Origin: Cedecea davisae DSM 4568
GTDB lineage: Bacteria > Pseudomonadota > Gammaproteobacteria > Enterobacterales > Enterobacteriaceae
Direction of reading: 5' to 3'
Length of the DNA stretch: 64,000 nt
Assembly (NCBI RefSeq): GCF_000412335.2
Contig: NZ_KE161030.1
Span: 704,015-768,014, forward strand
Each line of letters begins with the position of its first letter. Position 1 is the first letter of the stretch. The notes beneath the pieces are model-generated. The model was not told where the DNA came from and did no database searches. It worked only from the letters and a program-made list of their open reading frames with translations. Below, piece after piece: positions 1-64,000 of this stretch. Made by a program: the position numbers and the translations under genes.

Positions 1-204
1 CCTGCATCAAGATTTGAGGCAGTAAATTATTATTTAGTTTGCCGAAATCTGGTGCGTGATATAGCAATATCTTTCGCAGATGAGAGTATCAATGAACTTG
101 ATATTGAATGGGACATTTGGAGTGAACTTGAACATGATGTACAAAATGATAGTTTAGTTCATGACTTAGCAAAAGTTATAAACAATAATCAAATTCATAG
201 TTAG
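1..204 (+). CDS. 3' end of an unknown AT-rich gene, cut by the window edge
   Basis: Frame 1 is open from the first base to a TAG at 202-204 and gives 67 residues rich in Asp, Glu and Asn (it contains WDIWSELEHD and ends NNNQIHS). The start lies outside the window. I do not recognise the family. The acidic, low-GC composition differs from the core genes further right and fits horizontally acquired DNA, as does the integrase relic that follows. Confidence 0.55.
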   Translation, partial: PASRFEAVNYYLVCRNLVRDIAISFADESINELDIEWDIWSELEHDVQNDSLVHDLAKVINNNQIHS

Positions 205-448
205 ATTGAAATTTAAAGTTTTGCTTTGCCCACTTTACAGCGCTTGAGCTTATGTTTTTATGAACTAAAGCTTGTGTAGCATGTCCTGCCAGCTATTAAT
301 ATCATTCTGAAGGTTTATGCAGAACGTTACAGGGGTTCTTTTGGGGGGGGGGATTGGGTAAGGCATATAAAGTTCATTAAATTCAATCGGTTAATTGGTG
401 TTTTTTGTTCCTGTTATCGGCACCAGTAACCACGCGATATTCACCAAA
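205..448. other. Non-coding stretch with a 10-G homopolymer
   Basis: No convincing gene is seen here. The sequence is AT-rich and holds an uninterrupted run of ten G at 343-352 preceded by four T. Such tracts are prone to slipped-strand length changes, but no frame or clear promoter spans this one, so no function is claimed. Confidence 0.5.
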
Positions 449-574
449 TCAGGAAGGCCACCTTGTGCCATTTACTGCCAGAAATGCGTCAATTTGCATG
501 GCATGCTGTGTAAGGTGGTTAGGTGCCAGATGGGCATAACGCTGAATCATTTCTATGCTTTCCCATCCTCCCAT
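449..574 (-). pseudogene. C-terminal relic of a phage-type tyrosine integrase
   Basis: Read on the minus strand, this 41-codon piece begins [18 protein letters not shown] and ends at a TGA. GGWES-x-EM-x-x-RYAHLAP is the conserved C-terminal block of tyrosine recombinases, with the catalytic Tyr in RYAHLAP. In-frame stops and lost alignment immediately upstream show that the catalytic Arg/His part is gone, so this is a fragment. It suggests that an integrative element once inserted near this edge. No attachment-site repeat or tRNA gene is seen beside it. Confidence 0.75.
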
Positions 575-759
575 TTCCAGTCCTCCTTAACGCAGCTCGC
601 CAGGCTGTGTTTGTAGTAGCACAGTAAAATTGGCCACCTGTAGGATAGGGCTGTCAGCCCGCCCGGACTGGCACTTACACCGGCGGGGCTTCCGTAAGAC
701 AGGCGAAAGCAGAACGTATCTGTATCAAAAACATCCCCCAGACTTTCCAGGTGTTGGTG

Positions 760-1353
760 TTAAGGAATGATTTTTTTAATTTTATAGATTTGGTAAAGCT
801 GTTGCATGCTGACTAAATGCGTCCTGCGCATCACGTTCCGTAAATGTGAGTATAAAGTTTTATTTTCGATAGACAGTCTGTTGCATATTACGCGATGGCT
901 TATTCCTCTGAAGAAAAGGTTAAGGATCCTCGTTTCTTTACGGCTGACATAGAACGTATCGCTGCGGTGTAGCTGACTTTTGTTATCAGACAGGTACAGA
1001 TGTTCTGCTTTCATTCTGTCCAGTACCGGGCGTATGTCACGGCGATTAATGATAATCAGGTTATCAGCCATCACTAAGAGCCTGTTTATCGGCGTGCACC
1101 TCACTTCGGTCAGGATGTAGAACAGCGTGTTTCGATAGCGCTGTACGAGTCGCCGAAGCTCTGCCTGTCCCCATTCGTTACACACCCGGTCTGCTCCCAG
1201 AAATACGCAATGCACCGGATATTCACTCAGCTTTGTGACAACATCCTGCAGCGTATCCACTATTGACACTTTTTGTGGGTACGAGAACTTTTCTTTCAGA
1301 TATACCCTCATTCCCAGCGCTGTAAAACTGCAGTCCTCAGCAATCAGAATCAT
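760..1353 (-). CDS. LuxR-type HTH transcription regulator of the fimbrial locus
   Basis: This 197-residue protein has a degenerate receiver-like N-terminal half (starting MILIAEDCSF) and a C-terminal LuxR/FixJ-type helix-turn-helix at about residues 137-190 (SRKETRILNLFFRG, then a recognition helix near NRLSIENKTLYSHL). A canonical phospho-acceptor region is not evident, so it probably acts without phosphorylation, as many fimbrial LuxR-type regulators do. It is divergent from the first fimbrial operon across a 703-bp region with clustered GATC boxes, so control of that operon is the likely role. This role is inferred from position. Confidence 0.7.
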   Translation of the reverse strand: MILIAEDCSFTALGMRVYLKEKFSYPQKVSIVDTLQDVVTKLSEYPVHCVFLGADRVCNEWGQAELRRLVQRYRNTLFYILTEVRCTPINRLLVMADNLIIINRRDIRPVLDRMKAEHLYLSDNKSQLHRSDTFYVSRKETRILNLFFRGISHRVICNRLSIENKTLYSHLRNVMRRTHLVSMQQLYQIYKIKKIIP

Positions 1354-2056
1354 TAGTCATCTCAATGGGTTTGATTTATTAGTAGGTTATTAATACATTT
1401 ATTTTGTAAATGAAATGTTATTCGCCGTGAATTCTTATAAATAAATTCCTTTTATTTTTTAAATGAAAAAATATTTACCGCCAGGAAAGGGCCCGACTTT
1501 CTTTCGACAGGCAAGGGAGGCCCCAGCTTGTATAAAGCTGTGTGTATTAACGCCGTTAATTTAAAGCGGGACCGTTACTTATATTCACTTTCAGGTAGCT
1601 ACATATTTAGCCTCATTAATGACACCAAGTATCGATGGGCTGAATTTAGATCATTTCACTAAAAAGATCACCTTCTTTGATCACAAATTCTTATTTATCA
1701 AGCAACATTGGATGATTATGCTGATTTGGTGATCTTGTTCAGGATATCGATCTTATTGTTAGTTGCATTGGCATGCCCGAGCAGAATAAATGCCATTATT
1801 TTATTTTGAATTCCCACATTCATTCCGTGGTTTAATATTTATTTAGGGTTTCTGTTCGAGGATTTACGTGAAAGCAGCATGATTGCAGATGGATGCAATT
1901 ATTTTTCAGTAGGCATAATAAGCCTGCGAACTTTAATGTGAGTCATCATTTTATATCCATCGAAATGCCGTTTTTTTCTTTGCTATCAATGTATTGCTCA
2001 GGAGTGTCCGAAAACTCCTGAGAAGATGCGTATTATTTAATCGAAAAGGATAATTC
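1354..2056. promoter_or_regulatory. Divergent regulatory region of the first fimbrial operon
   Basis: This AT-rich 703-bp intergenic region separates the LuxR-type regulator from the first pilin gene. Five GATC sites lie within 104 bp, starting at 1649, 1666, 1679, 1731 and 1749. The second and third are in the direct repeat GATCAC spaced 13 bp. A perfect 9-bp inverted repeat (1997-2005 with 2014-2022) would form a hairpin in the pilin leader, ending about 35 nt before the start codon. A likely ribosome binding site (AAAGGA) precedes the pilin ATG. I saw no fimS-like pair of inverted repeats. Confidence 0.55.
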
Positions 2057-2620
2057 ATGAAACGTAAAAATTTAGCTCTCGCGTTAACGACATTGCTTTG
2101 CACATCGTCGGTATTCGCTGATCCCGTAGCACCGCCTAAACCCGCCACGGTGAATGGAGGAACCATCAAATTTGTCGGCAGCCTGGTCAATGCCGCCTGT
2201 GCGCTTGAACAGCCGGCTGGCGGACAAGTTGTTGACCTCCAGCAATTCCGCGTGGCGGAACTAAAAAAGTCGGTAGGAGCTGCCACGCACGCACAAGATT
2301 TTGATATTAAGCTAACGGACTGCTCGGTTGAAACGTACAAGAAGGCCAGCGTTAACTTCAGTGGCGTGAGTGTACCGGGCGAAAATACCATTCTTGCTCT
2401 CGACAACGACCGCGGGACCTCTGCTGCCAGCGGCGTCGGGATCCGTATCCTGAGCAATGGGGAGGCCGTACCCGTCGACGGTTCAGGGGCTTCTGAAGCC
2501 ACGAATCTGACGCCGGGCAACACCAAAATGCGATTCCAGGCGCAGTACGTTTCGACGTCCACAGACGTTAAACCTGGCGCAGCGAATGCCAGCGCTGAGT
2601 TCAGCATCACCTATTCCTGA
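2057..2620 (+). CDS. Major fimbrial subunit (type 1 pilin family)
   Basis: The 187-residue pilin begins with a Sec signal peptide (cleavage likely after VFA, residue 21). The mature domain has the two-cysteine pattern of FimA-type subunits (NAACAL and LTDCSV) and ends in a donor-strand-compatible beta strand (AEFSITYS). It would polymerise into the fimbrial rod by donor-strand exchange. It is first in a plus-strand operon followed by chaperone, usher and two minor subunits. A strong hairpin directly after the stop probably raises pilin expression over the downstream genes. Confidence 0.85.
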   Translation: MKRKNLALALTTLLCTSSVFADPVAPPKPATVNGGTIKFVGSLVNAACALEQPAGGQVVDLQQFRVAELKKSVGAATHAQDFDIKLTDCSVETYKKASVNFSGVSVPGENTILALDNDRGTSAASGVGIRILSNGEAVPVDGSGASEATNLTPGNTKMRFQAQYVSTSTDVKPGAANASAEFSITYS

Positions 2621-2625
2621 CAGGC

Positions 2626-2653
2626 CCTGCTCCGGACCCTGGTCCGGAGCAGG
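2626..2653 (+). other. Strong hairpin between pilin and chaperone genes
   Basis: A perfect 13-bp inverted repeat (2626-2638 with 2641-2653, two-base loop) starts five bases after the pilin stop codon. No T-run follows, so it is better read as an mRNA-stabilising or partial-termination element than as a full terminator. The Shine-Dalgarno-like GGAG and AGG bases before the chaperone start fall inside its right arm. Confidence 0.75.
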
Positions 2654-2668
2654 TATCTCCGCAATATC

Positions 2669-3385
2669 ATGGTTATCAATATGACTCTTACGCGCTTTTT
2701 CCAGAGAAAAGCGGGCGCCCTTTTGCTCTCTTTTTTCAGCGTGCTGCCCCTTGGCGCCCAGGCCGGCGGCATAGTGCTGGGCGGTACCCGCATTATCTAT
2801 CCGCTGGACAGCCGGCAGCAGCCGGTCTCTGTCCGTAATACCGACGACAAAACCACCTTCCTGGTGCAGTCCTGGGTTGAGGGTGCAGACGGCCAGAAAA
2901 GTAAGGACTTTGTGGTCACGCCGCCGCTGTATACCGGCGGGCCCGGCAACGAGAATATGCTGCGCCTGGTGCGTACGGGGGGAGAATTACCCCGTGACCG
3001 GGAGAGCCTCTATTACTTCAATGCCAAGGCGATTCCTTCGGTGGATAAAAAAGCGCTTGAAGGAAAAAGCGCCCTCATTCTCGCCGTGGTCACCCGCGTC
3101 AAACTGTTTGTCAGACCTGAAGGGCTCAAGCCCCGGCCTGAGGCCGCGCCCGCCGAACTGCGTTTCCGGCTAAACGGGCAGAAGGTCACTGTCCATAATC
3201 CGACGCCGTACTACCTGACCCTGACCGACATAAAAGCCGGCAGAACGCCGCTGGCGGACACCATGGTTTCTCCTCTGAGTGACTCTTCCATCGCCCTGCC
3301 GCCGGGGGCGGGAAGCGACATCACCTTCAGCACCATCAACGACTACGGCGGCATCAGTACCCCGCAGAAAGGCGTCATGCAGTAA
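2669..3385 (+). CDS. Periplasmic fimbrial chaperone, FGS (PapD/FimC) type
   Basis: This 238-residue protein has a signal peptide (cleavage after GAQA) and two Ig-like domains. The conserved TRIIYPLDSRQQ and VRNTDDKTTFLVQSW strands of domain 1 are present, as is RDRESLYYFNAKAIPS with the family's carboxylate-binding region. The short F1-G1 loop without extra cysteines marks the FGS class. It would cap and deliver subunits to the neighbouring usher. Either ATG 2669 or ATG 2681 could be the start and neither has a strong ribosome binding site. I kept the longer form. Confidence 0.9.
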   Translation: MVINMTLTRFFQRKAGALLLSFFSVLPLGAQAGGIVLGGTRIIYPLDSRQQPVSVRNTDDKTTFLVQSWVEGADGQKSKDFVVTPPLYTGGPGNENMLRLVRTGGELPRDRESLYYFNAKAIPSVDKKALEGKSALILAVVTRVKLFVRPEGLKPRPEAAPAELRFRLNGQKVTVHNPTPYYLTLTDIKAGRTPLADTMVSPLSDSSIALPPGAGSDITFSTINDYGGISTPQKGVMQ

Positions 3386-3422
3386 GTGAGTTGCTCGCGG
3401 GATGTAAGGGAGGTTCAGCATT

Positions 3423-6143
3423 ATGGACAGAAAGCGGAACAGAAAAAAAAGGTCGGGAGACGGAGCGGGAGAGCCGTCGGCCATCATCGTTCCTGACCTT
3501 ACGGATGAAAAAAATAGCGACAAAAGAAAGAGAAGCCGCAGGACGCCTGAACATCAGCGGGGCGTCGCCCCCCTGGCGCTGGCGGTCACGCTGGCGCTGA
3601 CTGGTGGACCTGCGATGGCCGATGAACTCTGGTTCCCGCCCGGATTACTGGGGGGCGCGAAGACGGTGGCAGACCTGTCGCAGTTCCAGCGGGGCGGGCA
3701 GATGCCGGGCCGCTACCAGGTTGACATTGTGGTGAATGACACGGTGGTGGCCACCCGGACGCTCACCTTCGTGCCGCTGCCGGAGAAGGATATTCCCCCG
3801 GGCATTACCGATAACACCGGGTTGATGACCTGCCTGGGCCCTGACGAGCTGAAGGAAGTGGGATTGCGACCGGAGATACTAGCCCCACTGACCGGCCAGC
3901 CCGATGAGCAGCCAGAGGCGAGCGCCCTGTCGGACCAGCAGTGCCTGAACGTGGCAACCCTGGTGCCGCAGGCCACGACCCGCTTCGACTTCCAGCGTAT
4001 GCGCCTGGAGCTGAGCATCCCTCAGGCTGCGTTGCTGGCCAGACCCCGGGGATGGATACCGCCGGAGCAGTGGGACGAGGGCATCAATGCGGCCCTGCTC
4101 AACTACAACCTGAGCGGCAGCGACAACCGCGGGCGATACGGCAACAGCCGCAGCAACTACCTGCGCCTGAGCGGCGGCCTGAACCTTGGCGCCTGGCGTT
4201 TTCGGGACGATATGACCTGGAGCAGTTACCGCAGCCGTTACTCCAGCGAGAGTCGCTGGCAGCACGGGAGCGCCTGGGCGGAGCGGGCCATTATTCCCTG
4301 GCGCAGCCGCCTGACGCTCGGGGACGCCACCACCGATGGCGATATTTTTGATTCGGTAGGTTTTCGCGGCGTGCGGCTGATGACCGACGACAGTATGTAC
4401 CCGGACAGCCAGCGCGGCTATGCCCCGGTTATCCGCGGCACCGCCGTCGGCAACGCCCGGGTGACGGTCCGGCAGAACGGGTACGAGATGTACCGGATGA
4501 ACGTGGCCCCGGGGCCATTTGTTATCGACGATATGTACCCGATGTACGCCGGGGGTGACCTTGAGGTCACCGTGACAGAGGCGGACGGCAGCCGAAAAAC
4601 GTTCACCGTGCCGTATTCCTCGGTGCCTCTCCTCCTGCGTGAGGGGCGCGTGACCTACTCGGTGACCGCGGGACGGCTGCGCAGCAACAGCGACCGCTAT
4701 GAAACCCCGGCCTTCGTGCAGCCGACCCTGGTGTGGGGACTGCCGTATAACATCACCGCTTACGGCGGGCTGCAGCTGGCGGAGCGCTACCGGGCGGGAA
4801 CGCTGGGCGCTGGCCTGAATATGGGGCGCTGGGGGGCTATCTCTGCCGACGCCACCCACGCCGACAGCGAGTTGACCGACGGCAGCCGCCATCAGGGGCA
4901 GTCCGTACGATTCCTCTATGGCCGGTCGCTGAACGACCTGGGGACGACGTTCCAGCTGGCGGGCTACCGCTACTCGACGCAGGGCTTCCACACCCTGGAC
5001 GAGACGGCGCTGAAAGGCATGTCGGGCTGGCTGTACGACCCGAAGGAGGTGGATGCGGACGGCCGGCCGGCGCGCCGCCCGGTGACGGACTATTTCAACC
5101 TCTATGACAATAAGCGGCAGCGCATACAGGTCAATATCTCCCAGCGGCTGGGGGATATCGGCGCCCTCTACCTGACCGGCAGCCGGCAGACCTACTGGAA
5201 CCGCCGCGGGAGCAGCGAGTCGCTGCAGGCTGGTTTCAGCGGGATGGTGGGGACGGTGAATTACAGCGTCTCCTTTAACCAGACGCGCAATACCGGGCTG
5301 TCACAGACGGACCGTTCGCTGTACCTGACGCTGTCGGTGCCGCTGGAGCGCTGGCTGCCGTCGGGCAGCTCGCCGGTCTACGCCACCCTGAGCGGCGGGC
5401 GTGACGGGCGCGGCAATGTCACGCAGCAGCTGGGCCTCAGCGGCTCGGCGCTGGAGCGCGGCAACCTGAGCTGGAACGTCAGCCAGGGGCACTCCCGGGA
5501 CGGGGGGAACAGCAGCAGCGCGAGCCTCTATTACCAGGGCGGGTACGGCAACGGCAACCTGGGCTACAGCCACAGCGGCAGCTACACCCAGACCAGCTAT
5601 GGCGTGTCGGGCGGAATGCTGTTGCACCGGAACGGGCTGACGCTGGGCCAGCCGCTGGGGGATACCAGTGTCCTGGTGGCCGCCCCCGGTGCGGCGAATG
5701 TGCCGGTGGGCAACGCCGGCGGAGTGCAGACGGACTGGCGGGGCTACACGGTGATGCCGTACGCCACGGTGTACCGTGAAAACCGGGTCGCGCTGGACAC
5801 CACGAAGCTGGACGACCGGACAGAAATTGATAACGCGGTGAGCCGGGTGGTGCCGACGCGCGGGGCCATCGTCAGGGCAGAATTTAAAGCGAGAACCGGG
5901 CTACGGGCGCTGATAACGCTGACGCACAATGGGAAGCCGCTGCCGTTCGGGACGACGGTCACGTCGGGCGATAACGGGAGCATCGTCGGGGACGAGGGCC
6001 AGGTCTTCCTGTCGGGACTGTCGCCGCAGGGCACCCTGAAGGCGAAATGGGGCGCGGGTGCGGACCAGCAGTGCACGGTGCGCTACCGGCTGCCGGCGCA
6101 AAAAGAACACCTGATACAGGTCAGTCAGATTTGTCAGTCATAA
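3423..6143 (+). CDS. Outer-membrane fimbrial usher (PapC/FimD family)
   Basis: The 906-residue usher forms the translocation pore for the pilus. It shows the periplasmic N-terminal domain (ELWFPPGLL, then QFQRGGQMPGRYQVDI), a central beta barrel with plug and C-terminal domains ending with the paired cysteine region (DQQCTVRY and ISQICQS). The start has a good ribosome binding site (GGGAGG), but about 46 highly basic, charged residues precede the hydrophobic signal segment (LALAVTLALTGGPAMA). That is unusually long for a signal peptide n-region. No in-frame ATG exists nearer to the signal sequence. Confidence 0.92.
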   Translation: MDRKRNRKKRSGDGAGEPSAIIVPDLTDEKNSDKRKRSRRTPEHQRGVAPLALAVTLALTGGPAMADELWFPPGLLGGAKTVADLSQFQRGGQMPGRYQVDIVVNDTVVATRTLTFVPLPEKDIPPGITDNTGLMTCLGPDELKEVGLRPEILAPLTGQPDEQPEASALSDQQCLNVATLVPQATTRFDFQRMRLELSIPQAALLARPRGWIPPEQWDEGINAALLNYNLSGSDNRGRYGNSRSNYLRLSGGLNLGAWRFRDDMTWSSYRSRYSSESRWQHGSAWAERAIIPWRSRLTLGDATTDGDIFDSVGFRGVRLMTDDSMYPDSQRGYAPVIRGTAVGNARVTVRQNGYEMYRMNVAPGPFVIDDMYPMYAGGDLEVTVTEADGSRKTFTVPYSSVPLLLREGRVTYSVTAGRLRSNSDRYETPAFVQPTLVWGLPYNITAYGGLQLAERYRAGTLGAGLNMGRWGAISADATHADSELTDGSRHQGQSVRFLYGRSLNDLGTTFQLAGYRYSTQGFHTLDETALKGMSGWLYDPKEVDADGRPARRPVTDYFNLYDNKRQRIQVNISQRLGDIGALYLTGSRQTYWNRRGSSESLQAGFSGMVGTVNYSVSFNQTRNTGLSQTDRSLYLTLSVPLERWLPSGSSPVYATLSGGRDGRGNVTQQLGLSGSALERGNLSWNVSQGHSRDGGNSSSASLYYQGGYGNGNLGYSHSGSYTQTSYGVSGGMLLHRNGLTLGQPLGDTSVLVAAPGAANVPVGNAGGVQTDWRGYTVMPYATVYRENRVALDTTKLDDRTEIDNAVSRVVPTRGAIVRAEFKARTGLRALITLTHNGKPLPFGTTVTSGDNGSIVGDEGQVFLSGLSPQGTLKAKWGAGADQQCTVRYRLPAQKEHLIQVSQICQS

Positions 6144-6156
6144 GGAGCATCATGAA

Positions 6157-6702
6157 ATGGGAAAAAAAATGAAGCAGGAAATGAAGGCACGTTGTCAGCA
6201 GGGCATCCGACGCATCGTGCTGCTGGGCGCTCTGGGGCCGTTGTTTGCCGCACCGGCAGCCCTGGCAGCCGAAAGCGCAACCACGACGATCACGATTAAA
6301 GGGACGGTGCGGGCATCATGCAGTATTGGTTTAAAAAACAGCAGCGTGACGCTGCCCCCTGTCGATTTAGTCGAAAATCAGAAGCCCGGGGAAACAATCC
6401 CGGACGTGACGCCGACAAAAATTGAAGTTACCGGGAAATGTACCGGGGCGGAAAAAATAAAGTACTCGCTGAAGGCGGTCTCCGGGGTGGATGGCAGCTG
6501 CCTGGCCCCGGCAGAGGGTAAGGTCATTCAGATGTGTCTCTATAACGGTGAAAAGAAGCTCGATTTTACCGGCGGAACGGTGCCGACGATAGAGAACCAG
6601 AAAAACGGAGAGCTGACCCTGGATATTAAACCGGCTTATGGCACCGCCCCCAAAACAGGAGAGTACTCGGCCTCGCTCTCTATAAAAGTTGAGCCAATGT
6701 GA
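6157..6702 (+). CDS. Minor fimbrial subunit
   Basis: This 181-residue exported protein follows the usher after 13 bp. A signal peptide ends near ALAAE and the mature part begins with a TTTITIKGTV strand, followed by a Cys pair (RASCSIG and TGKCTG) and a second pair around GSCLAP and QMCLYNG. The C-terminal strand SASLSIKVEP is typical of pilin-like domains. The AAGGAG at 6142 also serves an overlapping ATG at 6152 that runs into a stop after six codons, so 6157 is the better start. It resembles the next gene in layout, suggesting a duplicated pair of tip or minor subunits. Confidence 0.75.
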   Translation: MGKKMKQEMKARCQQGIRRIVLLGALGPLFAAPAALAAESATTTITIKGTVRASCSIGLKNSSVTLPPVDLVENQKPGETIPDVTPTKIEVTGKCTGAEKIKYSLKAVSGVDGSCLAPAEGKVIQMCLYNGEKKLDFTGGTVPTIENQKNGELTLDIKPAYGTAPKTGEYSASLSIKVEPM

Positions 6703-6747
6703 ACATAAAACTACCGGTGCGGGAGTGGGACGGCGAGGAGGGTTGAA

Positions 6748-7257
6748 ATGAAACGGTCAGCAATGAGGCATGCCGCGCACGCGCTTGTGTTATCGGCGAT
6801 GGTTGCCCCTGCCGGGCTACAGGCGGCAGGGGATGTGCAGGCGGAAATCACCGGGACTATCAGGGCCAGCTGCACCATGACGTCTCCCCCCCTGGTTGCC
6901 GTCGGCGGCATACCGCTTGCGGAGATATCCCTGCCCGGCAGTGAGAGCGGGCTTGCCCGGTATGCAAAAGCCTTCACGATAGGCACTCGCTGTGTGGGCA
7001 CGACGGAATATCGCCTGACCTTTAAAGCGGAGCATGTGACGGACAGCGGCTGCGCGGATACCGGCGCCGGGGCGATGGCGTTCTGTCTGTATCACGGGGA
7101 CAAGCTGATTAATCTGACTGGCCGGGAGGGGGGCAGCATTGACGGCACGCCGGCCCACGCGGAGGTGGGGATGAGCGTGAGGCCGGCCCGGGGCAGCCAG
7201 GACGCCGTTGCCGGTGAGTACAGTGCCAGCGTCACGGTAACGGTCGAGCCGCAGTGA
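6748..7257 (+). CDS. Minor fimbrial subunit, paralogue of the preceding gene
   Basis: This 169-residue exported protein has a signal peptide ending near GLQAAG. The mature part repeats the pattern of the previous gene: EITGTIRASCTM, TRCVGT, GCADTGAG and a FCLYHGDKLINLTG block matching MCLYNGEKKLDFTG upstream, then a C-terminal SASVTVTVEP strand. The four cysteines align with those of the neighbour, so the two are probably tandem paralogues used as tip or adaptor subunits. No two-domain adhesin follows, so one of these may be the terminal subunit. A short hairpin (7262-7280) lies just after the stop. Confidence 0.75.
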   Translation: MKRSAMRHAAHALVLSAMVAPAGLQAAGDVQAEITGTIRASCTMTSPPLVAVGGIPLAEISLPGSESGLARYAKAFTIGTRCVGTTEYRLTFKAEHVTDSGCADTGAGAMAFCLYHGDKLINLTGREGGSIDGTPAHAEVGMSVRPARGSQDAVAGEYSASVTVTVEPQ

Positions 7258-7510
7258 GAACGCCTGTTAAAAAAACAGGCGCAGTGCCCGCCGCAGAGGG
7301 CACATCACGCATGCAATGGAAGCAGGCATATGCGTGGCTGTGTGATACACGAAAAAGACATCCTCCGGACTCGGACGTCTGTAGCAAGGCTTTGACTGGC
7401 TGGGTATAGGCCCCGCCCTCTCACCGCGTGGAGGCTTACGAATCGCGATGGATGGCATGGGGGAGTCGGCTGCTGACAGCGGCTTCCATTCGAAATCAAT
7501 AGGATAGAAT

Positions 7511-8110
7511 ATGAAAAGGATCATGGCCGCGGTTTTGGTTTTAATAATAACTTCACCCGTATGTAAAGCACAGGGTACGACGATGTGGTGGAAAACGTTC
7601 AGCCGTGCCCACAACGCTACGGTACCTCTGGCCGACGCCAGCGAAATTGAGTGCGATCTACTCGCCAACGACCACCGTCCCGGGATACCCTCCGACGGTC
7701 GGACGGTGGGCAGGATAAGGTTGGTACGCGAATCCGGCGGGTCTGGGGAATACCGCAACCCAGACATCGGCATACCAGCACCAGCTACGTACACCTGGGC
7801 GTTCTGCGTTGGGATGACGATGACGAAGATCTCTGGGACGTATACTCCGTCGAGCACCGACGGGATATACCCATGGGTCGTTGAAGGCCCTGACATAGTC
7901 TCCGGTGACAGTAAGCGCGTGGTGATCGAGCCTACCCTCCCGAGCGATAAACATATGGTGCGTCCTGACCTACTGAGCGTGACGGGGGACAGCGACGTCG
8001 CGACCGGCGTATGGATTGGTGAAGCGAACGGGAAGATCATCGGTGACATCACTGGGAAGCGACCCGGCGAGTATGTATTCGTGATAACGATGCTACTCAC
8101 GTGGCACTGA
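7511..8110 (+). CDS. Predicted exported protein of unknown function after the fimbrial operon
   Basis: This 199-residue frame has a credible signal peptide (MKRIMAAVLVLIITSPVCKA) and a start with a modest upstream AGGA. It contains two internal cysteines and ends in a strand-like segment (GEYVFVITMLLTWH) resembling the end of a pilin domain. It could be a diverged or decaying last gene of the fimbrial operon, 253 bp downstream of it. The opposite strand also stays largely open here, and codon use is less regular than in neighbouring genes, so confidence is moderate. I do not recognise the family. Confidence 0.45.
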   Translation: MKRIMAAVLVLIITSPVCKAQGTTMWWKTFSRAHNATVPLADASEIECDLLANDHRPGIPSDGRTVGRIRLVRESGGSGEYRNPDIGIPAPATYTWAFCVGMTMTKISGTYTPSSTDGIYPWVVEGPDIVSGDSKRVVIEPTLPSDKHMVRPDLLSVTGDSDVATGVWIGEANGKIIGDITGKRPGEYVFVITMLLTWH

Positions 8111-8726
8111 CGGTACGAACACACCGGCGACCTTAATCGCTAAGCGGTCCTCGCCAGCCGAAGCAACCGCAGCCAACGTTCCTGGTATCGTCGTTGAAGG
8201 GCGCAGAGCATAGAACCACGACGTTGCGTCTGAGGTGATCATCAAAAACGTATCGGTACTAATTGCGTACGCGTAAATCTGCGTGACGACAACCGTTGTG
8301 GTAAGAACATACAGAAAATAACCAACATGAAAAGGTGGACTACCGTTGGATACGGGAATATGCCAGGATTTGGTACCAGTTCACCGTTGGAGCACCTGTC
8401 TCCGAAGGGTCAGGAGCTTTTCGCTGACAGTACCGTTGAGGCGGAGCGTTCCGTGTCGGAATGCCACCTCACAGTTGATATTGAGGATCTCCGGATCTTC
8501 TGTTGGCGGTACTGCCTGGACCGCCAGTGGTCCCGCAGGGGCGTTGAGTGTTTAATGAAGTAGCTGAGGAAGGTCTGTCGAAGGCCGCAGGAGTTTACCT
8601 ACACGCCACTACTGCCGCCAGTTGAACGACCGAACGGCGTTAATGCCATTTTCAAGCACCCGTTTTGAGATGGATAACCGGGTGCGCAGGAGGCGGCAAC
8701 GAGCTGATGTGTAAGCTCAGGAGAAT
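8111..8726. other. Probably decayed coding DNA, no intact gene
   Basis: No intact gene is supported. Protein-like but broken frames appear on both strands. On the minus strand one frame runs from about 8556 to 8103 with a single internal TGA near 8386. It contains a hydrophobic stretch and segments such as FLMITSDATSWFYALRP. On the plus strand a 78-codon frame (8327-8563) and a short frame ending AGVYLHATTAAS look like pieces separated by frameshifts. The likely reading is a pseudogene or rearranged phage or fimbrial DNA. Confidence 0.35.
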
Positions 8727-8875
8727 TGACCTGCTCCCCATTAATAAACACACCCCAATGTGACCAACGTCCTCATCAGCTACATAAGGACACCCCATGA
8801 AAAGGCGTTTTACTGACAGCCAGCGCATAACCATTCTGAAGCAAGTCTCGGCCGGAACGCCGGTGGCGTTGTAAA
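8727..8875 (+). mobile_element. Remnant of an IS3-family insertion sequence (left end and start of orfA)
   Basis: A possible IS left terminus starts TGACCTGCTCCCC at 8727. At 8797 a frame begins MKRRFTDSQRITILKQV, the N-terminal helix-turn-helix block of IS3-family OrfA transposases, and stops after 25 codons at 8874. No orfB is found downstream and the next intact gene starts at 9038, so the element is truncated. Together with the integrase relic it marks this part of the window as recombined accessory DNA. Confidence 0.65.
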
Positions 8876-9037
8876 TAGACTCGTTCTGGGGCTATGGGAC
8901 ATCAGCCGCAGCGTCTATAATCCGGGCAGAGATTTGGTCTGCTAAAACCGTGGCTAATCATCTGTTGAGATAGCATAAAACCTTGCGACATCCGGGTTCC
9001 TGGTTGCCGTGAGCGACCTACATTCACAAAGGTTAAT

Positions 9038-9514
9038 ATGAAACAAATTACGTTCAGCGATCTACAAAAACAAAGTGAGCAAGCCGCAAACTCCCCTCGC
9101 TTACGTGCCCATCGCAATCTCCATCCTGAATTGAGCGACCCTGTTCAGCGCCTGGCTATTGCTATGGAACCGGGTACCTATGTTCGCCCTCACCGCCATC
9201 CACACACCTTTGAGCTGCTGACATCCCTTAGCGGGCGCTTTTTGGTATTGAATTTTGATGACAATGGCAACGTGACCCACCGCGTTGTGTTAGGTGAAGA
9301 CTGCAAAGTGCTGGAGACGGAGGCCGGGACCTGGCATGCGGTGTTGTCGCTGGATAAAGGTGGGGTTATTTTTGAGGTAAAACATGGGGCGTATCAGCCT
9401 GTAGCTGAGCAAGATATGGCCCCATGGGCACCCGCCGAAAACGAGCCGGGCACGGATGAGCTGATGAAATGGTATGCCGTGGCGCAAGTGGGAGATGGCG
9501 GTTTTTCCCTGTAA
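9038..9514 (+). CDS. WbuC-family cupin-fold metalloprotein
   Basis: This 158-residue protein matches the WbuC family: SPRLRAHRNLHPELSDPVQR followed by the metal-binding cupin motif PGTYVRPHRHPHTFE and a second cupin strand (WHAVLSLDKGGVIFEVKHG). WbuC genes usually sit in O-antigen or other polysaccharide clusters, but no sugar genes surround this one, so it may have been carried here alone. The biochemical role of the family is not well established. It is followed by a clear terminator and lies just after an IS relic, with promoter sequence probably in 8875-9037. Confidence 0.85.
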   Translation: MKQITFSDLQKQSEQAANSPRLRAHRNLHPELSDPVQRLAIAMEPGTYVRPHRHPHTFELLTSLSGRFLVLNFDDNGNVTHRVVLGEDCKVLETEAGTWHAVLSLDKGGVIFEVKHGAYQPVAEQDMAPWAPAENEPGTDELMKWYAVAQVGDGGFSL

Positions 9515-9561
9515 TATTACCGCACCCTCCCATATTCTTTCCCGGCCAGCGAAATAAAATT

Positions 9562-9584
9562 AAAGCCGTGTACAACGGCTTTTT
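9562..9584 (+). terminator. Rho-independent terminator of the WbuC-family gene
   Basis: A hairpin (AGCCGT at 9564-9569 pairing with ACGGCT at 9575-9580) is followed by a run of five T. It lies about 50 bp after the stop codon at 9514. Confidence 0.8.
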
Positions 9585-10037
9585 CCCGTCCTTATGTCGT
9601 GTTTTCAACTGAACTTGGCCCTGATTATGTCCGGATCATCTTCGGGGGCTGGTCAGTTAATCGAGCAGCTATGCTTCAGTGTAAAAAGCTGAGATGTTCG
9701 CACGCCGGAGCCGGTATTCTGGCCAGCATCTTGCCCGCAACGGATAACCCGAGAATCTGACAATAGCAGCGGTACAGCATAATGCTGGGTGACTGCTGAA
9801 GGGCACGTTGGTGGGGTGTTGCGTTTGCCGCATAAGGGAGCTTGAAATAAGGCTGATGATAGGGCAATCAGGACTCACTCCGTTTTTTTATACAACTTAA
9901 TTAAATAACTATTCATTGAGTTTTAAATTCTAAAGTAATTTATATTTTCGATTTTCAACAATTGTAAGTTATTTGTCTATGATTGTAATTTGATGACGCC
10001 AAAATCCAGTGCCTCGACTTTGTTTATCCTTTATTTA
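9585..10037. other. Intergenic stretch without a supported gene
   Basis: The left half has moderate GC with short minus-strand frames (for example 9676-9867, 63 codons). No ribosome binding site or family match supports them. The right half (from about 9880) is strongly AT-rich and probably holds promoter DNA for the psiE-like gene. I see no repeat or mobile-element end here. Confidence 0.4.
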
Positions 10038-10181
10038 ATGAGGCGGCATATACTCATCGTACTTAAAGCGCGGAAGCATTTTTTCGCGTTTAAGTATTTG
10101 GTCAAATGTCTCTCCTGGGGATTTTTTTGATGCTTTATACATCAGCTTCCGGCATCTCTTCTTTGGAGATGCCTTTTTTTA
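10038..10181 (+). promoter_or_regulatory. Structured leader with terminator-like hairpin upstream of psiE
   Basis: A stem-loop with one bulge pairs about 10060-10070 with 10084-10093. A second perfect 8-bp hairpin (10151-10158 with 10166-10173) is followed by seven T and ends five bases before the psiE-like ATG. A 30-codon frame (10038-10130, MRRHILIVLK...) ends 20 bp before the terminator hairpin. A GATGC at 10129-10133 could pair with GCATC inside the terminator stem. The layout is compatible with an attenuator, or with an sRNA whose terminator abuts psiE. Neither is proven. Confidence 0.4.
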
Positions 10182-10185
10182 ATAT

Positions 10186-10611
10186 ATGTGGTTTGGTATG
10201 TTTTTATCACTAAAAATAAAATGGACAGATGTCTTCACCGCGCTTATTCGTGGCATGCTTAACATAAGCCTCTGTTTTGTCGGCCTGATCTTAACAATCT
10301 TCCTTCTGCGGGAAGGGAGTTACATGGCAGCGATGCTCTATAACAATACCTCAGAGAAATCCTCATATGATTTGATTGAGGCTCTGGTGACGTATTTTCT
10401 ATTCTTTGAATTCGTTGCGCTGATAGTGGTTTACTTTAAATCGGGATGCCATTTCCCATTAAGGTATTTTATCTATATAGCCATCACGGCAATAATACGG
10501 TTATTGATTGTGGATCATTCCAGCGCTCAGGACACAATCCTGTATTGTGCGTCAATTTTCATTTTGTCTACCATTTTACTGTTCACTAAAAGTAAGAAGA
10601 TAGAGCCATAA
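10186..10611 (+). CDS. psiE: PsiE-family inner-membrane protein (phosphate-starvation inducible)
   Basis: The 141-residue protein has four hydrophobic segments and the PsiE family core: LCFVGLILTIFLLREG, YFLFFEFVALIVVYFKSG, then HFPLRYFIYIAITAIIRL and VDHSSAQD. In E. coli, PsiE is an inner-membrane protein of unknown function induced by phosphate starvation. No clear ribosome binding site precedes ATG 10186, because the upstream bases belong to a terminator-like hairpin and T-run. ATG 10198 is an alternative. It is followed after 64 bp by a yqhA homologue on the same strand. Confidence 0.85.
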   Translation: MWFGMFLSLKIKWTDVFTALIRGMLNISLCFVGLILTIFLLREGSYMAAMLYNNTSEKSSYDLIEALVTYFLFFEFVALIVVYFKSGCHFPLRYFIYIAITAIIRLLIVDHSSAQDTILYCASIFILSTILLFTKSKKIEP

Positions 10612-10675
10612 ATAACTCTTTTTCGCGTTAAAACTGGTGTTGTTTATTCATCTTTATAAGGGAGTGAGTCATTAT

Positions 10676-11140
10676 ATGGAGCGTTTGATTGAGAATCTGC
10701 TTTGTGCATCGCGCTGGTTATTAGCCCCGGTATATTTTGGGCTGTCATTGGCGCTTGTGGCATTAACGATTAAGTTTTTTCAGGAAATAGTGCATGTATT
10801 ACCGGATATCCTGCTGCTGCTGTCGCTTGTGGATATGGCACTGGTGGGGGGGTTATTGGTTATGGTCATGCTCTCCGGCTATGAGAACTTTGTCTCTCGC
10901 CTTAACGTTAAACACCTCAGTGAAAAGCTGAACTGGTTAGGGAAAGTTGACTCTACCTCGCTGAAAAATAAGGTTGCTGCCTCAATTGTCGCGATTTCAT
11001 CAATCCATCTGCTACGGGTTTTTATGGATGCCGGTAACTTTAATGATGGGAAGATAATGTGGTATGTCATTATGCATATGACATTTGTCCTTTCAGCCTT
11101 TGCCATGGGTATTCTGGATAAAATAACGCGTAAGGTGTGA
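10676..11140 (+). CDS. yqhA: YqhA-like inner-membrane protein (UPF0114) with an internal deletion
   Basis: The 154-residue protein starts at an ATG preceded by GGGAGTG and matches YqhA over its length: [57 protein letters not shown] and [12 protein letters not shown]. As I recall E. coli YqhA, about ten residues (around AESDLILV) sit between HVLP and LLLSLVDM. Here that piece is missing, leaving [15 protein letters not shown]. Function is unknown in the family. The gene is probably cotranscribed with psiE. A hairpin without a T-run (11169-11188) lies downstream. Confidence 0.88.
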
Positions 11141-11285
11141 TTTTAAATCATGGCATCAGCTCAGGAGGCTGGCAGTTAAAACTGCCAGTAATGCTATCCA
11201 TCATCATGGAATGTATGAAAAATAGCCTGTGGCCGGAGAGTATAATCCGGCACAGATTTTATTCCCCACTGTTCTCCGGTCCCGA

Positions 11286-12704
11286 TTAAAATCGGTAAAG
11301 GCTAAATGCTTTAGGATCCAGTACAGGCGTCTCTCCCAGGAGAATATCTGCGGCAATAGAGGCGGAAACAGGGCTTTCAGTCATCCCCCAGCTTGTGGCC
11401 GTGTTAACCACCAGTCCCGGGCATTCTTGAACGGCAGAAATAATAGGTGATTCATCCGGCGCGACGGCCATAGCGCCACTCCATCGGTCAATCACTGTCG
11501 AATGGTTAAAAGCAGGAAACTCTTCCCTTAGTCGGGCAAGTGATCTATCTAAATCTTTGACATCCGGCAAGGCAACCATATCTCTGTTGCTCTCGAAGGG
11601 CGATACTTCATCCAGCTTCCAGTTCTTTTTTTGCTTAAATGAATTGAGCAATTGCTCGTTAATTGACAGATGGACTGCGGCATCGGGCTGAGCCAGCAGA
11701 GGAAGATATTTATAGCCATATTTAAATGAGTCTTCGACGATAGGGATGACCTCGATGCGAGGCGAGGTAGCATAGGTCCCATCAGCCTGCTCGCGGAAAA
11801 ACAGATTACCCGGTAAGGCAACATTCCCGCCAGGCAGCCCAACGGTGCCTGAAATCAATTGTTGAGACTGATATGCCGGCAGCGTTTCCAGGTCCACTCC
11901 GAGGTTTTGCATAAATAAACGTGACCATGCTCCGCCGCAGAGTACAACACGAGCTGTCTTTATCGAGCCTCTTTCGGTGACCACATCGGAAACAGCGCCG
12001 CCCTGGGTTTCAATTCCCCGCGCGGCACACTGCGTATATATTTTGATCCCAAGTCTTTTGGCATACTCGGCAATCTTAAAGGTCGCAATTTCAGGATCGA
12101 GGCTGCCGGAATCCTCTTCAAAACCTGCCACCTTCCAGGATGAAACAGCCCCTGCCAGACGCTGTTTTAACTCATTACCCTCGATAATTCTGGTTTGAAG
12201 AGGGTTTGCTCCACCGACTTCCTCCTTCTTCCGGGCAATCCACTTCGTCACATTATCTAAGTCGTCGTCGTCAAAGGGGACTTCAACTCGCCCCTGGGTT
12301 CGGTAGCTGGTATCTGCCCCGATCATGGCATTCATCTCACGCCAATGCTGTTTCCCCAGATGATGGAGCATGAATGTCTGGCCTTCCATTTTATAGGTAA
12401 TAAGCTGGCCATAAAAACGAGATGATTGCTCGCCTGCAATATTCCCTTTCTCCAGAATAACAACGGACAATCCTTTTTTCGTCAGATTTATCGCTGTCAT
12501 AATACCGAGTATGCCCGCGCCAATGACGACGACATCTGCCGACTTTGAAATATTACCTTCCGTACCCGAAACAAAACCATATCTTGGTCTGCCTGCGACC
12601 AGTCTTCCCTCTTGTTTGAGCATTGGGGGAAGAACTCCGGCTACCGCACCTGCAGCGCATATAGCCGCCCCGCCTAATATTAACTTTCTCCTGCTTATAT
12701 TCAT
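11286..12704 (-). CDS. Tat-exported FAD-dependent oxidoreductase (DadA/glycine-oxidase fold)
   Basis: This 472-residue protein has a twin-arginine signal (ISRRKLILGG followed by a hydrophobic segment), a dinucleotide-binding motif at about residue 58 (VVVIGAGILGIMTAINL) with an acidic end (VILEKG), a second cofactor-contact region (VVLCGGAWSRLF) and a C-terminal FAD motif (DESPIISAV, then NTATSWGMTESP). This is the DadA/ThiO-like fold oxidising C-N bonds of amino acids or amines, probably in the periplasm. The substrate cannot be told from sequence. It lies downstream of the alpha-fimbrial operon on the same strand, 106 bp after the adhesin stop, with no obvious functional link. Confidence 0.8.
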   Translation of the reverse strand: MNISRRKLILGGAAICAAGAVAGVLPPMLKQEGRLVAGRPRYGFVSGTEGNISKSADVVVIGAGILGIMTAINLTKKGLSVVILEKGNIAGEQSSRFYGQLITYKMEGQTFMLHHLGKQHWREMNAMIGADTSYRTQGRVEVPFDDDDLDNVTKWIARKKEEVGGANPLQTRIIEGNELKQRLAGAVSSWKVAGFEEDSGSLDPEIATFKIAEYAKRLGIKIYTQCAARGIETQGGAVSDVVTERGSIKTARVVLCGGAWSRLFMQNLGVDLETLPAYQSQQLISGTVGLPGGNVALPGNLFFREQADGTYATSPRIEVIPIVEDSFKYGYKYLPLLAQPDAAVHLSINEQLLNSFKQKKNWKLDEVSPFESNRDMVALPDVKDLDRSLARLREEFPAFNHSTVIDRWSGAMAVAPDESPIISAVQECPGLVVNTATSWGMTESPVSASIAADILLGETPVLDPKAFSLYRF

Positions 12705-12810
12705 ACATCCGCCTTAGCAAGGTTGCTTTAGAGTTTAATAAGTTGATTTGGTTATTAATAAATAAAAGCCGCTCGCATATAAGTGCAATTATATAAATAG
12801 ACGAACAGTT

Positions 12811-14070
12811 TTATTTTTTAACGTCATCTCGCCACGATTGCGTGGTGGGGGTATAAACTACCTTAAGCGTTCCTGAGTAACGCCCCTGGCTCTTTGATGA
12901 TATTTTGAACTCCGGGACTCGGAAGGTTAATGGCGCCGGCACGCATTGAACCAGGCCAGTTACGCCAGGCAGATTAACCAGTTTAGTTTTAACTTTCCCT
13001 TCATCTGCACTCACGCCGGTCCAGATAATAGGCTCGCCATTTTTAACTGTTTGTGCCCCACCTGTAACGGGATTGATAACAGAAAGATTGTAATCAAGCC
13101 GTTTGTCAGCATCCGTTGATGCACCCGGCGCGTATATGGAAAACTCTCCGGTTTTTCTTCCCGGTGCCTGTTTTCCCTCATCCGTGAATAACAGGCTGAT
13201 CTGGTTTGAACTTGAGTTGCTCCCATCATATAAACACATATCTATTGTCCTGTTTGCATCAGCGACGGCCGTGCGGTCGCCAAATTTTTTAATTCTTAGC
13301 CCAAGGTCAACTAAAGGCGTCGATGCACCAAATTCAGGGAAATAAATTTGCTGTGTGCCATAGTCGGTTATTTTTAGCGATATAGTTGAATTCCATGAGC
13401 CAAATCTGCTGCCGCTACATCCCTGACTCGCCTGATTTTTCCCCGGAGCTGGACAATCTTTAACCCATTTAGTCAGATACATTATTAAATGTGCATTCCA
13501 TGTCCCCGGAGTTAGCTTTAAAAGCTCCGAGCGATTTATCTTCAGTGAGAATGTAATAGGGTTGTCAGAAGTATAAGTCGTGGCATTCCAGAGGCTTACT
13601 TTAAGTAAAGAGGGGATTCTCTTTGCACCATCGAGCGTTAAATCTACAGTCTTTCCGGTCTTCTCATTACTGAAACGCAATACTAATTTTCCATCAAAAA
13701 GAGGGCCAGTTTTTCCATTACCCCAATATGGATTTGTTGGGCATGATCCGTTTGAAGGATCGGTACGCGTATAACAAGTTAAAGTATTATTTCTATTTTT
13801 ATTAACCTCAGCGCTATTGGCGCTTCCGCCTGGAGGGGACATGCCACCAAAAAGATTATCAAAGATAATTACTGAGCCTGGTAATGATGCTTTATCCATT
13901 GTAACTTCGACATTAAAGTCATGCGAGGAAGGCGCTATTTCATCGGCCTGCAATATGGGCGCGTACAGACCATAAAATATTGTTGTGGTCATCAATAATA
14001 TGAACTTGATAAAAGAGTTAGAGAGAATTTCAGATGTTTGCTTTTTGTGGGGTTCTAAAATAAGGCACAT
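12811..14070 (-). CDS. Alpha-fimbrial tip adhesin (CblD/CfaE family)
   Basis: The 419-residue protein is the last gene of the alpha (CS1-like) operon, six bases after the usher stop. The sequence AAGGAG inside the usher end supplies its ribosome binding site. A signal peptide follows a longish n-region and ends near ILQAD. The body shows features of CblD/CfaE-type adhesins: a Cys-rich N-terminal receptor domain (LTCYTRTDPSNGSCP, KDCPAPGKNQASQGCSG) and a C-terminal pilin domain beginning NYNLSVINPVTGG and ending RYSGTLKVVYTP. The assignment rests on position and domain plan. The ligand is unknown. Confidence 0.8.
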   Translation of the reverse strand: MCLILEPHKKQTSEILSNSFIKFILLMTTTIFYGLYAPILQADEIAPSSHDFNVEVTMDKASLPGSVIIFDNLFGGMSPPGGSANSAEVNKNRNNTLTCYTRTDPSNGSCPTNPYWGNGKTGPLFDGKLVLRFSNEKTGKTVDLTLDGAKRIPSLLKVSLWNATTYTSDNPITFSLKINRSELLKLTPGTWNAHLIMYLTKWVKDCPAPGKNQASQGCSGSRFGSWNSTISLKITDYGTQQIYFPEFGASTPLVDLGLRIKKFGDRTAVADANRTIDMCLYDGSNSSSNQISLLFTDEGKQAPGRKTGEFSIYAPGASTDADKRLDYNLSVINPVTGGAQTVKNGEPIIWTGVSADEGKVKTKLVNLPGVTGLVQCVPAPLTFRVPEFKISSKSQGRYSGTLKVVYTPTTQSWRDDVKK

Positions 14071-14076
14071 TAAGCA

Positions 14077-16782
14077 CTACTCCTTGTTCATAGCCGTGGA
14101 TTTGGTCTGCTGCGTCATTCCCGCGGTCATTAACTCAGCCTGTTTTTGTTCGGCTGCAGGTAAACTTGCCAGCTCTGTGCGTTGGCATGATGTTGTCCCC
14201 ACATAGCGAATAACATCCCGCACCACGCTAACGTTCATTCTGCATTGCCAGTAAGCGTTGTCTTTCATTACGTAAAGGGTCTTAATATTGTTTGCTGTCT
14301 CAAGCGTAAAGTTGCCCTTTCCTAAAGGTGTCCATGACATAACATTTAATGGAATGGCCCCTTCCAGCGGCTGCCTGCCACTATCTATTAATCTGCCAAG
14401 CCATGTATAACGGGCATCAACTTTCACTTCTCTGTTAAATGTTTTTCCCGGTGTCATAAAGACTTTTCTTGCACCCGTTCCTTTGCTTATCTCGCTGCTT
14501 ATGCCTGCGGAGGAGGCCTGTGACTCAGTGACATCAATCGTGCTTTCCCTATAACCGGGAACGGTAAAGAGCGCCCGGCTGTTGCTCTGGACGTCACTTC
14601 TGCCGCTGTTATCTACTGACACATTCACATGCGACTTTTCTGGCTCGCTGTCTTGTTCCACATTGACGGTTATTGCCGAAGATGGGGCTCCACCACTCCA
14701 GCGGCCGACAACAAACCCTTTCCGATCGAGGATCAGTGACGAGCTGTAATTGCCGCTGCTATTGAGGATGTGCCCGCTTGTCGTGCGATCCCATGCATCA
14801 CTTAGGGTCAGTGAGCCCGTGCCGTACTGGCCTCCCATACGTCCATAAACTGAAGACGTAACGGTATCGGTGTTCACGCCATTGAGTGATATGCCCGTCT
14901 CATTTTCACCGCTCTCATCGCTATATTGGCTGTAGGCTGCGTTATATCCGAGCTGGGTATTACCTTGTTTACTGGCCTGCCAGCTAGCTCCCCCAGAGAA
15001 TGAACGGCGCTTTCCGCCCACGTCATTCCGGCTGCCGGAGAAAGATAATGTGATGAAGATCCCTTTGTCCTGAGCGTTAAACGCGCTTTCGTTTCTTATA
15101 AAAGCATTCAGGCTGGAGGTGAGGTTGATATCACTGATGTTAAATGTACGTGTGACACCCGCTTGCCAGGTCCTGCTGCGGGAATGGGTCTGATAAATCT
15201 TTTCCCATGGAACACCCGCCGGGTTATGGGGATCATAATCGACCAAATCCCTGCGATACACATAGCGGCCCTGATTACTGTTAAGCGAATAACCCAGCGT
15301 GCCGTACCATTTTTCAAGCGGGACTGAAAGCATCACATTTGTACTTTTATAGCAGCCGTTAAAACTGTACCGGTGCAGCCCCTGGGCGTTACATTGAGCT
15401 GCCGTCATCGCACTACGATAAAAGCTCAAGGAAAAACCATCGTTGTAATTGAGTTGCTGAATATTGCCTCTTGATCCTTCGCTCCCGTGCAGATAGCTCG
15501 CTCTTGACGTCAAGAGACCGTCCAGCCAGCCCGAGTCAAAACCATGTGACCAGTCAATAGCGCCCTCCCAGTAGCTGGCGCTATTAAACAGTGCCGTACC
15601 GGCCGTCAGGGCAGTATTGCTATTCATCGGTAATTTGAGACCGGCCTGAATAACCTGCTTGTCGCTGTCGTTTTCATGCGTGTCATCCGTATCCGGCGAG
15701 CCCGCCTGGACAAACCACTGCGGAGTGCTGGATGAAAACCCGCCCAGGCCGGTATAAGGCACCGTCTCGGTCCTTACCAGTTGGTTATCCTCATATACCC
15801 GGAGGGTTAATGTGTAACTGCCCATCGGAAATGAACGGGTGTCGAGTTCCTGCGGCCCGGGCTTTAAATAGAATGAAGCGAGTAGCTGACGATCTCTGTA
15901 AGCATCAACCCTTGCCTCTCTGGACAGAAAAATATTGACCGGTGTACCGCCGGAGACATTATCCATATTGACCCAGGCGAGGGTGGAGCCGGCTCTTATG
16001 CCACGCATTTTCCCCAGCGGTAACTGGCTAAGGTTAATATTCCCGCCGCTATTACTGAAAACATCCCGCGAATCCATAACGCCGGCCTGCACATAAAACC
16101 GCTTTAAAAAATCTTGTCTGAAGTAGGCATTATTGATGGCGGTGTCATGGGTGCTTTCCTTGCCGGAACGTTGTCCCTGCCAGTTCCAGTCAACATTCAG
16201 GTAACCATTTTCCGTAATACCCAGAGAACCATTGCCCTGCACTGAAGCTGACTGATAGTGCCTGTCTGTCACAAAATTAATATTTTGCTGGTGAATAAAA
16301 GCATTGCGACTTTCTAGGCTGGAGACGTAATAAATATTCTTCTGCTTTTTTTCCGGAAGATAGTGGTTACTAATAAACAGGATAGTCCTGGCATTATTTT
16401 CGTCATAGATAATATCGGCAGTATCCGTTTTGAGAAAGTCGCACCCGGGCGTGCCGCCGCTGCTGCTGCATGAAAGCTTGCTGTTACGGTTAAAAGGTTT
16501 CTTTAGTTCATTATGTAACATTGCATTGAGGTCAGGATTATCCGGATATATTTTATTGATGGCAGAAACGACCGCGTCGGGTTGTAGAAACTGGACGCTT
16601 TCGAGATCCACATGAGTCTGGAAAACCCCCAGAGACTGACCATAAAGATAAACATCGGTGAGAACCGTTTGACCCCTGGCCAGTTCCTCAAAACCCTGCG
16701 GGATGCGCACGGATGCATGAAGCGAACATGATGCTGAATAAGCGAAAATTAAGAAGAAAACAGGCAAGGACCGCATGTTCAT
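14077..16782 (-). CDS. Alpha-type fimbrial usher (CfaC/TcfC family)
   Basis: The 901-residue outer-membrane usher begins with a signal peptide (ending near CSLHAS) and an N-terminal domain of the alpha class (IPQGFEELARGQTVLTDVYL, GVFQTHVDLESVQFL). The barrel contains DVFSNSGGNINLSQLPLG and a plug segment (FYLKPGPQELDTRSFPMGSY). The C-terminal region has paired cysteines (YWQCRMNV and TTSCQRTE). This class secretes CS1/CFA-I-like pili and is only distantly related to PapC/FimD ushers. It sits between the major pilin and adhesin genes, as in cbl, cfa and tcf operons. Confidence 0.9.
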   Translation of the reverse strand: MNMRSLPVFFLIFAYSASCSLHASVRIPQGFEELARGQTVLTDVYLYGQSLGVFQTHVDLESVQFLQPDAVVSAINKIYPDNPDLNAMLHNELKKPFNRNSKLSCSSSGGTPGCDFLKTDTADIIYDENNARTILFISNHYLPEKKQKNIYYVSSLESRNAFIHQQNINFVTDRHYQSASVQGNGSLGITENGYLNVDWNWQGQRSGKESTHDTAINNAYFRQDFLKRFYVQAGVMDSRDVFSNSGGNINLSQLPLGKMRGIRAGSTLAWVNMDNVSGGTPVNIFLSREARVDAYRDRQLLASFYLKPGPQELDTRSFPMGSYTLTLRVYEDNQLVRTETVPYTGLGGFSSSTPQWFVQAGSPDTDDTHENDSDKQVIQAGLKLPMNSNTALTAGTALFNSASYWEGAIDWSHGFDSGWLDGLLTSRASYLHGSEGSRGNIQQLNYNDGFSLSFYRSAMTAAQCNAQGLHRYSFNGCYKSTNVMLSVPLEKWYGTLGYSLNSNQGRYVYRRDLVDYDPHNPAGVPWEKIYQTHSRSRTWQAGVTRTFNISDINLTSSLNAFIRNESAFNAQDKGIFITLSFSGSRNDVGGKRRSFSGGASWQASKQGNTQLGYNAAYSQYSDESGENETGISLNGVNTDTVTSSVYGRMGGQYGTGSLTLSDAWDRTTSGHILNSSGNYSSSLILDRKGFVVGRWSGGAPSSAITVNVEQDSEPEKSHVNVSVDNSGRSDVQSNSRALFTVPGYRESTIDVTESQASSAGISSEISKGTGARKVFMTPGKTFNREVKVDARYTWLGRLIDSGRQPLEGAIPLNVMSWTPLGKGNFTLETANNIKTLYVMKDNAYWQCRMNVSVVRDVIRYVGTTSCQRTELASLPAAEQKQAELMTAGMTQQTKSTAMNKE

Positions 16783-16799
16783 CCATGAACTCCCATCAG

Positions 16800-16827
16800 A
16801 AATGACAGGGTTGGCACCCTGTCATTT
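16800..16827 (-). other. Strong hairpin between alpha-pilin and usher genes
   Basis: A perfect 12-bp inverted repeat (16800-16811 with 16816-16827, four-base loop) lies between the pilin stop (16839) and the usher start (16782). No clear T-run follows on the minus strand, so partial termination or 3'-end protection of the pilin mRNA is more likely than full termination. Confidence 0.75.
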
Positions 16828-16838
16828 GAGTTGACTAA

Positions 16839-17360
16839 TTACTTATTGCCACCTGGCTTTTCTGCTGGCGCAGTGGCCTGCGTTACCACCATGCTTACGA
16901 TCCCAGTGTAAGAGCCCGCAGCCGTTACTGGTCCTGGATTGTCCTGAGCAATGACCAGAGGCATGGTTGAAGAACCGTTAGCAATACCGCTCGGGAAGGC
17001 AGTGGCATATTCCAGAGTGATAGGGGTGGTAGACAATTTTGTACCGTTAACAGATACGCTTAATGGAATAGCATTGCTGCCATTGGCATCCGTCAGGGTC
17101 GGGGTATTAGCCAGGCTGACGCTGAGTGCTTTATCTTCTTTATTCGACCAGAACTTAATATTTTCTTTATGTGCCGCAAGTCCTTTCCCCGGTAGGTATT
17201 GCATCGCTACGGAAGAAGGGAGAGGAGAGCCATCGGCATTGGTAACGTCAACCGTCGGGTCAATATCTGCTGTTACTGTAATATCTCTTTGTACAGCATT
17301 AGCGCAAAAAGTGGTTGCCAGAATACCGCCTAAGCAGAGCAGGTTAAGTTTGTTTTTCAT
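16839..17360 (-). CDS. Alpha-fimbrial major subunit (CfaB/CblA/TcfB family)
   Basis: The 173-residue protein has a signal peptide ending near CANA. The mature N-terminus VQRDITVTADIDPTVDV is the donor-strand motif of CS1-type major pilins. No cysteines are seen in the mature part, as is usual for this pilin class. The C-terminal strand (SYTGIVSMVVTQ) completes the fold, and a short Pro/Gly/Lys tail follows. It follows the chaperone by 39 bp and is separated from the usher by a strong hairpin. Confidence 0.9.
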   Translation of the reverse strand: MKNKLNLLCLGGILATTFCANAVQRDITVTADIDPTVDVTNADGSPLPSSVAMQYLPGKGLAAHKENIKFWSNKEDKALSVSLANTPTLTDANGSNAIPLSVSVNGTKLSTTPITLEYATAFPSGIANGSSTMPLVIAQDNPGPVTAAGSYTGIVSMVVTQATAPAEKPGGNK

Positions 17361-17399
17361 TTAACATTCCTTTTGTTGTTTTCCCATTTTCGGGAAGGG

Positions 17400-18140
17400 T
17401 TAATTCGTCTGCGATGCAGACAATGGAGCTTCTTCCATTTTTTTTGTAATCCAGTTTATATATTTAATTCGGTATGTTTTTGAGTGTGAGAAGGTCATTT
17501 GTGGAATATTGATCTCGGTATCCGGATAGACCGTGGCTATTGTTTTTTTCCATAAGCACTGGCCATCCGGATGACACTCTCCGATCTCTTTGACAGGCAT
17601 CCTGATAGTCCCATCATTAAAAACCTTTCCGTTTTCACGATTGATTTTTAGACTCGCAATTACCTTTTTAGGTGCAACATGTATCAATGCTCCCCAGACA
17701 ATATTTACGCCGACGTTGGCAGTTTTGTTGTCTTTTTTACTTTTGAAGCCTTCATCAAGAAAATTGTTTTCATTTACACTTTCAAAATAAGCACGCCATG
17801 TAGTTTCTTTTTGCGGCGGTTCTACTGAAACAAGCCTCACAACTCTCTCGCTGGCTGAAGACAGGGCTATTTTTCGTGGCGTAATAATGAGTCCTGCCGG
17901 GTTGTCGGCCAATGTTGCTTTCTCACTCTCTTCCTTTGTTCCTGGGTTAAGCACTTGCTTGAGGCTTACCCTAATAAACTGAACATCATTATCCTGAGAT
18001 ATTACTCTTATTTTTGATGCTCCATTCATTCCAACGGAGGCCTCCATAGGGTAGACATACATGGCGGCATTGGCCTTGCTGTTCATGGACAGGAGTGCCA
18101 GGAGAATAATAGGTGCGGAACAAATAAAAATGCTCTTCAT
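17400..18140 (-). CDS. Alpha-fimbrial periplasmic chaperone (CfaA/CblB/TcfA family)
   Basis: This 246-residue chaperone is first in the alpha operon. It has a signal peptide (ending near KANA), then AMYVYPMEASVGMNGAS and FIRVSLKQVLNPGT of domain 1, PRKIALSSASERVVRLVS with the basic subunit-binding residues and a C-terminal domain with a Cys pair (GECHPDGQC). It would bind the pilin in the periplasm and hand it to the usher. The order chaperone-pilin-usher-adhesin matches cbl, cfa and tcf operons. Its promoter lies in the 247-bp region shared with the divergent HTH regulator. Confidence 0.9.
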   Translation of the reverse strand: MKSIFICSAPIILLALLSMNSKANAAMYVYPMEASVGMNGASKIRVISQDNDVQFIRVSLKQVLNPGTKEESEKATLADNPAGLIITPRKIALSSASERVVRLVSVEPPQKETTWRAYFESVNENNFLDEGFKSKKDNKTANVGVNIVWGALIHVAPKKVIASLKINRENGKVFNDGTIRMPVKEIGECHPDGQCLWKKTIATVYPDTEINIPQMTFSHSKTYRIKYINWITKKMEEAPLSASQTN

Positions 18141-18387
18141 AAGTATTTTATCCCTGATGAAAATTATCTCTTTCCATGATGAGTAGATATGGATTTTGTT
18201 GAGAAACAGAGCAGATTCTAGAGGACAAATTGACAGCGATCAAGTATTTTGATCGTCAAAACCGATCGGTTACATATTCCTAAATAGGCAAAACCTATCA
18301 ATCAAGGGGGTTATGATCGATATACATTTTCAGTTATGAGTCTTATAAATTATAAGAATAGTTTGTTAACGATAAGGATTATCTAAT
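18141..18387. promoter_or_regulatory. Divergent promoter region with nested palindromes and GATC cluster
   Basis: The region between the alpha-fimbrial chaperone and the HTH regulator holds a 7-5-7 inverted repeat (CGATCAA at 18237-18243 with TTGATCG at 18249-18255), the palindrome ACCGATCGGT at 18261-18270 and the inverted repeat ATAGG/CCTAT (18284-18298). Four GATC sites occur in 81 bp at 18238, 18251, 18264 and 18315. These are candidate operators for the neighbouring regulator and possible Dam methylation targets. Confidence 0.6.
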
Positions 18388-18900
18388 ATGAAGTTGACAG
18401 TTCTCCCGAATAAAGATGCATATTTCAATATAGGGTTGCAGTACGTTTTAAGATTGTTTAAAGAGTGTGACTACAATAGTGAAAATATCGTTTTTTTAAA
18501 TCTTTCAACATGGTCTGTGAAAGAGGTGATCATGAGTGATTGGGTTGATTGTAATTTAAATGAAAGAACCATAATAATTTCACATCCTAATCTTTTACCG
18601 CTTGCAAACTACTTTTCAGGCTTACGGCGTAATATCTGTGTTGTTAGCTTGAGTGATATCAAGTTAACGAATAAATGCTCCGGTGGTTTTACTGGGAAAA
18701 GAGCCAGGAAATCCTCAGCAGAAAGTGAAAAAGCATTGACTGCGAAAGAATATCAAGCATTGCAAAATTTAATATTTAATATTCCTTTAGAGAAGGAAGC
18801 TTGTCATTTAGGCGTTTCAAAAAAAACGGTGTATAGTTTAAGGAAGAACGTTGCAAAAAAGCTAAGTATAAGAAATGTAAGGGAAATTTTCTTTTGGTGA
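18388..18900 (+). CDS. LuxR-type HTH regulator divergent from the alpha-fimbrial operon
   Basis: This 170-residue protein is AT-rich in codon use. It has an N-terminal half of unknown fold (MKLTVLPNKDAYFNIGLQYV) and a C-terminal LuxR-like helix-turn-helix at about residues 118-168 (LTAKEYQALQNLIFN, then LGVSKKTVYSLRKNVAKKL). No receiver-domain aspartate is evident. A possible ribosome binding site (AAGGA) sits before the ATG. Its position, divergent from the alpha operon across a palindrome-rich region, suggests a dedicated fimbrial regulator. It shares only the general plan with the regulator at 760-1353. Confidence 0.65.
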   Translation: MKLTVLPNKDAYFNIGLQYVLRLFKECDYNSENIVFLNLSTWSVKEVIMSDWVDCNLNERTIIISHPNLLPLANYFSGLRRNICVVSLSDIKLTNKCSGGFTGKRARKSSAESEKALTAKEYQALQNLIFNIPLEKEACHLGVSKKTVYSLRKNVAKKLSIRNVREIFFW

Positions 18901-20174
18901 TATGTTTTATCACGCTGAAAATATGATCGCATTTAATTGGTTCATCAATTTTTGATTGTTTTTGCATAAAACACCTTTCTTCTTTACGGAGTGGGAGGGT
19001 GTTTCTTTAATTTGTTTTTTAATATATTTAATGATGTGTTTAATTATGTTTTTTTGTGTTTGCTGTTGGTTTTTTATGCTCTTTTTATGTGCTTTGTTGA
19101 CTGGTTTTATTATGGTTATTTATGTTTCTTTTGATATGTGTCGATAATGTCTTTTGACGAGCGTGGCATGAGTAAGCGGTTTTTTTATTTTTCATTTTAT
19201 GGTTTTTTTATTTTTATGATTGTTATTTTAAGTATTTCACAGTCTATCCGATGGTATGCGTTCTTATTGCATCATCAATATGATTTTTTTAATTTTAAAT
19301 ATAATGTTTAATTATGAAATTTGATGGCCTCGCAGAACGGAAAGTTATTGTTATCACTTAACTATCGGTTGCTAACCATGCTGAAGAACCAGGCCGGGCA
19401 TCTCTCTGAAACTAATGAGATTGACGGTCAAAAAAATAGAAATAAAACATAAGCTAAGGTTAAGTGTTTTCTTCACTCGAGAAATACGGCGGTTAACGGT
19501 CTCTCCTTACCCGATAATATGATTTTTTGAGTGGTAATCCCCCCTGAGCGATGCTAATCCTCAATGAATAATGCAGTAGATTAATTAAAGTAAATCCCTG
19601 GTTTGTGATTTAAATTGCGCTCAGTATAACCATGCTTTTTAAATGGAGACTAAACAATGAATATGCAATGTAACAAAAGAAAAAGACGTTACATTTCTCT
19701 ACAAAAAAATTACAAAACTACATTTTTTTCACTATGAAAAAAATGGTTTTTAATTTCATATAAGTGATTAATTATGCGCCATAAAAGGGTCTGTATTCAT
19801 TCCGACAAATGAGGCTCTCCCTTTAAATACAATGAATAAAAACGGAAATGTTTTTTAGCGGGCCTTTCTGCCTCTGCTTGAAGCTGCCTCTGAAGTAGAA
19901 ATAAAGAGGGTGGGTTTCCCCTGGTTTTCTGTGAGCCGTTGCGCCAGTGGCGGCTCCTTTTCATTTACACCTTTGCTGCATAGCGCTGGTGAGGCTCGGG
20001 CCGGAGCGGCTCCCGGCCCGCTGGAAAACTTGATTCAGCGTAAGCTTCGCTTCAGGCAGGAACAATGCGTATAAACAGGCTGCAGAAGAACAGGGTGGCG
20101 ATATCAAAAGATGAGGAATAAAAGCACGCGTTGGCCGGGTATGAAATTAACTCATCCCTGAGTTGGGCCTTAAC
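18901..20174. other. Long AT-rich intergenic region without a supported gene
   Basis: Positions 18901-19330 are extremely T-rich on the plus strand and produce only low-complexity hydrophobic frames. Positions 19330-19860 contain no frame of note. Positions 19860-20160 rise in GC and hold two hairpins without good T-runs (about 19932-19957 and 19997-20020). No RNA gene, repeat array or transposon end is recognised. A small RNA cannot be excluded. Confidence 0.45.
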
Positions 20175-20489
20175 CTAACTGGCCATGTCCGGGAGAGTGG
20201 CAAGAGCAAAACGGAGAACGTTATCGCCATCCAGCGACGCATAGGGCAGGCTTTCTATAACGGCGATGGGGCGTTGTCCCCCGACGGTAGCCCTGATTTC
20301 GTCAAGCTTGTATTGAATGTGTGGTGCAACCAGAAATCCATCAAATGCAGGCTGGACGCTGGCAAAGTTATCCAGCCCCACGGCGCTGACCATCAGTTTA
20401 TAACCTTCTGCATCCGCTACTTTCTGCATTTTCTTCGCCAGAGAATTGGCCGTGTTCCCGAACAAGCAACATATGAGTAACTTTTTCAT
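20175..20489 (-). CDS. Orphan PTS EIIB-like protein (lactose/cellobiose type)
   Basis: The 104-residue protein has the fold signature of small soluble EIIB domains: LLICCLFGNTANSLAKKM places a cysteine at the phosphorylation position at the end of strand 1, followed by a weakened P-loop. FLVAPHIQYKLDEIR matches the region after strand 3. The start ATG at 20489 is chosen because GAGGA precedes it. In PTS sugar uptake EIIB passes phosphate from EIIA to the sugar, but no EIIA or EIIC gene is nearby. It may be a regulatory or remnant component. Confidence 0.65.
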   Translation of the reverse strand: MKKLLICCLFGNTANSLAKKMQKVADAEGYKLMVSAVGLDNFASVQPAFDGFLVAPHIQYKLDEIRATVGGQRPIAVIESLPYASLDGDNVLRFALATLPDMAS

Positions 20490-20975
20490 GGGTATGTCCT
20501 CTTGATAACTGAGGCATACACTATTCCTGGTGGTAACCATAAAATGTGTGTGGGCTCATAGTTACACGACAAATTTATCCGATAAGGCGCTCACTCAGCC
20601 TGGCCCACCGGGGCTGCCGCGCTGTTCTTATCTTGTGGCCTCCTGGCAATCAAAAGTGAAAATCTGGTATGTGGTGGCATGGAGGCTAAGCACAATTATC
20701 TCCGGGTAATATAAAGGTGTGTAAGAAATACATCAAAAGGCAAAGTTTTAGTGTTGAGTAAAATAACCACCAGGGGTTGTTTGTTTTTTATACTGGTCTG
20801 TTCAGATGATTATTGATTTAATAATGGCGTTTTTTGATAGATAGAGTTTTTACGTGTTTTTATACTCGCCGCTTGTGTGGAAGATATAAAGTAAATTGAT
20901 TCATTGTTTTTACTGTCTCATTTTGTAGCGCCTTTATATCATTTAAAGTTGTGTAGTCACTAAGGAAGGTAATAC
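20490..20975. promoter_or_regulatory. Intergenic region upstream of the FGL-type fimbrial operon
   Basis: No gene is seen. The right 250 bp are AT-rich and must contain the promoter of the third fimbrial operon. A good ribosome binding site (AAGGAAGG) precedes ATG 20976. Unlike the regulatory regions of the other two fimbrial loci, no GATC cluster was noticed. Confidence 0.45.
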
Positions 20976-21497
20976 ATGAACCATAAAAAACTGATGCTGG
21001 GGGCGTTTGTTTTGCCTCTGGCATTTGCATCCTGTAGTTTCGCCGAAACGCTCACGTCAGAAAAAGTAAGTTCCAGTGCAAATATTCCCTTTGCCGAAAC
21101 GGTGGATATCGGGAACTCACTAACGATGGTCGGTGGCCTGGTCAGCGGGAGTTTTGGGGATGACTCATTAATTGCAACCGGTAGCATCACGGGGTTACAG
21201 GAAGGGCTTTATACCACCCTCATTGCCGATACGGATGATATTCCGGAAGGGCATACCTCAAAAGAGTTTGGCGTCGGGAATTTCCACGGTATGAATAATG
21301 CTGATAACGTCATCTCGGTAAAAGTTGAACCCGTTTCTCCCCGGAGTATTGTGCAGTCCGGCGAGCATGGTCTTAATTATGTTTCATTTGCGGCCAGCGG
21401 CCCGGTGCAAAGCTATAACGTGAAGTTAAATGGTCCACAGAAAGTCGTGGCTGATACTTATACAGTTAAAACGATAGCTTATACATTTAGTGAGTAA
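20976..21497 (+). CDS. Fimbrial/afimbrial subunit of an FGL-type operon
   Basis: This 173-residue exported protein (signal peptide ending CSFA) lies directly ahead of an FGL chaperone and usher. The mature part has no cysteines and an N-terminal strand of alternating residues (SEKVSSSANIPFAETV) able to act as a donor strand. The C-terminus YTVKTIAYTFSE resembles the last strand of MyfA/PsaA- and Saf-like subunits. FGL operons often make thin polyadhesive fibres from a single subunit, consistent with no separate adhesin gene here. The specific subfamily is not certain. Confidence 0.75.
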   Translation: MNHKKLMLGAFVLPLAFASCSFAETLTSEKVSSSANIPFAETVDIGNSLTMVGGLVSGSFGDDSLIATGSITGLQEGLYTTLIADTDDIPEGHTSKEFGVGNFHGMNNADNVISVKVEPVSPRSIVQSGEHGLNYVSFAASGPVQSYNVKLNGPQKVVADTYTVKTIAYTFSE

Positions 21498-21502
21498 ATA
21501 AT

Positions 21503-21526
21503 TTGGGGGCATAGCCCCCTTTTTTA
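21503..21526 (+). terminator. Terminator or attenuator after the FGL-type subunit gene
   Basis: A GC-rich 6-bp stem (GGGGGC at 21505-21510 with GCCCCC) is followed by seven T. It sits between the subunit and the chaperone, so it probably ends most transcripts after the abundant subunit while allowing some read-through. Confidence 0.75.
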
Positions 21527-21588
21527 ATCGGGCGTGTTTTTTATAATCGCATCGCCCACTTATATCTCACTTTAATGAGCGCGTTGTT

Positions 21589-22368
21589 ATGCGAAATTCG
21601 TATTCTGTGGGGATGTTTTCTCTTATTATCGGTGGCGCATTGTTGATATTATCAGCAAATGCTGCGGCTGATGAAGTGGTTGCTCATACACGCCTGTTTC
21701 AAATAAAACTGGGTGCCTCAAGGCTTATCTATTTGCCAGGCATAAACGACATCGCTCTCGCCGTAAATAATCCCCAGGATTACCCGGTTCTTATTCAGGG
21801 AAAAGCCTGGCAGGAAGATAAAAAAACGCCTGCTCCATTTATCGTGACTCCGCCGGTGTCGCGTTTAGAAGGCCATCAGCAAAGTCGTTTAAGAGTGATA
21901 AAAGCAGGCGAGTTTGCTCAGGATCGCGAGACCCTGAGCTGGCTTTGCGTAGCGGGCATTCCGCCTAAAAACACCGATGTCTGGGCGCAAGATGAGAGAG
22001 AGCGTGCTCCCTCTTCTGCGGTTATCATGAACCTGGAAGTCAGCGCCCGCCAGTGCATTAAGCTGCTGGTTCGCCCCCCTTCGTTAAGCATTACCTCCCG
22101 GGAAGCCGCCGGGAACCTGGCCTGGTACAAAGATGGGAAGACGCTCGTGGCGCAGAACTCGTCTCCTCTTTATGTTCAATTAGCATCGGTGAGCATTGGC
22201 GGGCTGGCCGTGCCGGAGGTGACATATATTCCCCCTTACTCCTCGCGGACCTTTCCCGTTAGCAAGGAAGCCAAAGGCCCGATCAAATGGGTGGTGATAA
22301 CGGATGAAGGGGGGAGGAGTCGCGCTTACCAGTCATTGCCGGAGCTAGCCGCCCGGCCTAAGGGCTGA
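21589..22368 (+). CDS. Periplasmic chaperone, FGL type (Caf1M/PsaB/MyfB family)
   Basis: The 259-residue chaperone has a signal peptide (ending SANAAA), a domain-1 start (LFQIKLGASRLIYLPG) and the FGL hallmark: a long F1-G1 loop flanked by two cysteines (LSWLCVAGIPP and SARQCIKLLVRP) that form a conserved disulfide in the class. RDRETLSW-like text (QDRETLSWLCVA) and the G1 strand are intact. It works with the usher that starts 13 bp downstream to assemble the thin surface fibre. Confidence 0.9.
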   Translation: MRNSYSVGMFSLIIGGALLILSANAAADEVVAHTRLFQIKLGASRLIYLPGINDIALAVNNPQDYPVLIQGKAWQEDKKTPAPFIVTPPVSRLEGHQQSRLRVIKAGEFAQDRETLSWLCVAGIPPKNTDVWAQDERERAPSSAVIMNLEVSARQCIKLLVRPPSLSITSREAAGNLAWYKDGKTLVAQNSSPLYVQLASVSIGGLAVPEVTYIPPYSSRTFPVSKEAKGPIKWVVITDEGGRSRAYQSLPELAARPKG

Positions 22369-22381
22369 TTGAGCGCCCGCT

Positions 22382-24856
22382 ATGATGCCTCTGATACCTG
22401 TGCGCTATTTCGCCCTCACCCTGATGTTGTCCCCTTTTTACTGTGACGCCCAGCGCTGGGAGTTTGATGCCAGCCAGCTGGGGCTGAGTGATGCCAGCCT
22501 GGCCGTGTTTAATCAGGGAGGCCAGTTACCGGGAAGCTACCGCGTTGATGTGTTGCTGAACGGAGAAATTGTGGATACCCGCAATATTCTGTTCAGGAAA
22601 TTGGCGGGGGAACCTGAAAATGCCGGTCTCGTTCCCTGCCTGAGCATTGGGCTGCTTAACCAATACGGCATTCGGGTTGAAGATTATCCCCGGCTAACGC
22701 CGTCATCTTCTGATACCAGCCAGTGCAGCCACCTGAATGCCGTTCCCGGCGTGGAGGCGACGTTTAGTTTTTCCAGCCAGCAACTCCTGCTCACTGTTCC
22801 TCAGGCCGTTATGCGTCAGGTGTCGGGCGAGCTGGCGCCGCGGGAGCAATGGAATGACGGGCTCGATGCGCTCCTGCTGAATTACCAGGCCAGCATGTCG
22901 CATACGTCTTACCGTGGCTCGCGCCGCCAGCGAATGGACTCCCCGTTCATCCTGCTGGAGCCGGGGCTGAATATAGGCCCGTGGCGGCTGCGTCATTCTA
23001 CCAGTTGGCAGAAAAATGCCGGGCAGGGCGGCCGCTGGGAAACGGCGTATACCTTTGCCGAACGGGGTCTGTACGGGATGAAGAGCCGCCTGACGCTTGG
23101 CGCACGTTTTACCCCGTATGAGGTGTTCGACAGCGTTCCCTTCAGGGGCGTTATGCTCGGGACTGACGACGAGATGGTGCCTTTTAGCGAGCGCCGTTTT
23201 TCTCCGGTAGTCAGCGGCGTTGCCCGTTCGCTGGCGCGAGTGGTCGTCCGCCAGCAGGGGTACACCCTCTATGACGCCACCGTCGCGCCCGGCCCCTTCA
23301 GGCTGGGCAACTTAAGGCCGTTGTCCGGCGGCGGTGATTTGGACGTCACCGTTGAGGAGAGCAGCGGCTTAGCTCAGCATTTCATCGTGTCCTGGCAAAC
23401 ACCTTCCATCGCCGTGCATTCCGGTTACCTGAAATACAACCTGATGGCGGGGCAATATAATCCTGCCGGTCGTGTCAGCGGGCAGACAGGCATTGCACAG
23501 GCATCGGCAATATATGGCTTGCCGCTGGGGGCGACGATTTACGGCGGATTGCAGGGCGCTGAGCGCTTTCATGCCCTGTCGCTTGGGGTTGGCGTCTCGC
23601 TGGGCAGCGCCGGTAGCTTTTCTCTGGATACTACGCACGACCGCGTTCGTTCTAAAAATGCCTCACAGGGTAAGCAGTGGCGGGTGCGCTACAGCAAATC
23701 GGTGGATGCTACCCATTCATCGCTGGCATTAACCTGGGCCTGGTCTCCTGCGGCCGGCTACCGCACGTTGTCGGATGCCCTTGAGCGCAGATCGGTTCCC
23801 CGGGGTGGGATGATTTCCCGGGCGCAGCTGAGTTTTAATCAATCTCTGGGCGCGTTGGGCTACCTTAGCCTGAGCACCCGCCGAATCCGATACCGGCAGA
23901 GTGAAGAAAACGATCGCTCCGAAAGCATACGCTACAACACGCGTATCAAAGATCTCTCTCTGTCTCTGGACTGGACGCGCTCGCGCTGGCAGGGAAAAGT
24001 GGATCGGCTTCTCAGTATTATGTTCAGTATCCCACTGGGGAATATGTCCGGGGCTGAAACAATGGCTAGCGGGCAGATGTTGTCGTCCACCGCCGGCAAA
24101 GAAACCTGGATGACGGGACTGAGCGGCCAGGAGATGGGGCATCGCTTAAGCTGGAATGTGATGCAGCGTTTTTTGCCCGGCAACGCGGGTACCTGGTCGC
24201 AATCTCACTCCACAACCTCTCTGGGATGGCGTGGTTCTCAGGGGATCATGACGGCAAATTATAGCCGTAGCCCACAGGTTACAGGTCTTGGAGCCAGCCT
24301 GAGCGGGAGCGGCGTGCTGACTTCCGGGGGATGGGCGCTGGGGCAGCCGCTAAACGGCACGGCAGCATTAGTTGGCGCACCGGGAGCAGCAGAGATCCCG
24401 GTTGGAGGGTGGCCAGGGGTGAAAACCGATGGGCGGGGTTATACCGTCCTGAGCGGGCTGCAACCTTACCAGCGAAACGTTATCAGCCTCGATCCCGCTC
24501 GTCTGCCGCATGAGGCGGAGATAACCCGGACGGATATTCCCGTGGTACCGACCAACGGCGCGATTATTCCTGCCGTATTTGCGACTCATATCGGCAAAAA
24601 GGCGCTATTGGGTCTGACGGATAGCAGCGGGCAAGCCATCCCCTTCGGCTCCGTTGTTACGCCGGAAGCACAAAATAATGCCGGTAACGGCATCGTGGGT
24701 GAAAACGGAAAGGTCTATTTGTCCGGGCTTTCCGGGAAAGGATATTTGCAAATCCGCTGGGGTCTCTCAGCGCGGCAGTCCTGTCGGGCAGCATATCGTT
24801 TGCCGAAAGTTTCCGGCCCTGCTGGAATTTTTAGTGCATGGGCGAAGTGCTTGTGA
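22382..24856 (+). CDS. Outer-membrane usher of the FGL-type operon
   Basis: The 824-residue usher has a signal peptide (ending YCDAQ), an N-terminal domain (FDASQLGLSDASLAVFNQGG, then LPGSYRVDVLLNGE), a barrel with the conserved GMKSRLTLGARFTPYEVFDS and PFRGVMLGTDDEM segments and a C-terminal domain with the terminal cysteine pair (RQSCRAAY and AWAKCL). Its shorter length is usual for ushers of single-subunit FGL systems. No adhesin gene follows. The dlt-like operon faces it from the other strand about 95 bp downstream. Confidence 0.9.
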   Translation: MMPLIPVRYFALTLMLSPFYCDAQRWEFDASQLGLSDASLAVFNQGGQLPGSYRVDVLLNGEIVDTRNILFRKLAGEPENAGLVPCLSIGLLNQYGIRVEDYPRLTPSSSDTSQCSHLNAVPGVEATFSFSSQQLLLTVPQAVMRQVSGELAPREQWNDGLDALLLNYQASMSHTSYRGSRRQRMDSPFILLEPGLNIGPWRLRHSTSWQKNAGQGGRWETAYTFAERGLYGMKSRLTLGARFTPYEVFDSVPFRGVMLGTDDEMVPFSERRFSPVVSGVARSLARVVVRQQGYTLYDATVAPGPFRLGNLRPLSGGGDLDVTVEESSGLAQHFIVSWQTPSIAVHSGYLKYNLMAGQYNPAGRVSGQTGIAQASAIYGLPLGATIYGGLQGAERFHALSLGVGVSLGSAGSFSLDTTHDRVRSKNASQGKQWRVRYSKSVDATHSSLALTWAWSPAAGYRTLSDALERRSVPRGGMISRAQLSFNQSLGALGYLSLSTRRIRYRQSEENDRSESIRYNTRIKDLSLSLDWTRSRWQGKVDRLLSIMFSIPLGNMSGAETMASGQMLSSTAGKETWMTGLSGQEMGHRLSWNVMQRFLPGNAGTWSQSHSTTSLGWRGSQGIMTANYSRSPQVTGLGASLSGSGVLTSGGWALGQPLNGTAALVGAPGAAEIPVGGWPGVKTDGRGYTVLSGLQPYQRNVISLDPARLPHEAEITRTDIPVVPTNGAIIPAVFATHIGKKALLGLTDSSGQAIPFGSVVTPEAQNNAGNGIVGENGKVYLSGLSGKGYLQIRWGLSARQSCRAAYRLPKVSGPAGIFSAWAKCL

Positions 24857-24892
24857 GCCATGTAAGTAAATTAGCTTCTGCCTCCCCTTGAA

Positions 24893-24929
24893 ATAAAAAG
24901 ACCCCGGAAGTCTAAACCGCCGGGGTCTT
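24893..24929 (-). terminator. Rho-independent terminator of the dlt-like operon
   Basis: A 10-bp stem (24898-24907 with 24920-24929) is followed on the minus strand by CTTTTTATTT. It lies 22 bp after the dltC stop and also separates the operon from the converging usher gene. Confidence 0.85.
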
Positions 24930-24950
24930 CAAATCAGGCGCAGCTAAGGC

Positions 24951-25190
24951 TTAGCTGCGGTTTTCTTCAATATAACGAGCAAGGCTCTCCGGGGTTTTCA
25001 GCACGGTGGCGACTTCCGTCGGCGGTATCATACAGCCGTACAGATCCTGCACTTCCAGCACTAAATCCACCGCCAGAATAGAGTCGAGAATATCGGACTC
25101 AATCAGCTCATCGTTAAAGCCGACTTTGCGGGATAACACCTTTTCAAACAGGGCGAGAATGTCTTGTTCCATCTTTTTTTCCTGAGTCAT
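24951..25190 (-). CDS. dltC: DltC-like D-alanyl carrier protein
   Basis: The 79-residue acyl-carrier-type protein carries the phosphopantetheine attachment serine at residue 37 (ESDILDSILAVDLVLE). In dlt systems the carrier is loaded with D-alanine by DltA and delivers it to DltB at the membrane. The start overlaps the dltA stop by one base (TAATG), so translation is coupled. It is the last gene of the operon and is followed by a strong terminator. Length and helical pattern match DltC. Confidence 0.9.
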   Translation of the reverse strand: MTQEKKMEQDILALFEKVLSRKVGFNDELIESDILDSILAVDLVLEVQDLYGCMIPPTEVATVLKTPESLARYIEENRS

Positions 25191-26623
25191 TAATTCGTGC
25201 GAGCCTGGGTATCCAGCAGCTTGCGGTCGATTTTGCCGTTAGGGTTAAGCGGCAAAGCGTCTTTAATAATGATTTGCGAAGGCACCATATAAGGCGGGAT
25301 CACCTTCGAGAGCGAAGTTTTGATGGCTTCCGGCGCGAGGCCGGTTACGCAGAAAGCCGCAATACGCAGCACGCCGCCGCCGGACTTCATCAGCGGCAGC
25401 ACCACGGCCTCGCTAATGCCGGACATCGCCAGCAGGCGGTTCTCAATCTCGTTGATTTCAATCCGGTAGCCGTTCAATTTGATTTGGCTGTCGTTGCGGC
25501 CCTGGCAATAAAGCAGTCCGTCCTCGTAGCCGAGATCGCCGGTCCGGTAGCCCCGGAATTGCTCGCTTTCGCGGTGCAGTAATTTCTCTGCGTTTTCCTG
25601 AGGCAGCCCAAGGTAGCCGCGCATCACGTTTTTACCCCAGATAATCAGTTCACCTTCGGCGGTAATCTCCATTCTGGAGTCCGGCATCATGGTGCCAACC
25701 GGCAGCAGGTCGTTTTCGCTGAGCAGGATCTCATCGGTGATTTCGATAACCGTGGTGGCGATGGTCGCCTCCGTTGGCCCATAGGAGTTAAGAATTTTGG
25801 CCTGCGGGAAGCGTCGGCGCAGCTGCTTGACCAGCGCCTTATTCAGCACTTCGCCGATGAATACAAACACGCTCAGGTCGGGCAAATAGTCGCTGTTGAA
25901 CTGCGGGGAAAGCAGCTTCTGGTAGGCAAAAGAGGGCGTTGAAACCCAGGCCGAAACGCCGTTGGTTTTCAGGCGCTCGAGCCAGTTTTCGGCCGCGATG
26001 TCTTCTTTCGCATTCAGCACGATGTGCCCGCCGGTAGCGAGGTTTGCCAGCAGCGGGATCAGGGAAAGGTCGAAGCTGAACACCGCGTGGTTCATCAGCA
26101 CCGGCACGTCCGGCAGCGCAAAATCCTGGCGTACCCACTTCATGAAGTGCCACAGGCTCTCGCGCCCAATCTGCACGCCTTTCGGTTTCCCGGTGCTTCC
26201 TGAAGTAAACATGATATAGGCCAGGTTCTGCTCGGCCAGCGCTTTGCCCGTTTCGCCGGTTGCCACGAACTGCTTTGTCGCTACGTCGTAATAGCAGGGA
26301 GCGCTGGCAAGCTGGCAGATCTCTTTCAGCCTCTCCTGAGGGTAAATGCAGTCCACCGGAATATACGGAATGTTGTGCAGCAGGCAGCTATAAATAGCCA
26401 CGGCAAACTCGGCCTGCTGGTGCCCGTACAAAACCACCGGCGTTCCGGCGGGCTGGTGGCTCAGTTCGTAGCGCTGCGCCCAGTCCGCAACGGCGACGGA
26501 GAGCTGCTGCCAGGTCAGGGCGTAATCGCTGCCGCTGATGGCCAGCTGCTGGGGGCGTGCGGGGTCGAGTAATGCCGCACGCAGAAAATCCTGCAGTTCC
26601 TGAAGCTCGGGATGAAGTTTCAT
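25190..26623 (-). CDS. dltA: DltA-like D-alanine--carrier-protein ligase
   Basis: The 477-residue ANL-superfamily adenylating enzyme has motif A3 (YIMFTSGSTGKPKG), A5 (NSYGPTEATIA), A7 (YRTGDLG) and the C-terminal catalytic lysine motif (LPLNPNGKIDRK). In Gram-positive dlt systems this enzyme activates D-alanine with ATP and loads it on DltC. Its start overlaps the dltB stop by four bases (ATGA). Substrate choice is inferred from the operon, because the adenylation fold alone could also activate another amino acid. Confidence 0.9.
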   Translation of the reverse strand: MKLHPELQELQDFLRAALLDPARPQQLAISGSDYALTWQQLSVAVADWAQRYELSHQPAGTPVVLYGHQQAEFAVAIYSCLLHNIPYIPVDCIYPQERLKEICQLASAPCYYDVATKQFVATGETGKALAEQNLAYIMFTSGSTGKPKGVQIGRESLWHFMKWVRQDFALPDVPVLMNHAVFSFDLSLIPLLANLATGGHIVLNAKEDIAAENWLERLKTNGVSAWVSTPSFAYQKLLSPQFNSDYLPDLSVFVFIGEVLNKALVKQLRRRFPQAKILNSYGPTEATIATTVIEITDEILLSENDLLPVGTMMPDSRMEITAEGELIIWGKNVMRGYLGLPQENAEKLLHRESEQFRGYRTGDLGYEDGLLYCQGRNDSQIKLNGYRIEINEIENRLLAMSGISEAVVLPLMKSGGGVLRIAAFCVTGLAPEAIKTSLSKVIPPYMVPSQIIIKDALPLNPNGKIDRKLLDTQARTN

Positions 26624-27741
26624 AGAGGTGACATTCCGCTAAAGATGTAGAGGGAGGCCGCTGCGCTTGCCAGCGTCAGAATTCGTCCAAAAAACGCGAT
26701 AACCGGATGGCGTAATCCGTTGCTCAAAGCTGGGCTGCGTTTGGCTGACCACAGCAGCATGTTATGGGCAACGGAAATGGCGCCGAACAGCGCGCCGCTG
26801 ATAACATAGTGCCTTTCAAGCCCGTTCCATGCCCCCATGCAAAAGAGCGTGCAGAAAATGCCAACGTTCTGTGCCAGGGTTTTGTTTTGACGGAAGAAAT
26901 CGAGCTTCATCAGATTCATGTAAATCGGCATAAAGACCACGTCGCGCAGCCATTCAGACAGGCTGATGTGAAAGCGTCGCCAGAAGTCCTGCGGGTTTTT
27001 AGCCAGAATCGGCATATTAAAGTTGGCCGGAATGTTCAGACCAAACAGGCGGCCAGCGCCGATAGCCATGTTGCTGTAACCGGCAAAATCGAAGTAGAGA
27101 TAGGCGCTGTAGGCCAGCGACATCACAACGCCGACGCTGAGCGTAAACGGGCGGTGGCTCCAGGATTCAATCACCAGGTTATCTATCAGCATGGCAAACA
27201 AAAATTTTTGGATAATGCCGGTCACGATTTGCTCCAGCGCCAGTAAAAACTGTTCGCGGCTGAGGCGGAAAACCGGTTTGTTAATGTCGTTAACCCAGCT
27301 GCGCCAGCGGTACATTGGGCCAGCGAGGATAATAAACGGCATAAACAGATAGCAAAAATAATGCAGGAAATTTCGCCCGTCTTTTTTACTGCGGTAAAGC
27401 AGTACGTCAATCGCGCGGAAGGTCATAAAGGAGAGGCCAATCATGCCCAGGTGGTTATTAAGGTGTAGTTTCACCAAAAACAGCGGTAGCAGGGTCAGGC
27501 TCACCGCCTGCCATGTTTTTAACCAGCCTTTCTCTTTTAATGTGACAAGAATATAAAAAGCCAGGAACACCGCGATCGGAACAATATAATCGCCCTGGAA
27601 GATATAGCCCCAGCCTAATGCCGCCAGCACCGAAAAAGCGGATAAATAAGTCAGCCGGTGATTCAATACCCGGTTAACCAGCGCAAACAACAGCGCCGAT
27701 GAAAACAGAAAGAAAAAAAATGTTCCTGAGCTGTACATCAT
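26620..27741 (-). CDS. dltB: DltB-like MBOAT membrane acyltransferase
   Basis: The 373-residue polytopic protein belongs to the MBOAT family. The segment QDFWRRFHISLSEWLRD carries one conserved histidine (residue 258). About 48 residues later, where DltB and AlgI proteins have the invariant histidine in WHG, this protein reads GAWNGLERHYV, giving Asn306. Other histidines (311, 326) lie nearby. In known systems DltB moves the D-alanyl group from DltC across the membrane. Whether this one is catalytic with Asn is an open question. It overlaps dltA and follows the dltX-like gene by seven bases. Confidence 0.88.
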   Translation of the reverse strand: MMYSSGTFFFFLFSSALLFALVNRVLNHRLTYLSAFSVLAALGWGYIFQGDYIVPIAVFLAFYILVTLKEKGWLKTWQAVSLTLLPLFLVKLHLNNHLGMIGLSFMTFRAIDVLLYRSKKDGRNFLHYFCYLFMPFIILAGPMYRWRSWVNDINKPVFRLSREQFLLALEQIVTGIIQKFLFAMLIDNLVIESWSHRPFTLSVGVVMSLAYSAYLYFDFAGYSNMAIGAGRLFGLNIPANFNMPILAKNPQDFWRRFHISLSEWLRDVVFMPIYMNLMKLDFFRQNKTLAQNVGIFCTLFCMGAWNGLERHYVISGALFGAISVAHNMLLWSAKRSPALSNGLRHPVIAFFGRILTLASAAASLYIFSGMSPL

Positions 27742-27748
27742 TCATCCT

Positions 27749-27871
27749 TCAGAATTTTTGATATTCAAAATGCACTTTTAAATTCATGCTGTCGTCAACG
27801 GATGACCACGCAACAACGGTTATCGCTAAAAAGAGATAAAGGAAAAAAAGGCGGGCTGCTGTTTTCATCAT
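27749..27871 (-). CDS. dltX: DltX-like microprotein with C-terminal FxYxxF motif
   Basis: This 40-residue gene, too short for common gene-finding cut-offs, lies between dltD and dltB. It starts ATGATG overlapping the dltD TGA and ends seven bases before dltB. One hydrophobic helix (LFFLYLFLAITVVAW) is followed by a short extracytoplasmic tail ending HFEYQKF. The final FEYQKF fits the FxYxxF ending known for Gram-positive DltX, which carries the D-alanyl group in the membrane step through its tyrosine. Gene position, size, topology and motif all agree. Confidence 0.85.
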   Translation of the reverse strand: MMKTAARLFFLYLFLAITVVAWSSVDDSMNLKVHFEYQKF

Positions 27872-29010
27872 TTAAAACTCCCGGCAATAAATCGGTCCAT
27901 GGCGACCCACGCCAGTTCTGTGGGGTGAAGGCGATCCCAGTTCCAGCCGTTTTGGTAGGGCTGAGCGTACATGTCGAAGTAACGAACCTGGTTTTGCTCA
28001 AGCGTTGCCGTAACCTGGCGGTCAACGGGGCGGAATTTCTCCGTGTTCTTAAGCGCCCACGGATTGAGCGGGTCGATAATCACCACAAACTGCGCGTGGC
28101 GCTGTTTCAGGAGCGCAATTGTTGCCTGGAAAGCCTGCATCTGGCGGCTAACTGGCGGGGTTGGGTACCAGTCTTCCGGCGTTTTGTTATCTTCGAAAAC
28201 GGACTTATCCATCCACAATGTCGCCGCGCTTTCCTGGCGGGACTGGTTCAGAACGCGCGCCTGGGCCAGCTGTTGGTCCCAGTCAGGTTGCACAACGTTG
28301 GCGCTCATCTGCTGCGGCCAGGTACGGTGTTTTGGCTGCGGGGTAATATGCAGCATTGCCAGCCAGTCGTTTTTTACCATGGTGCAGAAGTTAGCAAACT
28401 GATAATTCACTTCCTGCCAGATAACCTGCGGGTGCCAGCCGTAAACTTTCATTTCGCCAAAGGTTAAATGGCTAATATCTTCTTTATCAATATGCTGCAA
28501 ATAATGAGTCAGGTAAGGGCGAGTTTGCTCATTTTTCATCAGCGGATTAAAAATTGCCGCCGGGAAATGGTCGGCAAAAATTGCCGGAGGAATGCTGTCA
28601 AAATAAAAACTATCCGGGGCATAGAGCAGAACAATTTTACTGTTAGCGTTGATGTCATTTTTGAAACGGGAGAGCAGTAAAAACTGAGTAATGTTATCAA
28701 CATAACTATCGCCATAGGCGACCACCGGGCGATGCAACTGGTTGTTAAAGTAATTATATACCGCGTAGTGCTCATCTTCGGAGGTAGAGACTTCCGAAGC
28801 ACCGAGGAAGAAAATCGCATTTCCCTGTAACGCATGGGATATTGTGGCTATTTTTTCGCGCTGTTCTTTTGGCGTGCCTTCCATTGTTTTGATCAGCGGC
28901 TGGAATGTCAAAGGCGGATCGAAGCTCGTCACCAGCGGGTGAACGCAAAGGAACAAGACAGCAAGCAGCGCCATCGAGATATGTAGGCAGAGAGTATTTT
29001 TAATTTTCAT
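27868..29010 (-). CDS. dltD: DltD-like SGNH/esterase-type D-alanyl transfer protein
   Basis: The 380-residue protein has one N-terminal membrane anchor (LHISMALLAVLFLCVH) and a periplasmic domain. FFLGASEVSTSED supplies the nucleophilic serine of the DltD GSSE-like motif, and WDRLHPTELAW supplies Asp-x-x-His near the C-terminus, giving the triad of the family. ATG 29010 is preferred over an upstream TTG. It would transfer the acyl group to the final acceptor. Enterobacteria lack teichoic acids, so the acceptor is probably another envelope glycan or LPS. It opens the operon. Confidence 0.88.
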   Translation of the reverse strand: MKIKNTLCLHISMALLAVLFLCVHPLVTSFDPPLTFQPLIKTMEGTPKEQREKIATISHALQGNAIFFLGASEVSTSEDEHYAVYNYFNNQLHRPVVAYGDSYVDNITQFLLLSRFKNDINANSKIVLLYAPDSFYFDSIPPAIFADHFPAAIFNPLMKNEQTRPYLTHYLQHIDKEDISHLTFGEMKVYGWHPQVIWQEVNYQFANFCTMVKNDWLAMLHITPQPKHRTWPQQMSANVVQPDWDQQLAQARVLNQSRQESAATLWMDKSVFEDNKTPEDWYPTPPVSRQMQAFQATIALLKQRHAQFVVIIDPLNPWALKNTEKFRPVDRQVTATLEQNQVRYFDMYAQPYQNGWNWDRLHPTELAWVAMDRFIAGSFK

Positions 29011-29659
29011 TATAAGAGTAACGCTATATGACAACCATTTGTTTAAAATTTGTTAGTTTTTAACCTCACGGTAAATCCAGCCCCGTGAATTTTGACACTA
29101 TATACCAGGAATCTGGCGATGATGAGCGTTGCTGTGTAACGGTATGTACAAGCTCCGACACTCCGGAATCCCGGCGGTTGTTTGTGCCTGGCCGCTATTT
29201 TTTACGGCGGTTAGCGGCCTAATTAATTGCTCGCCAGGTAATTTGTACCGGGCCTATTGTCGGCTTCTCCGGAGAAGGGAATAAGTTGTTTAACCACTCG
29301 CTGTCCTATCGTTTACATAAATGTTTTAGCTGTTTTATATTTCCGTGGTGATTGTTTTTAAACGCGCCCACCCTTGTTGTTAACATAACTCATTCTAATC
29401 AAATGGTTTTTTGTGTTGTGATTTGGCGGTGTGGCGTTTTTTAATCTTATTTTATAAGGATGATTTTGTGTTTGTTTGATGTTTTGTATATTGAGTGAGT
29501 TATGAATTGATATTTATCATTTAACAATAGCGATGATGCTCACGAGAATAAAAAATAGGAAGATATTGTGGAACTTTTATTTGTAACGTTCATTTCGCCA
29601 TTGAATAATGTCCTGGCTTCACAGGGGTGAAGCATTTTTCAACTATTAGGGACGAAAAG
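29011..29659. promoter_or_regulatory. Divergent regulatory region between the dlt operon and the porin gene
   Basis: About 650 bp without a gene. TGTTTA-AAATT-TGTTAG at 29040-29056 matches a PhoP box at 10 of 12 defined positions and lies just upstream of the dltD start. The right half (29260-29600) is AT-rich, as expected for a long porin promoter under OmpR-type control, but I could not assign OmpR sites. A good ribosome binding site (AGGGACG) precedes the porin ATG at 29660. Confidence 0.45.
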
Positions 29660-30754
29660 ATGAAATTAAAATTAATCGTGGTGGCCGTCTCAACGTTATT
29701 AGCGGCAGGGGCGGTTAACGCCGCCGGCGTTTATAATAAAGAGGGTAACAAGCTGGATCTCTATGGAAAGGTTACCGCCCTCCATTATTTCAGTGACTCA
29801 AACGGTGCTAATGGGGATAAAACCTATGCGCGCTTAGGGTTTAAAGGCGAAACCCGCATCACCCATCAGCTCACCGGGTACGGCCAGTGGGAATATAACT
29901 TCAGCGGTAATAATGCCGAATCCGACGGTGCGAAGGGCAATGCAACGCGCCTGGCTTTTGCCGGGCTAAAATTTGCCAACTTTGGCAGCTTTGATTACGG
30001 GCGTAACTTTGGCGTGGCTTACGACATTGGCTCATGGACGGATATGCTGCCGGAATTTGGCGGCGACACATGGACCCAAACGGATGTCTTCCTCACCGGG
30101 CGTACCAACGGCGTTGCCACCTGGCGTAATAGCGACTTCTTCGGCCTGGTTGAGGGACTGAATGTCGCCCTTCAGTACCAGGGCAAAGAAGATGACGCCA
30201 CGCGCGGGCTGGGCAAACAGCACGGCGACGGCTGGGGCATGTCTACTAGCTATGAGTCCCAGGGCTTTGGCATAGGCGTGACTTATGCCGCATCGGACAG
30301 GACTGACGCTCAGGTTGCACAGGGGCGGCTTGTATCGGGTGACAATGCCGCAGGTAATAAGGCAGAAGTCTGGGCGGCGGGCCTGAAGTATGACGTCAAC
30401 TCGCTCTATCTTGCGGCGACGTTTTCAGAAACCCATAACATGACCACCTACGGCGGCAACAGCAACATCGCCAATAAAACGCAAAACTTCGAAGTCGTTG
30501 CGCAATATCAGTTTGAGTCGGGCCTGCGTCCGTCCCTGGCTTATCTGAAATCAAAAGGCAAAGATCTGAATACCGTCGGAGGCAATCAGGATCTTGTTGA
30601 GTATATTTCTATTGGCGCTAACTACTACTTCAACAAAAATATGTCGACCTACACGGATTATAAAATCAATCTGCTGGACGACAGCGAATTTACCCGCGCT
30701 GCACAAATCAACACCGACAATGTTTTTGCCGTCGGCATGGTCTATCAGTTCTGA
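29660..30754 (+). CDS. General trimeric porin, OmpC/OmpF family
   Basis: The 364-residue protein has a signal peptide ([21 protein letters not shown]) and the mature start [17 protein letters not shown]. It carries the loop-3 eyelet segment PEFGGDTW and ends in YQF, with the terminal Phe needed for barrel insertion. It would form a 16-strand trimeric pore for small hydrophilic solutes. The N-terminus and eyelet place it with OmpC/OmpF/PhoE/OmpN-type porins, but the paralogue cannot be named from sequence alone. It is monocistronic and divergent from the dlt operon. Confidence 0.92.
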
Positions 30755-30888
30755 TTTTGTGATAAATACGGCCCGGTTTGTTTTACGGGTCGTAATAAGC
30801 CGTGCTCCTGACAAGATGTTTCCGCGACGGACAAGTTGAATACTTTTTCTGCTGGCTTTATGGTGAATCCTAAAAGCGAGGAAGAAAA

Positions 30889-31401
30889 ATGCCCCTGATA
30901 ATCCGCAAAGCCGTCCCCGAAGATGCCCCTCTTATCTCTACCCTTGGTGCGACGAGTTACCGCTATCATTTCCAAAAATTCTGGCAATCTGAAGATGAGC
31001 TTCAGGCCTTTATTGACGGTGAATATTCGCTGCCTACGCTGGCGAAAAGCCTGTCCGACCCTGACGTTGGCTGGTTTATTGCTGAAAACAAAGGTGCAAT
31101 TGGTTTTGCCAAAATAAGCTGGGATCGCTCGGTTCCGGGGCGGCCGTTTTCTGGCGCCTTGCTTAACAAGCTCTACTTTGCTCCCGGTGAGACCGGTAAG
31201 GGCTATGGGAAAGCGCTTTTTGACAGAGCGATTGAGCTGGCGAAAGAAAGGAATCAGAACTACTTCTGGCTGGAAGTGCTTGAGGGCAATGAGGGCGCAC
31301 GGCATTTTTACCTGTCCCAGGGCATGAGCCACTTAACAAGTGAGACCTTTACCAGCGCGACGCAAACCAGCACGCTATATATTCTTGGTAAACCGCTATA
31401 A
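30889..31401 (+). CDS. GNAT-family N-acetyltransferase
   Basis: The 170-residue protein has the GNAT fold: an N-terminal strand and helix (IRKAVPEDAPLISTLG), a central strand pair (GWFIAENKGAIGFAKI) and the acetyl-CoA pyrophosphate loop near GETGKGYGKALFDRAIE. It ends with NQNYFWLEVLEGNEGARHFY, typical of motif B. It would transfer an acetyl group to a small amine or protein. The substrate is unknown. The start is preceded by GAGGAAG. It lies alone between the porin and the Nuc-like gene. Confidence 0.88.
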   Translation: MPLIIRKAVPEDAPLISTLGATSYRYHFQKFWQSEDELQAFIDGEYSLPTLAKSLSDPDVGWFIAENKGAIGFAKISWDRSVPGRPFSGALLNKLYFAPGETGKGYGKALFDRAIELAKERNQNYFWLEVLEGNEGARHFYLSQGMSHLTSETFTSATQTSTLYILGKPL

Positions 31402-31624
31402 ACCCGGCAAGAGATTTCGGTATAGCCCGCTGGGCTGATAGCATTTTCAGGCTCCCTCCGTTTTTTTAAGCGGCGGGATTGCCGCCGGAGTTACGCCCGG
31501 CGGACGGCAATATCGACATATCTTGTTATTTCTTAACTCCCCTCTGATACAAAGGTCTTCTTTCCGGCCTCTATTTCTGCGGCGTAAACTAGCCGCTGAT
31601 AAAGACAAGTGGCCTAACCTCAAA

Positions 31625-32164
31625 GTGATAAATTCCTGGTTGAAAAATATTACCCTGGCAGCCGCGCTTAGCCTGCCCGCAGCGGCTTTTGCCGCGCCAC
31701 ATGTTCAGGTCGGTTTTTCGCCGGAAGGGTCGGCGCGGGCGCTGGTATTGCAGGTTATCGCCCAGGCGCATAAGTCTGTCCGCATGATTGGCTACTCCTT
31801 CCAGGCTCCCGACATCGCTCAGGCGCTGGTGGAGGCTCGTAAGCGGGGCGTAGAGGTGAGGGTAGTGGTGGATAAAAAACGTAACCAGAACAAGGCCAGC
31901 CTGAAGGCGATGAGCTTTGTCGCTGCCAATGGCGTTCAGCTGCGTATTGACGGGCACTATCATATCCAGCATGACAAAACGATCATCGTCGATGAGCAAA
32001 CCGTTGAAACCGGCTCGTTTAACTATGCGCCTTCTGCTGAAACGGAAAACAGCGAAAACGTGGTGGTGCTGCGAGACATGCCGGATGTTGCCAGCCAGTA
32101 CGTTGCGCACTGGCAAAGCCGCTGGGAGCTGGGCGTGCCGTTTACCGGAGAAACTTCGGTATAG
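31625..32164 (+). CDS. Exported Nuc-like phospholipase D-family nuclease
   Basis: From the GTG at 31625 the product is about 179 residues with a signal peptide ([18 protein letters not shown]). The mature protein carries one HKD motif ([10 protein letters not shown], then ETGSFNY) and aligns well with the plasmid-borne endonuclease Nuc ([31 protein letters not shown]). Such proteins dimerise to form one active site and cleave phosphodiester bonds, here in the periplasm. A longer frame reaches 31523 but would bury the signal peptide. No strong ribosome binding site marks either start. Confidence 0.85.
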
Positions 32165-32190
32165 CCTGGCGCGGGTTGATCTCCTTGGTT

Positions 32191-32208
32191 GTTATGTTAT
32201 AACGTTTC
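32191..32208. promoter_or_regulatory. Zur operator upstream of zinT
   Basis: The reverse complement of this site reads GAAACGTTATAACATAAC, differing at two positions from the enterobacterial Zur consensus GAAATGTTATAATATAAC. It ends 32 bp before the zinT start codon, where a zinc-loaded Zur dimer would block transcription. ZinT genes are known members of the Zur regulon. Confidence 0.75.
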
Positions 32209-32240
32209 TCTTTCGCGATTGGATCGCAAAGGAGAGCGTT

Positions 32241-32885
32241 ATGATAATGAAGAAATCTGCTTTTATTCTGGGAATGGGCGTTCTGCTGTCGGGAACGCAG
32301 GCGCTGGCTCACGGCCATCATCACGGCAAACCGTTAACCGAGGTCGAACAGAAAGCCAGCGAAGGTATTTTTGACGATACCCATGTGAAAGACCGCTCCC
32401 TGGCCGACTGGGAAGGTATCTGGCAGTCGGTAAATCCCTATTTGTTGAGCGGTGATTTAGACCCGGTACTGGAGAAAAAAGCCAAAAAGAGCGGCAAGAG
32501 CCTGGAAGAATATCGGGCGTATTATAAAAAGGGTTATGCGACAGATGTCGAAACGATTGGCATCGAGAATAACGTCATCGAATTCCACGTAGGAAAAGAA
32601 ACCGCCAGCTGCCATTACGATTACGCGGGCTACAAAATTCTGACTTATAGCTCAGGAAAGAAGGGCGTGCGCTACCTGTTTGAGTGCAAAGACGGCCAGT
32701 CAAAAGCGCCAAAGTTTGTGCAATTTAGCGACCATATTATTGCCCCGCGTCAGTCTCAGCATTTCCACATCTTCACCGGGAGTGAATCCCAGGACGCATT
32801 GCTCAAAGAGATGGATAACTGGCCAACATATTACCCGTACAATATGACCAAAGCGCAGGTAGTTGACGAGATGCTGCACCACTAG
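32241..32885 (+). CDS. zinT: Periplasmic zinc/cadmium-binding protein ZinT
   Basis: The 214-residue protein starts at an ATG preceded by AAAGGAGAG. It has a signal peptide followed by the His-rich N-terminus ([12 protein letters not shown]) and the lipocalin-like domain of Zin[36 protein letters not shown] and [15 protein letters not shown] with the metal-ligand histidines. It ends near DEMLHH. ZinT binds Zn(II) in the periplasm under zinc starvation and passes it to the ZnuABC importer. A Zur operator lies just upstream. Confidence 0.95.
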
Positions 32886-32892
32886 AGAAGGA

Positions 32893-32920
32893 AAACGGGC
32901 GGCACATTCGCCGCCCGCTG
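32893..32920. terminator. Shared terminator between zinT and the converging outer-membrane gene
   Basis: A perfect 8-bp GC stem (32896-32903 with 32910-32917) lies between converging genes. On the minus strand it is followed by a TTTT run, so it mainly serves the minus-strand outer-membrane protein gene. The T-run on the plus side is weak. Confidence 0.7.
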
Positions 32921-32928
32921 TTTAACCA

Positions 32929-33612
32929 TCAGAACAGGTAGCGAGTGCCCAGGGTAAATTCGCTGGTGGCAAGGCGAGCCTTCATTTGCTCGTCCTTCAG
33001 GCCGCGTACGTTGCCGAAGGTATTGTAGCCGCTCTCGATTTTGCCCATATCCACGTAGCGATAGCCAATGTCAAAGCTCAGGCGCTCCAGCGGCGAATAG
33101 CTGACGCCTGCGCCAAGCGACCAGGCCAGGTTGTTTTGCGTGCTGGAGGCGTATTCCCGGGAAGTATTACCCTGCCAGCCGCCCGCTTTTACCTTCGCAA
33201 CCCCGAGACCCGCGGTGCCGAACAGTGAAACACCGTAGCCCAGTTCATAGTCGCGATAGACGTTCAGCATCAGCCGTTCTGTTTTCAGCTTCAGGTGGTT
33301 GTAGCTGGTCGGGAAGGCGGTGGAGCCGCTGCTAAATTCGGTTTTCTGGCGGAAGGTATATTCCCCCTCGGTACGCCAGCCGTTGCCGTACTGGTAACCG
33401 GCAGCCAGCGACGCGCCGCCGAGTCTGTCTTTTTCTTTACCGTCAACAAACTGCCCAACGCCGGGACGGCTGCTGGTGTCCTGGTCGCTGGCACGCTGCT
33501 CGCTTTGCAGGTATTTAGCCGAACCGTAATAGCCTTCATCCCCGTTTGCGGCCAGAGCCTGCCCGGCACACAGCATTAACGGAAGCGCCCATAAGCCTGT
33601 TTTAATTTTCAT
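32929..33612 (-). CDS. Small outer-membrane beta-barrel protein
   Basis: The 227-residue protein has a signal peptide (ending GQALAA) and alternating amphipathic strands, and ends TLGTRYLF with a C-terminal Phe. LERLSFDIGYRYVDMGKIES resembles opacity-type OMP_b-brl proteins with eight strands. The long charged loop SEQRASDQDTSSRPGVG may be surface exposed. It starts 20 bp after the HbpS-like gene and is therefore probably cotranscribed with it. The role is unknown. Adhesion, barrier or heme-related functions are all possible. Confidence 0.75.
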   Translation of the reverse strand: MKIKTGLWALPLMLCAGQALAANGDEGYYGSAKYLQSEQRASDQDTSSRPGVGQFVDGKEKDRLGGASLAAGYQYGNGWRTEGEYTFRQKTEFSSGSTAFPTSYNHLKLKTERLMLNVYRDYELGYGVSLFGTAGLGVAKVKAGGWQGNTSREYASSTQNNLAWSLGAGVSYSPLERLSFDIGYRYVDMGKIESGYNTFGNVRGLKDEQMKARLATSEFTLGTRYLF

Positions 33613-33632
33613 ATTTTCCGCCCGATATCGTG

Positions 33633-34124
33633 TTATTTCAGCTCGTTCTCAATCGTTTTCAGCGCCTCAATAGCGCAGGCCTGGTCGAGATGCCCGCCCG
33701 GTGCGCCGCCGATGCCGATTGCGCCAATCACCTGCTCACCGGCTTTTACCGGCACGCCGCCCGCCAGCAGCAGGAAGCCAGGGATATCGCGCATATTGGC
33801 CGCGCCCGCGTTGGACTGAGAGCCTTTCATCACGTTGTCGGTTGGGTTTTTGGTGGTCAATGAGGTCCAGGCTTTCATGCGGCTGGCTTCGACGGTATGC
33901 GGCCCGGCATTATCCATGCGCTTCATCACCAGCGGCGTGCCGGAACGGTCAACCACGGTCACCGCCACGTTATAGTTATCTTTGGCGCAAACCTGGAGTG
34001 CGCTTTGCGCCAGCTTGTCGGCAAGCTCAAGGGAGAGGTTTTTCTGGCTCAGTACGCCGGTTGCCGCGCTGGCGCTAGAGATTACGCTGCCCATCAGCAG
34101 GGCGCTTAACAGAAGACGTTTCAT
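33633..34124 (-). CDS. Periplasmic HbpS/GlcG-family protein
   Basis: The 163-residue protein starts at an ATG preceded by TTGGAGC. It has a signal peptide (MKRLLLSALLMGSVISSASA) and a GlcG/HbpS domain: NVAVTVVDRSGTPLVMKRMD, TVEASRMKAWTS and the glycine-rich end VIGAIGIGGAPGGHLDQACA. HbpS of Streptomyces is an exported heme-binding octamer that controls the SenS/SenR two-component pair. Here the gene lies 92 bp downstream of a two-component pair on the same strand. That supports an accessory sensing role, though heme binding itself is not shown. Confidence 0.85.
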   Translation of the reverse strand: MKRLLLSALLMGSVISSASAATGVLSQKNLSLELADKLAQSALQVCAKDNYNVAVTVVDRSGTPLVMKRMDNAGPHTVEASRMKAWTSLTTKNPTDNVMKGSQSNAGAANMRDIPGFLLLAGGVPVKAGEQVIGAIGIGGAPGGHLDQACAIEALKTIENELK

Positions 34125-34216
34125 GATGTTGCTCCATATTGGTTTGCTATGGGTCAATACTATGAAACGCGGCGCTGGCGGGAAATTGGCGCGAACACCT
34201 AACTTTCCTGGTAGTT

Positions 34217-34834
34217 TTACTTAGTCTCTTTGACGACTTCACCGTAGATTTTGAGCAGTTTCGGCAGGGAGTTAACTTCAAGCTTGGTGAAAATATTGGC
34301 GCGGTGCGCCTCCACCGTGCGCGGAGAAAGCGAGCACTGTTGGGCAATTTCCTTGCTGGAATAACCCAGGATCAACAGCTCCAGCATCTCCTTTTCGCGC
34401 GCGGTCAGAGTCGCGAGCTTTTCCTGGAGAGGTTGCCATTTCTGCTTTTCCTCAAGCCGCGTTTTTTGCTGCTCCATGGCGGCTCCGACCACTTCAAACA
34501 GCAGGTCGGCATCAATCGGCTTGGTCAGAAACTCAAAGGCACCATTTTTAAAGGCGCGGCGGCACAGATCGATGTTGCCGTGCCCGGTCATGATAATCAC
34601 CGGCAGCGCCAGCCCTTCCTGCGTCCATTCGTCCAGCAGAGTCAGCCCTGTTTTGCCCGGCATACGGATGTCGAGCAGCATACAGCCGTCGAGCAGGGCG
34701 AGGTCGCCCGCCTGCTGCTGAAAAGCCTGGGCGCTGTCGAAGGCGTGAGTCTCCCAGCCCACCGTTGAAAGCAGCAGCTTCAGCGAGTCGCGGATCGCCG
34801 CATCGTCATCAATAAGCCAGATGCACTGTTCCAT
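34217..34834 (-). CDS. FixJ-family response regulator
   Basis: The 205-residue regulator has a receiver domain with acidic pocket (IDDDAAIRDS), phospho-acceptor Asp55 (CMLLDIRMPG), the switch Thr (IIMTGHG) and Lys (EFLTKPID). A C-terminal LuxR-type helix-turn-helix follows (LTAREKEMLELLILGYSSKE, then SLSPRTVEAHRANI). Its ATG overlaps the stop of the kinase gene (TAATG), so the two are coupled. Its targets may include the HbpS-like and outer-membrane genes downstream or the fumarase and transporter genes upstream. This is inferred from position only. Confidence 0.9.
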   Translation of the reverse strand: MEQCIWLIDDDAAIRDSLKLLLSTVGWETHAFDSAQAFQQQAGDLALLDGCMLLDIRMPGKTGLTLLDEWTQEGLALPVIIMTGHGNIDLCRRAFKNGAFEFLTKPIDADLLFEVVGAAMEQQKTRLEEKQKWQPLQEKLATLTAREKEMLELLILGYSSKEIAQQCSLSPRTVEAHRANIFTKLEVNSLPKLLKIYGEVVKETK

Positions 34835-36144
34835 TATTTCTCCTCGCCGTTGAGCGGAAACCAGAGCCTGAAGCAGGCGCCCTGTCCCGGAATATTGCTG
34901 GCTTCGATAGTGCCGTTCAGGCGCTGAACCAGGGTGTCGGTAAGCGCCATACCCAGGCCAATGCCCCCGGCCCGGGTGGTGAAGAACGGAATGAAAACGT
35001 GCTCCAGCGCCTCGGGGGATAACCCCGGCCCGCCGTCGCTCAGGGTTAACACAATGCCGTTGTTTTCAGCCTCGATCTTGAGATGAACCCAGCCCGAGCC
35101 GCTGGTTTGCGCCTGGATAGCGTTGCTGACGATGTTATGCAGGATCTGCTCAATCCATAACGGCGGAGCAAACAGCGGCGGCAGCGGGTCGGCAAAGTGG
35201 CCGGTTGCGCGGATTTTCCCCGTCCGCAACTCGTTATCCAGCAGCTTGCACACCCGCAGCCAGAGCCGCTGGAGATCGACAGGCTGGAATTCGGCCCGCT
35301 CGCTGGTTAATTTTTGCCGGAACTGGCTGAGCAGGGCATCAATACGTTTTATCTGGAGCACCGAGGCCTCCAGCAGGCCGGGAACCTGGGCCGGATTATT
35401 CTGTTTTATCAGCCTCGCCGCCGCCTGGTTATAGCTCATTACCGCCGTCAGCGGCTGGTTCAGCTCATGCACCATGCCCGCCGCCAGCTCGCCCATGGTA
35501 TTGAGCCGGGTAAGCTCGGCGTAGCGGGCGCGCAAATCTGCAATATCGCGGCGGCGTTTATTCACCTGATACTGCGCCAGCAGGTAGAGTGCAAGCGCCC
35601 AGAACAAGGCCGGGGAGATAATCAGCCACCACGGCAGCTTAGCCCATTCAGGATTATCGCCGACGGAGAGCAAAAGCGGCTGGGTAGGGCTGGCGACGGT
35701 TTTATCCCAGCGCCAGTAGTAAGACGCGCCAGAGTCGCCCTGCTGGTAGAGCAGGGTGGCGTTCCAGCTGATATCGAGATAGCGAAACGTCTTTTTCTCT
35801 CCGAGGGTATCGAGCAGGGTTTTCAGGTCGATTAACAGGGACAGATTTGGGCGGTTAAGCCAGTAGCGGCCGTCGCCTTCGGGCACGATAGGCAGGCGCG
35901 GTTCGAGGTTGTTATGCCGCCGCCACATGACGATTTGCGGCAGGATCTTTTGCACCTCGCTGGCATCCTGCCTGACCGGCAGCAGCGGAATAATGGCGTC
36001 GTGCTGGGACAGCTTCACCGTGACCTCACGGTAGAGAATGCGGAAGTCGGCGGACTTCTCCTCGTACTGCTGCTGTAAAAACCAGGCGCTAAGCCCCGCG
36101 CAGCTGAGCAGCGTTAGCAGCAGCCAGCTAAACAACCTCAACAT
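34834..36144 (-). CDS. Membrane-bound sensor histidine kinase
   Basis: The 436-residue kinase is assigned start ATG 36144 (AAGGGA upstream). It has a first membrane helix (LFSWLLLTLLSCAGLSAWFL), a periplasmic sensor of about 150 residues with no recognised domain, a second helix (WWLIISPALFWALALYLLA), a dimerisation/phospho-acceptor site (MVHELNQPLTAVMSYNQAAA) and an ATPase domain (N box NIVSNAIQA, G boxes DGGPGLSP and GGIGLGMALTD). The HELNQPL box places it with FixL/DctB-type kinases. Rhodobacter DctS/DctR offers a precedent for C4-dicarboxylate sensing, and the HbpS-like neighbour one for heme or redox sensing. Confidence 0.88.
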   Translation of the reverse strand: MLRLFSWLLLTLLSCAGLSAWFLQQQYEEKSADFRILYREVTVKLSQHDAIIPLLPVRQDASEVQKILPQIVMWRRHNNLEPRLPIVPEGDGRYWLNRPNLSLLIDLKTLLDTLGEKKTFRYLDISWNATLLYQQGDSGASYYWRWDKTVASPTQPLLLSVGDNPEWAKLPWWLIISPALFWALALYLLAQYQVNKRRRDIADLRARYAELTRLNTMGELAAGMVHELNQPLTAVMSYNQAAARLIKQNNPAQVPGLLEASVLQIKRIDALLSQFRQKLTSERAEFQPVDLQRLWLRVCKLLDNELRTGKIRATGHFADPLPPLFAPPLWIEQILHNIVSNAIQAQTSGSGWVHLKIEAENNGIVLTLSDGGPGLSPEALEHVFIPFFTTRAGGIGLGMALTDTLVQRLNGTIEASNIPGQGACFRLWFPLNGEEK

Positions 36145-36204
36145 GCTAAATCCCTTTTTGCGCCGTGGTGAAAATGTGGATTCAGTATGGAGTAACTTGC
36201 GGGC

Positions 36205-36232
36205 AAAAAAAAGCGAGCGCCGTAGCGCCCGC
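36205..36232 (-). terminator. Rho-independent terminator of the transporter-fumarase operon
   Basis: On the minus strand an 8-bp GC stem (36225-36232 with 36213-36220, four-base loop, one mismatch) is followed by eight T (36205-36212). It lies 22 bp after the fumarase stop and before the kinase start, so the two-component pair most likely has its own promoter. Confidence 0.85.
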
Positions 36233-36254
36233 CTTGATGACAAGTTCTGCTAAA

Positions 36255-37904
36255 TCAGTGCTTGTTACAGCCCGCGCACTGTTTGTTCTGGATCTGCTGG
36301 AAGAAGTCGTTGCCTTTGTCATCCACCAGGATGAACGCCGGGAAGTCTTCCACTTCAATTTTCCAGATGGCTTCCATACCCAGCTCCGGGTATTCCACCA
36401 GTTCCAGGCTCTTAATGCTCTGCTGAGCCAGAACCGCCGCCGGGCCGCCGATGCTGCCGAGGTAGAAGCCACCGTGTTTGTGGCAGGCGTCGGTCACCTG
36501 CTGGCTGCGGTTGCCTTTCGCCAGCATTATCATGCTGCCGCCGTTGGCCTGAAGCTGATCGACATAAGAGTCCATACGGCCTGCGGTAGTTGGGCCTAAA
36601 GAGCCTGAGGCGTAACCTTCTGGCGTTTTGGCCGGGCCTGCGTAGTAGATCGGGTGATCTTTCACGTACTGCGGCAGCGCTTCGCCGTTATCCAGGCGTT
36701 CTTTCAGCTTAGCGTGGGCGATGTCGCGCGCTACGATAATGGTGCCGCTCAGGGAGAGGCGGGTAGAAACAGGGTAAGCTGAAAGCTGGGCGAGGATCTC
36801 TTTCATCGGCTGGTTCAGGTTCACCTTCACGGCTTCGCCTTCACCGGCCTGGCGCAGCGCTTCCGGGATGTACTTCCCAGGATTGCTCTCCAGTTTTTCA
36901 ATCCAGATCCCGTCTTTGTTGATTTTCGCTTTGATGTTGCGGTCCGCGGAGCAGGAAACACCCATGCCAATCGGGCAGGATGCGCCGTGGCGCGGCAGGC
37001 GCACAACGCGGATGTCGTGGGCGAAGTATTTCCCGCCAAACTGCGCGCCGAGGCCGAGCTTCTGCGCTTCTTCCAGCAGTTCCTGCTCCAGCTTCACGTC
37101 GCGGAAGGCCTGGCCGTGCTCGTTGCCTTCGGTTGGCAGCCCGTCGTAATAGTGGGTGGAAGCCAGTTTCACCGTTTTCAGCGTGGACTCAGCCGAAGTT
37201 CCGCCGATAACGAACGCAACGTGGTATGGCGGGCAGGCCGCGGTGCCGAGCGTACGCATTTTCTCAACCAGGTAAGCTTTCAGCTTCGCCGGGGTGATAA
37301 GCGCTTTGGTTTCCTGATAGAGATAGGTTTTGTTGGCCGAGCCGCCGCCTTTGGCAACGCACAGGAATTTATATTCGTCGCCGTCCACGCTGTAGAGGTC
37401 AATCTGAGCAGGCAGGTTGGTGCCGGTGTTCACCTCTTTGTACATATCCAGCGCGGCATTCTGGGAATAGCGCAGGTTATCTTCGATATAGGTGTTGTAC
37501 ACGCCCTGAGACAGCGCGGCTTCATCGCCGCCGCCGGTCCAGACGCGCTGGCCTTTTTTACCCATGATAATCGCGGTGCCGGTATCCTGGCAGGTCGGCA
37601 AGATGCCTTTGGCGGCAATCTCAGAGTTCCGCAGGAATTGCAGCGCCACGTATTTGTCGTTTTCGCTGGCTTCCGGGTCGTGAAGAATATCGGCAACTTG
37701 CTGCTGGTGGGCAGGGCGCAGCATAAACGCCGCGTCGTGGAAGGCCTGCTGTGCCAGCAGAGTCAGGGCCTGAGGTTCTACTTTCAGCACCGGCTGGCCT
37801 TCGAATTCGCTAACCGAAACGTGTTCACGGGTTAACAGATAATATTCGGTTTCATCGTGCGCCAGAGGGAAAGGGTTCTGGTAAACAAAAGGTTTGTTCG
37901 ACAT
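36255..37904 (-). CDS. Class I (Fe-S) fumarate hydratase, FumA/FumB type
   Basis: The 549-residue enzyme matches E. coli FumA/FumB nearly end to end: [34 protein letters not shown] with a cluster cysteine, [36 protein letters not shown] with further cluster cysteines and [17 protein letters not shown]. It interconverts malate and fumarate using an oxygen-labile 4Fe-4S cluster. Pairing with a dicarboxylate transporter, and an FNR site upstream, suggests a FumB-like anaerobic role feeding the fumarate reductase encoded divergently. FumA and FumB cannot be told apart from sequence alone, so no symbol is given. Confidence 0.95.
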
Positions 37905-37959
37905 AGCTCATTACTCCATAAAAATAAGCCGCCGGAAGTTGCCCCCCAGCGGCTTTAAA

Positions 37960-39471
37960 TCAGAACAGCATCGCCATCCACGGATAACCAATCAGCAGCA
38001 GTGCGGCGAGGAACAGGCCGCCAAAGATGGTGCCAAGGCGCCAGTAATCTTTGGTTGGCAGGTAGCCGCTACCGTAGTAAATCGGGCTTGGGCCTGTGCC
38101 GTACGGGGTGATGATGCCCATGATGCCCAGCGAGGTCACCATCAGCAGGCAGAACACTTCCATATTCATGCCGGGGATAGTAGAAGCGATGGTCAGCATG
38201 GCCGGCAGCAGCGCGGTAGTGTGTGCGGTGGTGCTGGCAAACAGGTAGTGCAGCAGGTAGAACGCCAGCAGCAGCACGATGGTTGCGGTGCCCGGGGCGA
38301 TGCCGCTCATTAGCGCGCCGCCTTCTTTACCCAGCCAGGTGATGAAGCCGGTAGAAGAGAGGCCGTCTGCCAGGGCGACGAGGGTGGCGAACCAGACAAA
38401 GGTGTTCCACGCCGCTTTATTGTTGGTGATGTCGTTCCAGTTCAGCACGCCGGTCCACAGCATCAGGACGATGACCAGCAGGGCGGCCAGGGCTGGTTCA
38501 ATCCAGCTGGCGGCGAAGATCCACATCATCAGCGCGAAGCAGACGAACACCAGCAGCAGGATCTCATTGCGGGACAGCTTACCCAGTTTTTCCAGCTCGC
38601 GGCTCGCCCATTTTGGCACTTCGTCGTTCACTTTCACTTCCGGCGGGTAGAGCCAGTAGGCCAGCAGCGGCATGGTCAGCAGCAGCAGCAGGCCAAGCGG
38701 CAGGAAGGCGAGGAACCACATGCCCCAGGAGATGTTAATCCCGACGATGCTTTTCACCAGCGCCAGCGCCAGCAGGTTAGGTGCCAGAGCGGAAAGGAAC
38801 ATTGAGCTGGTGATACAGGCTGCGGTAATCGCCACCCACATCAGGTAAGAACCAATTTTACGTGCGCTCGGGTCGTTAGGTTTAGAGCCGTACAGCGGCG
38901 GCAGGTTGGCAATAATCGGATAGATAGTCCCGCCGCTGCGTGCGGTGTTGGACGGGGTAAACGGTGCCAGCAGCAGGTCAGCGAAGGCAATGGCGTAGCC
39001 CAGCGTCAGGCTGCGGCGGCCAAGATATTTCACCAGAATCAGCGCCAGGCGGCGGCCGAACTGAGTTTTATCGTAACCGGCGGCAAACATAAATGCGCCG
39101 AAGATAAGCCAGACGGTGGAGTTGCCGAAACCGCTTACCGCCCATTTAAAGGAGGCACCGGCCAGCTTAAATTTCGGGTCGGCCATTTGCTCCGGGCTGA
39201 ACAGCAGCCACTGGCTGCCAAGGGCGATGACCACTATCCCGGTCAGGCCGATAACGGCGCCGGGCAGAGGTTCGAAGATAAGCCCGACAATCACGCCGAC
39301 GAAGATGGCAAAGAAGTGCCAGGCGTAAGGCGGCAGGCCGTCAGGAACCGGGACCAGCAGCAGCAACAGCGCAACGATGATGGGCAGCGCCATCATCAGC
39401 CAGCGGTTGTTGTTGCCCGCTTTCTTAGTGCTCGCTTTGAGCGGCGGTAGATTGGTGGTTATTACACTCAT
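37960..39471 (-). CDS. DASS-family C4-dicarboxylate transporter (CitT/TtdT type)
   Basis: The 503-residue membrane protein has about 12 hydrophobic segments and the divalent anion:sodium symporter family signatures, with SNT-type substrate loops (LLAPFTPSNTARSGGTIYPI and LFASTTAHTTALLPAML) and a PYGTGPSPIYYGSGY motif near the end. Members include CitT, TtdT and plant 2-oxoglutarate/malate translocators, which exchange dicarboxylates or tricarboxylates for succinate. It precedes the fumarase by 55 bp on the same strand, so it likely imports malate, fumarate or tartrate, perhaps in exchange for succinate. Confidence 0.9.
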   Translation of the reverse strand: MSVITTNLPPLKASTKKAGNNNRWLMMALPIIVALLLLLVPVPDGLPPYAWHFFAIFVGVIVGLIFEPLPGAVIGLTGIVVIALGSQWLLFSPEQMADPKFKLAGASFKWAVSGFGNSTVWLIFGAFMFAAGYDKTQFGRRLALILVKYLGRRSLTLGYAIAFADLLLAPFTPSNTARSGGTIYPIIANLPPLYGSKPNDPSARKIGSYLMWVAITAACITSSMFLSALAPNLLALALVKSIVGINISWGMWFLAFLPLGLLLLLTMPLLAYWLYPPEVKVNDEVPKWASRELEKLGKLSRNEILLLVFVCFALMMWIFAASWIEPALAALLVIVLMLWTGVLNWNDITNNKAAWNTFVWFATLVALADGLSSTGFITWLGKEGGALMSGIAPGTATIVLLLAFYLLHYLFASTTAHTTALLPAMLTIASTIPGMNMEVFCLLMVTSLGIMGIITPYGTGPSPIYYGSGYLPTKDYWRLGTIFGGLFLAALLLIGYPWMAMLF

Positions 39472-40099
39472 AATGACACCGTTATAAGTAGTTAAGGATT
39501 CGGGTTTTCTATTTCCGGCTAATTCACTTTCTTTAGTTATTTAACTTTCTTTATTAATTAAAGATGAATTTAAGCTGCTTCAGAAATAGCTATTCAGCGC
39601 ATTTTTTCTGCGATGAATTAAATACTGGTGATATTTATATATTGCGCTTTCGGGGTATATGGCAATTGATCCGGATCAAGAAATGAGATTCTGTTATCTA
39701 TTTTTAAAATAAATAATAGTTAACCCGGGAGTAGGGTTATTTCCGGTGAAAAGTTATCACTTTGATCATTAAAAATGCGCCTTTAAGTCGATTTTTATCA
39801 CTTTTAGCTGACTCGATTCTGCGCCGCGCAAGGCCTGGGTTATGTTTCCTGGTGTTGGTGGCGAAGTAATTAAATTGTTATCATCTTTTAATAAGATGTG
39901 ATTTTTTGGATTTTAATTAATAACACGTTGTGGGTAATTCTGTTATTGAGGTGATTTAATAGTTTTTAAACTAACGTAAATAGTTTGGTAACTAAAAATA
40001 GTCTTATATTGTTGCTATGCATAATGGCAAATAACTACAACCAAAAATAACGCCAGCACCCAATTCTCAAGTTTAAATTTTAAAGTTTGGAGTCGCATT
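39472..40099. promoter_or_regulatory. Divergent control region of the fumarate module, with FNR site
   Basis: The 628-bp AT-rich region separates the transporter-fumarase operon from the fumarate reductase gene. TTGATCCGGATCAA at 39666-39679 is a perfect FNR palindrome, about 195 bp from the transporter start. A second partial site (TTGATCATT followed by A-run) lies at 39762-39775. FNR would activate in the absence of oxygen. DcuR sites are too loosely defined to assign by eye. A ribosome binding site (TTGGAG) precedes the reductase ATG. Confidence 0.7.
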
Positions 40100-42880
40100 A
40101 TGAACACCGACAAAAACATGCTCAGCACCTTTACCTTACCCAATGGTACGGCGTTAAAAAACCGCCTGCTGATGGCGCCGATGACCACCTGCACCGGGTA
40201 TTTTGACGGCACGGTGACCGAAGAGCTGGTGGAGTACTACCGCGTTCGCGCCGGCAGCATCGGCACTATCGTGGTGGAATGCTGCTTTATCGACGATCTC
40301 GGCCTCGCTTTCCCGGGCGCTATCGGTATTGATAACGACGAGAAAATTGCCGGGTTGGCAAAAATTGCTGCGGCGATCAAAGCCGAAGGCTCCAGAGCTA
40401 TTTTGCAGATTTACCACGGCGGCCGCATGGTCGACCCGAAACTTATCGGTGGCCGTACTCCGGTTGCGCCGAGCGCCCTGGCCGCTCCTCGCGATGGGGC
40501 TGCAACCCCGAACGCTTTGACCACCGAAGAAGTGGAAGGCATGGTTGGCAAATTCGGTGATGCCGTTCGTCGCGCTATTCAGGCCGGGTTCGACGGCGTG
40601 GAAATCCACGGAGCCAACACCTACCTTATTCAGCAGTTCTACTCTCCTAACTCCAACCAGCGTGACGACGAATGGGGCGGCAGCCGCGATAACCGCGCTA
40701 AATTCCCGCTGGCGGTGCTGGATATTACCCACCAGATGGTGCGCCAGTTTGCCGACGATTCATTTATCATCGGCTACCGCTTCTCTCCTGAAGAGCTTGA
40801 AGTTCCCGGCATCCGCTTCGACGACACCATGTATCTGCTGGAGAAACTGGCGGCTCGCGGCCTTGATTACCTGCACTTCTCGCTGGGCTACTCGCTGCGT
40901 CCGTCAATCAACGACACCACCGACCCGACGCCGCTGATTAACAAATACTGCCAGATGCGTTCCGCCGAACTGGCGCAAATCCCGGTGATGGGCGTGGGCG
41001 GCATCGTCAATGCTTCTGACGTAGAAACCGCGCTGGAAAACGGCTATGACCTGGTGGCTGTAGGCCGCGCCTGCATCGCTTACCCGGACTGGACAGACCG
41101 CATCGCCAACGGCGAAGTGCTGGATCTGTTTATCGATAGCACCAAACGCGAAGAGCTGACTATTCCTGAACCGCTGTGGCGCTTCTCGCTGGTAGAGGCG
41201 ATGATCCGCGACATGAGCATGGGCGGCGCATCCAAATTCAAACCGGGCGTATTCGAAGAAACCGTCAGCGATGACGTAAACCAGTTGGTGATTAACGTTA
41301 GCCTCGATAACGAAGGCATCGCGGACATCGCGCTGGCCGAAGGCCCGCAGGACGACGTTGAATTCACGACCAATTTTGAAGAAATTCGTACCCGTATCCT
41401 GACCGCCAACTCGCCGTTTGTGGACGCCATTTCCGGCGCGACTTCCCAGAGCGAAGCGGTGAAAAAAGCCGTCTCCAAAGCGATGGTGAAATCCAGCAAG
41501 CAGCGGGCGTTTGAAGAGAGCGGCGGCGTTAGCGCCCCACAAAACTACGATGTTGTGGTTGTCGGCAGCGGCGGCGCGGGCCTGGCAGCGGCGATTCAGG
41601 CTCACGACGAAGGCGCTAGCGTGCTGATCGTTGAGAAAATGCCTTCCATCGGCGGCAATACCGTGAAGGCCTCCGCCGGGATGAATGCGGCCGAAACCCG
41701 CTTCCAGCGCGTAAAAGGCATTAACGACAGCAAAGAGCTGTTCTATGCCGAAACCCTGAAAGGCGGTTACGGCAAAAACAATCCTGAGCTGCTGCACCGC
41801 TTTGTGGAGACGGCTCCGCAGGCGATTGAGTGGCTGGCGGATCGCGGGATCATGCTGAACGACATCACCACCACCGGCGGGATGAGCATTGACCGTACCC
41901 ACCGCCCGCGTGACGGATCGGCGGTTGGCGGCTACCTGATTAGCGGCCTGCTGCGCAACATTAACAAACGCGGTATCGACGTGCTGATGGACACCGCGGT
42001 AACCGAAATCCTGTTTGAGCAGGGCGCGGTAAGCGGCGTGGAGCTGCTGACTGACGAAAACGAAGCCCTGACCATTCATGCGAAGAGCGTTATCGTTGCC
42101 ACCGGCGGATTCAGCGCCAACAGCCAGATGGTGGTGAAATACCGCCCTGACCTGGACGGCTTCGTCACCACCAACCACAAAGGCGCGACCGGCGGCGGTA
42201 TTGCCCTGCTGGAAAAACTGGGCGCGGGCACCGTGGATATGGGTGAAATTCAGATCCACCCAACGGTTGAGCAAACTACGTCCTACCTGATTTCCGAGTC
42301 GATTCGCGGCGGCGGCGCTATCCTGGTGAACCAGAAAGGCAGCCGCTTCTTCAACGAAATGGAAACTCGCGATAAAGTATCGGCGCAGATTATTGCCCTG
42401 CCGGAGAAATACGCTTACATCGTGTTCGATGAAAACGTGCGCACCAAAAACAAAGCGGCTGACGAATACATCGCCAAAGGCTTTGTGGTTAGCGCCGAAG
42501 GGCCGCGCGAGCTGGCGGAGAAACTGGGTATGGATTACCACACTTTCCTGGCAACGCTTGAGCGTTACAACGGCTTCGTGGAAAATCAGTACGACGAAGA
42601 CTTTGGCCGTAAAACCGCGCTGCGTAATCCGATTAAAGATGGCCCGTTCTACGCCATCCGCATCGCGCCGGGGGTGCACCACACCATGGGTGGCGTGACC
42701 ATCAACACTGAAACCGAAGTGCTGAACAAACAGCAACAGGTTATCCCGGGCGCTTACGCGGCGGGTGAGGTTGTTGGCGGCATCCACGGCGGCAACCGCA
42801 TCGGCGGTAACGCGGTGGCAGACATCATTATCTTTGGCACCCTGGCGGGCCATCAGGCGGCAAGCTGGGCAAAACGTTAA
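40100..42880 (+). CDS. Soluble NADH:fumarate reductase with covalent FMN (OYE-FMN_bind-FAD_binding_2)
   Basis: The 926-residue cytoplasmic flavoprotein has no signal peptide. Its domains are an NADH:flavin oxidoreductase/OYE-like barrel (about 8-360, FSPEELEVPG-type loops, QFYSPNSNQRDDEWGGS), an FMN_bind domain with flavinylation site D442-AISGA-T448 and a fumarate-reductase FAD domain (about 485-915, VVVVGSGGAGLAAAIQA). Catalytic residues of flavocytochrome c fumarate reductases are kept: R604, H720 (IHPT), H860/H861 (HHTMGG) and R900 (GNRIGGNA). A Klebsiella enzyme of this plan is a soluble NADH:fumarate oxidoreductase. ApbE is encoded next. Confidence 0.93.
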   Translation: MNTDKNMLSTFTLPNGTALKNRLLMAPMTTCTGYFDGTVTEELVEYYRVRAGSIGTIVVECCFIDDLGLAFPGAIGIDNDEKIAGLAKIAAAIKAEGSRAILQIYHGGRMVDPKLIGGRTPVAPSALAAPRDGAATPNALTTEEVEGMVGKFGDAVRRAIQAGFDGVEIHGANTYLIQQFYSPNSNQRDDEWGGSRDNRAKFPLAVLDITHQMVRQFADDSFIIGYRFSPEELEVPGIRFDDTMYLLEKLAARGLDYLHFSLGYSLRPSINDTTDPTPLINKYCQMRSAELAQIPVMGVGGIVNASDVETALENGYDLVAVGRACIAYPDWTDRIANGEVLDLFIDSTKREELTIPEPLWRFSLVEAMIRDMSMGGASKFKPGVFEETVSDDVNQLVINVSLDNEGIADIALAEGPQDDVEFTTNFEEIRTRILTANSPFVDAISGATSQSEAVKKAVSKAMVKSSKQRAFEESGGVSAPQNYDVVVVGSGGAGLAAAIQAHDEGASVLIVEKMPSIGGNTVKASAGMNAAETRFQRVKGINDSKELFYAETLKGGYGKNNPELLHRFVETAPQAIEWLADRGIMLNDITTTGGMSIDRTHRPRDGSAVGGYLISGLLRNINKRGIDVLMDTAVTEILFEQGAVSGVELLTDENEALTIHAKSVIVATGGFSANSQMVVKYRPDLDGFVTTNHKGATGGGIALLEKLGAGTVDMGEIQIHPTVEQTTSYLISESIRGGGAILVNQKGSRFFNEMETRDKVSAQIIALPEKYAYIVFDENVRTKNKAADEYIAKGFVVSAEGPRELAEKLGMDYHTFLATLERYNGFVENQYDEDFGRKTALRNPIKDGPFYAIRIAPGVHHTMGGVTINTETEVLNKQQQVIPGAYAAGEVVGGIHGGNRIGGNAVADIIIFGTLAGHQAASWAKR

Positions 42881-42938
42881 GCCCGAAGCGCCCCGGTTAA
42901 CGCCGGGGCGCAATCCTTTCAAGCAACAAGGAGCCGCT

Positions 42939-43907
42939 ATGTCACAAACCGAAGGCGTTTACGGATATTCCGCGGTATTAATGGGTTCGCCCATCCTCCT
43001 CAAGCTGTTCGAGCACAACGAAACGCTCGCCTCCCAGGTGTTCCGCCTGATCAAACAATACGAAGATCTACTCACCGTTAACCGCGCCCAATCGCAGGTG
43101 ATGAGCATTAATCACGCCGCCGGTCAGCATCCTGTTGTCGTCAGCCGCCCGGTGTTCGAGCTTATCAAATGCGCAAAGGCCGCCAGCCTGTTCCCCGGCA
43201 GCGCTTTTAACCTCGCCATCGGCCCGCTGGTTAAGCGCTGGAAGATTGGCTTTAAGGGCGACAGCGTGCCGCCGCAGCAGGAGATAGCCGCTCTGCTGCC
43301 GCTTACTGACCCTCATCAGGTGCTGCTGGACGAAGCCGCAGCCAGCGTTTTTCTTACCCAACCGGGAATGGAAATTGACCTCGGGGCGATAGCCAAAGGC
43401 TACATTGCCGACCGCGTGCGCGATTTTCTAAACAAGCAGGGCGTGGAGCAGGGGCTGATTAACCTCGGCGGTAATGTTCAGACTCTTGGCTCACCGCAGG
43501 GCGGCTGGTCAATTGGCCTGAAAAAACCGTTTAGCGGGGCGGATGAGATGCTGGGCGTGATTGAAGTTGCCAATAAGTCGGTAGTGACTTCCGGCGTGTA
43601 TGAGCGCTACTTCGAGCTGGACGGCAATCGTTATCACCATATTCTTGACCCGCGCACCGGCTACCCGCTGGAGAACGAACTCGAGAGCGTCACCATTGTT
43701 TCGGCGGACTCTATCGACGGCGATATCTGGACGACGCTGATTTTCGGCATGGGCGTGGAGAAGGGCATTAACATGTTGAAGAACCGCCCCGATATCGAGG
43801 CGATTTTTGTAACTAAACGGCGCGAGATTATTCTCTCTTCGGCCAATTTATTCCGCTTTACGCCGCTGGAAAGCGACTACCGGCTGCTTACTGACAGTAT
43901 TGCTTGA
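42939..43907 (+). CDS. apbE: ApbE-type FAD:protein FMN transferase
   Basis: The 322-residue protein starts at an ATG preceded by AAGGAG, 58 bp after the reductase. It lacks a lipoprotein signal, so it works in the cytoplasm. Family motifs are present: PGSAFNLAIGPLVKRWKIG, MEIDLGAIAKGYIADRV, LINLGGNVQTLG and YHHILDPRTGYP with metal-binding residues. It would attach FMN to Thr448 of the reductase using FAD as donor. A GC hairpin (42889-42911) lies in the intergenic gap. Its 3' end overlaps the converging dcuR gene by 20 bp. Confidence 0.93.
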   Translation: MSQTEGVYGYSAVLMGSPILLKLFEHNETLASQVFRLIKQYEDLLTVNRAQSQVMSINHAAGQHPVVVSRPVFELIKCAKAASLFPGSAFNLAIGPLVKRWKIGFKGDSVPPQQEIAALLPLTDPHQVLLDEAAASVFLTQPGMEIDLGAIAKGYIADRVRDFLNKQGVEQGLINLGGNVQTLGSPQGGWSIGLKKPFSGADEMLGVIEVANKSVVTSGVYERYFELDGNRYHHILDPRTGYPLENELESVTIVSADSIDGDIWTTLIFGMGVEKGINMLKNRPDIEAIFVTKRREIILSSANLFRFTPLESDYRLLTDSIA

Positions 43908-44607
43908 GCAGGCCGAGCTGTTCCGCCTGAAGGCGATAGCGGTAAACCGGGCGGCCGGTCATGCCGTAATGAATGCTGGTGAACAGAATATTAATCTGTG
44001 CCAGCCAAATCAGGTATTTACGGCAGGATACGCGGGAAATATTGACCGCCGCCGCCAGCTCATCGGTGGAAAACTCTTCCGTTGGATGCGTATCTATCCA
44101 CTGGCAAATGGTACGCAGCGTCTGCGGCGTTAACCCTTTCGGCAGGCGCTTTGAGTCCGCCACCACCGGCGAACCGCCGTGCAGCAGGCGGTCGACATCC
44201 GCCTGTTCGTAATACTTGTGGGTGCCCATCAGGTTTTTCTTTTCGCGCCAGTTGGTCAGCGCCTCTTCGAAACGCGGGAACTGGAACGGCTTAATCAGAT
44301 AGTCCACCACGCCGTAATGCATCGACTTTTGAATTGTCGCCGCGTCCGCCGCCGATGAAATAACGATAACGTCGATGCTTTTCCCCGCTTCGCGCAGGGT
44401 CGGCAGCAGATCGAGACCGTTATCCTGCTGCATGTAAACGTCCAGCAGGATCAAATCTATTTTTAACTCCGGGTTATTTACCATCTCCCGCGCCTGTTTC
44501 AGCGTGGAAGCGGAGCCGCAGCAGCTAAAGCCCGGGATTTGGCTGACGTAGGCGCGGTTTAATTCCGCAACCATGGCATCATCATCGACTATTAATACAT
44601 TGATCAC
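43888..44607 (-). CDS. dcuR: DcuR, C4-dicarboxylate response regulator (CitB family)
   Basis: The 239-residue regulator aligns with E. coli DcuR throughout: INVLIVDDDAMVAELNRAYV, LILLDVYMQQDNGLDLLP with phospho-acceptor Asp and the C-terminal HTH LAAAVNISRVSCRKYLIWL, ending YRLQAEQLGLLKQYCQ. The start is GTG, overlapping the dcuS stop (GTGA). In E. coli, phosphorylated DcuR activates dcuB-fumB, frdABCD and dctA. Here the likely targets are the neighbouring transporter-fumarase and fumarate reductase operons. It converges on and overlaps apbE. Confidence 0.96.
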   Translation of the reverse strand: MINVLIVDDDAMVAELNRAYVSQIPGFSCCGSASTLKQAREMVNNPELKIDLILLDVYMQQDNGLDLLPTLREAGKSIDVIVISSAADAATIQKSMHYGVVDYLIKPFQFPRFEEALTNWREKKNLMGTHKYYEQADVDRLLHGGSPVVADSKRLPKGLTPQTLRTICQWIDTHPTEEFSTDELAAAVNISRVSCRKYLIWLAQINILFTSIHYGMTGRPVYRYRLQAEQLGLLKQYCQ

Positions 44608-46226
44608 GAATTGTTCCTTTCACTATCCCAGGGTAACTGCACAAAGAACTGGGTAAAGACGCCCGGCTCAGACTCCACCTGAATGCTGCCGCCAAGCCGT
44701 TCAAGCTGCTGTTTGGCCAGGAACAGCCCAACGCCGCGCTGCTCGCCTTTGGTGGAGAAGCCTTTGTCAAAAATAGCCTGAATTTTCTCCGGCTCAATGC
44801 CGGGGCCGTCGTCGCTGACTTCAACGCTCAGCACGCCGTTCTGGTAGTGTAGCAATACGCCCACTTCCCCGTCCGGCTGCCCGGCCATCGCATCCAGTGC
44901 GTTCTCAATCAGGTTGCCTAATGCGGTAATCAGCGCCATCACCTGAAGCTCGTTCGGGTTGTCCGGCAGCTGGCATTCATCGGCCAGCGCCAGATGATGC
45001 CCCGCTTCGCGCGCGCGATTAATTTTGCCAATCAGGAACCCGGCGATAACCGGCGACTTAATTTTGCTTTGCAGCGTGCCGATTTCCGTCTGGTAATTAC
45101 TGGCGGTTTGCAGAATGTACTCTTCAAGCTTGTCGTAATGCTTAAGCTGTAGCAGGCCAAGAATAACGTGCAGCTTATTCATAAACTCATGAGAACGCTC
45201 GCGTAGAGCGTCGACATAATTCACCATGCCGTCTACACGCTGAGTCAACAAATTGATTTCTGTTTTATCGCGGAAGGTGCTTATCGCGCCTATCACCTGG
45301 TTATTTATACGAATCGGCACCGCATTACACAAGACCAGACGCCCGTAGCTGATAATTTCTCTGTCCTGAATAGGCATACCGCTGCGTAACACTTCGCACA
45401 GCGTGGAGACCAGCGGCCCAGGCGGCACGGTTTTACCGAGGCGGAAATCGTCCGGCGACAGCAGCATTTTGCGCGCCGCGTGGTTGATTAAAGTGACGCG
45501 GCCTTCACGATCGACGGCAATAATTCCCTCTTTGACCGATTGCAGCATCGCCTGGCGCTGCTCGAACAGGGCGGAGATTTCATAAGGTTCAAAGCCAAAC
45601 AGAATGCGCTTCAATACGCGCACCAGCACCCAGGTGCCGAGCGAACCGACCAGGGCACTGAACAGCACCGTCCACAGTACGCTCCAGCGGCTTTTGGCTA
45701 TCTGCTGGTCCACTTTGCTTAGCGAAATACCGATGGCGACCACGCCAATCTGCTTGTGCTGCTCGTTATAAACCGGGGTAAAGACGCGCAGCGCCTCCGC
45801 CAGCACGCCGTGGTTTATCGAGACGTTTTCTTTGCCTTCCAGCGCCGGGAAAATATCGTCGCCGATAAAATGCGAGCCGATATTGCCCGGCTTGGGGTGA
45901 GAATAGCGAATGCCGTTCATATCGGTGACGACCACGAACAGCAGATCGTTTCGATCCTGCACGCGGGAGGCCACCGGCGGAATAATGTCTCTGTCGTGGG
46001 GCAGAGTCAGCCCGAGCTTAATCGTTGGATCGTCGGCCAGGGTTCTGGCCACCGCCAGCGCGGTATCTTTCAGGCCGCTGCGCGTGGCATTGCTGACCTG
46101 AATGAAATACAGCGCGTAGACCACCAAAAGCACCGAGCCGATAACGGCACACAGCATCAGCGTGACCGAAGTGCTGAGTTTCATCGGACGTTTGGCCGTC
46201 GCCTGGGCAGGTTGAGTGTCGCTCAT
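44604..46226 (-). CDS. dcuS: DcuS, C4-dicarboxylate sensor kinase
   Basis: The 540-residue kinase matches E. coli DcuS. After a cytoplasmic lead it has a first membrane helix (VTLMLCAVIGSVLLVVYALY), a periplasmic PAS sensor with fumarate-site residues (GIRYSHPKPG, ALRVFTPVY), a second helix (WTVLFSALVGSLGTWVLVRV), a cytoplasmic PAS domain (RQAMLQSVKEGIIAVDREG) and a kinase domain with phospho-acceptor ALRERSHEFMNKLHVIL and ATPase motifs DGPGIEPEK and GVGLFLAKQ. It senses external fumarate, succinate or malate and phosphorylates DcuR. Confidence 0.96.
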   Translation of the reverse strand: MSDTQPAQATAKRPMKLSTSVTLMLCAVIGSVLLVVYALYFIQVSNATRSGLKDTALAVARTLADDPTIKLGLTLPHDRDIIPPVASRVQDRNDLLFVVVTDMNGIRYSHPKPGNIGSHFIGDDIFPALEGKENVSINHGVLAEALRVFTPVYNEQHKQIGVVAIGISLSKVDQQIAKSRWSVLWTVLFSALVGSLGTWVLVRVLKRILFGFEPYEISALFEQRQAMLQSVKEGIIAVDREGRVTLINHAARKMLLSPDDFRLGKTVPPGPLVSTLCEVLRSGMPIQDREIISYGRLVLCNAVPIRINNQVIGAISTFRDKTEINLLTQRVDGMVNYVDALRERSHEFMNKLHVILGLLQLKHYDKLEEYILQTASNYQTEIGTLQSKIKSPVIAGFLIGKINRAREAGHHLALADECQLPDNPNELQVMALITALGNLIENALDAMAGQPDGEVGVLLHYQNGVLSVEVSDDGPGIEPEKIQAIFDKGFSTKGEQRGVGLFLAKQQLERLGGSIQVESEPGVFTQFFVQLPWDSERNNS

Positions 46227-46290
46227 GGTTATTCCGGTAGAAGGCGCAAACGCTGATTATCGCCGATGGAACCGGATTGTAAAAGCCATG

Positions 46291-47055
46291 TCAGAGATAG
46301 CGGCCAATATACCTCTGGGGGGAAACCCCCAGCTTTTTCCTGAACATAGCGATAAACGCGCTGCTGCTGGCATAGCCGAGCGTGCTGGAGAGGTTGCTGA
46401 TAGTGGTGCCGCGAGCCAGATGGCAAACTGCTTCTACCAGATGCATCTGCTGGCGCCACTCGGTAAAGCTGAGCTGGGTTTCTTCCCGGAACAGTCGGGC
46501 GAGAGTGCGTTCGCTGGCGCCGACCTGCCTGCCCCACCAGGCGAGGGTTTCGCGTTGAGAGAGGTCGCTGCACAGGGCGTCACACAGCTGGCGAATGCGC
46601 CTGTCGTGGGGCAGGGTGATGTGGCACAGGGCGATATCCTGAAGCCGCAGCAGTTCGTTATGCAGCAGGTCGTGCAGCAGGCGGGCGCGCTGGGCGTCGG
46701 CGGGTTTTTCTAAACCGGCAGCGGTCAACGACTGGAACAGAGGCGTAACCGCCAGGCTGCGGCAATGGAGGCCAAAGGCGGCGGAGGCGGCGGGCGTCAT
46801 ATACAGGTTGTGGGTCAGCACTTTTCCAATCGCTTCCAGCCCGTGAGGCAGGCGGCCAGGAAGCCAAAGCGCGTGGCCGGGGGCCACAACCCAGACGTTT
46901 TGCTCGCTGCGGATCTTCGCGACACCGCTCACCGGGTAAATCAGCTGGCCTTGTTCATGCGCATGAAACGGTTCCCTGCTCCCTGCGCTATAATGCAGCT
47001 CTCGTACTTCCAGAAACGCTTCCTGCGGACTCTGCTGTGTGAATTGCTTTATCAT
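46291..47055 (-). CDS. AraC-family regulator with N-terminal cupin domain
   Basis: The 254-residue regulator has an N-terminal cupin sensor (FHAHEQGQLIYPVSGVAKI, APGHALWLPGRLPHGLE) and two C-terminal AraC helix-turn-helix units (LAWWGRQVGASERTLARLFR and ISNLSSTLGYASSSAFIAMF), ending with the KLGVSPQRYIG family tail. It is divergent from a Fur-controlled siderophore operon, so it may adjust that operon in response to the ligand. The cupin-type N-terminus is not that of PchR/YbtA siderophore regulators, so control of another target is equally possible. Confidence 0.88.
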   Translation of the reverse strand: MIKQFTQQSPQEAFLEVRELHYSAGSREPFHAHEQGQLIYPVSGVAKIRSEQNVWVVAPGHALWLPGRLPHGLEAIGKVLTHNLYMTPAASAAFGLHCRSLAVTPLFQSLTAAGLEKPADAQRARLLHDLLHNELLRLQDIALCHITLPHDRRIRQLCDALCSDLSQRETLAWWGRQVGASERTLARLFREETQLSFTEWRQQMHLVEAVCHLARGTTISNLSSTLGYASSSAFIAMFRKKLGVSPQRYIGRYL

Positions 47056-47186
47056 CTGTTGCCTGCCATTCGTCCGATTCTCGCCATTTCATGGCGCAGT
47101 AGCGCGTTAAGACAATCTCTGTCTGCTTTGCGATATATCCTCACCGGCTTGCGCTATTCTGCCACCCGTGCTCTTCTCTTTTAAAG

Positions 47187-47205
47187 GTGAATAATTATCA
47201 TTTCG
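47187..47205. promoter_or_regulatory. Candidate Fur box ahead of the siderophore operon
   Basis: The minus-strand reading of this site matches the 19-bp Fur consensus GATAATGATAATCATTATC at 13 positions, including a central run of nine. It lies about 30 bp before the receptor start. Fur with Fe(II) would repress the operon. Confidence 0.65.
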
Positions 47206-47235
47206 ATCCTCTTCTTATAACATGATACGGTCGAT

Positions 47236-49368
47236 ATGAAACAGGGCGGATGGTTAAACGGGAACATGCCTTTGAAGGCGTTAAGTTGTGCAGTCTTCGC
47301 GGCATGCGGAGGTTTCGCGCAGGCGGCAGATAAACCGGCTGCTCCTGAAAGCACGATGGTGGTGACGGCGGCCGCGCCTTCCTCCTCCGGGCAGGAAGAT
47401 GAAACCAGCATTGTGGCGCATGAGGCAGAAGCGGGCACCAAATCCAGCTCGCTGATTAGCCGCACGCCGCAGAGCATTTCGGTTGTCACCCAGGCGCAAA
47501 TTGCCGCGATGGCCGCGAAGAACGTGCCGGAAACCCTGCGCTATGTCGCCGGAGTCTCTTCAGAAAGCGCCGGGCCGGATACCCGCTTTGATACCATCAC
47601 GGTGCGTGGCTTTGAGGCCGACGAATACCTCGATGGCCTGCGCCTGCCGCGCGAAGCCTGGTGGAGCCGCCCGGCCTGGGACCCGTTCTTGCTTTCCCGC
47701 ATTGAAGTGGTGAAAGGGCCTGCCTCGGTGCTGTATGGCCAGGCCAACCCCGGCGGCGTAGTGAATCTGGTAAGCAAAACTCCGCAGGCACAGCCCGGCG
47801 GCCAGGTTTACGTCAGCGCCGGGAATAACAACCAGTTTGGCACCGGCTTTGACGTGACCGGCCCGCTGACCGACAGCAAAGCGTGGCTGGGGCGCGTGGC
47901 GGGCACCTTCTTTGACACCAAAACCCAGGTTGACCATACCCGTTACCAGCACTACGACATTGCGCCGTCTCTCACCTGGCAGCCAAACGACCGCACCACG
48001 CTGACGCTGCTGGCCCAACTGCGTAAAGATCCGGACTCTGGCTTCTACAACATGATGCCGATGAACGGCACGCTGGTGAACAACCCGAACGGCAAGATCG
48101 GCAGCAACTTCTACGGCGGCCAGCCTGGTTTTGATACCTACAGCCGCCAGCAGGGCAGCATCGGCTACCAGTTCCGCACCGAGCTGAACGATAACGTGAC
48201 CCTGCGCCAGAACGTGCGCTACATCAGCAGCAGCGCGGACTACCGCATGGTTTACCCGTTTGGGACTTATGCGACCCGGCCGCTGGTGGATCGCTATTCC
48301 ATGAATCTCACCGAGACCACGAGCAACTTCGCGGCGGATAACCAGGGCGAGTTCCGCTTTGATACCGGCCCGGTTTCGCACATCGCGCTGGTGGGCGTGG
48401 ACGTGATGCATTCTTCGGTGCGCAGCCGGGCGGGTTACGGCGACGCTTCACCGCTTAACTACCTCAACCCGGATTACAGCACCCCGGTTGAAGTCCCGGC
48501 GTTCACCAGCAGCAGCCACTCGACGATGGATCAAACGGGTCTCTATTTGCAGGATCAGATGGCGCTGGATAACTGGGTGATGAGCCTTGCCGGGCGCTAC
48601 GATCATGCTAAAACCAAAGCGACTGATTTACTGGCCGATAGCCACCAGAGCCGCAGCGATTATGCGACAACGGGCCGGGCGGGGCTGCTGTACCACTTTG
48701 ATAACGGCATTGCGCCTTACATCAGCTACTCGACGTCATTCGTACCGAGCGCCGGAACTGACTTTTACGGCAACGGCTTTAAGCCGACCAAAGGCAAGCA
48801 GACCGAAGTGGGCCTGAAATACGATCCGGTTGGCATGGACGCGCTGTTTACGCTGGCGTTGTTCGATCTTCGCCAGACCAATGTGGCAACGGCCGATCCT
48901 AATCATGTTAACTACAGCGTGCAGACCGGCGAGATCCGCTCCCGCGGTATCGAGCTGGAAGGCAAGATCAACGTGACGCCAGCGTGGCAGATCCTCGGCT
49001 CTTATGCCCTGACCGATCCTGAAGTGCTCAAGGCCAACGACGGCACCGAAGGCAAACATCCAATGGGTATTTCCCGCAATACCGCGAAGCTCTGGAGCCA
49101 GTATGCCTTCAGCGGCCCGCTGGATGGTTTCTCGCTGGGCGGCGGCGTGCGCTACGTTGGCCCGAGCTATGCGACCAGCGATAACTCGCTCCAGGTCCCG
49201 GGGGCAACTGTTTATGACGCACGAGCTGCATGGCAGTACAGGCAGTGGCAAATCGCGCTTAACGCCGCCAACCTGACTAACAAAACCTACCTTGCCGCCT
49301 GCCAGAACAACGGCTGCGAATACGCGGTGAAACGCCAGTATGTGGCGACCCTGAGCTACCAGTGGTAA
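47236..49368 (+). CDS. TonB-dependent ferric siderophore receptor (FhuA/FoxA/FpvA type)
   Basis: The 710-residue receptor has a signal peptide (ending GGFAQAAD), a TonB-box-like segment (ESTMVVTAA), a plug domain (SRTPQSISVVTQAQI, YVAGVSSESAG, IEVVKGPASVLYGQANPGGV) and a 22-strand barrel ending QYVATLSYQW. SISVVT and PGGVVNLVSK place it with hydroxamate-type siderophore receptors. An internal ATG (47266) is an alternative start. It leads an operon with FhuD- and FhuB-like genes, so a ferric hydroxamate or cyclic-peptide siderophore is the likely substrate. Confidence 0.93.
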   Translation: MKQGGWLNGNMPLKALSCAVFAACGGFAQAADKPAAPESTMVVTAAAPSSSGQEDETSIVAHEAEAGTKSSSLISRTPQSISVVTQAQIAAMAAKNVPETLRYVAGVSSESAGPDTRFDTITVRGFEADEYLDGLRLPREAWWSRPAWDPFLLSRIEVVKGPASVLYGQANPGGVVNLVSKTPQAQPGGQVYVSAGNNNQFGTGFDVTGPLTDSKAWLGRVAGTFFDTKTQVDHTRYQHYDIAPSLTWQPNDRTTLTLLAQLRKDPDSGFYNMMPMNGTLVNNPNGKIGSNFYGGQPGFDTYSRQQGSIGYQFRTELNDNVTLRQNVRYISSSADYRMVYPFGTYATRPLVDRYSMNLTETTSNFAADNQGEFRFDTGPVSHIALVGVDVMHSSVRSRAGYGDASPLNYLNPDYSTPVEVPAFTSSSHSTMDQTGLYLQDQMALDNWVMSLAGRYDHAKTKATDLLADSHQSRSDYATTGRAGLLYHFDNGIAPYISYSTSFVPSAGTDFYGNGFKPTKGKQTEVGLKYDPVGMDALFTLALFDLRQTNVATADPNHVNYSVQTGEIRSRGIELEGKINVTPAWQILGSYALTDPEVLKANDGTEGKHPMGISRNTAKLWSQYAFSGPLDGFSLGGGVRYVGPSYATSDNSLQVPGATVYDARAAWQYRQWQIALNAANLTNKTYLAACQNNGCEYAVKRQYVATLSYQW

Positions 49369-49372
49369 ACGA

Positions 49373-50233
49373 ATGCTCTCCCGCAGACGTTTACTGACCC
49401 TCGCGCTGGCCGCCCCCTTTATCGGGGCGGCTGGTGCCGTTCCCGGCGTGCCGCGGCGGATTGCGATGCTGGACTGGGGGCTGACGGAGCTTATCCTGGC
49501 TCTCGGCGTCACTCCGCAGGCTGTCTCCGCCCCGGACTGGTATCGCAAACTTATCGGCACGCCGGAGCTGCCCTCCAGCGTGGTGGACATCGGCCTGCTG
49601 TACCAGCCGAATCTCGAAACGCTGTATGCCCTGAAACCCGACCTGATTGTGATAACGCCAGGCCACGGGTTGTTGAAGCCTCAGCTTGAACAAATCGCCC
49701 CTACGTTAACGCTGCCCACCGGCACGCTGGCGGCCTGGAAAAACTCGCTGGCCCGGCTGGCTACGGTTCTGCACCGGGAAACCCAGGCCCAGGCCGTACT
49801 GGCTCTTTTTGAACAGGCTACCCGGCAGGCGAGGGAAGCGGCGGCGGGCTACACGCGGCCGCTGTTTCTGGCTACGCCGGTGGACGCGCTACATATAAAA
49901 CTTTACGGCAAGGGAAGCCTGCCGGGAGACGTACTGGCGAGCTGCGGTATCGCCAATGCCTGGCGGGGCGGCACCAATGCTCAGGGAGAGGCGCTGGTCG
50001 AGCTGACGCGCATCGGTACCGAAAACGCCGGGCTGATTTTACTGGCCGATGACGGGCAGCGGCCGTTTATCCGCAGCTGGCAGCATTCATTGCTCTGGCA
50101 GCGTCTGCCGCTGACCGCCCAGCCGCAGGTTGCTCTCCCGGAGCAAAAATTCAGTTCGGGCGGCGCGCTGGTTACGGCGACTCGCCTTGCCGAAGCGCTG
50201 AGCCAGATTGTTACGGGGTGGCAGCATGGCTGA
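49373..50233 (+). CDS. FhuD-like periplasmic siderophore-binding protein
   Basis: The 286-residue protein begins four bases after the receptor stop. It carries a twin-arginine-like signal (LSRRRLLTLALAAPF) like E. coli FhuD, then the class III binding-protein fold: RIAMLDWGLTELILALGV, SSVVDIGLLYQPNLETLYAL, KPDLIVITPGHG and IANAWRGGTNAQGEALVEL, with the FhuD-type NAW-x-G-x-TN block. It would carry the ferric siderophore across the periplasm to the permease. It overlaps the permease gene by eight bases. Confidence 0.9.
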   Translation: MLSRRRLLTLALAAPFIGAAGAVPGVPRRIAMLDWGLTELILALGVTPQAVSAPDWYRKLIGTPELPSSVVDIGLLYQPNLETLYALKPDLIVITPGHGLLKPQLEQIAPTLTLPTGTLAAWKNSLARLATVLHRETQAQAVLALFEQATRQAREAAAGYTRPLFLATPVDALHIKLYGKGSLPGDVLASCGIANAWRGGTNAQGEALVELTRIGTENAGLILLADDGQRPFIRSWQHSLLWQRLPLTAQPQVALPEQKFSSGGALVTATRLAEALSQIVTGWQHG

Positions 50234-52223
50234 GTCCGGACGAGTGATAACCTCCTGGCTGCTGATCGCCGGGCTATGGGCGGCAAGTCTTGCTCTGGCG
50301 CTGCAAAACGTGGCGCAGTTCGGCGGGCTTCAGCATGGCCTGGGCCTGTTGTTCAGCTCAAAAATGGTGGATGCCCATGCGGTTATCCTGCATTCAATGT
50401 GGTTCCCGCGTCAGGTGATGGCGTGGCTCGGCGGAGCGGCGCTGGCGCTGTGCGGCTGGCTGATGCAGCGGGCGCTGCGTAACCCGCTGGCGGAGCCTAT
50501 CACGCTGGGAATGACTTCTGGCGCAACCCTCGCGCTTGGCGTGGCCTCTATGTGGTTCCCTGCCAGCCTGCTCACGGCGCGTACCGGGGTGATAATCGCC
50601 GGGGAAGTTGCCGCTCTGCTACTGGTTCTGCTGCTCGCCTGGCGGCAGCGCCTGTCGCCGCTGGTGACTATTCAGGCCGGGATGCTGATCAACCTGTGGT
50701 GCGGGTCGCTCACCATGATCATGGCGGTTATCAACGATCGTTTCCTGCTGTCGGTGCTGATGTGGGGCGGCGGCTCGCTGGCGCAGCCGGACTGGAGCGG
50801 CGTGGCGGCGATTGCGCCCTGGCTGGCGCTTTGTGCGCTTGCCCTGCTGCTGCTGTTGAGGCCGCTGGCGCTGCTCAGGCTGCCGGAAGCGATGGTCAGC
50901 AGCCTGGGTGCGTCGCCGCTGCTGATCCGCTCGGCGGCGATGGCGCTGGCTTTAGTGATGAGCGCCTTGATCATCAACAGCGTTGGCGTCATCGGTTTTG
51001 TCGGGCTGGCTGCCCCTCATCTGGCGCGCCTTGGCGGGGCGCGAACCACGCGGCAGATGCTGTGCCAGTCGCTGCTGATTGGGGGCGGTCTGCTGTGGTT
51101 TACCGACCTCAGCGTTAGCCGCATCACGCTGCTGGACGGGCAGCTTCTGCCGGTGGGCATGCTGACGGCGTTAACCGGCGGTCCGCTGCTTATTCTGCTG
51201 GCTTCAAAAGCGCGGCATCAGATGCCGGAAACCGTACCTTCGGCTTATGAAGGTGAGCCGGGCGGCGTGCGTTTCCCGGCCGGGATGGCGTTTGGGCTAC
51301 TGGCGGTTGCCGTGGTGCTGTCGCTGTTTCTTGGTCAGGAGCTGCATGGCTGGCACTGGACGACACTTATGGAGCAGCACGCGATATTACCTATGCGTCT
51401 GCCGCGCCTGCTGGCGGCATTGAGCGCCGGGGCGCTGCTGGCCGCTGCCGGAGTATTGATGCAGCGCGTGAGCGGCAACCCGCTTGCCAGCCCGGAGATC
51501 CTCGGCATCGGCGGTGGGGCGGCAATGGGCGTCACTGCGTTCCTGCTGCTCTTCCCCGGCGGCGGCACCGGGCTGATGATTTTAAGCAGCGCAGCCGGGG
51601 CGCTGCTAAGCCTGCTGATTACGCTGTGGAGCAGCCGACGGGGAGCGTTCAATCCGCAGCGCGTGCTGCTTAACGGCCTGGCGTTGAACGCGCTGTTCCA
51701 GGCGGTGGCAAGCATCGTGATGCTCAACAACCAGCAGGCCAGCGCGATGCTGCTCCAACTGATGACCGGCAGCACTTACTACGTCAATAACGGCATCGCC
51801 ATCGGCGTGTTCTTCGCCATGCTGCTGCTGCTCGCTATTTCTCCGCTTTATAAACGCTGGCTGCTGCTGTTGCCCCTTGGCCCGATAAGCGGCTCGCTCG
51901 GCGTTAACGTCGGCAGGGCGCGGGTCAACGTGCTGATTCTGGCGGCGCTGATGACCGGTCTTGCCACGCTGGTGGTGGGGCCGGTTTCCTTCGTGGGGCT
52001 GCTCGGGCCGCATCTGGCGCGTAAAGCCGGAGCAAAACGTCCAATGGCCCAGCTGTTCACCGCGGCGCTTATTTCGGCGCTGATTATGGTGCTGGCGGAC
52101 TGGATGGGCCGCAACTTTCTTTATCCGCGTCAACTGCCCGTTGGGCTGGTGGCGTCTCTGGTTGGCGTACCGCTGCTGGTATGGACGCTTATTCGTAGCC
52201 GGGCGCATACACACCAACAATAG
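50226..52223 (+). CDS. FhuB-like double-length iron-siderophore permease
   Basis: The 665-residue permease is two fused BtuC/FecCD-type halves, each with about ten membrane helices, as in E. coli FhuB. Each half shows the family sequence before the cytoplasmic coupling loop (GALRNPLAEPITLGMTSGAT and SGNPLASPEILGIGGGAAMG) and the GLLGPHLAR-type motif (GLAAPHLARLGG and GLLGPHLARKAG). ATG 50226 overlaps the fhuD end by eight bases. No FhuC-type ATPase is encoded in the operon, so it must borrow one from elsewhere or use another partner. Confidence 0.92.
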   Translation: MAESGRVITSWLLIAGLWAASLALALQNVAQFGGLQHGLGLLFSSKMVDAHAVILHSMWFPRQVMAWLGGAALALCGWLMQRALRNPLAEPITLGMTSGATLALGVASMWFPASLLTARTGVIIAGEVAALLLVLLLAWRQRLSPLVTIQAGMLINLWCGSLTMIMAVINDRFLLSVLMWGGGSLAQPDWSGVAAIAPWLALCALALLLLLRPLALLRLPEAMVSSLGASPLLIRSAAMALALVMSALIINSVGVIGFVGLAAPHLARLGGARTTRQMLCQSLLIGGGLLWFTDLSVSRITLLDGQLLPVGMLTALTGGPLLILLASKARHQMPETVPSAYEGEPGGVRFPAGMAFGLLAVAVVLSLFLGQELHGWHWTTLMEQHAILPMRLPRLLAALSAGALLAAAGVLMQRVSGNPLASPEILGIGGGAAMGVTAFLLLFPGGGTGLMILSSAAGALLSLLITLWSSRRGAFNPQRVLLNGLALNALFQAVASIVMLNNQQASAMLLQLMTGSTYYVNNGIAIGVFFAMLLLLAISPLYKRWLLLLPLGPISGSLGVNVGRARVNVLILAALMTGLATLVVGPVSFVGLLGPHLARKAGAKRPMAQLFTAALISALIMVLADWMGRNFLYPRQLPVGLVASLVGVPLLVWTLIRSRAHTHQQ

Positions 52224-52256
52224 CGCCGGAAGAGTAATGTCGAAAAGGAATGAACA

Positions 52257-53876
52257 ATGTCTCTGTTAATCATGCTGCTCCGTCTCGTGGGCGGATGGCT
52301 GGTGCTGGCCGCGCTGGCAAGCGTAGTCAGCGGGTTAAGCAACGCTTCGCTGCTGGCGGTCATCAACCACAGTCTGACGTTGCCGCCGGACGGGCTGGCA
52401 AGCGAAGCGCTGAAATTTGTGCTGCTGGCGGCGCTGATGCTGGCAACCCGGGTGCTGGCGGAAACGCTCTTTACGTGGCTGGGGCAAAAAGTGAAGGCGA
52501 CCCTGCGCAAAGACGTAGTCGATCACGTCAGCGAAACGGCGTGGTCGCAGCTCGAAAAAACCGGCATGTCGAAGGCGATTTCGATCCTCACCCAGGATCT
52601 CGATACTCTGGTGGTGTTTTTCGTCAGCCTGCCGGGGCTGTTGATCTACGGGGCGGCGATCGTCGGCTGCCTGATCTACCTCGGCACGCTGTCGTGGCAG
52701 GTTTTACTCCTTGCGCTGCTGGTGCTCGGGCTGGGCGCGGCGGGCTATCGTGCTGCTCACGGCAAGGCTTTGGGGCTGCTACGCAGTTCGCGCCAGCGGG
52801 AAGACACGCTTATCGCCCAGTGTAAAAAGCTGTTCGACGGCGGGCGCGAGTTTCGCCTTAACCCGCCGCGCAGGCGTCATTTTGTTGAAGGACCGCTGAG
52901 CGAAAATATCGAAGCGGTGCGCATCGAACGCACGCGCGGCTATGTATTTTATGGCCTGGCAAAAAGCTGGGGCAGCGTGCTGTTCTTCGCCTTTATCGGC
53001 GTGGTGCTGTATCTGCTGCGGGAATATCTGGCGTTGAGTTCGGCGGTAATGACCGGCTACGCCATGATATTCCTGTATATGATTATGCCGGTTGAAGGCG
53101 TGCTTTCGGCGCTGCCGACGTTGACCAGCGCCCGAATCGCGCTCCAGCGCATCGCCCGGCTAAAAGCCGACCTGCCGCAGGAAAAGCTGCTGCCGCTGAT
53201 CAACACGCCGGATTTCGGCAGCCTTGAGCTGGCCGATATTCGCTACGAATATCAGGGCGAAGAGGGCGAGCGCTTTACTCTTGGCCCGCTTAGCCTTCTT
53301 TTTACTCGCGGTGAACTGGTGTTTTTGGTCGGCGGCAACGGCAGCGGGAAGACTACGCTGGCTAACCTGCTGGTGGGGCTTTATCCGCCGGACAGCGGCG
53401 AATTAAGACTTAACGGCCAGCCGGTGACGCCGGAAATGCGGGAGATCTATCGCCAGCATTTTGCCGTAGTGTTTAACGACTTCTTTCTCTTTGACGACGT
53501 GGACAATGTTCACGAACGCACGGCGGAGCAGGTTGAAAAGCTGCTGCACTTGCTCAGGCTCGAGCATAAAGTGACCTTCCGCGACGGCCGTTTCTCCACC
53601 ACCGCGCTGTCGCAGGGGCAGCGTAAACGGCTGGCGTTATTGCAGGCGTGGCTGGAAAACCGGCCTTTTTACCTGTTCGACGAGTGGGCGGCGGACCAGG
53701 ACCCCGGTTTTAAAGAAGTGTTCTATAAAGTGCTGCTGCCCATGCTGAAGGCGGAAGGAAAAACCGTATTAGCCATCACCCACGACGATCGCTATTTCCC
53801 GCTGGCCGACCGATTAATTAAGCTGGAGACTGGGAAAGTAGTGGCGGACAGCATGCTAAGGCCGCTGTCCGTATAA
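52257..53876 (+). CDS. Cyclic-peptide ABC exporter, YojI/PvdE/SyrD family
   Basis: The 539-residue half-transporter has an N-terminal six-helix membrane domain (to about residue 300) and a nucleotide-binding domain: Walker A GGNGSGKTTLANLL, signature LSQGQRKRLALL and Walker B FYLFDEWAADQDP, with the switch histidine in AITHDDRYF. The FDEWAADQDP and HDDRYF blocks are shared with YojI, which exports microcin J25, and with PvdE/SyrD. It follows the FhuB-like gene by 33 bp with a good ribosome binding site (AAGGA). Possible roles are export or recycling of a siderophore or peptide. Confidence 0.9.
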   Translation: MSLLIMLLRLVGGWLVLAALASVVSGLSNASLLAVINHSLTLPPDGLASEALKFVLLAALMLATRVLAETLFTWLGQKVKATLRKDVVDHVSETAWSQLEKTGMSKAISILTQDLDTLVVFFVSLPGLLIYGAAIVGCLIYLGTLSWQVLLLALLVLGLGAAGYRAAHGKALGLLRSSRQREDTLIAQCKKLFDGGREFRLNPPRRRHFVEGPLSENIEAVRIERTRGYVFYGLAKSWGSVLFFAFIGVVLYLLREYLALSSAVMTGYAMIFLYMIMPVEGVLSALPTLTSARIALQRIARLKADLPQEKLLPLINTPDFGSLELADIRYEYQGEEGERFTLGPLSLLFTRGELVFLVGGNGSGKTTLANLLVGLYPPDSGELRLNGQPVTPEMREIYRQHFAVVFNDFFLFDDVDNVHERTAEQVEKLLHLLRLEHKVTFRDGRFSTTALSQGQRKRLALLQAWLENRPFYLFDEWAADQDPGFKEVFYKVLLPMLKAEGKTVLAITHDDRYFPLADRLIKLETGKVVADSMLRPLSV

Positions 53877-53891
53877 GATACTTCGACTGAC

Positions 53892-54857
53892 TTAAACCAA
53901 ATGGCAGGCCACGCGGTGGGCGTCACCGACTTCACGCAGGGCAGGAGCTTCCCGGCGGCAATGCTCGGTCACTCGCGGGCAGCGGGAGGAGAAGCGGCAG
54001 CCCGGAGGCGGGCGTGACGGGTCGGGGATTTCGCCACTTATCGCTTCAACCGGCTCGCTGTCCGGGTCGAGGGTTGGCACGGCGGCCAGCAATGCCTGGG
54101 TGTACGGATGCAGCGGCTGGCTGAACAGCACGTCGCGACTGGCGGTTTCTACCAGTTGGCCGAGGTACATCACCGCCACGTCATCGCAGAGGTGTTCTAC
54201 TACGCCAAGATCATGAGAAATAAACAGGAAGGTGACGCCGCGTTCGTCACGCAGGTCTGAGAACAGGTTGATTATTTGCGCCTGAATTGACACGTCCAGC
54301 GCCGAGATAGGCTCATCCGCAATGATAAAGTCGGGGTTAAGGATCAGGGCGCGGGCGATGCCGATACGCTGGCGCTGGCCGCCGGAAAACTCATGCGGAA
54401 AGCGGTTGTAGTGCTGCGGCGGCAGCCCGCAAATTTTCATCACTTCCAGAACCTTGTCCCGCAGTTCGGCGCGGGTGCAAAGCTTGTGCTCCAGCATAGC
54501 TTCGCCAATAGCGTCGCCTACGCGGATGCGCGGGTTCAGCGAGCTATACGGGTCCTGGAAAACCAGCTGGATTTTGGGACGAAGGGCGCGGGCTTCTTTG
54601 GCGCTCAGTTCACTCAGCTCTTTGCCGCGATATTTCACGCTGCCGTCGGTTTTATCGTACAGGCCGAGCAGGGTGCGCCCGACGGTGGTTTTCCCGCTGC
54701 CGGACTCGCCAACCAGACCAAAGATGGTGCCGGGCCGGATGTTAAAGCTTACGCCGTCCACCGCACGCAGTTCGCCGGTTTGCTGGCCGAACAGGCCATC
54801 GCGTAGCTCAAAGTGCTTCTTGAGTCCTTCTACTTCAATAAGATACTGACTGTTCAA
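53892..54857 (-). CDS. Peptide/nickel-type ABC importer ATPase (DppF/OppF type)
   Basis: The 321-residue ATPase has Walker A GLVGESGSGKTTVGRTLLG, signature FSGGQRQRIGIARAL and Walker B FIIADEPISALDVS, then the oligopeptide-transporter C-terminal extension with a Cys cluster (PGCRFSSRCP, TEHCRRE). It is the last gene of a five-gene operon and overlaps the preceding ATPase gene by four bases. It converges on the exporter gene with 15 bp between stops. It powers peptide, nickel-chelate or similar solute uptake. Confidence 0.93.
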   Translation of the reverse strand: MNSQYLIEVEGLKKHFELRDGLFGQQTGELRAVDGVSFNIRPGTIFGLVGESGSGKTTVGRTLLGLYDKTDGSVKYRGKELSELSAKEARALRPKIQLVFQDPYSSLNPRIRVGDAIGEAMLEHKLCTRAELRDKVLEVMKICGLPPQHYNRFPHEFSGGQRQRIGIARALILNPDFIIADEPISALDVSIQAQIINLFSDLRDERGVTFLFISHDLGVVEHLCDDVAVMYLGQLVETASRDVLFSQPLHPYTQALLAAVPTLDPDSEPVEAISGEIPDPSRPPPGCRFSSRCPRVTEHCRREAPALREVGDAHRVACHLV

Positions 54858-55834
54858 GATGCGGACTCCGCTAATTCACTGTAAAAACAGGCGGCCTGTC
54901 TGTGCTGGCCGATAAGCGCCGGAACGCCCTGACGGCAGCGCTCGGTGGCACGCTCGCAGCGATCGGTAAACGCGCAATAAGGCGGAAGCTCTGCCAGATC
55001 GGGAACCTGGCCGGGGATCGAATAAAGCCTGCGGCGACGCTCGCCGGGGATCGGGCGGGAGGCGATCAGCCCTTTGGTATAAGGGTGCATCGGGTTGCGC
55101 AGCACTTCGGCGGTTGGCCCTTGTTCGACGATACGTCCGGCGTACATCACCACAACGTGCTCCGCCATCTGCGCGATGACGCCGAGATCGTGGGTGATCA
55201 GCATCAGCGCCATATGGTGCTGGCGCGCCCGATCGCGCAGTAGCCGCAGGATCTGCGCCTGCACCGTTACGTCCAGCGCCGTCGTTGGCTCATCGGCGAT
55301 CAGCAGCTTTGGCCTACAGCTGAGCGCCATAGCGATCATTATGCGTTGCAGCATGCCGCCGGAAAGCTGGTGCGGGTAGCTGGTCATCAGGCTTTCGGCT
55401 CGCGCCAGCCCTACGTCGGTAATCATCTGCGTGGCCTGCTGCCATGCCGCTTTCGGCGTTTCGCCCCGGTGGCGGATCAGCGGTTCGCAAAGCTGTTCAC
55501 CTATGGTTAATACCGGGTTCAGGGCGGTCATTGGCTCCTGGAAAATCATCGCCAGTTCGTTGCCGCGCAGGTCGGCCATTTGCGAAGCTTTAAGCCCCAG
55601 CAGATTTTTCCCCTGAAACAGGATCTCTCCCCCGTCGATGCGCGCCGCCTGGGGCGGGAGCAGCCCCATCAGCGACATAGCGGTGACACTTTTGCCGCAG
55701 CCGGACTCGCCCACCACGCCGACGGTTTGCCCGGCATGAACGGTAAATGAGACATCCTGTACCGCACGTACGCGGCCTTGTTCGGAGGCAAATGAAAGAG
55801 ATAGCTGGTTAAACTGGATCAGCGCTTCGCTCAT
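54854..55834 (-). CDS. Peptide/nickel-type ABC importer ATPase (DppD/OppD type)
   Basis: The 326-residue ATPase has Walker A GVVGESGCGKSVTAMSLMG, signature LSGGMLQRIMIAMAL and Walker B LLIADEPTTALDVTV. The C-terminal extension (ELPPYCAFTDRCERATERC) matches DppD/OppD proteins and in some relatives binds an Fe-S cluster. It overlaps both neighbouring genes by four bases (ATGA), showing tight coupling within the importer operon. It forms a heterodimer with the following ATPase. Confidence 0.93.
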   Translation of the reverse strand: MSEALIQFNQLSLSFASEQGRVRAVQDVSFTVHAGQTVGVVGESGCGKSVTAMSLMGLLPPQAARIDGGEILFQGKNLLGLKASQMADLRGNELAMIFQEPMTALNPVLTIGEQLCEPLIRHRGETPKAAWQQATQMITDVGLARAESLMTSYPHQLSGGMLQRIMIAMALSCRPKLLIADEPTTALDVTVQAQILRLLRDRARQHHMALMLITHDLGVIAQMAEHVVVMYAGRIVEQGPTAEVLRNPMHPYTKGLIASRPIPGERRRRLYSIPGQVPDLAELPPYCAFTDRCERATERCRQGVPALIGQHRQAACFYSELAESAS

Positions 55835-56778
55835 TTCGCACCTCGCTTCATTTTCGGATCCAGCGCGTCGCGCAGGCCGTCGCCCAGCACGTTAATCGCA
55901 ATCACGGTAATAAAAATAGCGATACCCGGCGGCATCCATAGCCATGGGCGACGCTGGAAATCGATCAGGCTGTTGGCCGTGTCCATCATGTTGCCCCAGG
56001 AAGGCGTCGGCGGGACGACCCCGAGGCCCAGATAACTTAGCGCCGACTCCATCAAAATGGCGTTAGCCACCGCCATGGTCGCCATCACCACCAGAATCGG
56101 AATGGTGTTAGGCAGCAGGTGACCAAAGAGGCGGCGGCGAGCGGAAAGCCCCAGCACTCGGGTTGCCAGCATAAAATCGCGCTCGCGCAGCGAGAGGATT
56201 TGCCCGCGCACCAGGCGAGCCAGCTTCGGCCATTCCAGCAGGCTGAGCATGATAACCACCATATAAATGCGCGAGTCAGGGGAGAAGTCGAGTTCGGAAA
56301 GCATCGCCCCGGCCACAATCAGCAGCGGCAGGCTGGGGATGGTCATGACCAGGTCGGCAAGGCGCATGATTATCTTATCGGTCCAGCCGCCAGCGTAGCC
56401 GGAGACCGCGCCCAGCAGATAGCCGAGGGTGACGGACAGCAGCATGGTCAGCAGGCCGATGATCAGCGAAATACGCCCGGCCAGCAGCAGGCGGGTGTAG
56501 ACATCCCGGCCGAGGAAGTCGGTGCCGAGCCAGTGCACGGCGCCCGGCGCTTTGTTGATCATCAGGGCATCGGTAGCATCGTCCTTCCACGGCGACCAGA
56601 TTGGCCCGAGGGCGCACCACACCGCCATCACAATCAACAGGCCGAGGCAAAACATCGCCAGACGGTTGCGCTTTAACGTCCGCCAGGCCTGGCGCCACGG
56701 CGACGGCGTAACCTGGGCCAGCGCCGGGAGTTCCGCTTTGCGCAGGCGGCGGTTGGTTGAAAACAGTGAACTTAACAT
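55831..56778 (-). CDS. Peptide/nickel-type ABC importer permease (DppC type)
   Basis: The 315-residue permease is assigned ATG 56778, which overlaps the previous stop (TAATG). A frame extends 11 codons further upstream but lacks support. It has an N-terminal cytoplasmic stretch, six hydrophobic segments, the sequence HWLGTDFLGRDVYTRLL typical of DppC/OppC and the EAA-like loop ATRVLGLSARRRLFGHLLPN that contacts the ATPases. It pairs with the upstream DppB-like permease. Confidence 0.92.
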   Translation of the reverse strand: MLSSLFSTNRRLRKAELPALAQVTPSPWRQAWRTLKRNRLAMFCLGLLIVMAVWCALGPIWSPWKDDATDALMINKAPGAVHWLGTDFLGRDVYTRLLLAGRISLIIGLLTMLLSVTLGYLLGAVSGYAGGWTDKIIMRLADLVMTIPSLPLLIVAGAMLSELDFSPDSRIYMVVIMLSLLEWPKLARLVRGQILSLRERDFMLATRVLGLSARRRLFGHLLPNTIPILVVMATMAVANAILMESALSYLGLGVVPPTPSWGNMMDTANSLIDFQRRPWLWMPPGIAIFITVIAINVLGDGLRDALDPKMKRGAK

Positions 56779-57737
56779 TACGCCCTCACGCGGATGCGCG
56801 GGTCGGCCCACGCATAAAGTATGTCGGCAATCAGGTTGCCGAGAATGGTCAGCACCGCCAGAAACAGGGTGAAGCCCATCAGCACCGGGTAGTCGCGTGC
56901 GGCCAGCGAGTCGATATGAATGTGGCCTGCGCCCGGCCAGTTAAAGACCTTCTCGGTAATGATTGCCCCGGAAAAAAGCCCCGGTAGCTCAAAGCCTAGC
57001 AGGGTGATTATCGGCAGCAGCGCATTACGCATAGCGTGCTTGAGGATAACGGTGCGCTCGCGCAGTCCTTTGGCGCGCGCGGTGCGAATAAAGTCCATTT
57101 TCACTACGTCCAGCATGCTGGCGCGGAAATAGCGCGTCAGGCTTCCGGCCTGTAGCATCACCAGCGCCAGCACCGGAAGCACCAGGTGGGCGGCGACCTG
57201 TAAGACGTAGGCCCAGCCGCTGTCGTCGCTGCCGGTATTGGTCATGCCGCCAACCGGCAGCCAGTGAAGATCCACCGCAAACCACTTGATCAGCAGCAGG
57301 CAGAGGAAAAAGGTCGGGAAGGACATAGCGGCAAACACCACCACGCTGACCAGGTGGTCAAACAGTGAGTTGGGCTTCATTGCCGAGATAATCCCGACGG
57401 TGAGGCCGATGCCCCAGTAAAATACCAGCGCGATGAAGGCCAGCAGGAAAGAGTTCCAGATGTACTGGTTCAGCAGCTGGCTCACCGGAATTTGGTATTG
57501 CAGCGAAAAGCCCAGGTCGCCTTTCAGCAGCTGACCGAGCCAGTGGAGATAGCGGCTAAACAGCGGCTGGTCGAGGCCATAAATCGCCTTCAGCTCGGCG
57601 GCGCGCGCGGCGGTAAGGGTAATATTGCCGTCAATAAAGTCGCCGGGCGTTTTGGCAAATAGCATGAAGATAAGAAACGAGGCGAGCAACAGCATCGGCA
57701 GGGTTTGCAGCAGGCGGCGCAGGATAAAATTTTTCAT
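56778..57737 (-). CDS. Peptide/nickel-type ABC importer permease (DppB type)
   Basis: The 319-residue permease has six hydrophobic segments, the N-terminal ILRRLLQTLPMLLLASFLIF and the YGLDQPLFSRYLHWLGQLLK block typical of DppB/OppB, and the EAA loop FIRTARAKGLRERTVILKHA for ATPase coupling. It follows the binding-protein gene after 52 bp that contain a strong hairpin, so it is probably expressed at a lower level than that gene. It overlaps the next permease gene by one base. Confidence 0.92.
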   Translation of the reverse strand: MKNFILRRLLQTLPMLLLASFLIFMLFAKTPGDFIDGNITLTAARAAELKAIYGLDQPLFSRYLHWLGQLLKGDLGFSLQYQIPVSQLLNQYIWNSFLLAFIALVFYWGIGLTVGIISAMKPNSLFDHLVSVVVFAAMSFPTFFLCLLLIKWFAVDLHWLPVGGMTNTGSDDSGWAYVLQVAAHLVLPVLALVMLQAGSLTRYFRASMLDVVKMDFIRTARAKGLRERTVILKHAMRNALLPIITLLGFELPGLFSGAIITEKVFNWPGAGHIHIDSLAARDYPVLMGFTLFLAVLTILGNLIADILYAWADPRIRVRA

Positions 57738-57749
57738 TACGTTCTCGCT

Positions 57750-57776
57750 GCCGCCGCCCGGATAACAGGCGGCGGC
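57750..57776 (-). other. Hairpin between binding-protein and permease genes
   Basis: A perfect 9-bp GC inverted repeat (57750-57758 with 57768-57776) lies between the solute-binding protein stop and the permease start. No T-run follows. Such elements commonly protect the 3' end of binding-protein mRNA and lower permease expression. Confidence 0.7.
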
Positions 57777-57789
57777 AAGGGTTACTACG

Positions 57790-59499
57790 TTACTTAACGA
57801 TTTTCACATCCGGCAGGCTGCCGGTCAGGCCGTTGTAAATATCAGGCTTAAAGCCGGTCACGCGGGCGCTGCTGGCGGAGAGAATTTTGCGGTTGCCGAG
57901 CAGGATCGCCGGCGGATCTTCTGCCAGCACTTTATACAGCTGGTGATAGATAACTTTGCGCTTCTCTTCGTCGAGGGTGGCGTTGCCTTCGTTGATGAGC
58001 TTGTCCACCTGCGGGTTGTTGTAGCCCGAGACTTTGGCTTCGGTGCTGTAGTAATCCCACACGCCGTCGTGCGGATCGTTAAGCGTGCTGGTGCTGAACG
58101 AAGCCAGGTCGTAGTTGCCCGCTTTGCGCTGCGCCATCAGGGCGTTGAAGTCCACCACCTGCGGCTTGAGCAGCACGCCAATCTGCTGCCAGTTTTCTTT
58201 GGCGATAGGGATCAGCGCATCGTTCAGCACTTTTTTGCTGACCAACAGCGACAGCTCAAGACGCTTGCCGTCCTTCACGCGGATGCCGTCCGGGCCTGGC
58301 TTCCAGCCTGCTTCATCCAGCAGTTTTTTGGCCTGAGCCGGATCGTATTTATACGGATTCACGCCTTCCGGGTTATAGGCCCAGGAGATAGGCGAGATAG
58401 GCTCGTTGGCAACCGTGCCGTAGCCCTGGTACACCACGTCGATAAGCTTCTGGCGATCCAGGCCGTAGATCAGCGCCTGGCGCACTTTTACGTCCTGAAG
58501 GGCCGGGCGGCGCACGTTGAATTCAACCTTGCTGTAGTCGCTGGAGCCGTAAAGGTTGATATTGGCGAAGCCGAGCAGTTTCAGCTGTTCGATATCGTCC
58601 GGGCGTGAAGTAAAGGCGTCGTAATCCGTTTCACCGGTCTGGAACAGCTGGAAGTTGGTAGACGGGTTGGTCACGCGATAAATAAAGCGCGGGGTTGGCG
58701 GCGTGCCGCGGTAGAAATGAGTATTGGCGTGGAAACGAATTTCCTGGCCTGGAATGTATTTTTCGTACACGTAAGGGCCGTTGCCCAGCGGTTGGCCGTG
58801 CAGGGTGCGCAGGTAATCGAGATTGCCGCGCTGGTAGCCTTTGCCGTAATACGCTTTCGACAGCACCGGGCCGCCAATCTTGCCGAGCGTGGTTGCGCCA
58901 GGCTGAGTTGTGGTGACCTCGAGCGTTAACGGATCGATGACCTTCAGGCCGCTTACGCTGTCGGCTTTACCGGCTTTGTATTCCGTGCCACCCGCAATAT
59001 TGGCCAGCGTAATGTCGGTATCGCCATCATATTTCGGGTCGTACAGCACGGTCAGGGTGAAGGCGACGTCTTCTGCGGTCAGCGGGGAACCGTCGCTAAA
59101 GGTCAGGTCCGGGCGCAGTTTGATGGTATAAACTTTGCCGTCCGGGCTGACCGTCCAGCTTTTTGCCAGCCCCGGAACCAGGTTGCCGTGGCTGTCCCAG
59201 TCGATCAGGCGCGAGAAAATAACGTTGGTGACGTTTTCGTCCCAGCCGTTAACAAAGAAGTAGGGGTTAAAGATGCCCTGCGGCTCGGAAATCCCGGCCA
59301 CCACGGTGTCTTTACGCAGTTTTTCGGCGTTTGGAACCTGGCTTGCGTCGGTCGCGGGCGTGATACCTTCTTTTAAGGTTTCATCGGCAAAGGCCGCGCC
59401 GGAGAAAGCCACCACGCTGCTTATCAATGCAGCCTGTAAAGCAAGGGTAAAGCGCGTGGGTTTTGTTTTTAATACGTTTAGTAACCTGGCCAAAGGCAT
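57790..59499 (-). CDS. Periplasmic solute-binding protein of the peptide/nickel-type importer
   Basis: The 569-residue protein is a family 5 extracellular solute-binding protein with a signal peptide (ending GAAFADE). It contains FVNGWDENVTNVIFSRLIDW, LVPGLAKSWTVSPDGKVYTI and LRPDLTFSDGSPLTAEDVAF of the peptide-binding clade. It is first in the operon binding protein-permease-permease-ATPase-ATPase, complete for import. The ligand could be an oligopeptide, a nickel or metal chelate or an opine-like compound and cannot be told from sequence. It is divergent from pheP. Confidence 0.92.
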   Translation of the reverse strand: MPLARLLNVLKTKPTRFTLALQAALISSVVAFSGAAFADETLKEGITPATDASQVPNAEKLRKDTVVAGISEPQGIFNPYFFVNGWDENVTNVIFSRLIDWDSHGNLVPGLAKSWTVSPDGKVYTIKLRPDLTFSDGSPLTAEDVAFTLTVLYDPKYDGDTDITLANIAGGTEYKAGKADSVSGLKVIDPLTLEVTTTQPGATTLGKIGGPVLSKAYYGKGYQRGNLDYLRTLHGQPLGNGPYVYEKYIPGQEIRFHANTHFYRGTPPTPRFIYRVTNPSTNFQLFQTGETDYDAFTSRPDDIEQLKLLGFANINLYGSSDYSKVEFNVRRPALQDVKVRQALIYGLDRQKLIDVVYQGYGTVANEPISPISWAYNPEGVNPYKYDPAQAKKLLDEAGWKPGPDGIRVKDGKRLELSLLVSKKVLNDALIPIAKENWQQIGVLLKPQVVDFNALMAQRKAGNYDLASFSTSTLNDPHDGVWDYYSTEAKVSGYNNPQVDKLINEGNATLDEEKRKVIYHQLYKVLAEDPPAILLGNRKILSASSARVTGFKPDIYNGLTGSLPDVKIVK

Positions 59500-59711
59500 T
59501 CCCTCAATATTTTTCGCTGGATAATTTACAAATCATGACGAAAGATAAAAGCCGGGATCCTGCCTGTCTAACAACGAAAAGCTATGGCTTATAGCTTTTG
59601 GTTCCTTGTCTCCTGCTTTACGCCGCGGCGCAAGTTGCGATGCCCTTTCTTGCCACTGCCAGCTTCAAGTGTTAAAAGGTGCCCCTTTGATAAAAGACAC
59701 AGGAGTAGGAC

Positions 59712-61106
59712 GTGAAAAACACGTCAATCGCGTCTGAGGCACAGAGCCAGGACGCAGGGCCGGAGGATGGCCAGCAATTAAAGCGGGGTTTACAGAACCG
59801 CCATATTCAGCTGATTGCGCTGGGCGGCGCCATCGGCACCGGGCTGTTTCTTGGCATTGGCCCGGCGATTCAAATGGCAGGCCCCGCCGTTCTTCTGGGC
59901 TACGGCGTCGCGGGGATTATTGCTTTCCTGATTATGCGCCAGCTGGGTGAGATGGTGGTTGAAGAGCCGGTATCCGGTTCATTTTCCCATTTTGCCTATA
60001 AATACTGGGGCCCGTTCGCCGGGTTCCTGTCCGGCTGGAACTACTGGGTGATGTTTGTGCTGGTGGGTATGGCGGAGCTGACCGCCGGCGGCATCTACAT
60101 GCAGTACTGGTTCCCGGACGTGCCGACCTGGACATGGGTTGCGCTGTTCTTTGTGGTGATTAACGCCGCGAACCTGGTGAACGTTCGCCTGTACGGCGAG
60201 ATGGAGTTCTGGTTTGCCTTAATTAAGGTGCTGGCGATTGTCGGCATGATTGGCTTTGGCATCTGGCTACTGGTTTCCGGCCACGGCGGCGAACGAGCCA
60301 GCATCGAGAACCTTTGGCAGCACGGTGGGTTCCTGGCTACCGGCTGGCACGGGCTGATTTTGTCGCTGGCGGTGATTATGTTCTCCTTCGGCGGTCTGGA
60401 GCTTATCGGCATTACCGCCGCAGAAGCCAGCTCGCCGCAAACCACGATTCCGAAGGCGGTTAACCAGGTGGTTTATCGCATTCTGCTGTTCTATATCGGT
60501 TCGCTGGTGGTGCTGCTGTCGCTCTACCCGTGGCTGGAAATTAAGTCCAACAGCAGCCCGTTTGTGATGATCTTCCATGAGCTGAACAGCAATGTTGTGG
60601 CCTCGGCGCTTAACTTCGTCATTCTGGTGGCTTCGCTGTCGGTTTATAACAGCGGGGTTTATTCCAACAGCCGCATGCTGTTTGGCCTGTCTATCCAGCG
60701 CAATGCGCCGCAGTTCCTGGCGAAGGTTAGCCGTGGCGGGGTGCCGGTGAATTCGCTGCTGCTGTCCGGCGGAATAACCTCTCTGGTGGTGCTGCTTAAC
60801 TATTTGCTGCCGCACGATGCCTTCAGCGTGCTGATGGCGCTGGTGGTAGCGACGCTGCTGCTGAACTGGATAATGATCTCGCTGGCGCACCTGAAGTTCC
60901 GCTGCGCGATGCGCCGTAAAGGGCGCGAGACGCGCTTTAAGGCGCTGCTGTATCCGTTCGGTAACTATCTATGCATCGCCTTTATGATGATGATCCTGGG
61001 CCTGATGTGCACCATCGACGAGATGCGCGTTTCTGCGCTGCTGCTGCCGGTGTGGATTGTGTTCCTGTTTGCTGCCTTTAAGCTGCTGCGCCGCAAGGTA
61101 GCTTAA
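59712..61106 (+). CDS. pheP: PheP, phenylalanine-specific permease
   Basis: The 464-residue APC-family permease closely matches E. coli PheP: LQNRHIQLIALGGAIGTGLF, IIAFLIMRQLGEMVVEEPVS, SGWNYWVMFVLVGMAELTAG and NQVVYRILLFYIGSLVVLLS, with the proline and glycine-rich first helix used by the amino acid transporter family. It has 12 hydrophobic segments. It imports phenylalanine with protons at the inner membrane. A ribosome binding site (AGGAG) precedes the ATG. A strong hairpin follows the stop after 13 bp. Confidence 0.93.
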   Translation: MKNTSIASEAQSQDAGPEDGQQLKRGLQNRHIQLIALGGAIGTGLFLGIGPAIQMAGPAVLLGYGVAGIIAFLIMRQLGEMVVEEPVSGSFSHFAYKYWGPFAGFLSGWNYWVMFVLVGMAELTAGGIYMQYWFPDVPTWTWVALFFVVINAANLVNVRLYGEMEFWFALIKVLAIVGMIGFGIWLLVSGHGGERASIENLWQHGGFLATGWHGLILSLAVIMFSFGGLELIGITAAEASSPQTTIPKAVNQVVYRILLFYIGSLVVLLSLYPWLEIKSNSSPFVMIFHELNSNVVASALNFVILVASLSVYNSGVYSNSRMLFGLSIQRNAPQFLAKVSRGGVPVNSLLLSGGITSLVVLLNYLLPHDAFSVLMALVVATLLLNWIMISLAHLKFRCAMRRKGRETRFKALLYPFGNYLCIAFMMMILGLMCTIDEMRVSALLLPVWIVFLFAAFKLLRRKVA

Positions 61107-61428
61107 CTGCCGCTTATTACGCCACCGGTATTTTTCTGAATACCGGTGGCGTGATTAAAATGAAATTTAAAAGCATATTTAATTTGGCTTTAGGAAATAT
61201 ATTCTTTTTGTCATAACAAAATAAACTACAGCGTATTTACAAATAACCGATTAATAAATGACAAGTTTGTCGCTATTTATGGGTTTATAAAATAGTCCTT
61301 TCCTATTTCGGTGATTGAGCAGAATATACCGCCGCACACTGCAGGCCTTGCGCCATCTAATAACAACATCGCATACCTTTTGCCACGCTGGCTGGCACTC
61401 TTTCTTTATTTTACAGCTCGGGATTTAT
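61107..61428. other. pheP 3' hairpin and aer upstream region
   Basis: A perfect 13-bp stem (61120-61132 with 61139-61151) just after pheP is probably its transcription terminator, although the T-run is weak. The remaining AT-rich 270 bp precede the chemoreceptor gene and should contain its promoter. A flagellar sigma-28 promoter was looked for and not convincingly found. Confidence 0.6.
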
Positions 61429-62964
61429 ATGAGACTCAACAACCCTGTTACGCAGCAGGAGCATCTTCTCAGGGAAGGAGAGGCTTTGATGTCGACGACC
61501 GATATTCACAGCCATATTACTTATGCCAATTCCGCATTTATTAAGGCCTGCGGATTTGGCGAACAGCAGTTAATCGGCGAAGCGCACAATATTATTCGCC
61601 ACCCGGACATGCCGCCGGAAGCCTTTGGAGATATGTGGGCTACGCTCCAGCAGGGAGACAGCTGGACGGGAATGGTAAAAAATCGCCGTCATAATGGTGA
61701 CCATTACTGGGTTCGCGCCAACGTGACCCCGGTTTACCACGACGATAAACTCACCGGCTATATTTCGGTTCGCACGGTGCCTGGCCGGGAAGAGGTGGAA
61801 GCCAGCGAAGCGCTTTATCGGGCGGTAAGGGAAAAACGCGCCGGGCACCTGCGGTTTTACAAAGGGCTGGTCCTCCGTCGCGGCTGGAAGAGCGTGCTGT
61901 CGCTGTTTCAGCATCTTTCTCTGTCTAAAAGAGTTGGTGGGGCGCTGGTGCTGGCGGGGCTGCTTGCCGCTGCGATGCCGCTGATGCATTTGAGTCATGT
62001 TGCGCAGGCGCTGTTGGCTGCGGTTTTGTTTGCCGCATTGGCCGCCTTTTTACAGCAGCAGGTCATCAGGCCGGTAAAAACTATCGTCCGGCAGATGCAG
62101 AAGGTGGTTTCGGGGCAAAAAACCGGGCTTATCCAGTTCAACCGGGTGGATGAGATAGGCCTGATGATGCGCCTGGTGAATCAGTCGGGGCTGAACCTGC
62201 GTTCGCTGGTCGATGATGTTGGCGCTCAGGTCGGCGGCATCGGGGAGATAAGCCAGAATCTGGCAACCAGCAGCCGGGCGATGAGCGAGCGAACCGACGA
62301 AACCTATGCCCATCTCCAGCAAACGGCGGCGGCCATCGAAGAAATCTCCGGCGCGGTGGAACAAACGGCGGACTCGGCGGCGCAAACGTCGCAGATGGCT
62401 GACCAGGCCAGCAAGAGCGCGCTGGAGGGCGAGCAGATGATGAAGCACACGCTGACGATGATGGAGTCGATGGCCGAGGCCAGCGAGCATATTGTCGAGA
62501 TAATCAGCGTTATCGACAGAATCGCCTTTCAAACCAATATTCTGGCGCTTAACGCGGCGGTAGAGGCGGCGCGGGCGGGCGTATCCGGGCGCGGTTTTGC
62601 GGTGGTTGCCGCCGAAGTGCGCAACCTGGCGCAGCATTCAGCCTCTGCGGCAAAAGAGATCAAAACGCTTATCGACCGCAACGCTATTAGCGTCAGTTCA
62701 GGCGTGGGCGTGGTGAAAAATGCCGAAAGGCACATCAGCGAGATGGCGGAAGAAATCGTCCGAATGGCGGGCCTGATAAGGGAAATCGGCGACGCAACCC
62801 GGGAGCAAACCAGCGCGCTCGGGCTGATTAATCGCTCGGTGGAACGCATCAGCACCATGACCCAGAACAATGCTGACATGGTGGTTCAGGCGGGGGCGGT
62901 GGTGGAAAATCTTAACCAACGCACTCGGCGTTTAACCAGTGCTATCAACGTTTACGGTAGTTAA
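61429..62964 (+). CDS. aer: Aer-type PAS-containing chemoreceptor (aerotaxis)
   Basis: The 511-residue receptor has an N-terminal PAS domain ([55 protein letters not shown]) that in Aer binds FAD. A hydrophobic membrane region (about residues 165-215), a HAMP-like linker and a methyl-accepting signalling domain follow, with the hairpin-tip sequence [21 protein letters not shown]. coli Aer is 506 residues with the same plan and steers cells by redox state and oxygen. ATG 61429 is chosen because the frame upstream has no protein-like content. Confidence 0.88.
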
Positions 62965-63067
62965 TCCTGCTATGCCGGGCCTCACAGGTGGTGATGTCCG
63001 GCATCCAATCCTTTGCCATTTACGCTATCATGCTGCCCTGAAATGAAGCGGGCAAAAGGGCAGGGTA

Positions 63068-63970
63068 ATGAGCGTTAGTCGGAAAGGGATGCTGTTTGTA
63101 TTGTTTGCGGCGGTGCTATGGGGCAGTTCTGGCGTGTGCGCCCAGTACATTATGGAACAGAGCCATATCTCCTCTGAGTCGCTGACCATGCTGCGGCTGC
63201 TGTTTTCCGGGCTGATCCTGCTAATGCTGTCGTTTATGCACGGCGACAAAATTTTTGCGGTATTTAAGCAGCGCGAAGACTTCATCTCCCTGCTTATCTT
63301 CACCCTTTGCGGTGCGCTGACTGTGCAGTTGACCTTCCTGCTGACCATCGAGCAGTCCAACGCTGCGACCGCAACGGTGCTGCAATTCCTTTCGCCGACG
63401 ATTATCGTGGCCTGGTTTGCGCTGGTGCGTAAAAAACGTTCCGGGAAGCTGGTGTTTGCCGCTATCGGCACCTCGCTGCTCGGCACTTTTATGCTGGTAA
63501 CGCACGGTAACCCGGCGTCGTTGACCATTTCCGGCAGCGCTTTGTTCTGGGGCATTGCCTCGGCATTTGCCGCCGCGTTTTATACTACTTATCCCTCGAA
63601 GCTCATCGCACGTTACGGCACGTTGCCCGTTGTGGGCTGGAGCATGCTGCTCGGCGGCGCGATGCTGCTGCCGTTTTATGCCAGCCAGATTGGCAGCTTT
63701 ACCGCTACCGGCGGCACGCTGCTGGCCTTCTTCTACCTGGTGGTGGTCGGTACGGCGATAACCTTCAGCCTTTATCTTACCGGGGCGCAAATGATCGGCG
63801 GGCCAAAGGCCAGCATTCTTAGCTGCGCCGAGCCTCTGAGCAGCGCGCTGCTGTCTGTACTGCTGCTCGGCATCAGCTTTACCCTGCCGGACTGGATGGG
63901 ATCGTTGCTGATTATTTCTTCGGTAATTCTTATCTCGTTGGATTCACGCGGAAAGCTGCATTCCAGCTAA
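63068..63970 (+). CDS. EamA/DMT-family transporter (YicL-like)
   Basis: The 300-residue inner-membrane protein has ten hydrophobic segments in two EamA repeats. Repeat 1 contains [20 protein letters not shown] and [20 protein letters not shown], and repeat 2 ends [20 protein letters not shown]. These are typical of drug/metabolite exporters such as YicL and RhaT relatives. The substrate is unknown. The ATG follows AGGGCAGGG. A hairpin without a T-run (about 62972-63004) lies between it and aer. Confidence 0.88.
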
Positions 63971-64000
63971 TTGTTCACCTTTTGCAAGGTTTAATTCTGT

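Follow-up and report, generated by a model that had tools for sequence, protein, structure and literature searches.

A candidate DltX-like acyl-shuttle gene in the dlt operon of Cedecea davisae and other Proteobacteria

The operon and its small gene

The minus strand of the window, i.e. of the whole stretch of 64,000 nucleotides of the Cedecea davisae DSM 4568 genome that was analysed, carries a dlt operon in the order dltD-X-B-A-C, where X denotes a short open frame between dltD and dltB. The genes of this operon and the codons for the terminal hexapeptide of the small gene product are located as follows:

27868 to 29010, minus strand: dltD-like gene of an SGNH acyltransferase (Pfam DltD 82.4 bits, cut-off 22.7; NCBIfam TIGR04092 52.8 bits, cut-off 150)
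27749 to 27871, minus strand: dltX-like gene, 40 codons for 40 amino acids, an open frame between dltD and dltB
27752 to 27769, minus strand: codons of the terminal hexapeptide FEYQKF, the Tyr37 codon being 27761–27763
26620 to 27741, minus strand: dltB-like gene of an MBOAT protein, 373 amino acids (TIGR04091 197.2 bits, cut-off 375; match to the solved DltB 6BUG)
25190 to 26623, minus strand: dltA-like gene of an amino-acid:carrier-protein ligase, 477 amino acids (best NCBIfam match DltA PRK04813, 381.8 bits, cut-off 476; the closest solved chains are DltA)
24951 to 25190, minus strand: dltC-like gene of a carrier protein, 79 amino acids (Pfam PP-binding 33.9 bits, cut-off 20.8; NCBIfam DltC models below their cut-offs)

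The small gene translates as MMKTAARLFFLYLFLAITVVAWSSVDDSMNLKVHFEYQKF. Its ATG shares four bases with the stop of dltD (ATGA, 27868–27871), and its stop is separated from the ATG of dltB by seven bases (27742–27748, AGGATGA on the coding strand), so that the 40-codon gene overlapping dltD, with a seven-base gap to dltB, that an earlier note on this DNA had described is confirmed by the coordinates. The other part of that description, a product with one membrane helix that ends in FEYQKF, agrees with the translation and with hydropathy and charge: there is one hydrophobic stretch (the best 15-residue Kyte-Doolittle window spans residues 8–22, with a mean of 2.48), the part that is N-terminal to it has a net charge of +2, and the motif tyrosine lies 15 residues beyond it. 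Hydropathy and charge predict, therefore, a single membrane helix (approximately residues 8–22) with the N-terminus inside and an 18-residue tail that, by charge, would be periplasmic. The gene had also been called unlisted, which holds only in part: in RefSeq, a homologous gene on two plasmids is present as WP_255423173.1, "hypothetical protein".

As to the partner proteins, the dltD product keeps, as read in its translation, the serine block GASE and the terminal D-R-L-H-P (translation might also begin further upstream, at a TTG at 29034); among the dlt loci compared, the G[AS]SE serine block of DltD is found in 81 of 83 and the terminal DxxH histidine block in 82 of 83. The D-S-I of DltC is read as the putative phosphopantetheine site. 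The window DltB matches TIGR04091 over positions 3–379 of 380 (E 4.9e-58), below the equivalog cut-off, and ends with IFSGMSPL, without the C-terminal tyrosine motif, unlike the PatA/AlgI-type MBOATs. All four window proteins, DltA–D, score below the cut-offs of their NCBIfam Dlt models; judging by their names, these models were built on Gram-positive proteins. In an unrooted tree of 44 DltB/MBOAT rows (midpoint rooting for drawing only; 6 of the 8 listed Gram-positive sequences and 13 of the 19 listed long MBOATs included), in which the long MBOATs have long branches and the Photorhabdus sequences an unlike composition, the proteobacterial DltBs form one group that joins the Gram-positive DltB (support 100/99), apart from the 13 long MBOATs. 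It is from this grouping that the whole pathway is taken to be Dlt, not a split PatA. Within the group, the window DltB pairs with that of Cedecea neteri (support 99/96).

The operon is flanked by what, from the translations, we take to be fimbrial chaperone/usher-like genes and a porin gene (21589–24856 and 29660–30754). Just upstream of dltD, at 29040–29056, lies the element TGTTTAAAATTTGTTAG, which presumably resembles a PhoP box in reverse orientation. Such a PhoP-box-like element is the best match in 18 of the 47 loci examined, nearly always at the same distance.

Distribution, conservation and selection

Among 392 genomes of the window's family, 38 have a short DltB, which is unbroken in 36 of them and broken in two (G316, G590); the microprotein is likewise intact at 36 of these 38 loci, and at the other two (G316, G647) the tail is present, and the N-terminal part lies in another frame. 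A contig scan with the peptide patterns KNPQDFW and FCMG[AI]WN yielded 61 loci, 58 of them of the Dlt type, and the gene was present in all 56 that are readable, the remaining two being cut at a contig edge (L087) or decayed (L141). The named hosts include Pectobacterium, Dickeya, Kosakonia, Phytobacter, Enterobacter, Lelliottia, Pluralibacter, Buttiauxella and Cedecea, as well as Photorhabdus, one Serratia marcescens, Symbiopectobacterium, Candidimonas and Paralcaligenes. The Candidimonas family contributes a high-scoring DltB in 45 of 250 genomes, and the motif frame was found in 25 of 25 of its loci (the best 25 of the 45). In the sample of the phylum, the DltB profile matched 122 of 398 genomes, with a high-scoring short DltB in only six, all from the window's family and including the window's own genome. 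A DltD family search of the class gave three of 369 genomes, namely the window's own and two with weak matches over frames with stops, and the region 26000–29100 had no DNA match among complete E. coli genomes.

The earlier note had proposed to look for short frames with an FxYxxF end at other dlt loci. In a set of 84 loci from Enterobacterales and Alcaligenaceae (57 named loci, L084–L140, two plasmids and the 25 Candidimonas-family loci; the decayed L141 and L148, cut at its record start, were excluded), the terminal hexapeptide [FY][EQ]YQ[KQ]F stands at the stop beside dltB in 83, the sole miss being L087 at its contig edge. Both frame and final motif are, accordingly, conserved in related dlt loci, where their lack had been named as what would speak against the gene. 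These 83 loci represent 77 distinct stretches (six are duplicates or identical), and their hexapeptides are FEYQKF (40), FQYQQF (19), YEYQQF (14) and FEYQQF (10), so that the Q-Y-Q-x-F variant occurs in 19 loci of the 84-locus set. A start in frame with the four-base overlap of the dltD stop is available in 72 of the 83; from this coupled start, the product has 39–41 amino acids in 57 of the 72 and 50–69 amino acids in 15. Since all 15 long products belong to the Candidimonas family (15 of its 25 loci: L181, L182, L185–L189, L191–L198), the size of the microprotein is not fixed on the Alcaligenaceae side. The spacing between the small gene and dltB consists mostly of short gaps or overlaps.

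Several observations concern the context of individual operons. In Klebsiella electrica and Enterobacter cloacae, the dlt operon is plasmid-borne (L146, NZ_CP041250.1; L147, NZ_CP071862.1) and flanked by IS elements, and a Klebsiella pneumoniae plasmid (L148, NZ_CP063883.1) carries the dltB-A-C end, cut at the record start, with a pmrD gene nearby; two of these three plasmids are typed as conjugative. Decaying operons are seen in Enterobacter sp. EA-1 (L077/L141) and Symbiopectobacterium (L060/L133 and L076/L140), dltB being broken in EA-1 and one Symbiopectobacterium, and the N-terminus of the microprotein being out of frame in EA-1 and another Symbiopectobacterium. The dlt operon of a contig labelled Chryseobacterium (L090) nests among those of Enterobacteriaceae and is probably a contamination of that assembly. 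In Photorhabdus (L074, L075, L084–L086), the gene order is dltC-D-X-B-A, with a neighbour that we take, from its translation, to be lysC-like; among the four genomes in the genus group, G420 and G510 show the long MBOAT only.

Could a frame of this kind be a chance opening between dltD and dltB, held open by the neighbouring genes? Its shortness and the four bases that it shares with dltD would suit such a frame. Against this stand the hexapeptide, kept at the stop in 83 of 84 loci, and the persistence of the frame where DltB is no more than 46–49% identical to that of the window, in Photorhabdus and Alcaligenaceae. The motif itself is rare: of the 758 open reading frames of 20–120 amino acids in the window, the dltX-like gene is the only one that ends with [FY]xYxxF (approximately 0.04 would be expected from composition), and among 7298 frames of this size from 56 named loci, 56 end so, 55 at the place of dltX and just one elsewhere (L113). 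Furthermore, in 63 distinct coding sequences for 50 distinct proteins, gathered before the Candidimonas-family loci were added, the differences at codon positions 1, 2 and 3 are 0.241, 0.105 and 0.419, an excess at the third position, and the median dN/dS is 0.125 (1066 usable of 1953 pairs). As judged from these substitution patterns, the gene is under purifying selection; the motif tyrosine, with E-Y-Q-x-F around it, and one leucine of the helix are invariant in all 50 proteins, and helix and linker are mostly variable. On conservation and selection, the chance frame was rejected as extremely improbable.

Relation to known systems and altered active-site residues

How close is the microprotein to DltX of Firmicutes (PF12459, formerly DUF3687)? 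Searched against Pfam, it found no family at E<=10, and the PF12459 cut-off of 25 bits was not reached; the Pfam DltX model, run over the window's own genome, had its best match (E 1.23) at another place. NCBIfam yielded nothing useful, and the PDB sequence search gave a single match, a bacteriorhodopsin helix, at E 1.4. Compared by hhalign with four Gram-positive DltX sequences, which come from plasmid loci (three annotated, one identified here in an unannotated record), the microprotein received a probability of 1.7%, both profiles being short and shallow, and in the alignment with these four only the tyrosine and the last phenylalanine are invariant. Since neither the Pfam nor the profile-profile comparison gave similarity, sequence homology to DltX is not claimed. 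The likeness is one of anatomy, place and partner: DltX, too, has approximately 40–50 amino acids, one helix, a positive N-terminus and a C-terminal [FY]xYxxF, and is encoded with dlt genes (PMC5541007, PMC12148441). It differs in its ending, [FY]IYN[ED]F in the four sequences versus [FY][EQ]YQ[KQ]F, and in its usual place just before dltA rather than between dltD and dltB. Of the earlier designation as DltX-like, then, the topology, the C-terminal motif and the complete dlt operon stand, and by anatomy, place and partner it appears sound; membership in the family by sequence does not follow from it.

The tyrosine motif is of interest because of its role elsewhere. In Gram-positive bacteria, DltB moves D-alanine from DltC to the tyrosine in the FXYXXF of DltX, which binds both DltB and DltD, and from there the residue passes to the serine of DltD (PMC12148441). 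The PatA/AlgI-type MBOATs share the terminal motif and the SGNH partner, and PatA acetylates the tyrosine of its fused motif, using acetyl-CoA, not a carrier protein, as the donor; the same paper, on the shared MBOAT-SGNH mechanism, states that non-Dlt pathways have no DltX-like microprotein (PMC12148441). Unlike the short DltBs, the MBOATs of this type have the motif fused to them. Among the best matches of the own-genome and order searches, out of 63 matching genomes, all six short DltBs had the microprotein gene beside them, and all 25 long MBOATs carried their own C-terminal F[IL]YxxF. Likewise, the microprotein profile matched 25 of 275 genomes of the family, every one among those with a short DltB, and had no match in the other 250, including one with the long MBOAT only (G177). 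Hence, the tyrosine motif and the MBOAT are either fused or neighbours, as would be expected if the two cooperate. The genome of the window also encodes a second, long MBOAT of the fused acyl-shuttle type, which ends in GSFIYFNF (L002, G000:C1:1794604-1795686); the idea that the tyrosine-motif MBOAT is truncated in this genome was rejected, this separate protein with its own motif being present.

Three residues of DltB and one of DltA, encoded as follows, bear on the chemistry of such a relay:

26968 to 26970, minus strand: codon of DltB His258, the equivalent of His289 of Streptococcus thermophilus DltB
26824 to 26826, minus strand: codon of DltB Asn306, which aligns with the catalytic His336 of S. 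thermophilus DltB
26764 to 26766, minus strand: codon of DltB His326, not a histidine in S. thermophilus DltB
25856 to 25858, minus strand: codon of DltA Ile256, at the place of Cys269, the D-/L-alanine selector, of Bacillus cereus DltA

His336 of DltB has been called invariant and active (PMC11035591), and the histidine has been described in a review as the hallmark of the MBOAT family (PMC10213974). Nevertheless, every intact proteobacterial DltB examined has asparagine at this place, and none of His258, Asn306 and His326 varies among the 17 proteobacterial DltB rows aligned. Counted by locus, among loci caught by one sequence pattern and with some genomes repeated, asparagine takes the place of His336 in 139 of 140 MBOATs without their own motif, the exception (L159) being a 443-residue frame that belongs to a distantly related genome in the sample of the phylum; histidine is found in 26 of 26 MBOATs with their own motif and in 6 of 6 Gram-positive DltBs (two more with His came from a separate scan). 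The contig scan alone cannot prove Asn306 to be fixed, because the pattern FCMG[AI]WN presupposes the asparagine; the profile searches of the order, the family, the phylum sample and the Candidimonas family are independent of this pattern, though the profiles of the last three were built from Asn-bearing sequences, and Asn306 is fixed across the Enterobacterales and the Alcaligenaceae side. The corresponding pair of ACAT1 and DGAT1 has its asparagine on the HC helix and its histidine on the core helix (PMC11035591). In the proteobacterial DltB, the two seem to be exchanged: the HC helix would carry the histidine (His258) and the core helix the asparagine (Asn306). Since the usual catalytic histidine is absent, His258 and Asn306 probably carry the chemistry of DltB, His326 perhaps taking part, and the Gram-positive model of acyl transfer cannot be carried over to Tyr37 unchanged.

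A comparable change affects the first step of the pathway. In B. cereus DltA, Cys269 helps to select D- over L-alanine (PMC4176424, PMC8972799). In the DltA alignment, which covers 27 of the 29 listed loci, isoleucine stands at this place in 7 of 7 rows of the Enterobacteriaceae branch, including Dickeya, Pectobacterium, Serratia and a Klebsiella plasmid, whereas cysteine is kept in the two aligned Photorhabdus rows, on the Alcaligenaceae side (14 rows, 13 distinct loci) and in the Gram-positives (4 of 4 rows); a wider motif scan of DltA agrees with this split. With isoleucine instead of cysteine, the acyl group of the window operon may therefore not be D-alanine. The earlier note had envisaged the full relay, with D-alanine, as conserved: the parts of the relay are indeed kept, whereas Asn306 in place of His336 and Ile256 in place of Cys269 leave neither its chemistry nor its acyl group secured.

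A possible acyl relay and its implications

Vibrio AlmEFG has, to our knowledge, no MBOAT, SGNH protein or microprotein. It is similar to the dlt operons in transferring an amino acid (glycine) from a carrier protein to the Gram-negative envelope, namely to lipid A, and differs in that AlmG is not homologous to DltB in sequence (PMC3783018). Dlt operons themselves have been studied in a few Gram-negative bacteria. A dltB mutant of Dickeya is polymyxin-sensitive, the modified substrate being unknown in that work (PMC3544676), and dra of Bordetella is reported to confer resistance to antimicrobial peptides and to place D-alanine onto an unidentified outer-membrane component (PMC9410548). As far as the accessible text of these two papers goes, they deal with dltA–D or the dra locus, without the microprotein, the His to Asn change of DltB or the Cys to Ile change of DltA (PMC3544676, PMC9410548); in Dickeya, Pectobacterium and Photorhabdus, we find the same operon including the microprotein. 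Another paper places DltX in Firmicutes and, in the portion accessible, writes dlt(X)ABCD and assigns "these genes" to a few Gram-negatives, leaving the X ambiguous (PMC5541007). As far as it was accessible, the literature searched contained no description of DltX in Gram-negative dlt operons.

Taking the comparisons together, we consider it very probable that the 40-codon gene, whose translation we infer, is a true fifth member of the dlt operon that encodes a DltX-like acyl shuttle. The microprotein would span the inner membrane once, with its N-terminus inside and its periplasmic tail docked in the funnel of DltB. DltA would load a small amino acid onto DltC, and DltB would shift the acyl group from the DltC thioester to Tyr37 of the microprotein; the tail might then swing to DltD, the serine of which would accept the acyl group and pass it on to an acceptor in the envelope. 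By analogy with Dickeya and Bordetella, the operon would most likely protect in this way against cationic peptides, by attaching an aminoacyl ester, the amine of which stays free, to a molecule of the envelope, the microprotein acting as the transmembrane shuttle.

A real small subunit could, instead, assemble or stabilise the DltB/DltD complex without its tyrosine ever being acylated. Gram-positive DltX does bind both proteins (PMC12148441), a regulatory role has been proposed (PMC11035591), and where DltB lacks its hallmark histidine the usual tyrosine acylation may not run. Against this, E-Y-Q-x-F is invariant in all 50 distinct proteins amid a mostly variable helix and linker (with Q-Y-Q-x-F in 19 loci of the larger set), and the long MBOATs share the tyrosine motif, which in PatA is acetylated (PMC12148441), so that we regard this explanation as unlikely. 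The operon might also be a remnant of a Gram-positive-like dlt system that has degenerated and lost its activity; this would explain both Asn306 and Ile256, and the decayed copies in Enterobacter sp. EA-1 and Symbiopectobacterium might be adduced for it. Yet the microprotein is intact, and dltB unbroken, in 36 of the 38 genomes of the family with a short DltB, Asn306 is fixed on both the enterobacterial and the Alcaligenaceae side, and the Dickeya dltB mutant is sensitive to polymyxin (PMC3544676), which makes a relic highly improbable.

Beyond the shuttle function of the small gene, it can tentatively be envisaged, as a possibility that we hold with some doubt, that the proteobacterial Dlt systems form a distinct branch of MBOAT-SGNH pathways, in which the shuttle tyrosine would reside on a separate peptide, the transfer would proceed without the hallmark histidine (by the exchanged Asn/His pair or by the new His326), the acyl group would have changed from D-alanine in Enterobacteriaceae, and the whole would have been carried onto plasmids of Klebsiella and Enterobacter. 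The change in DltA predicts that the branch with cysteine transfers D-alanine and that the branch with isoleucine possibly transfers something else. The Gram-negative dlt operons have been described, in the published work accessible to us, by dltA–D only; if the proposal is true, the shuttle peptide that Enterobacterales and Alcaligenaceae encode as a protein of its own would supply what has been lacking for a reconstitution of the pathway in vitro, and these bacteria would offer a natural test of how an MBOAT functions with asparagine in place of the catalytic histidine.
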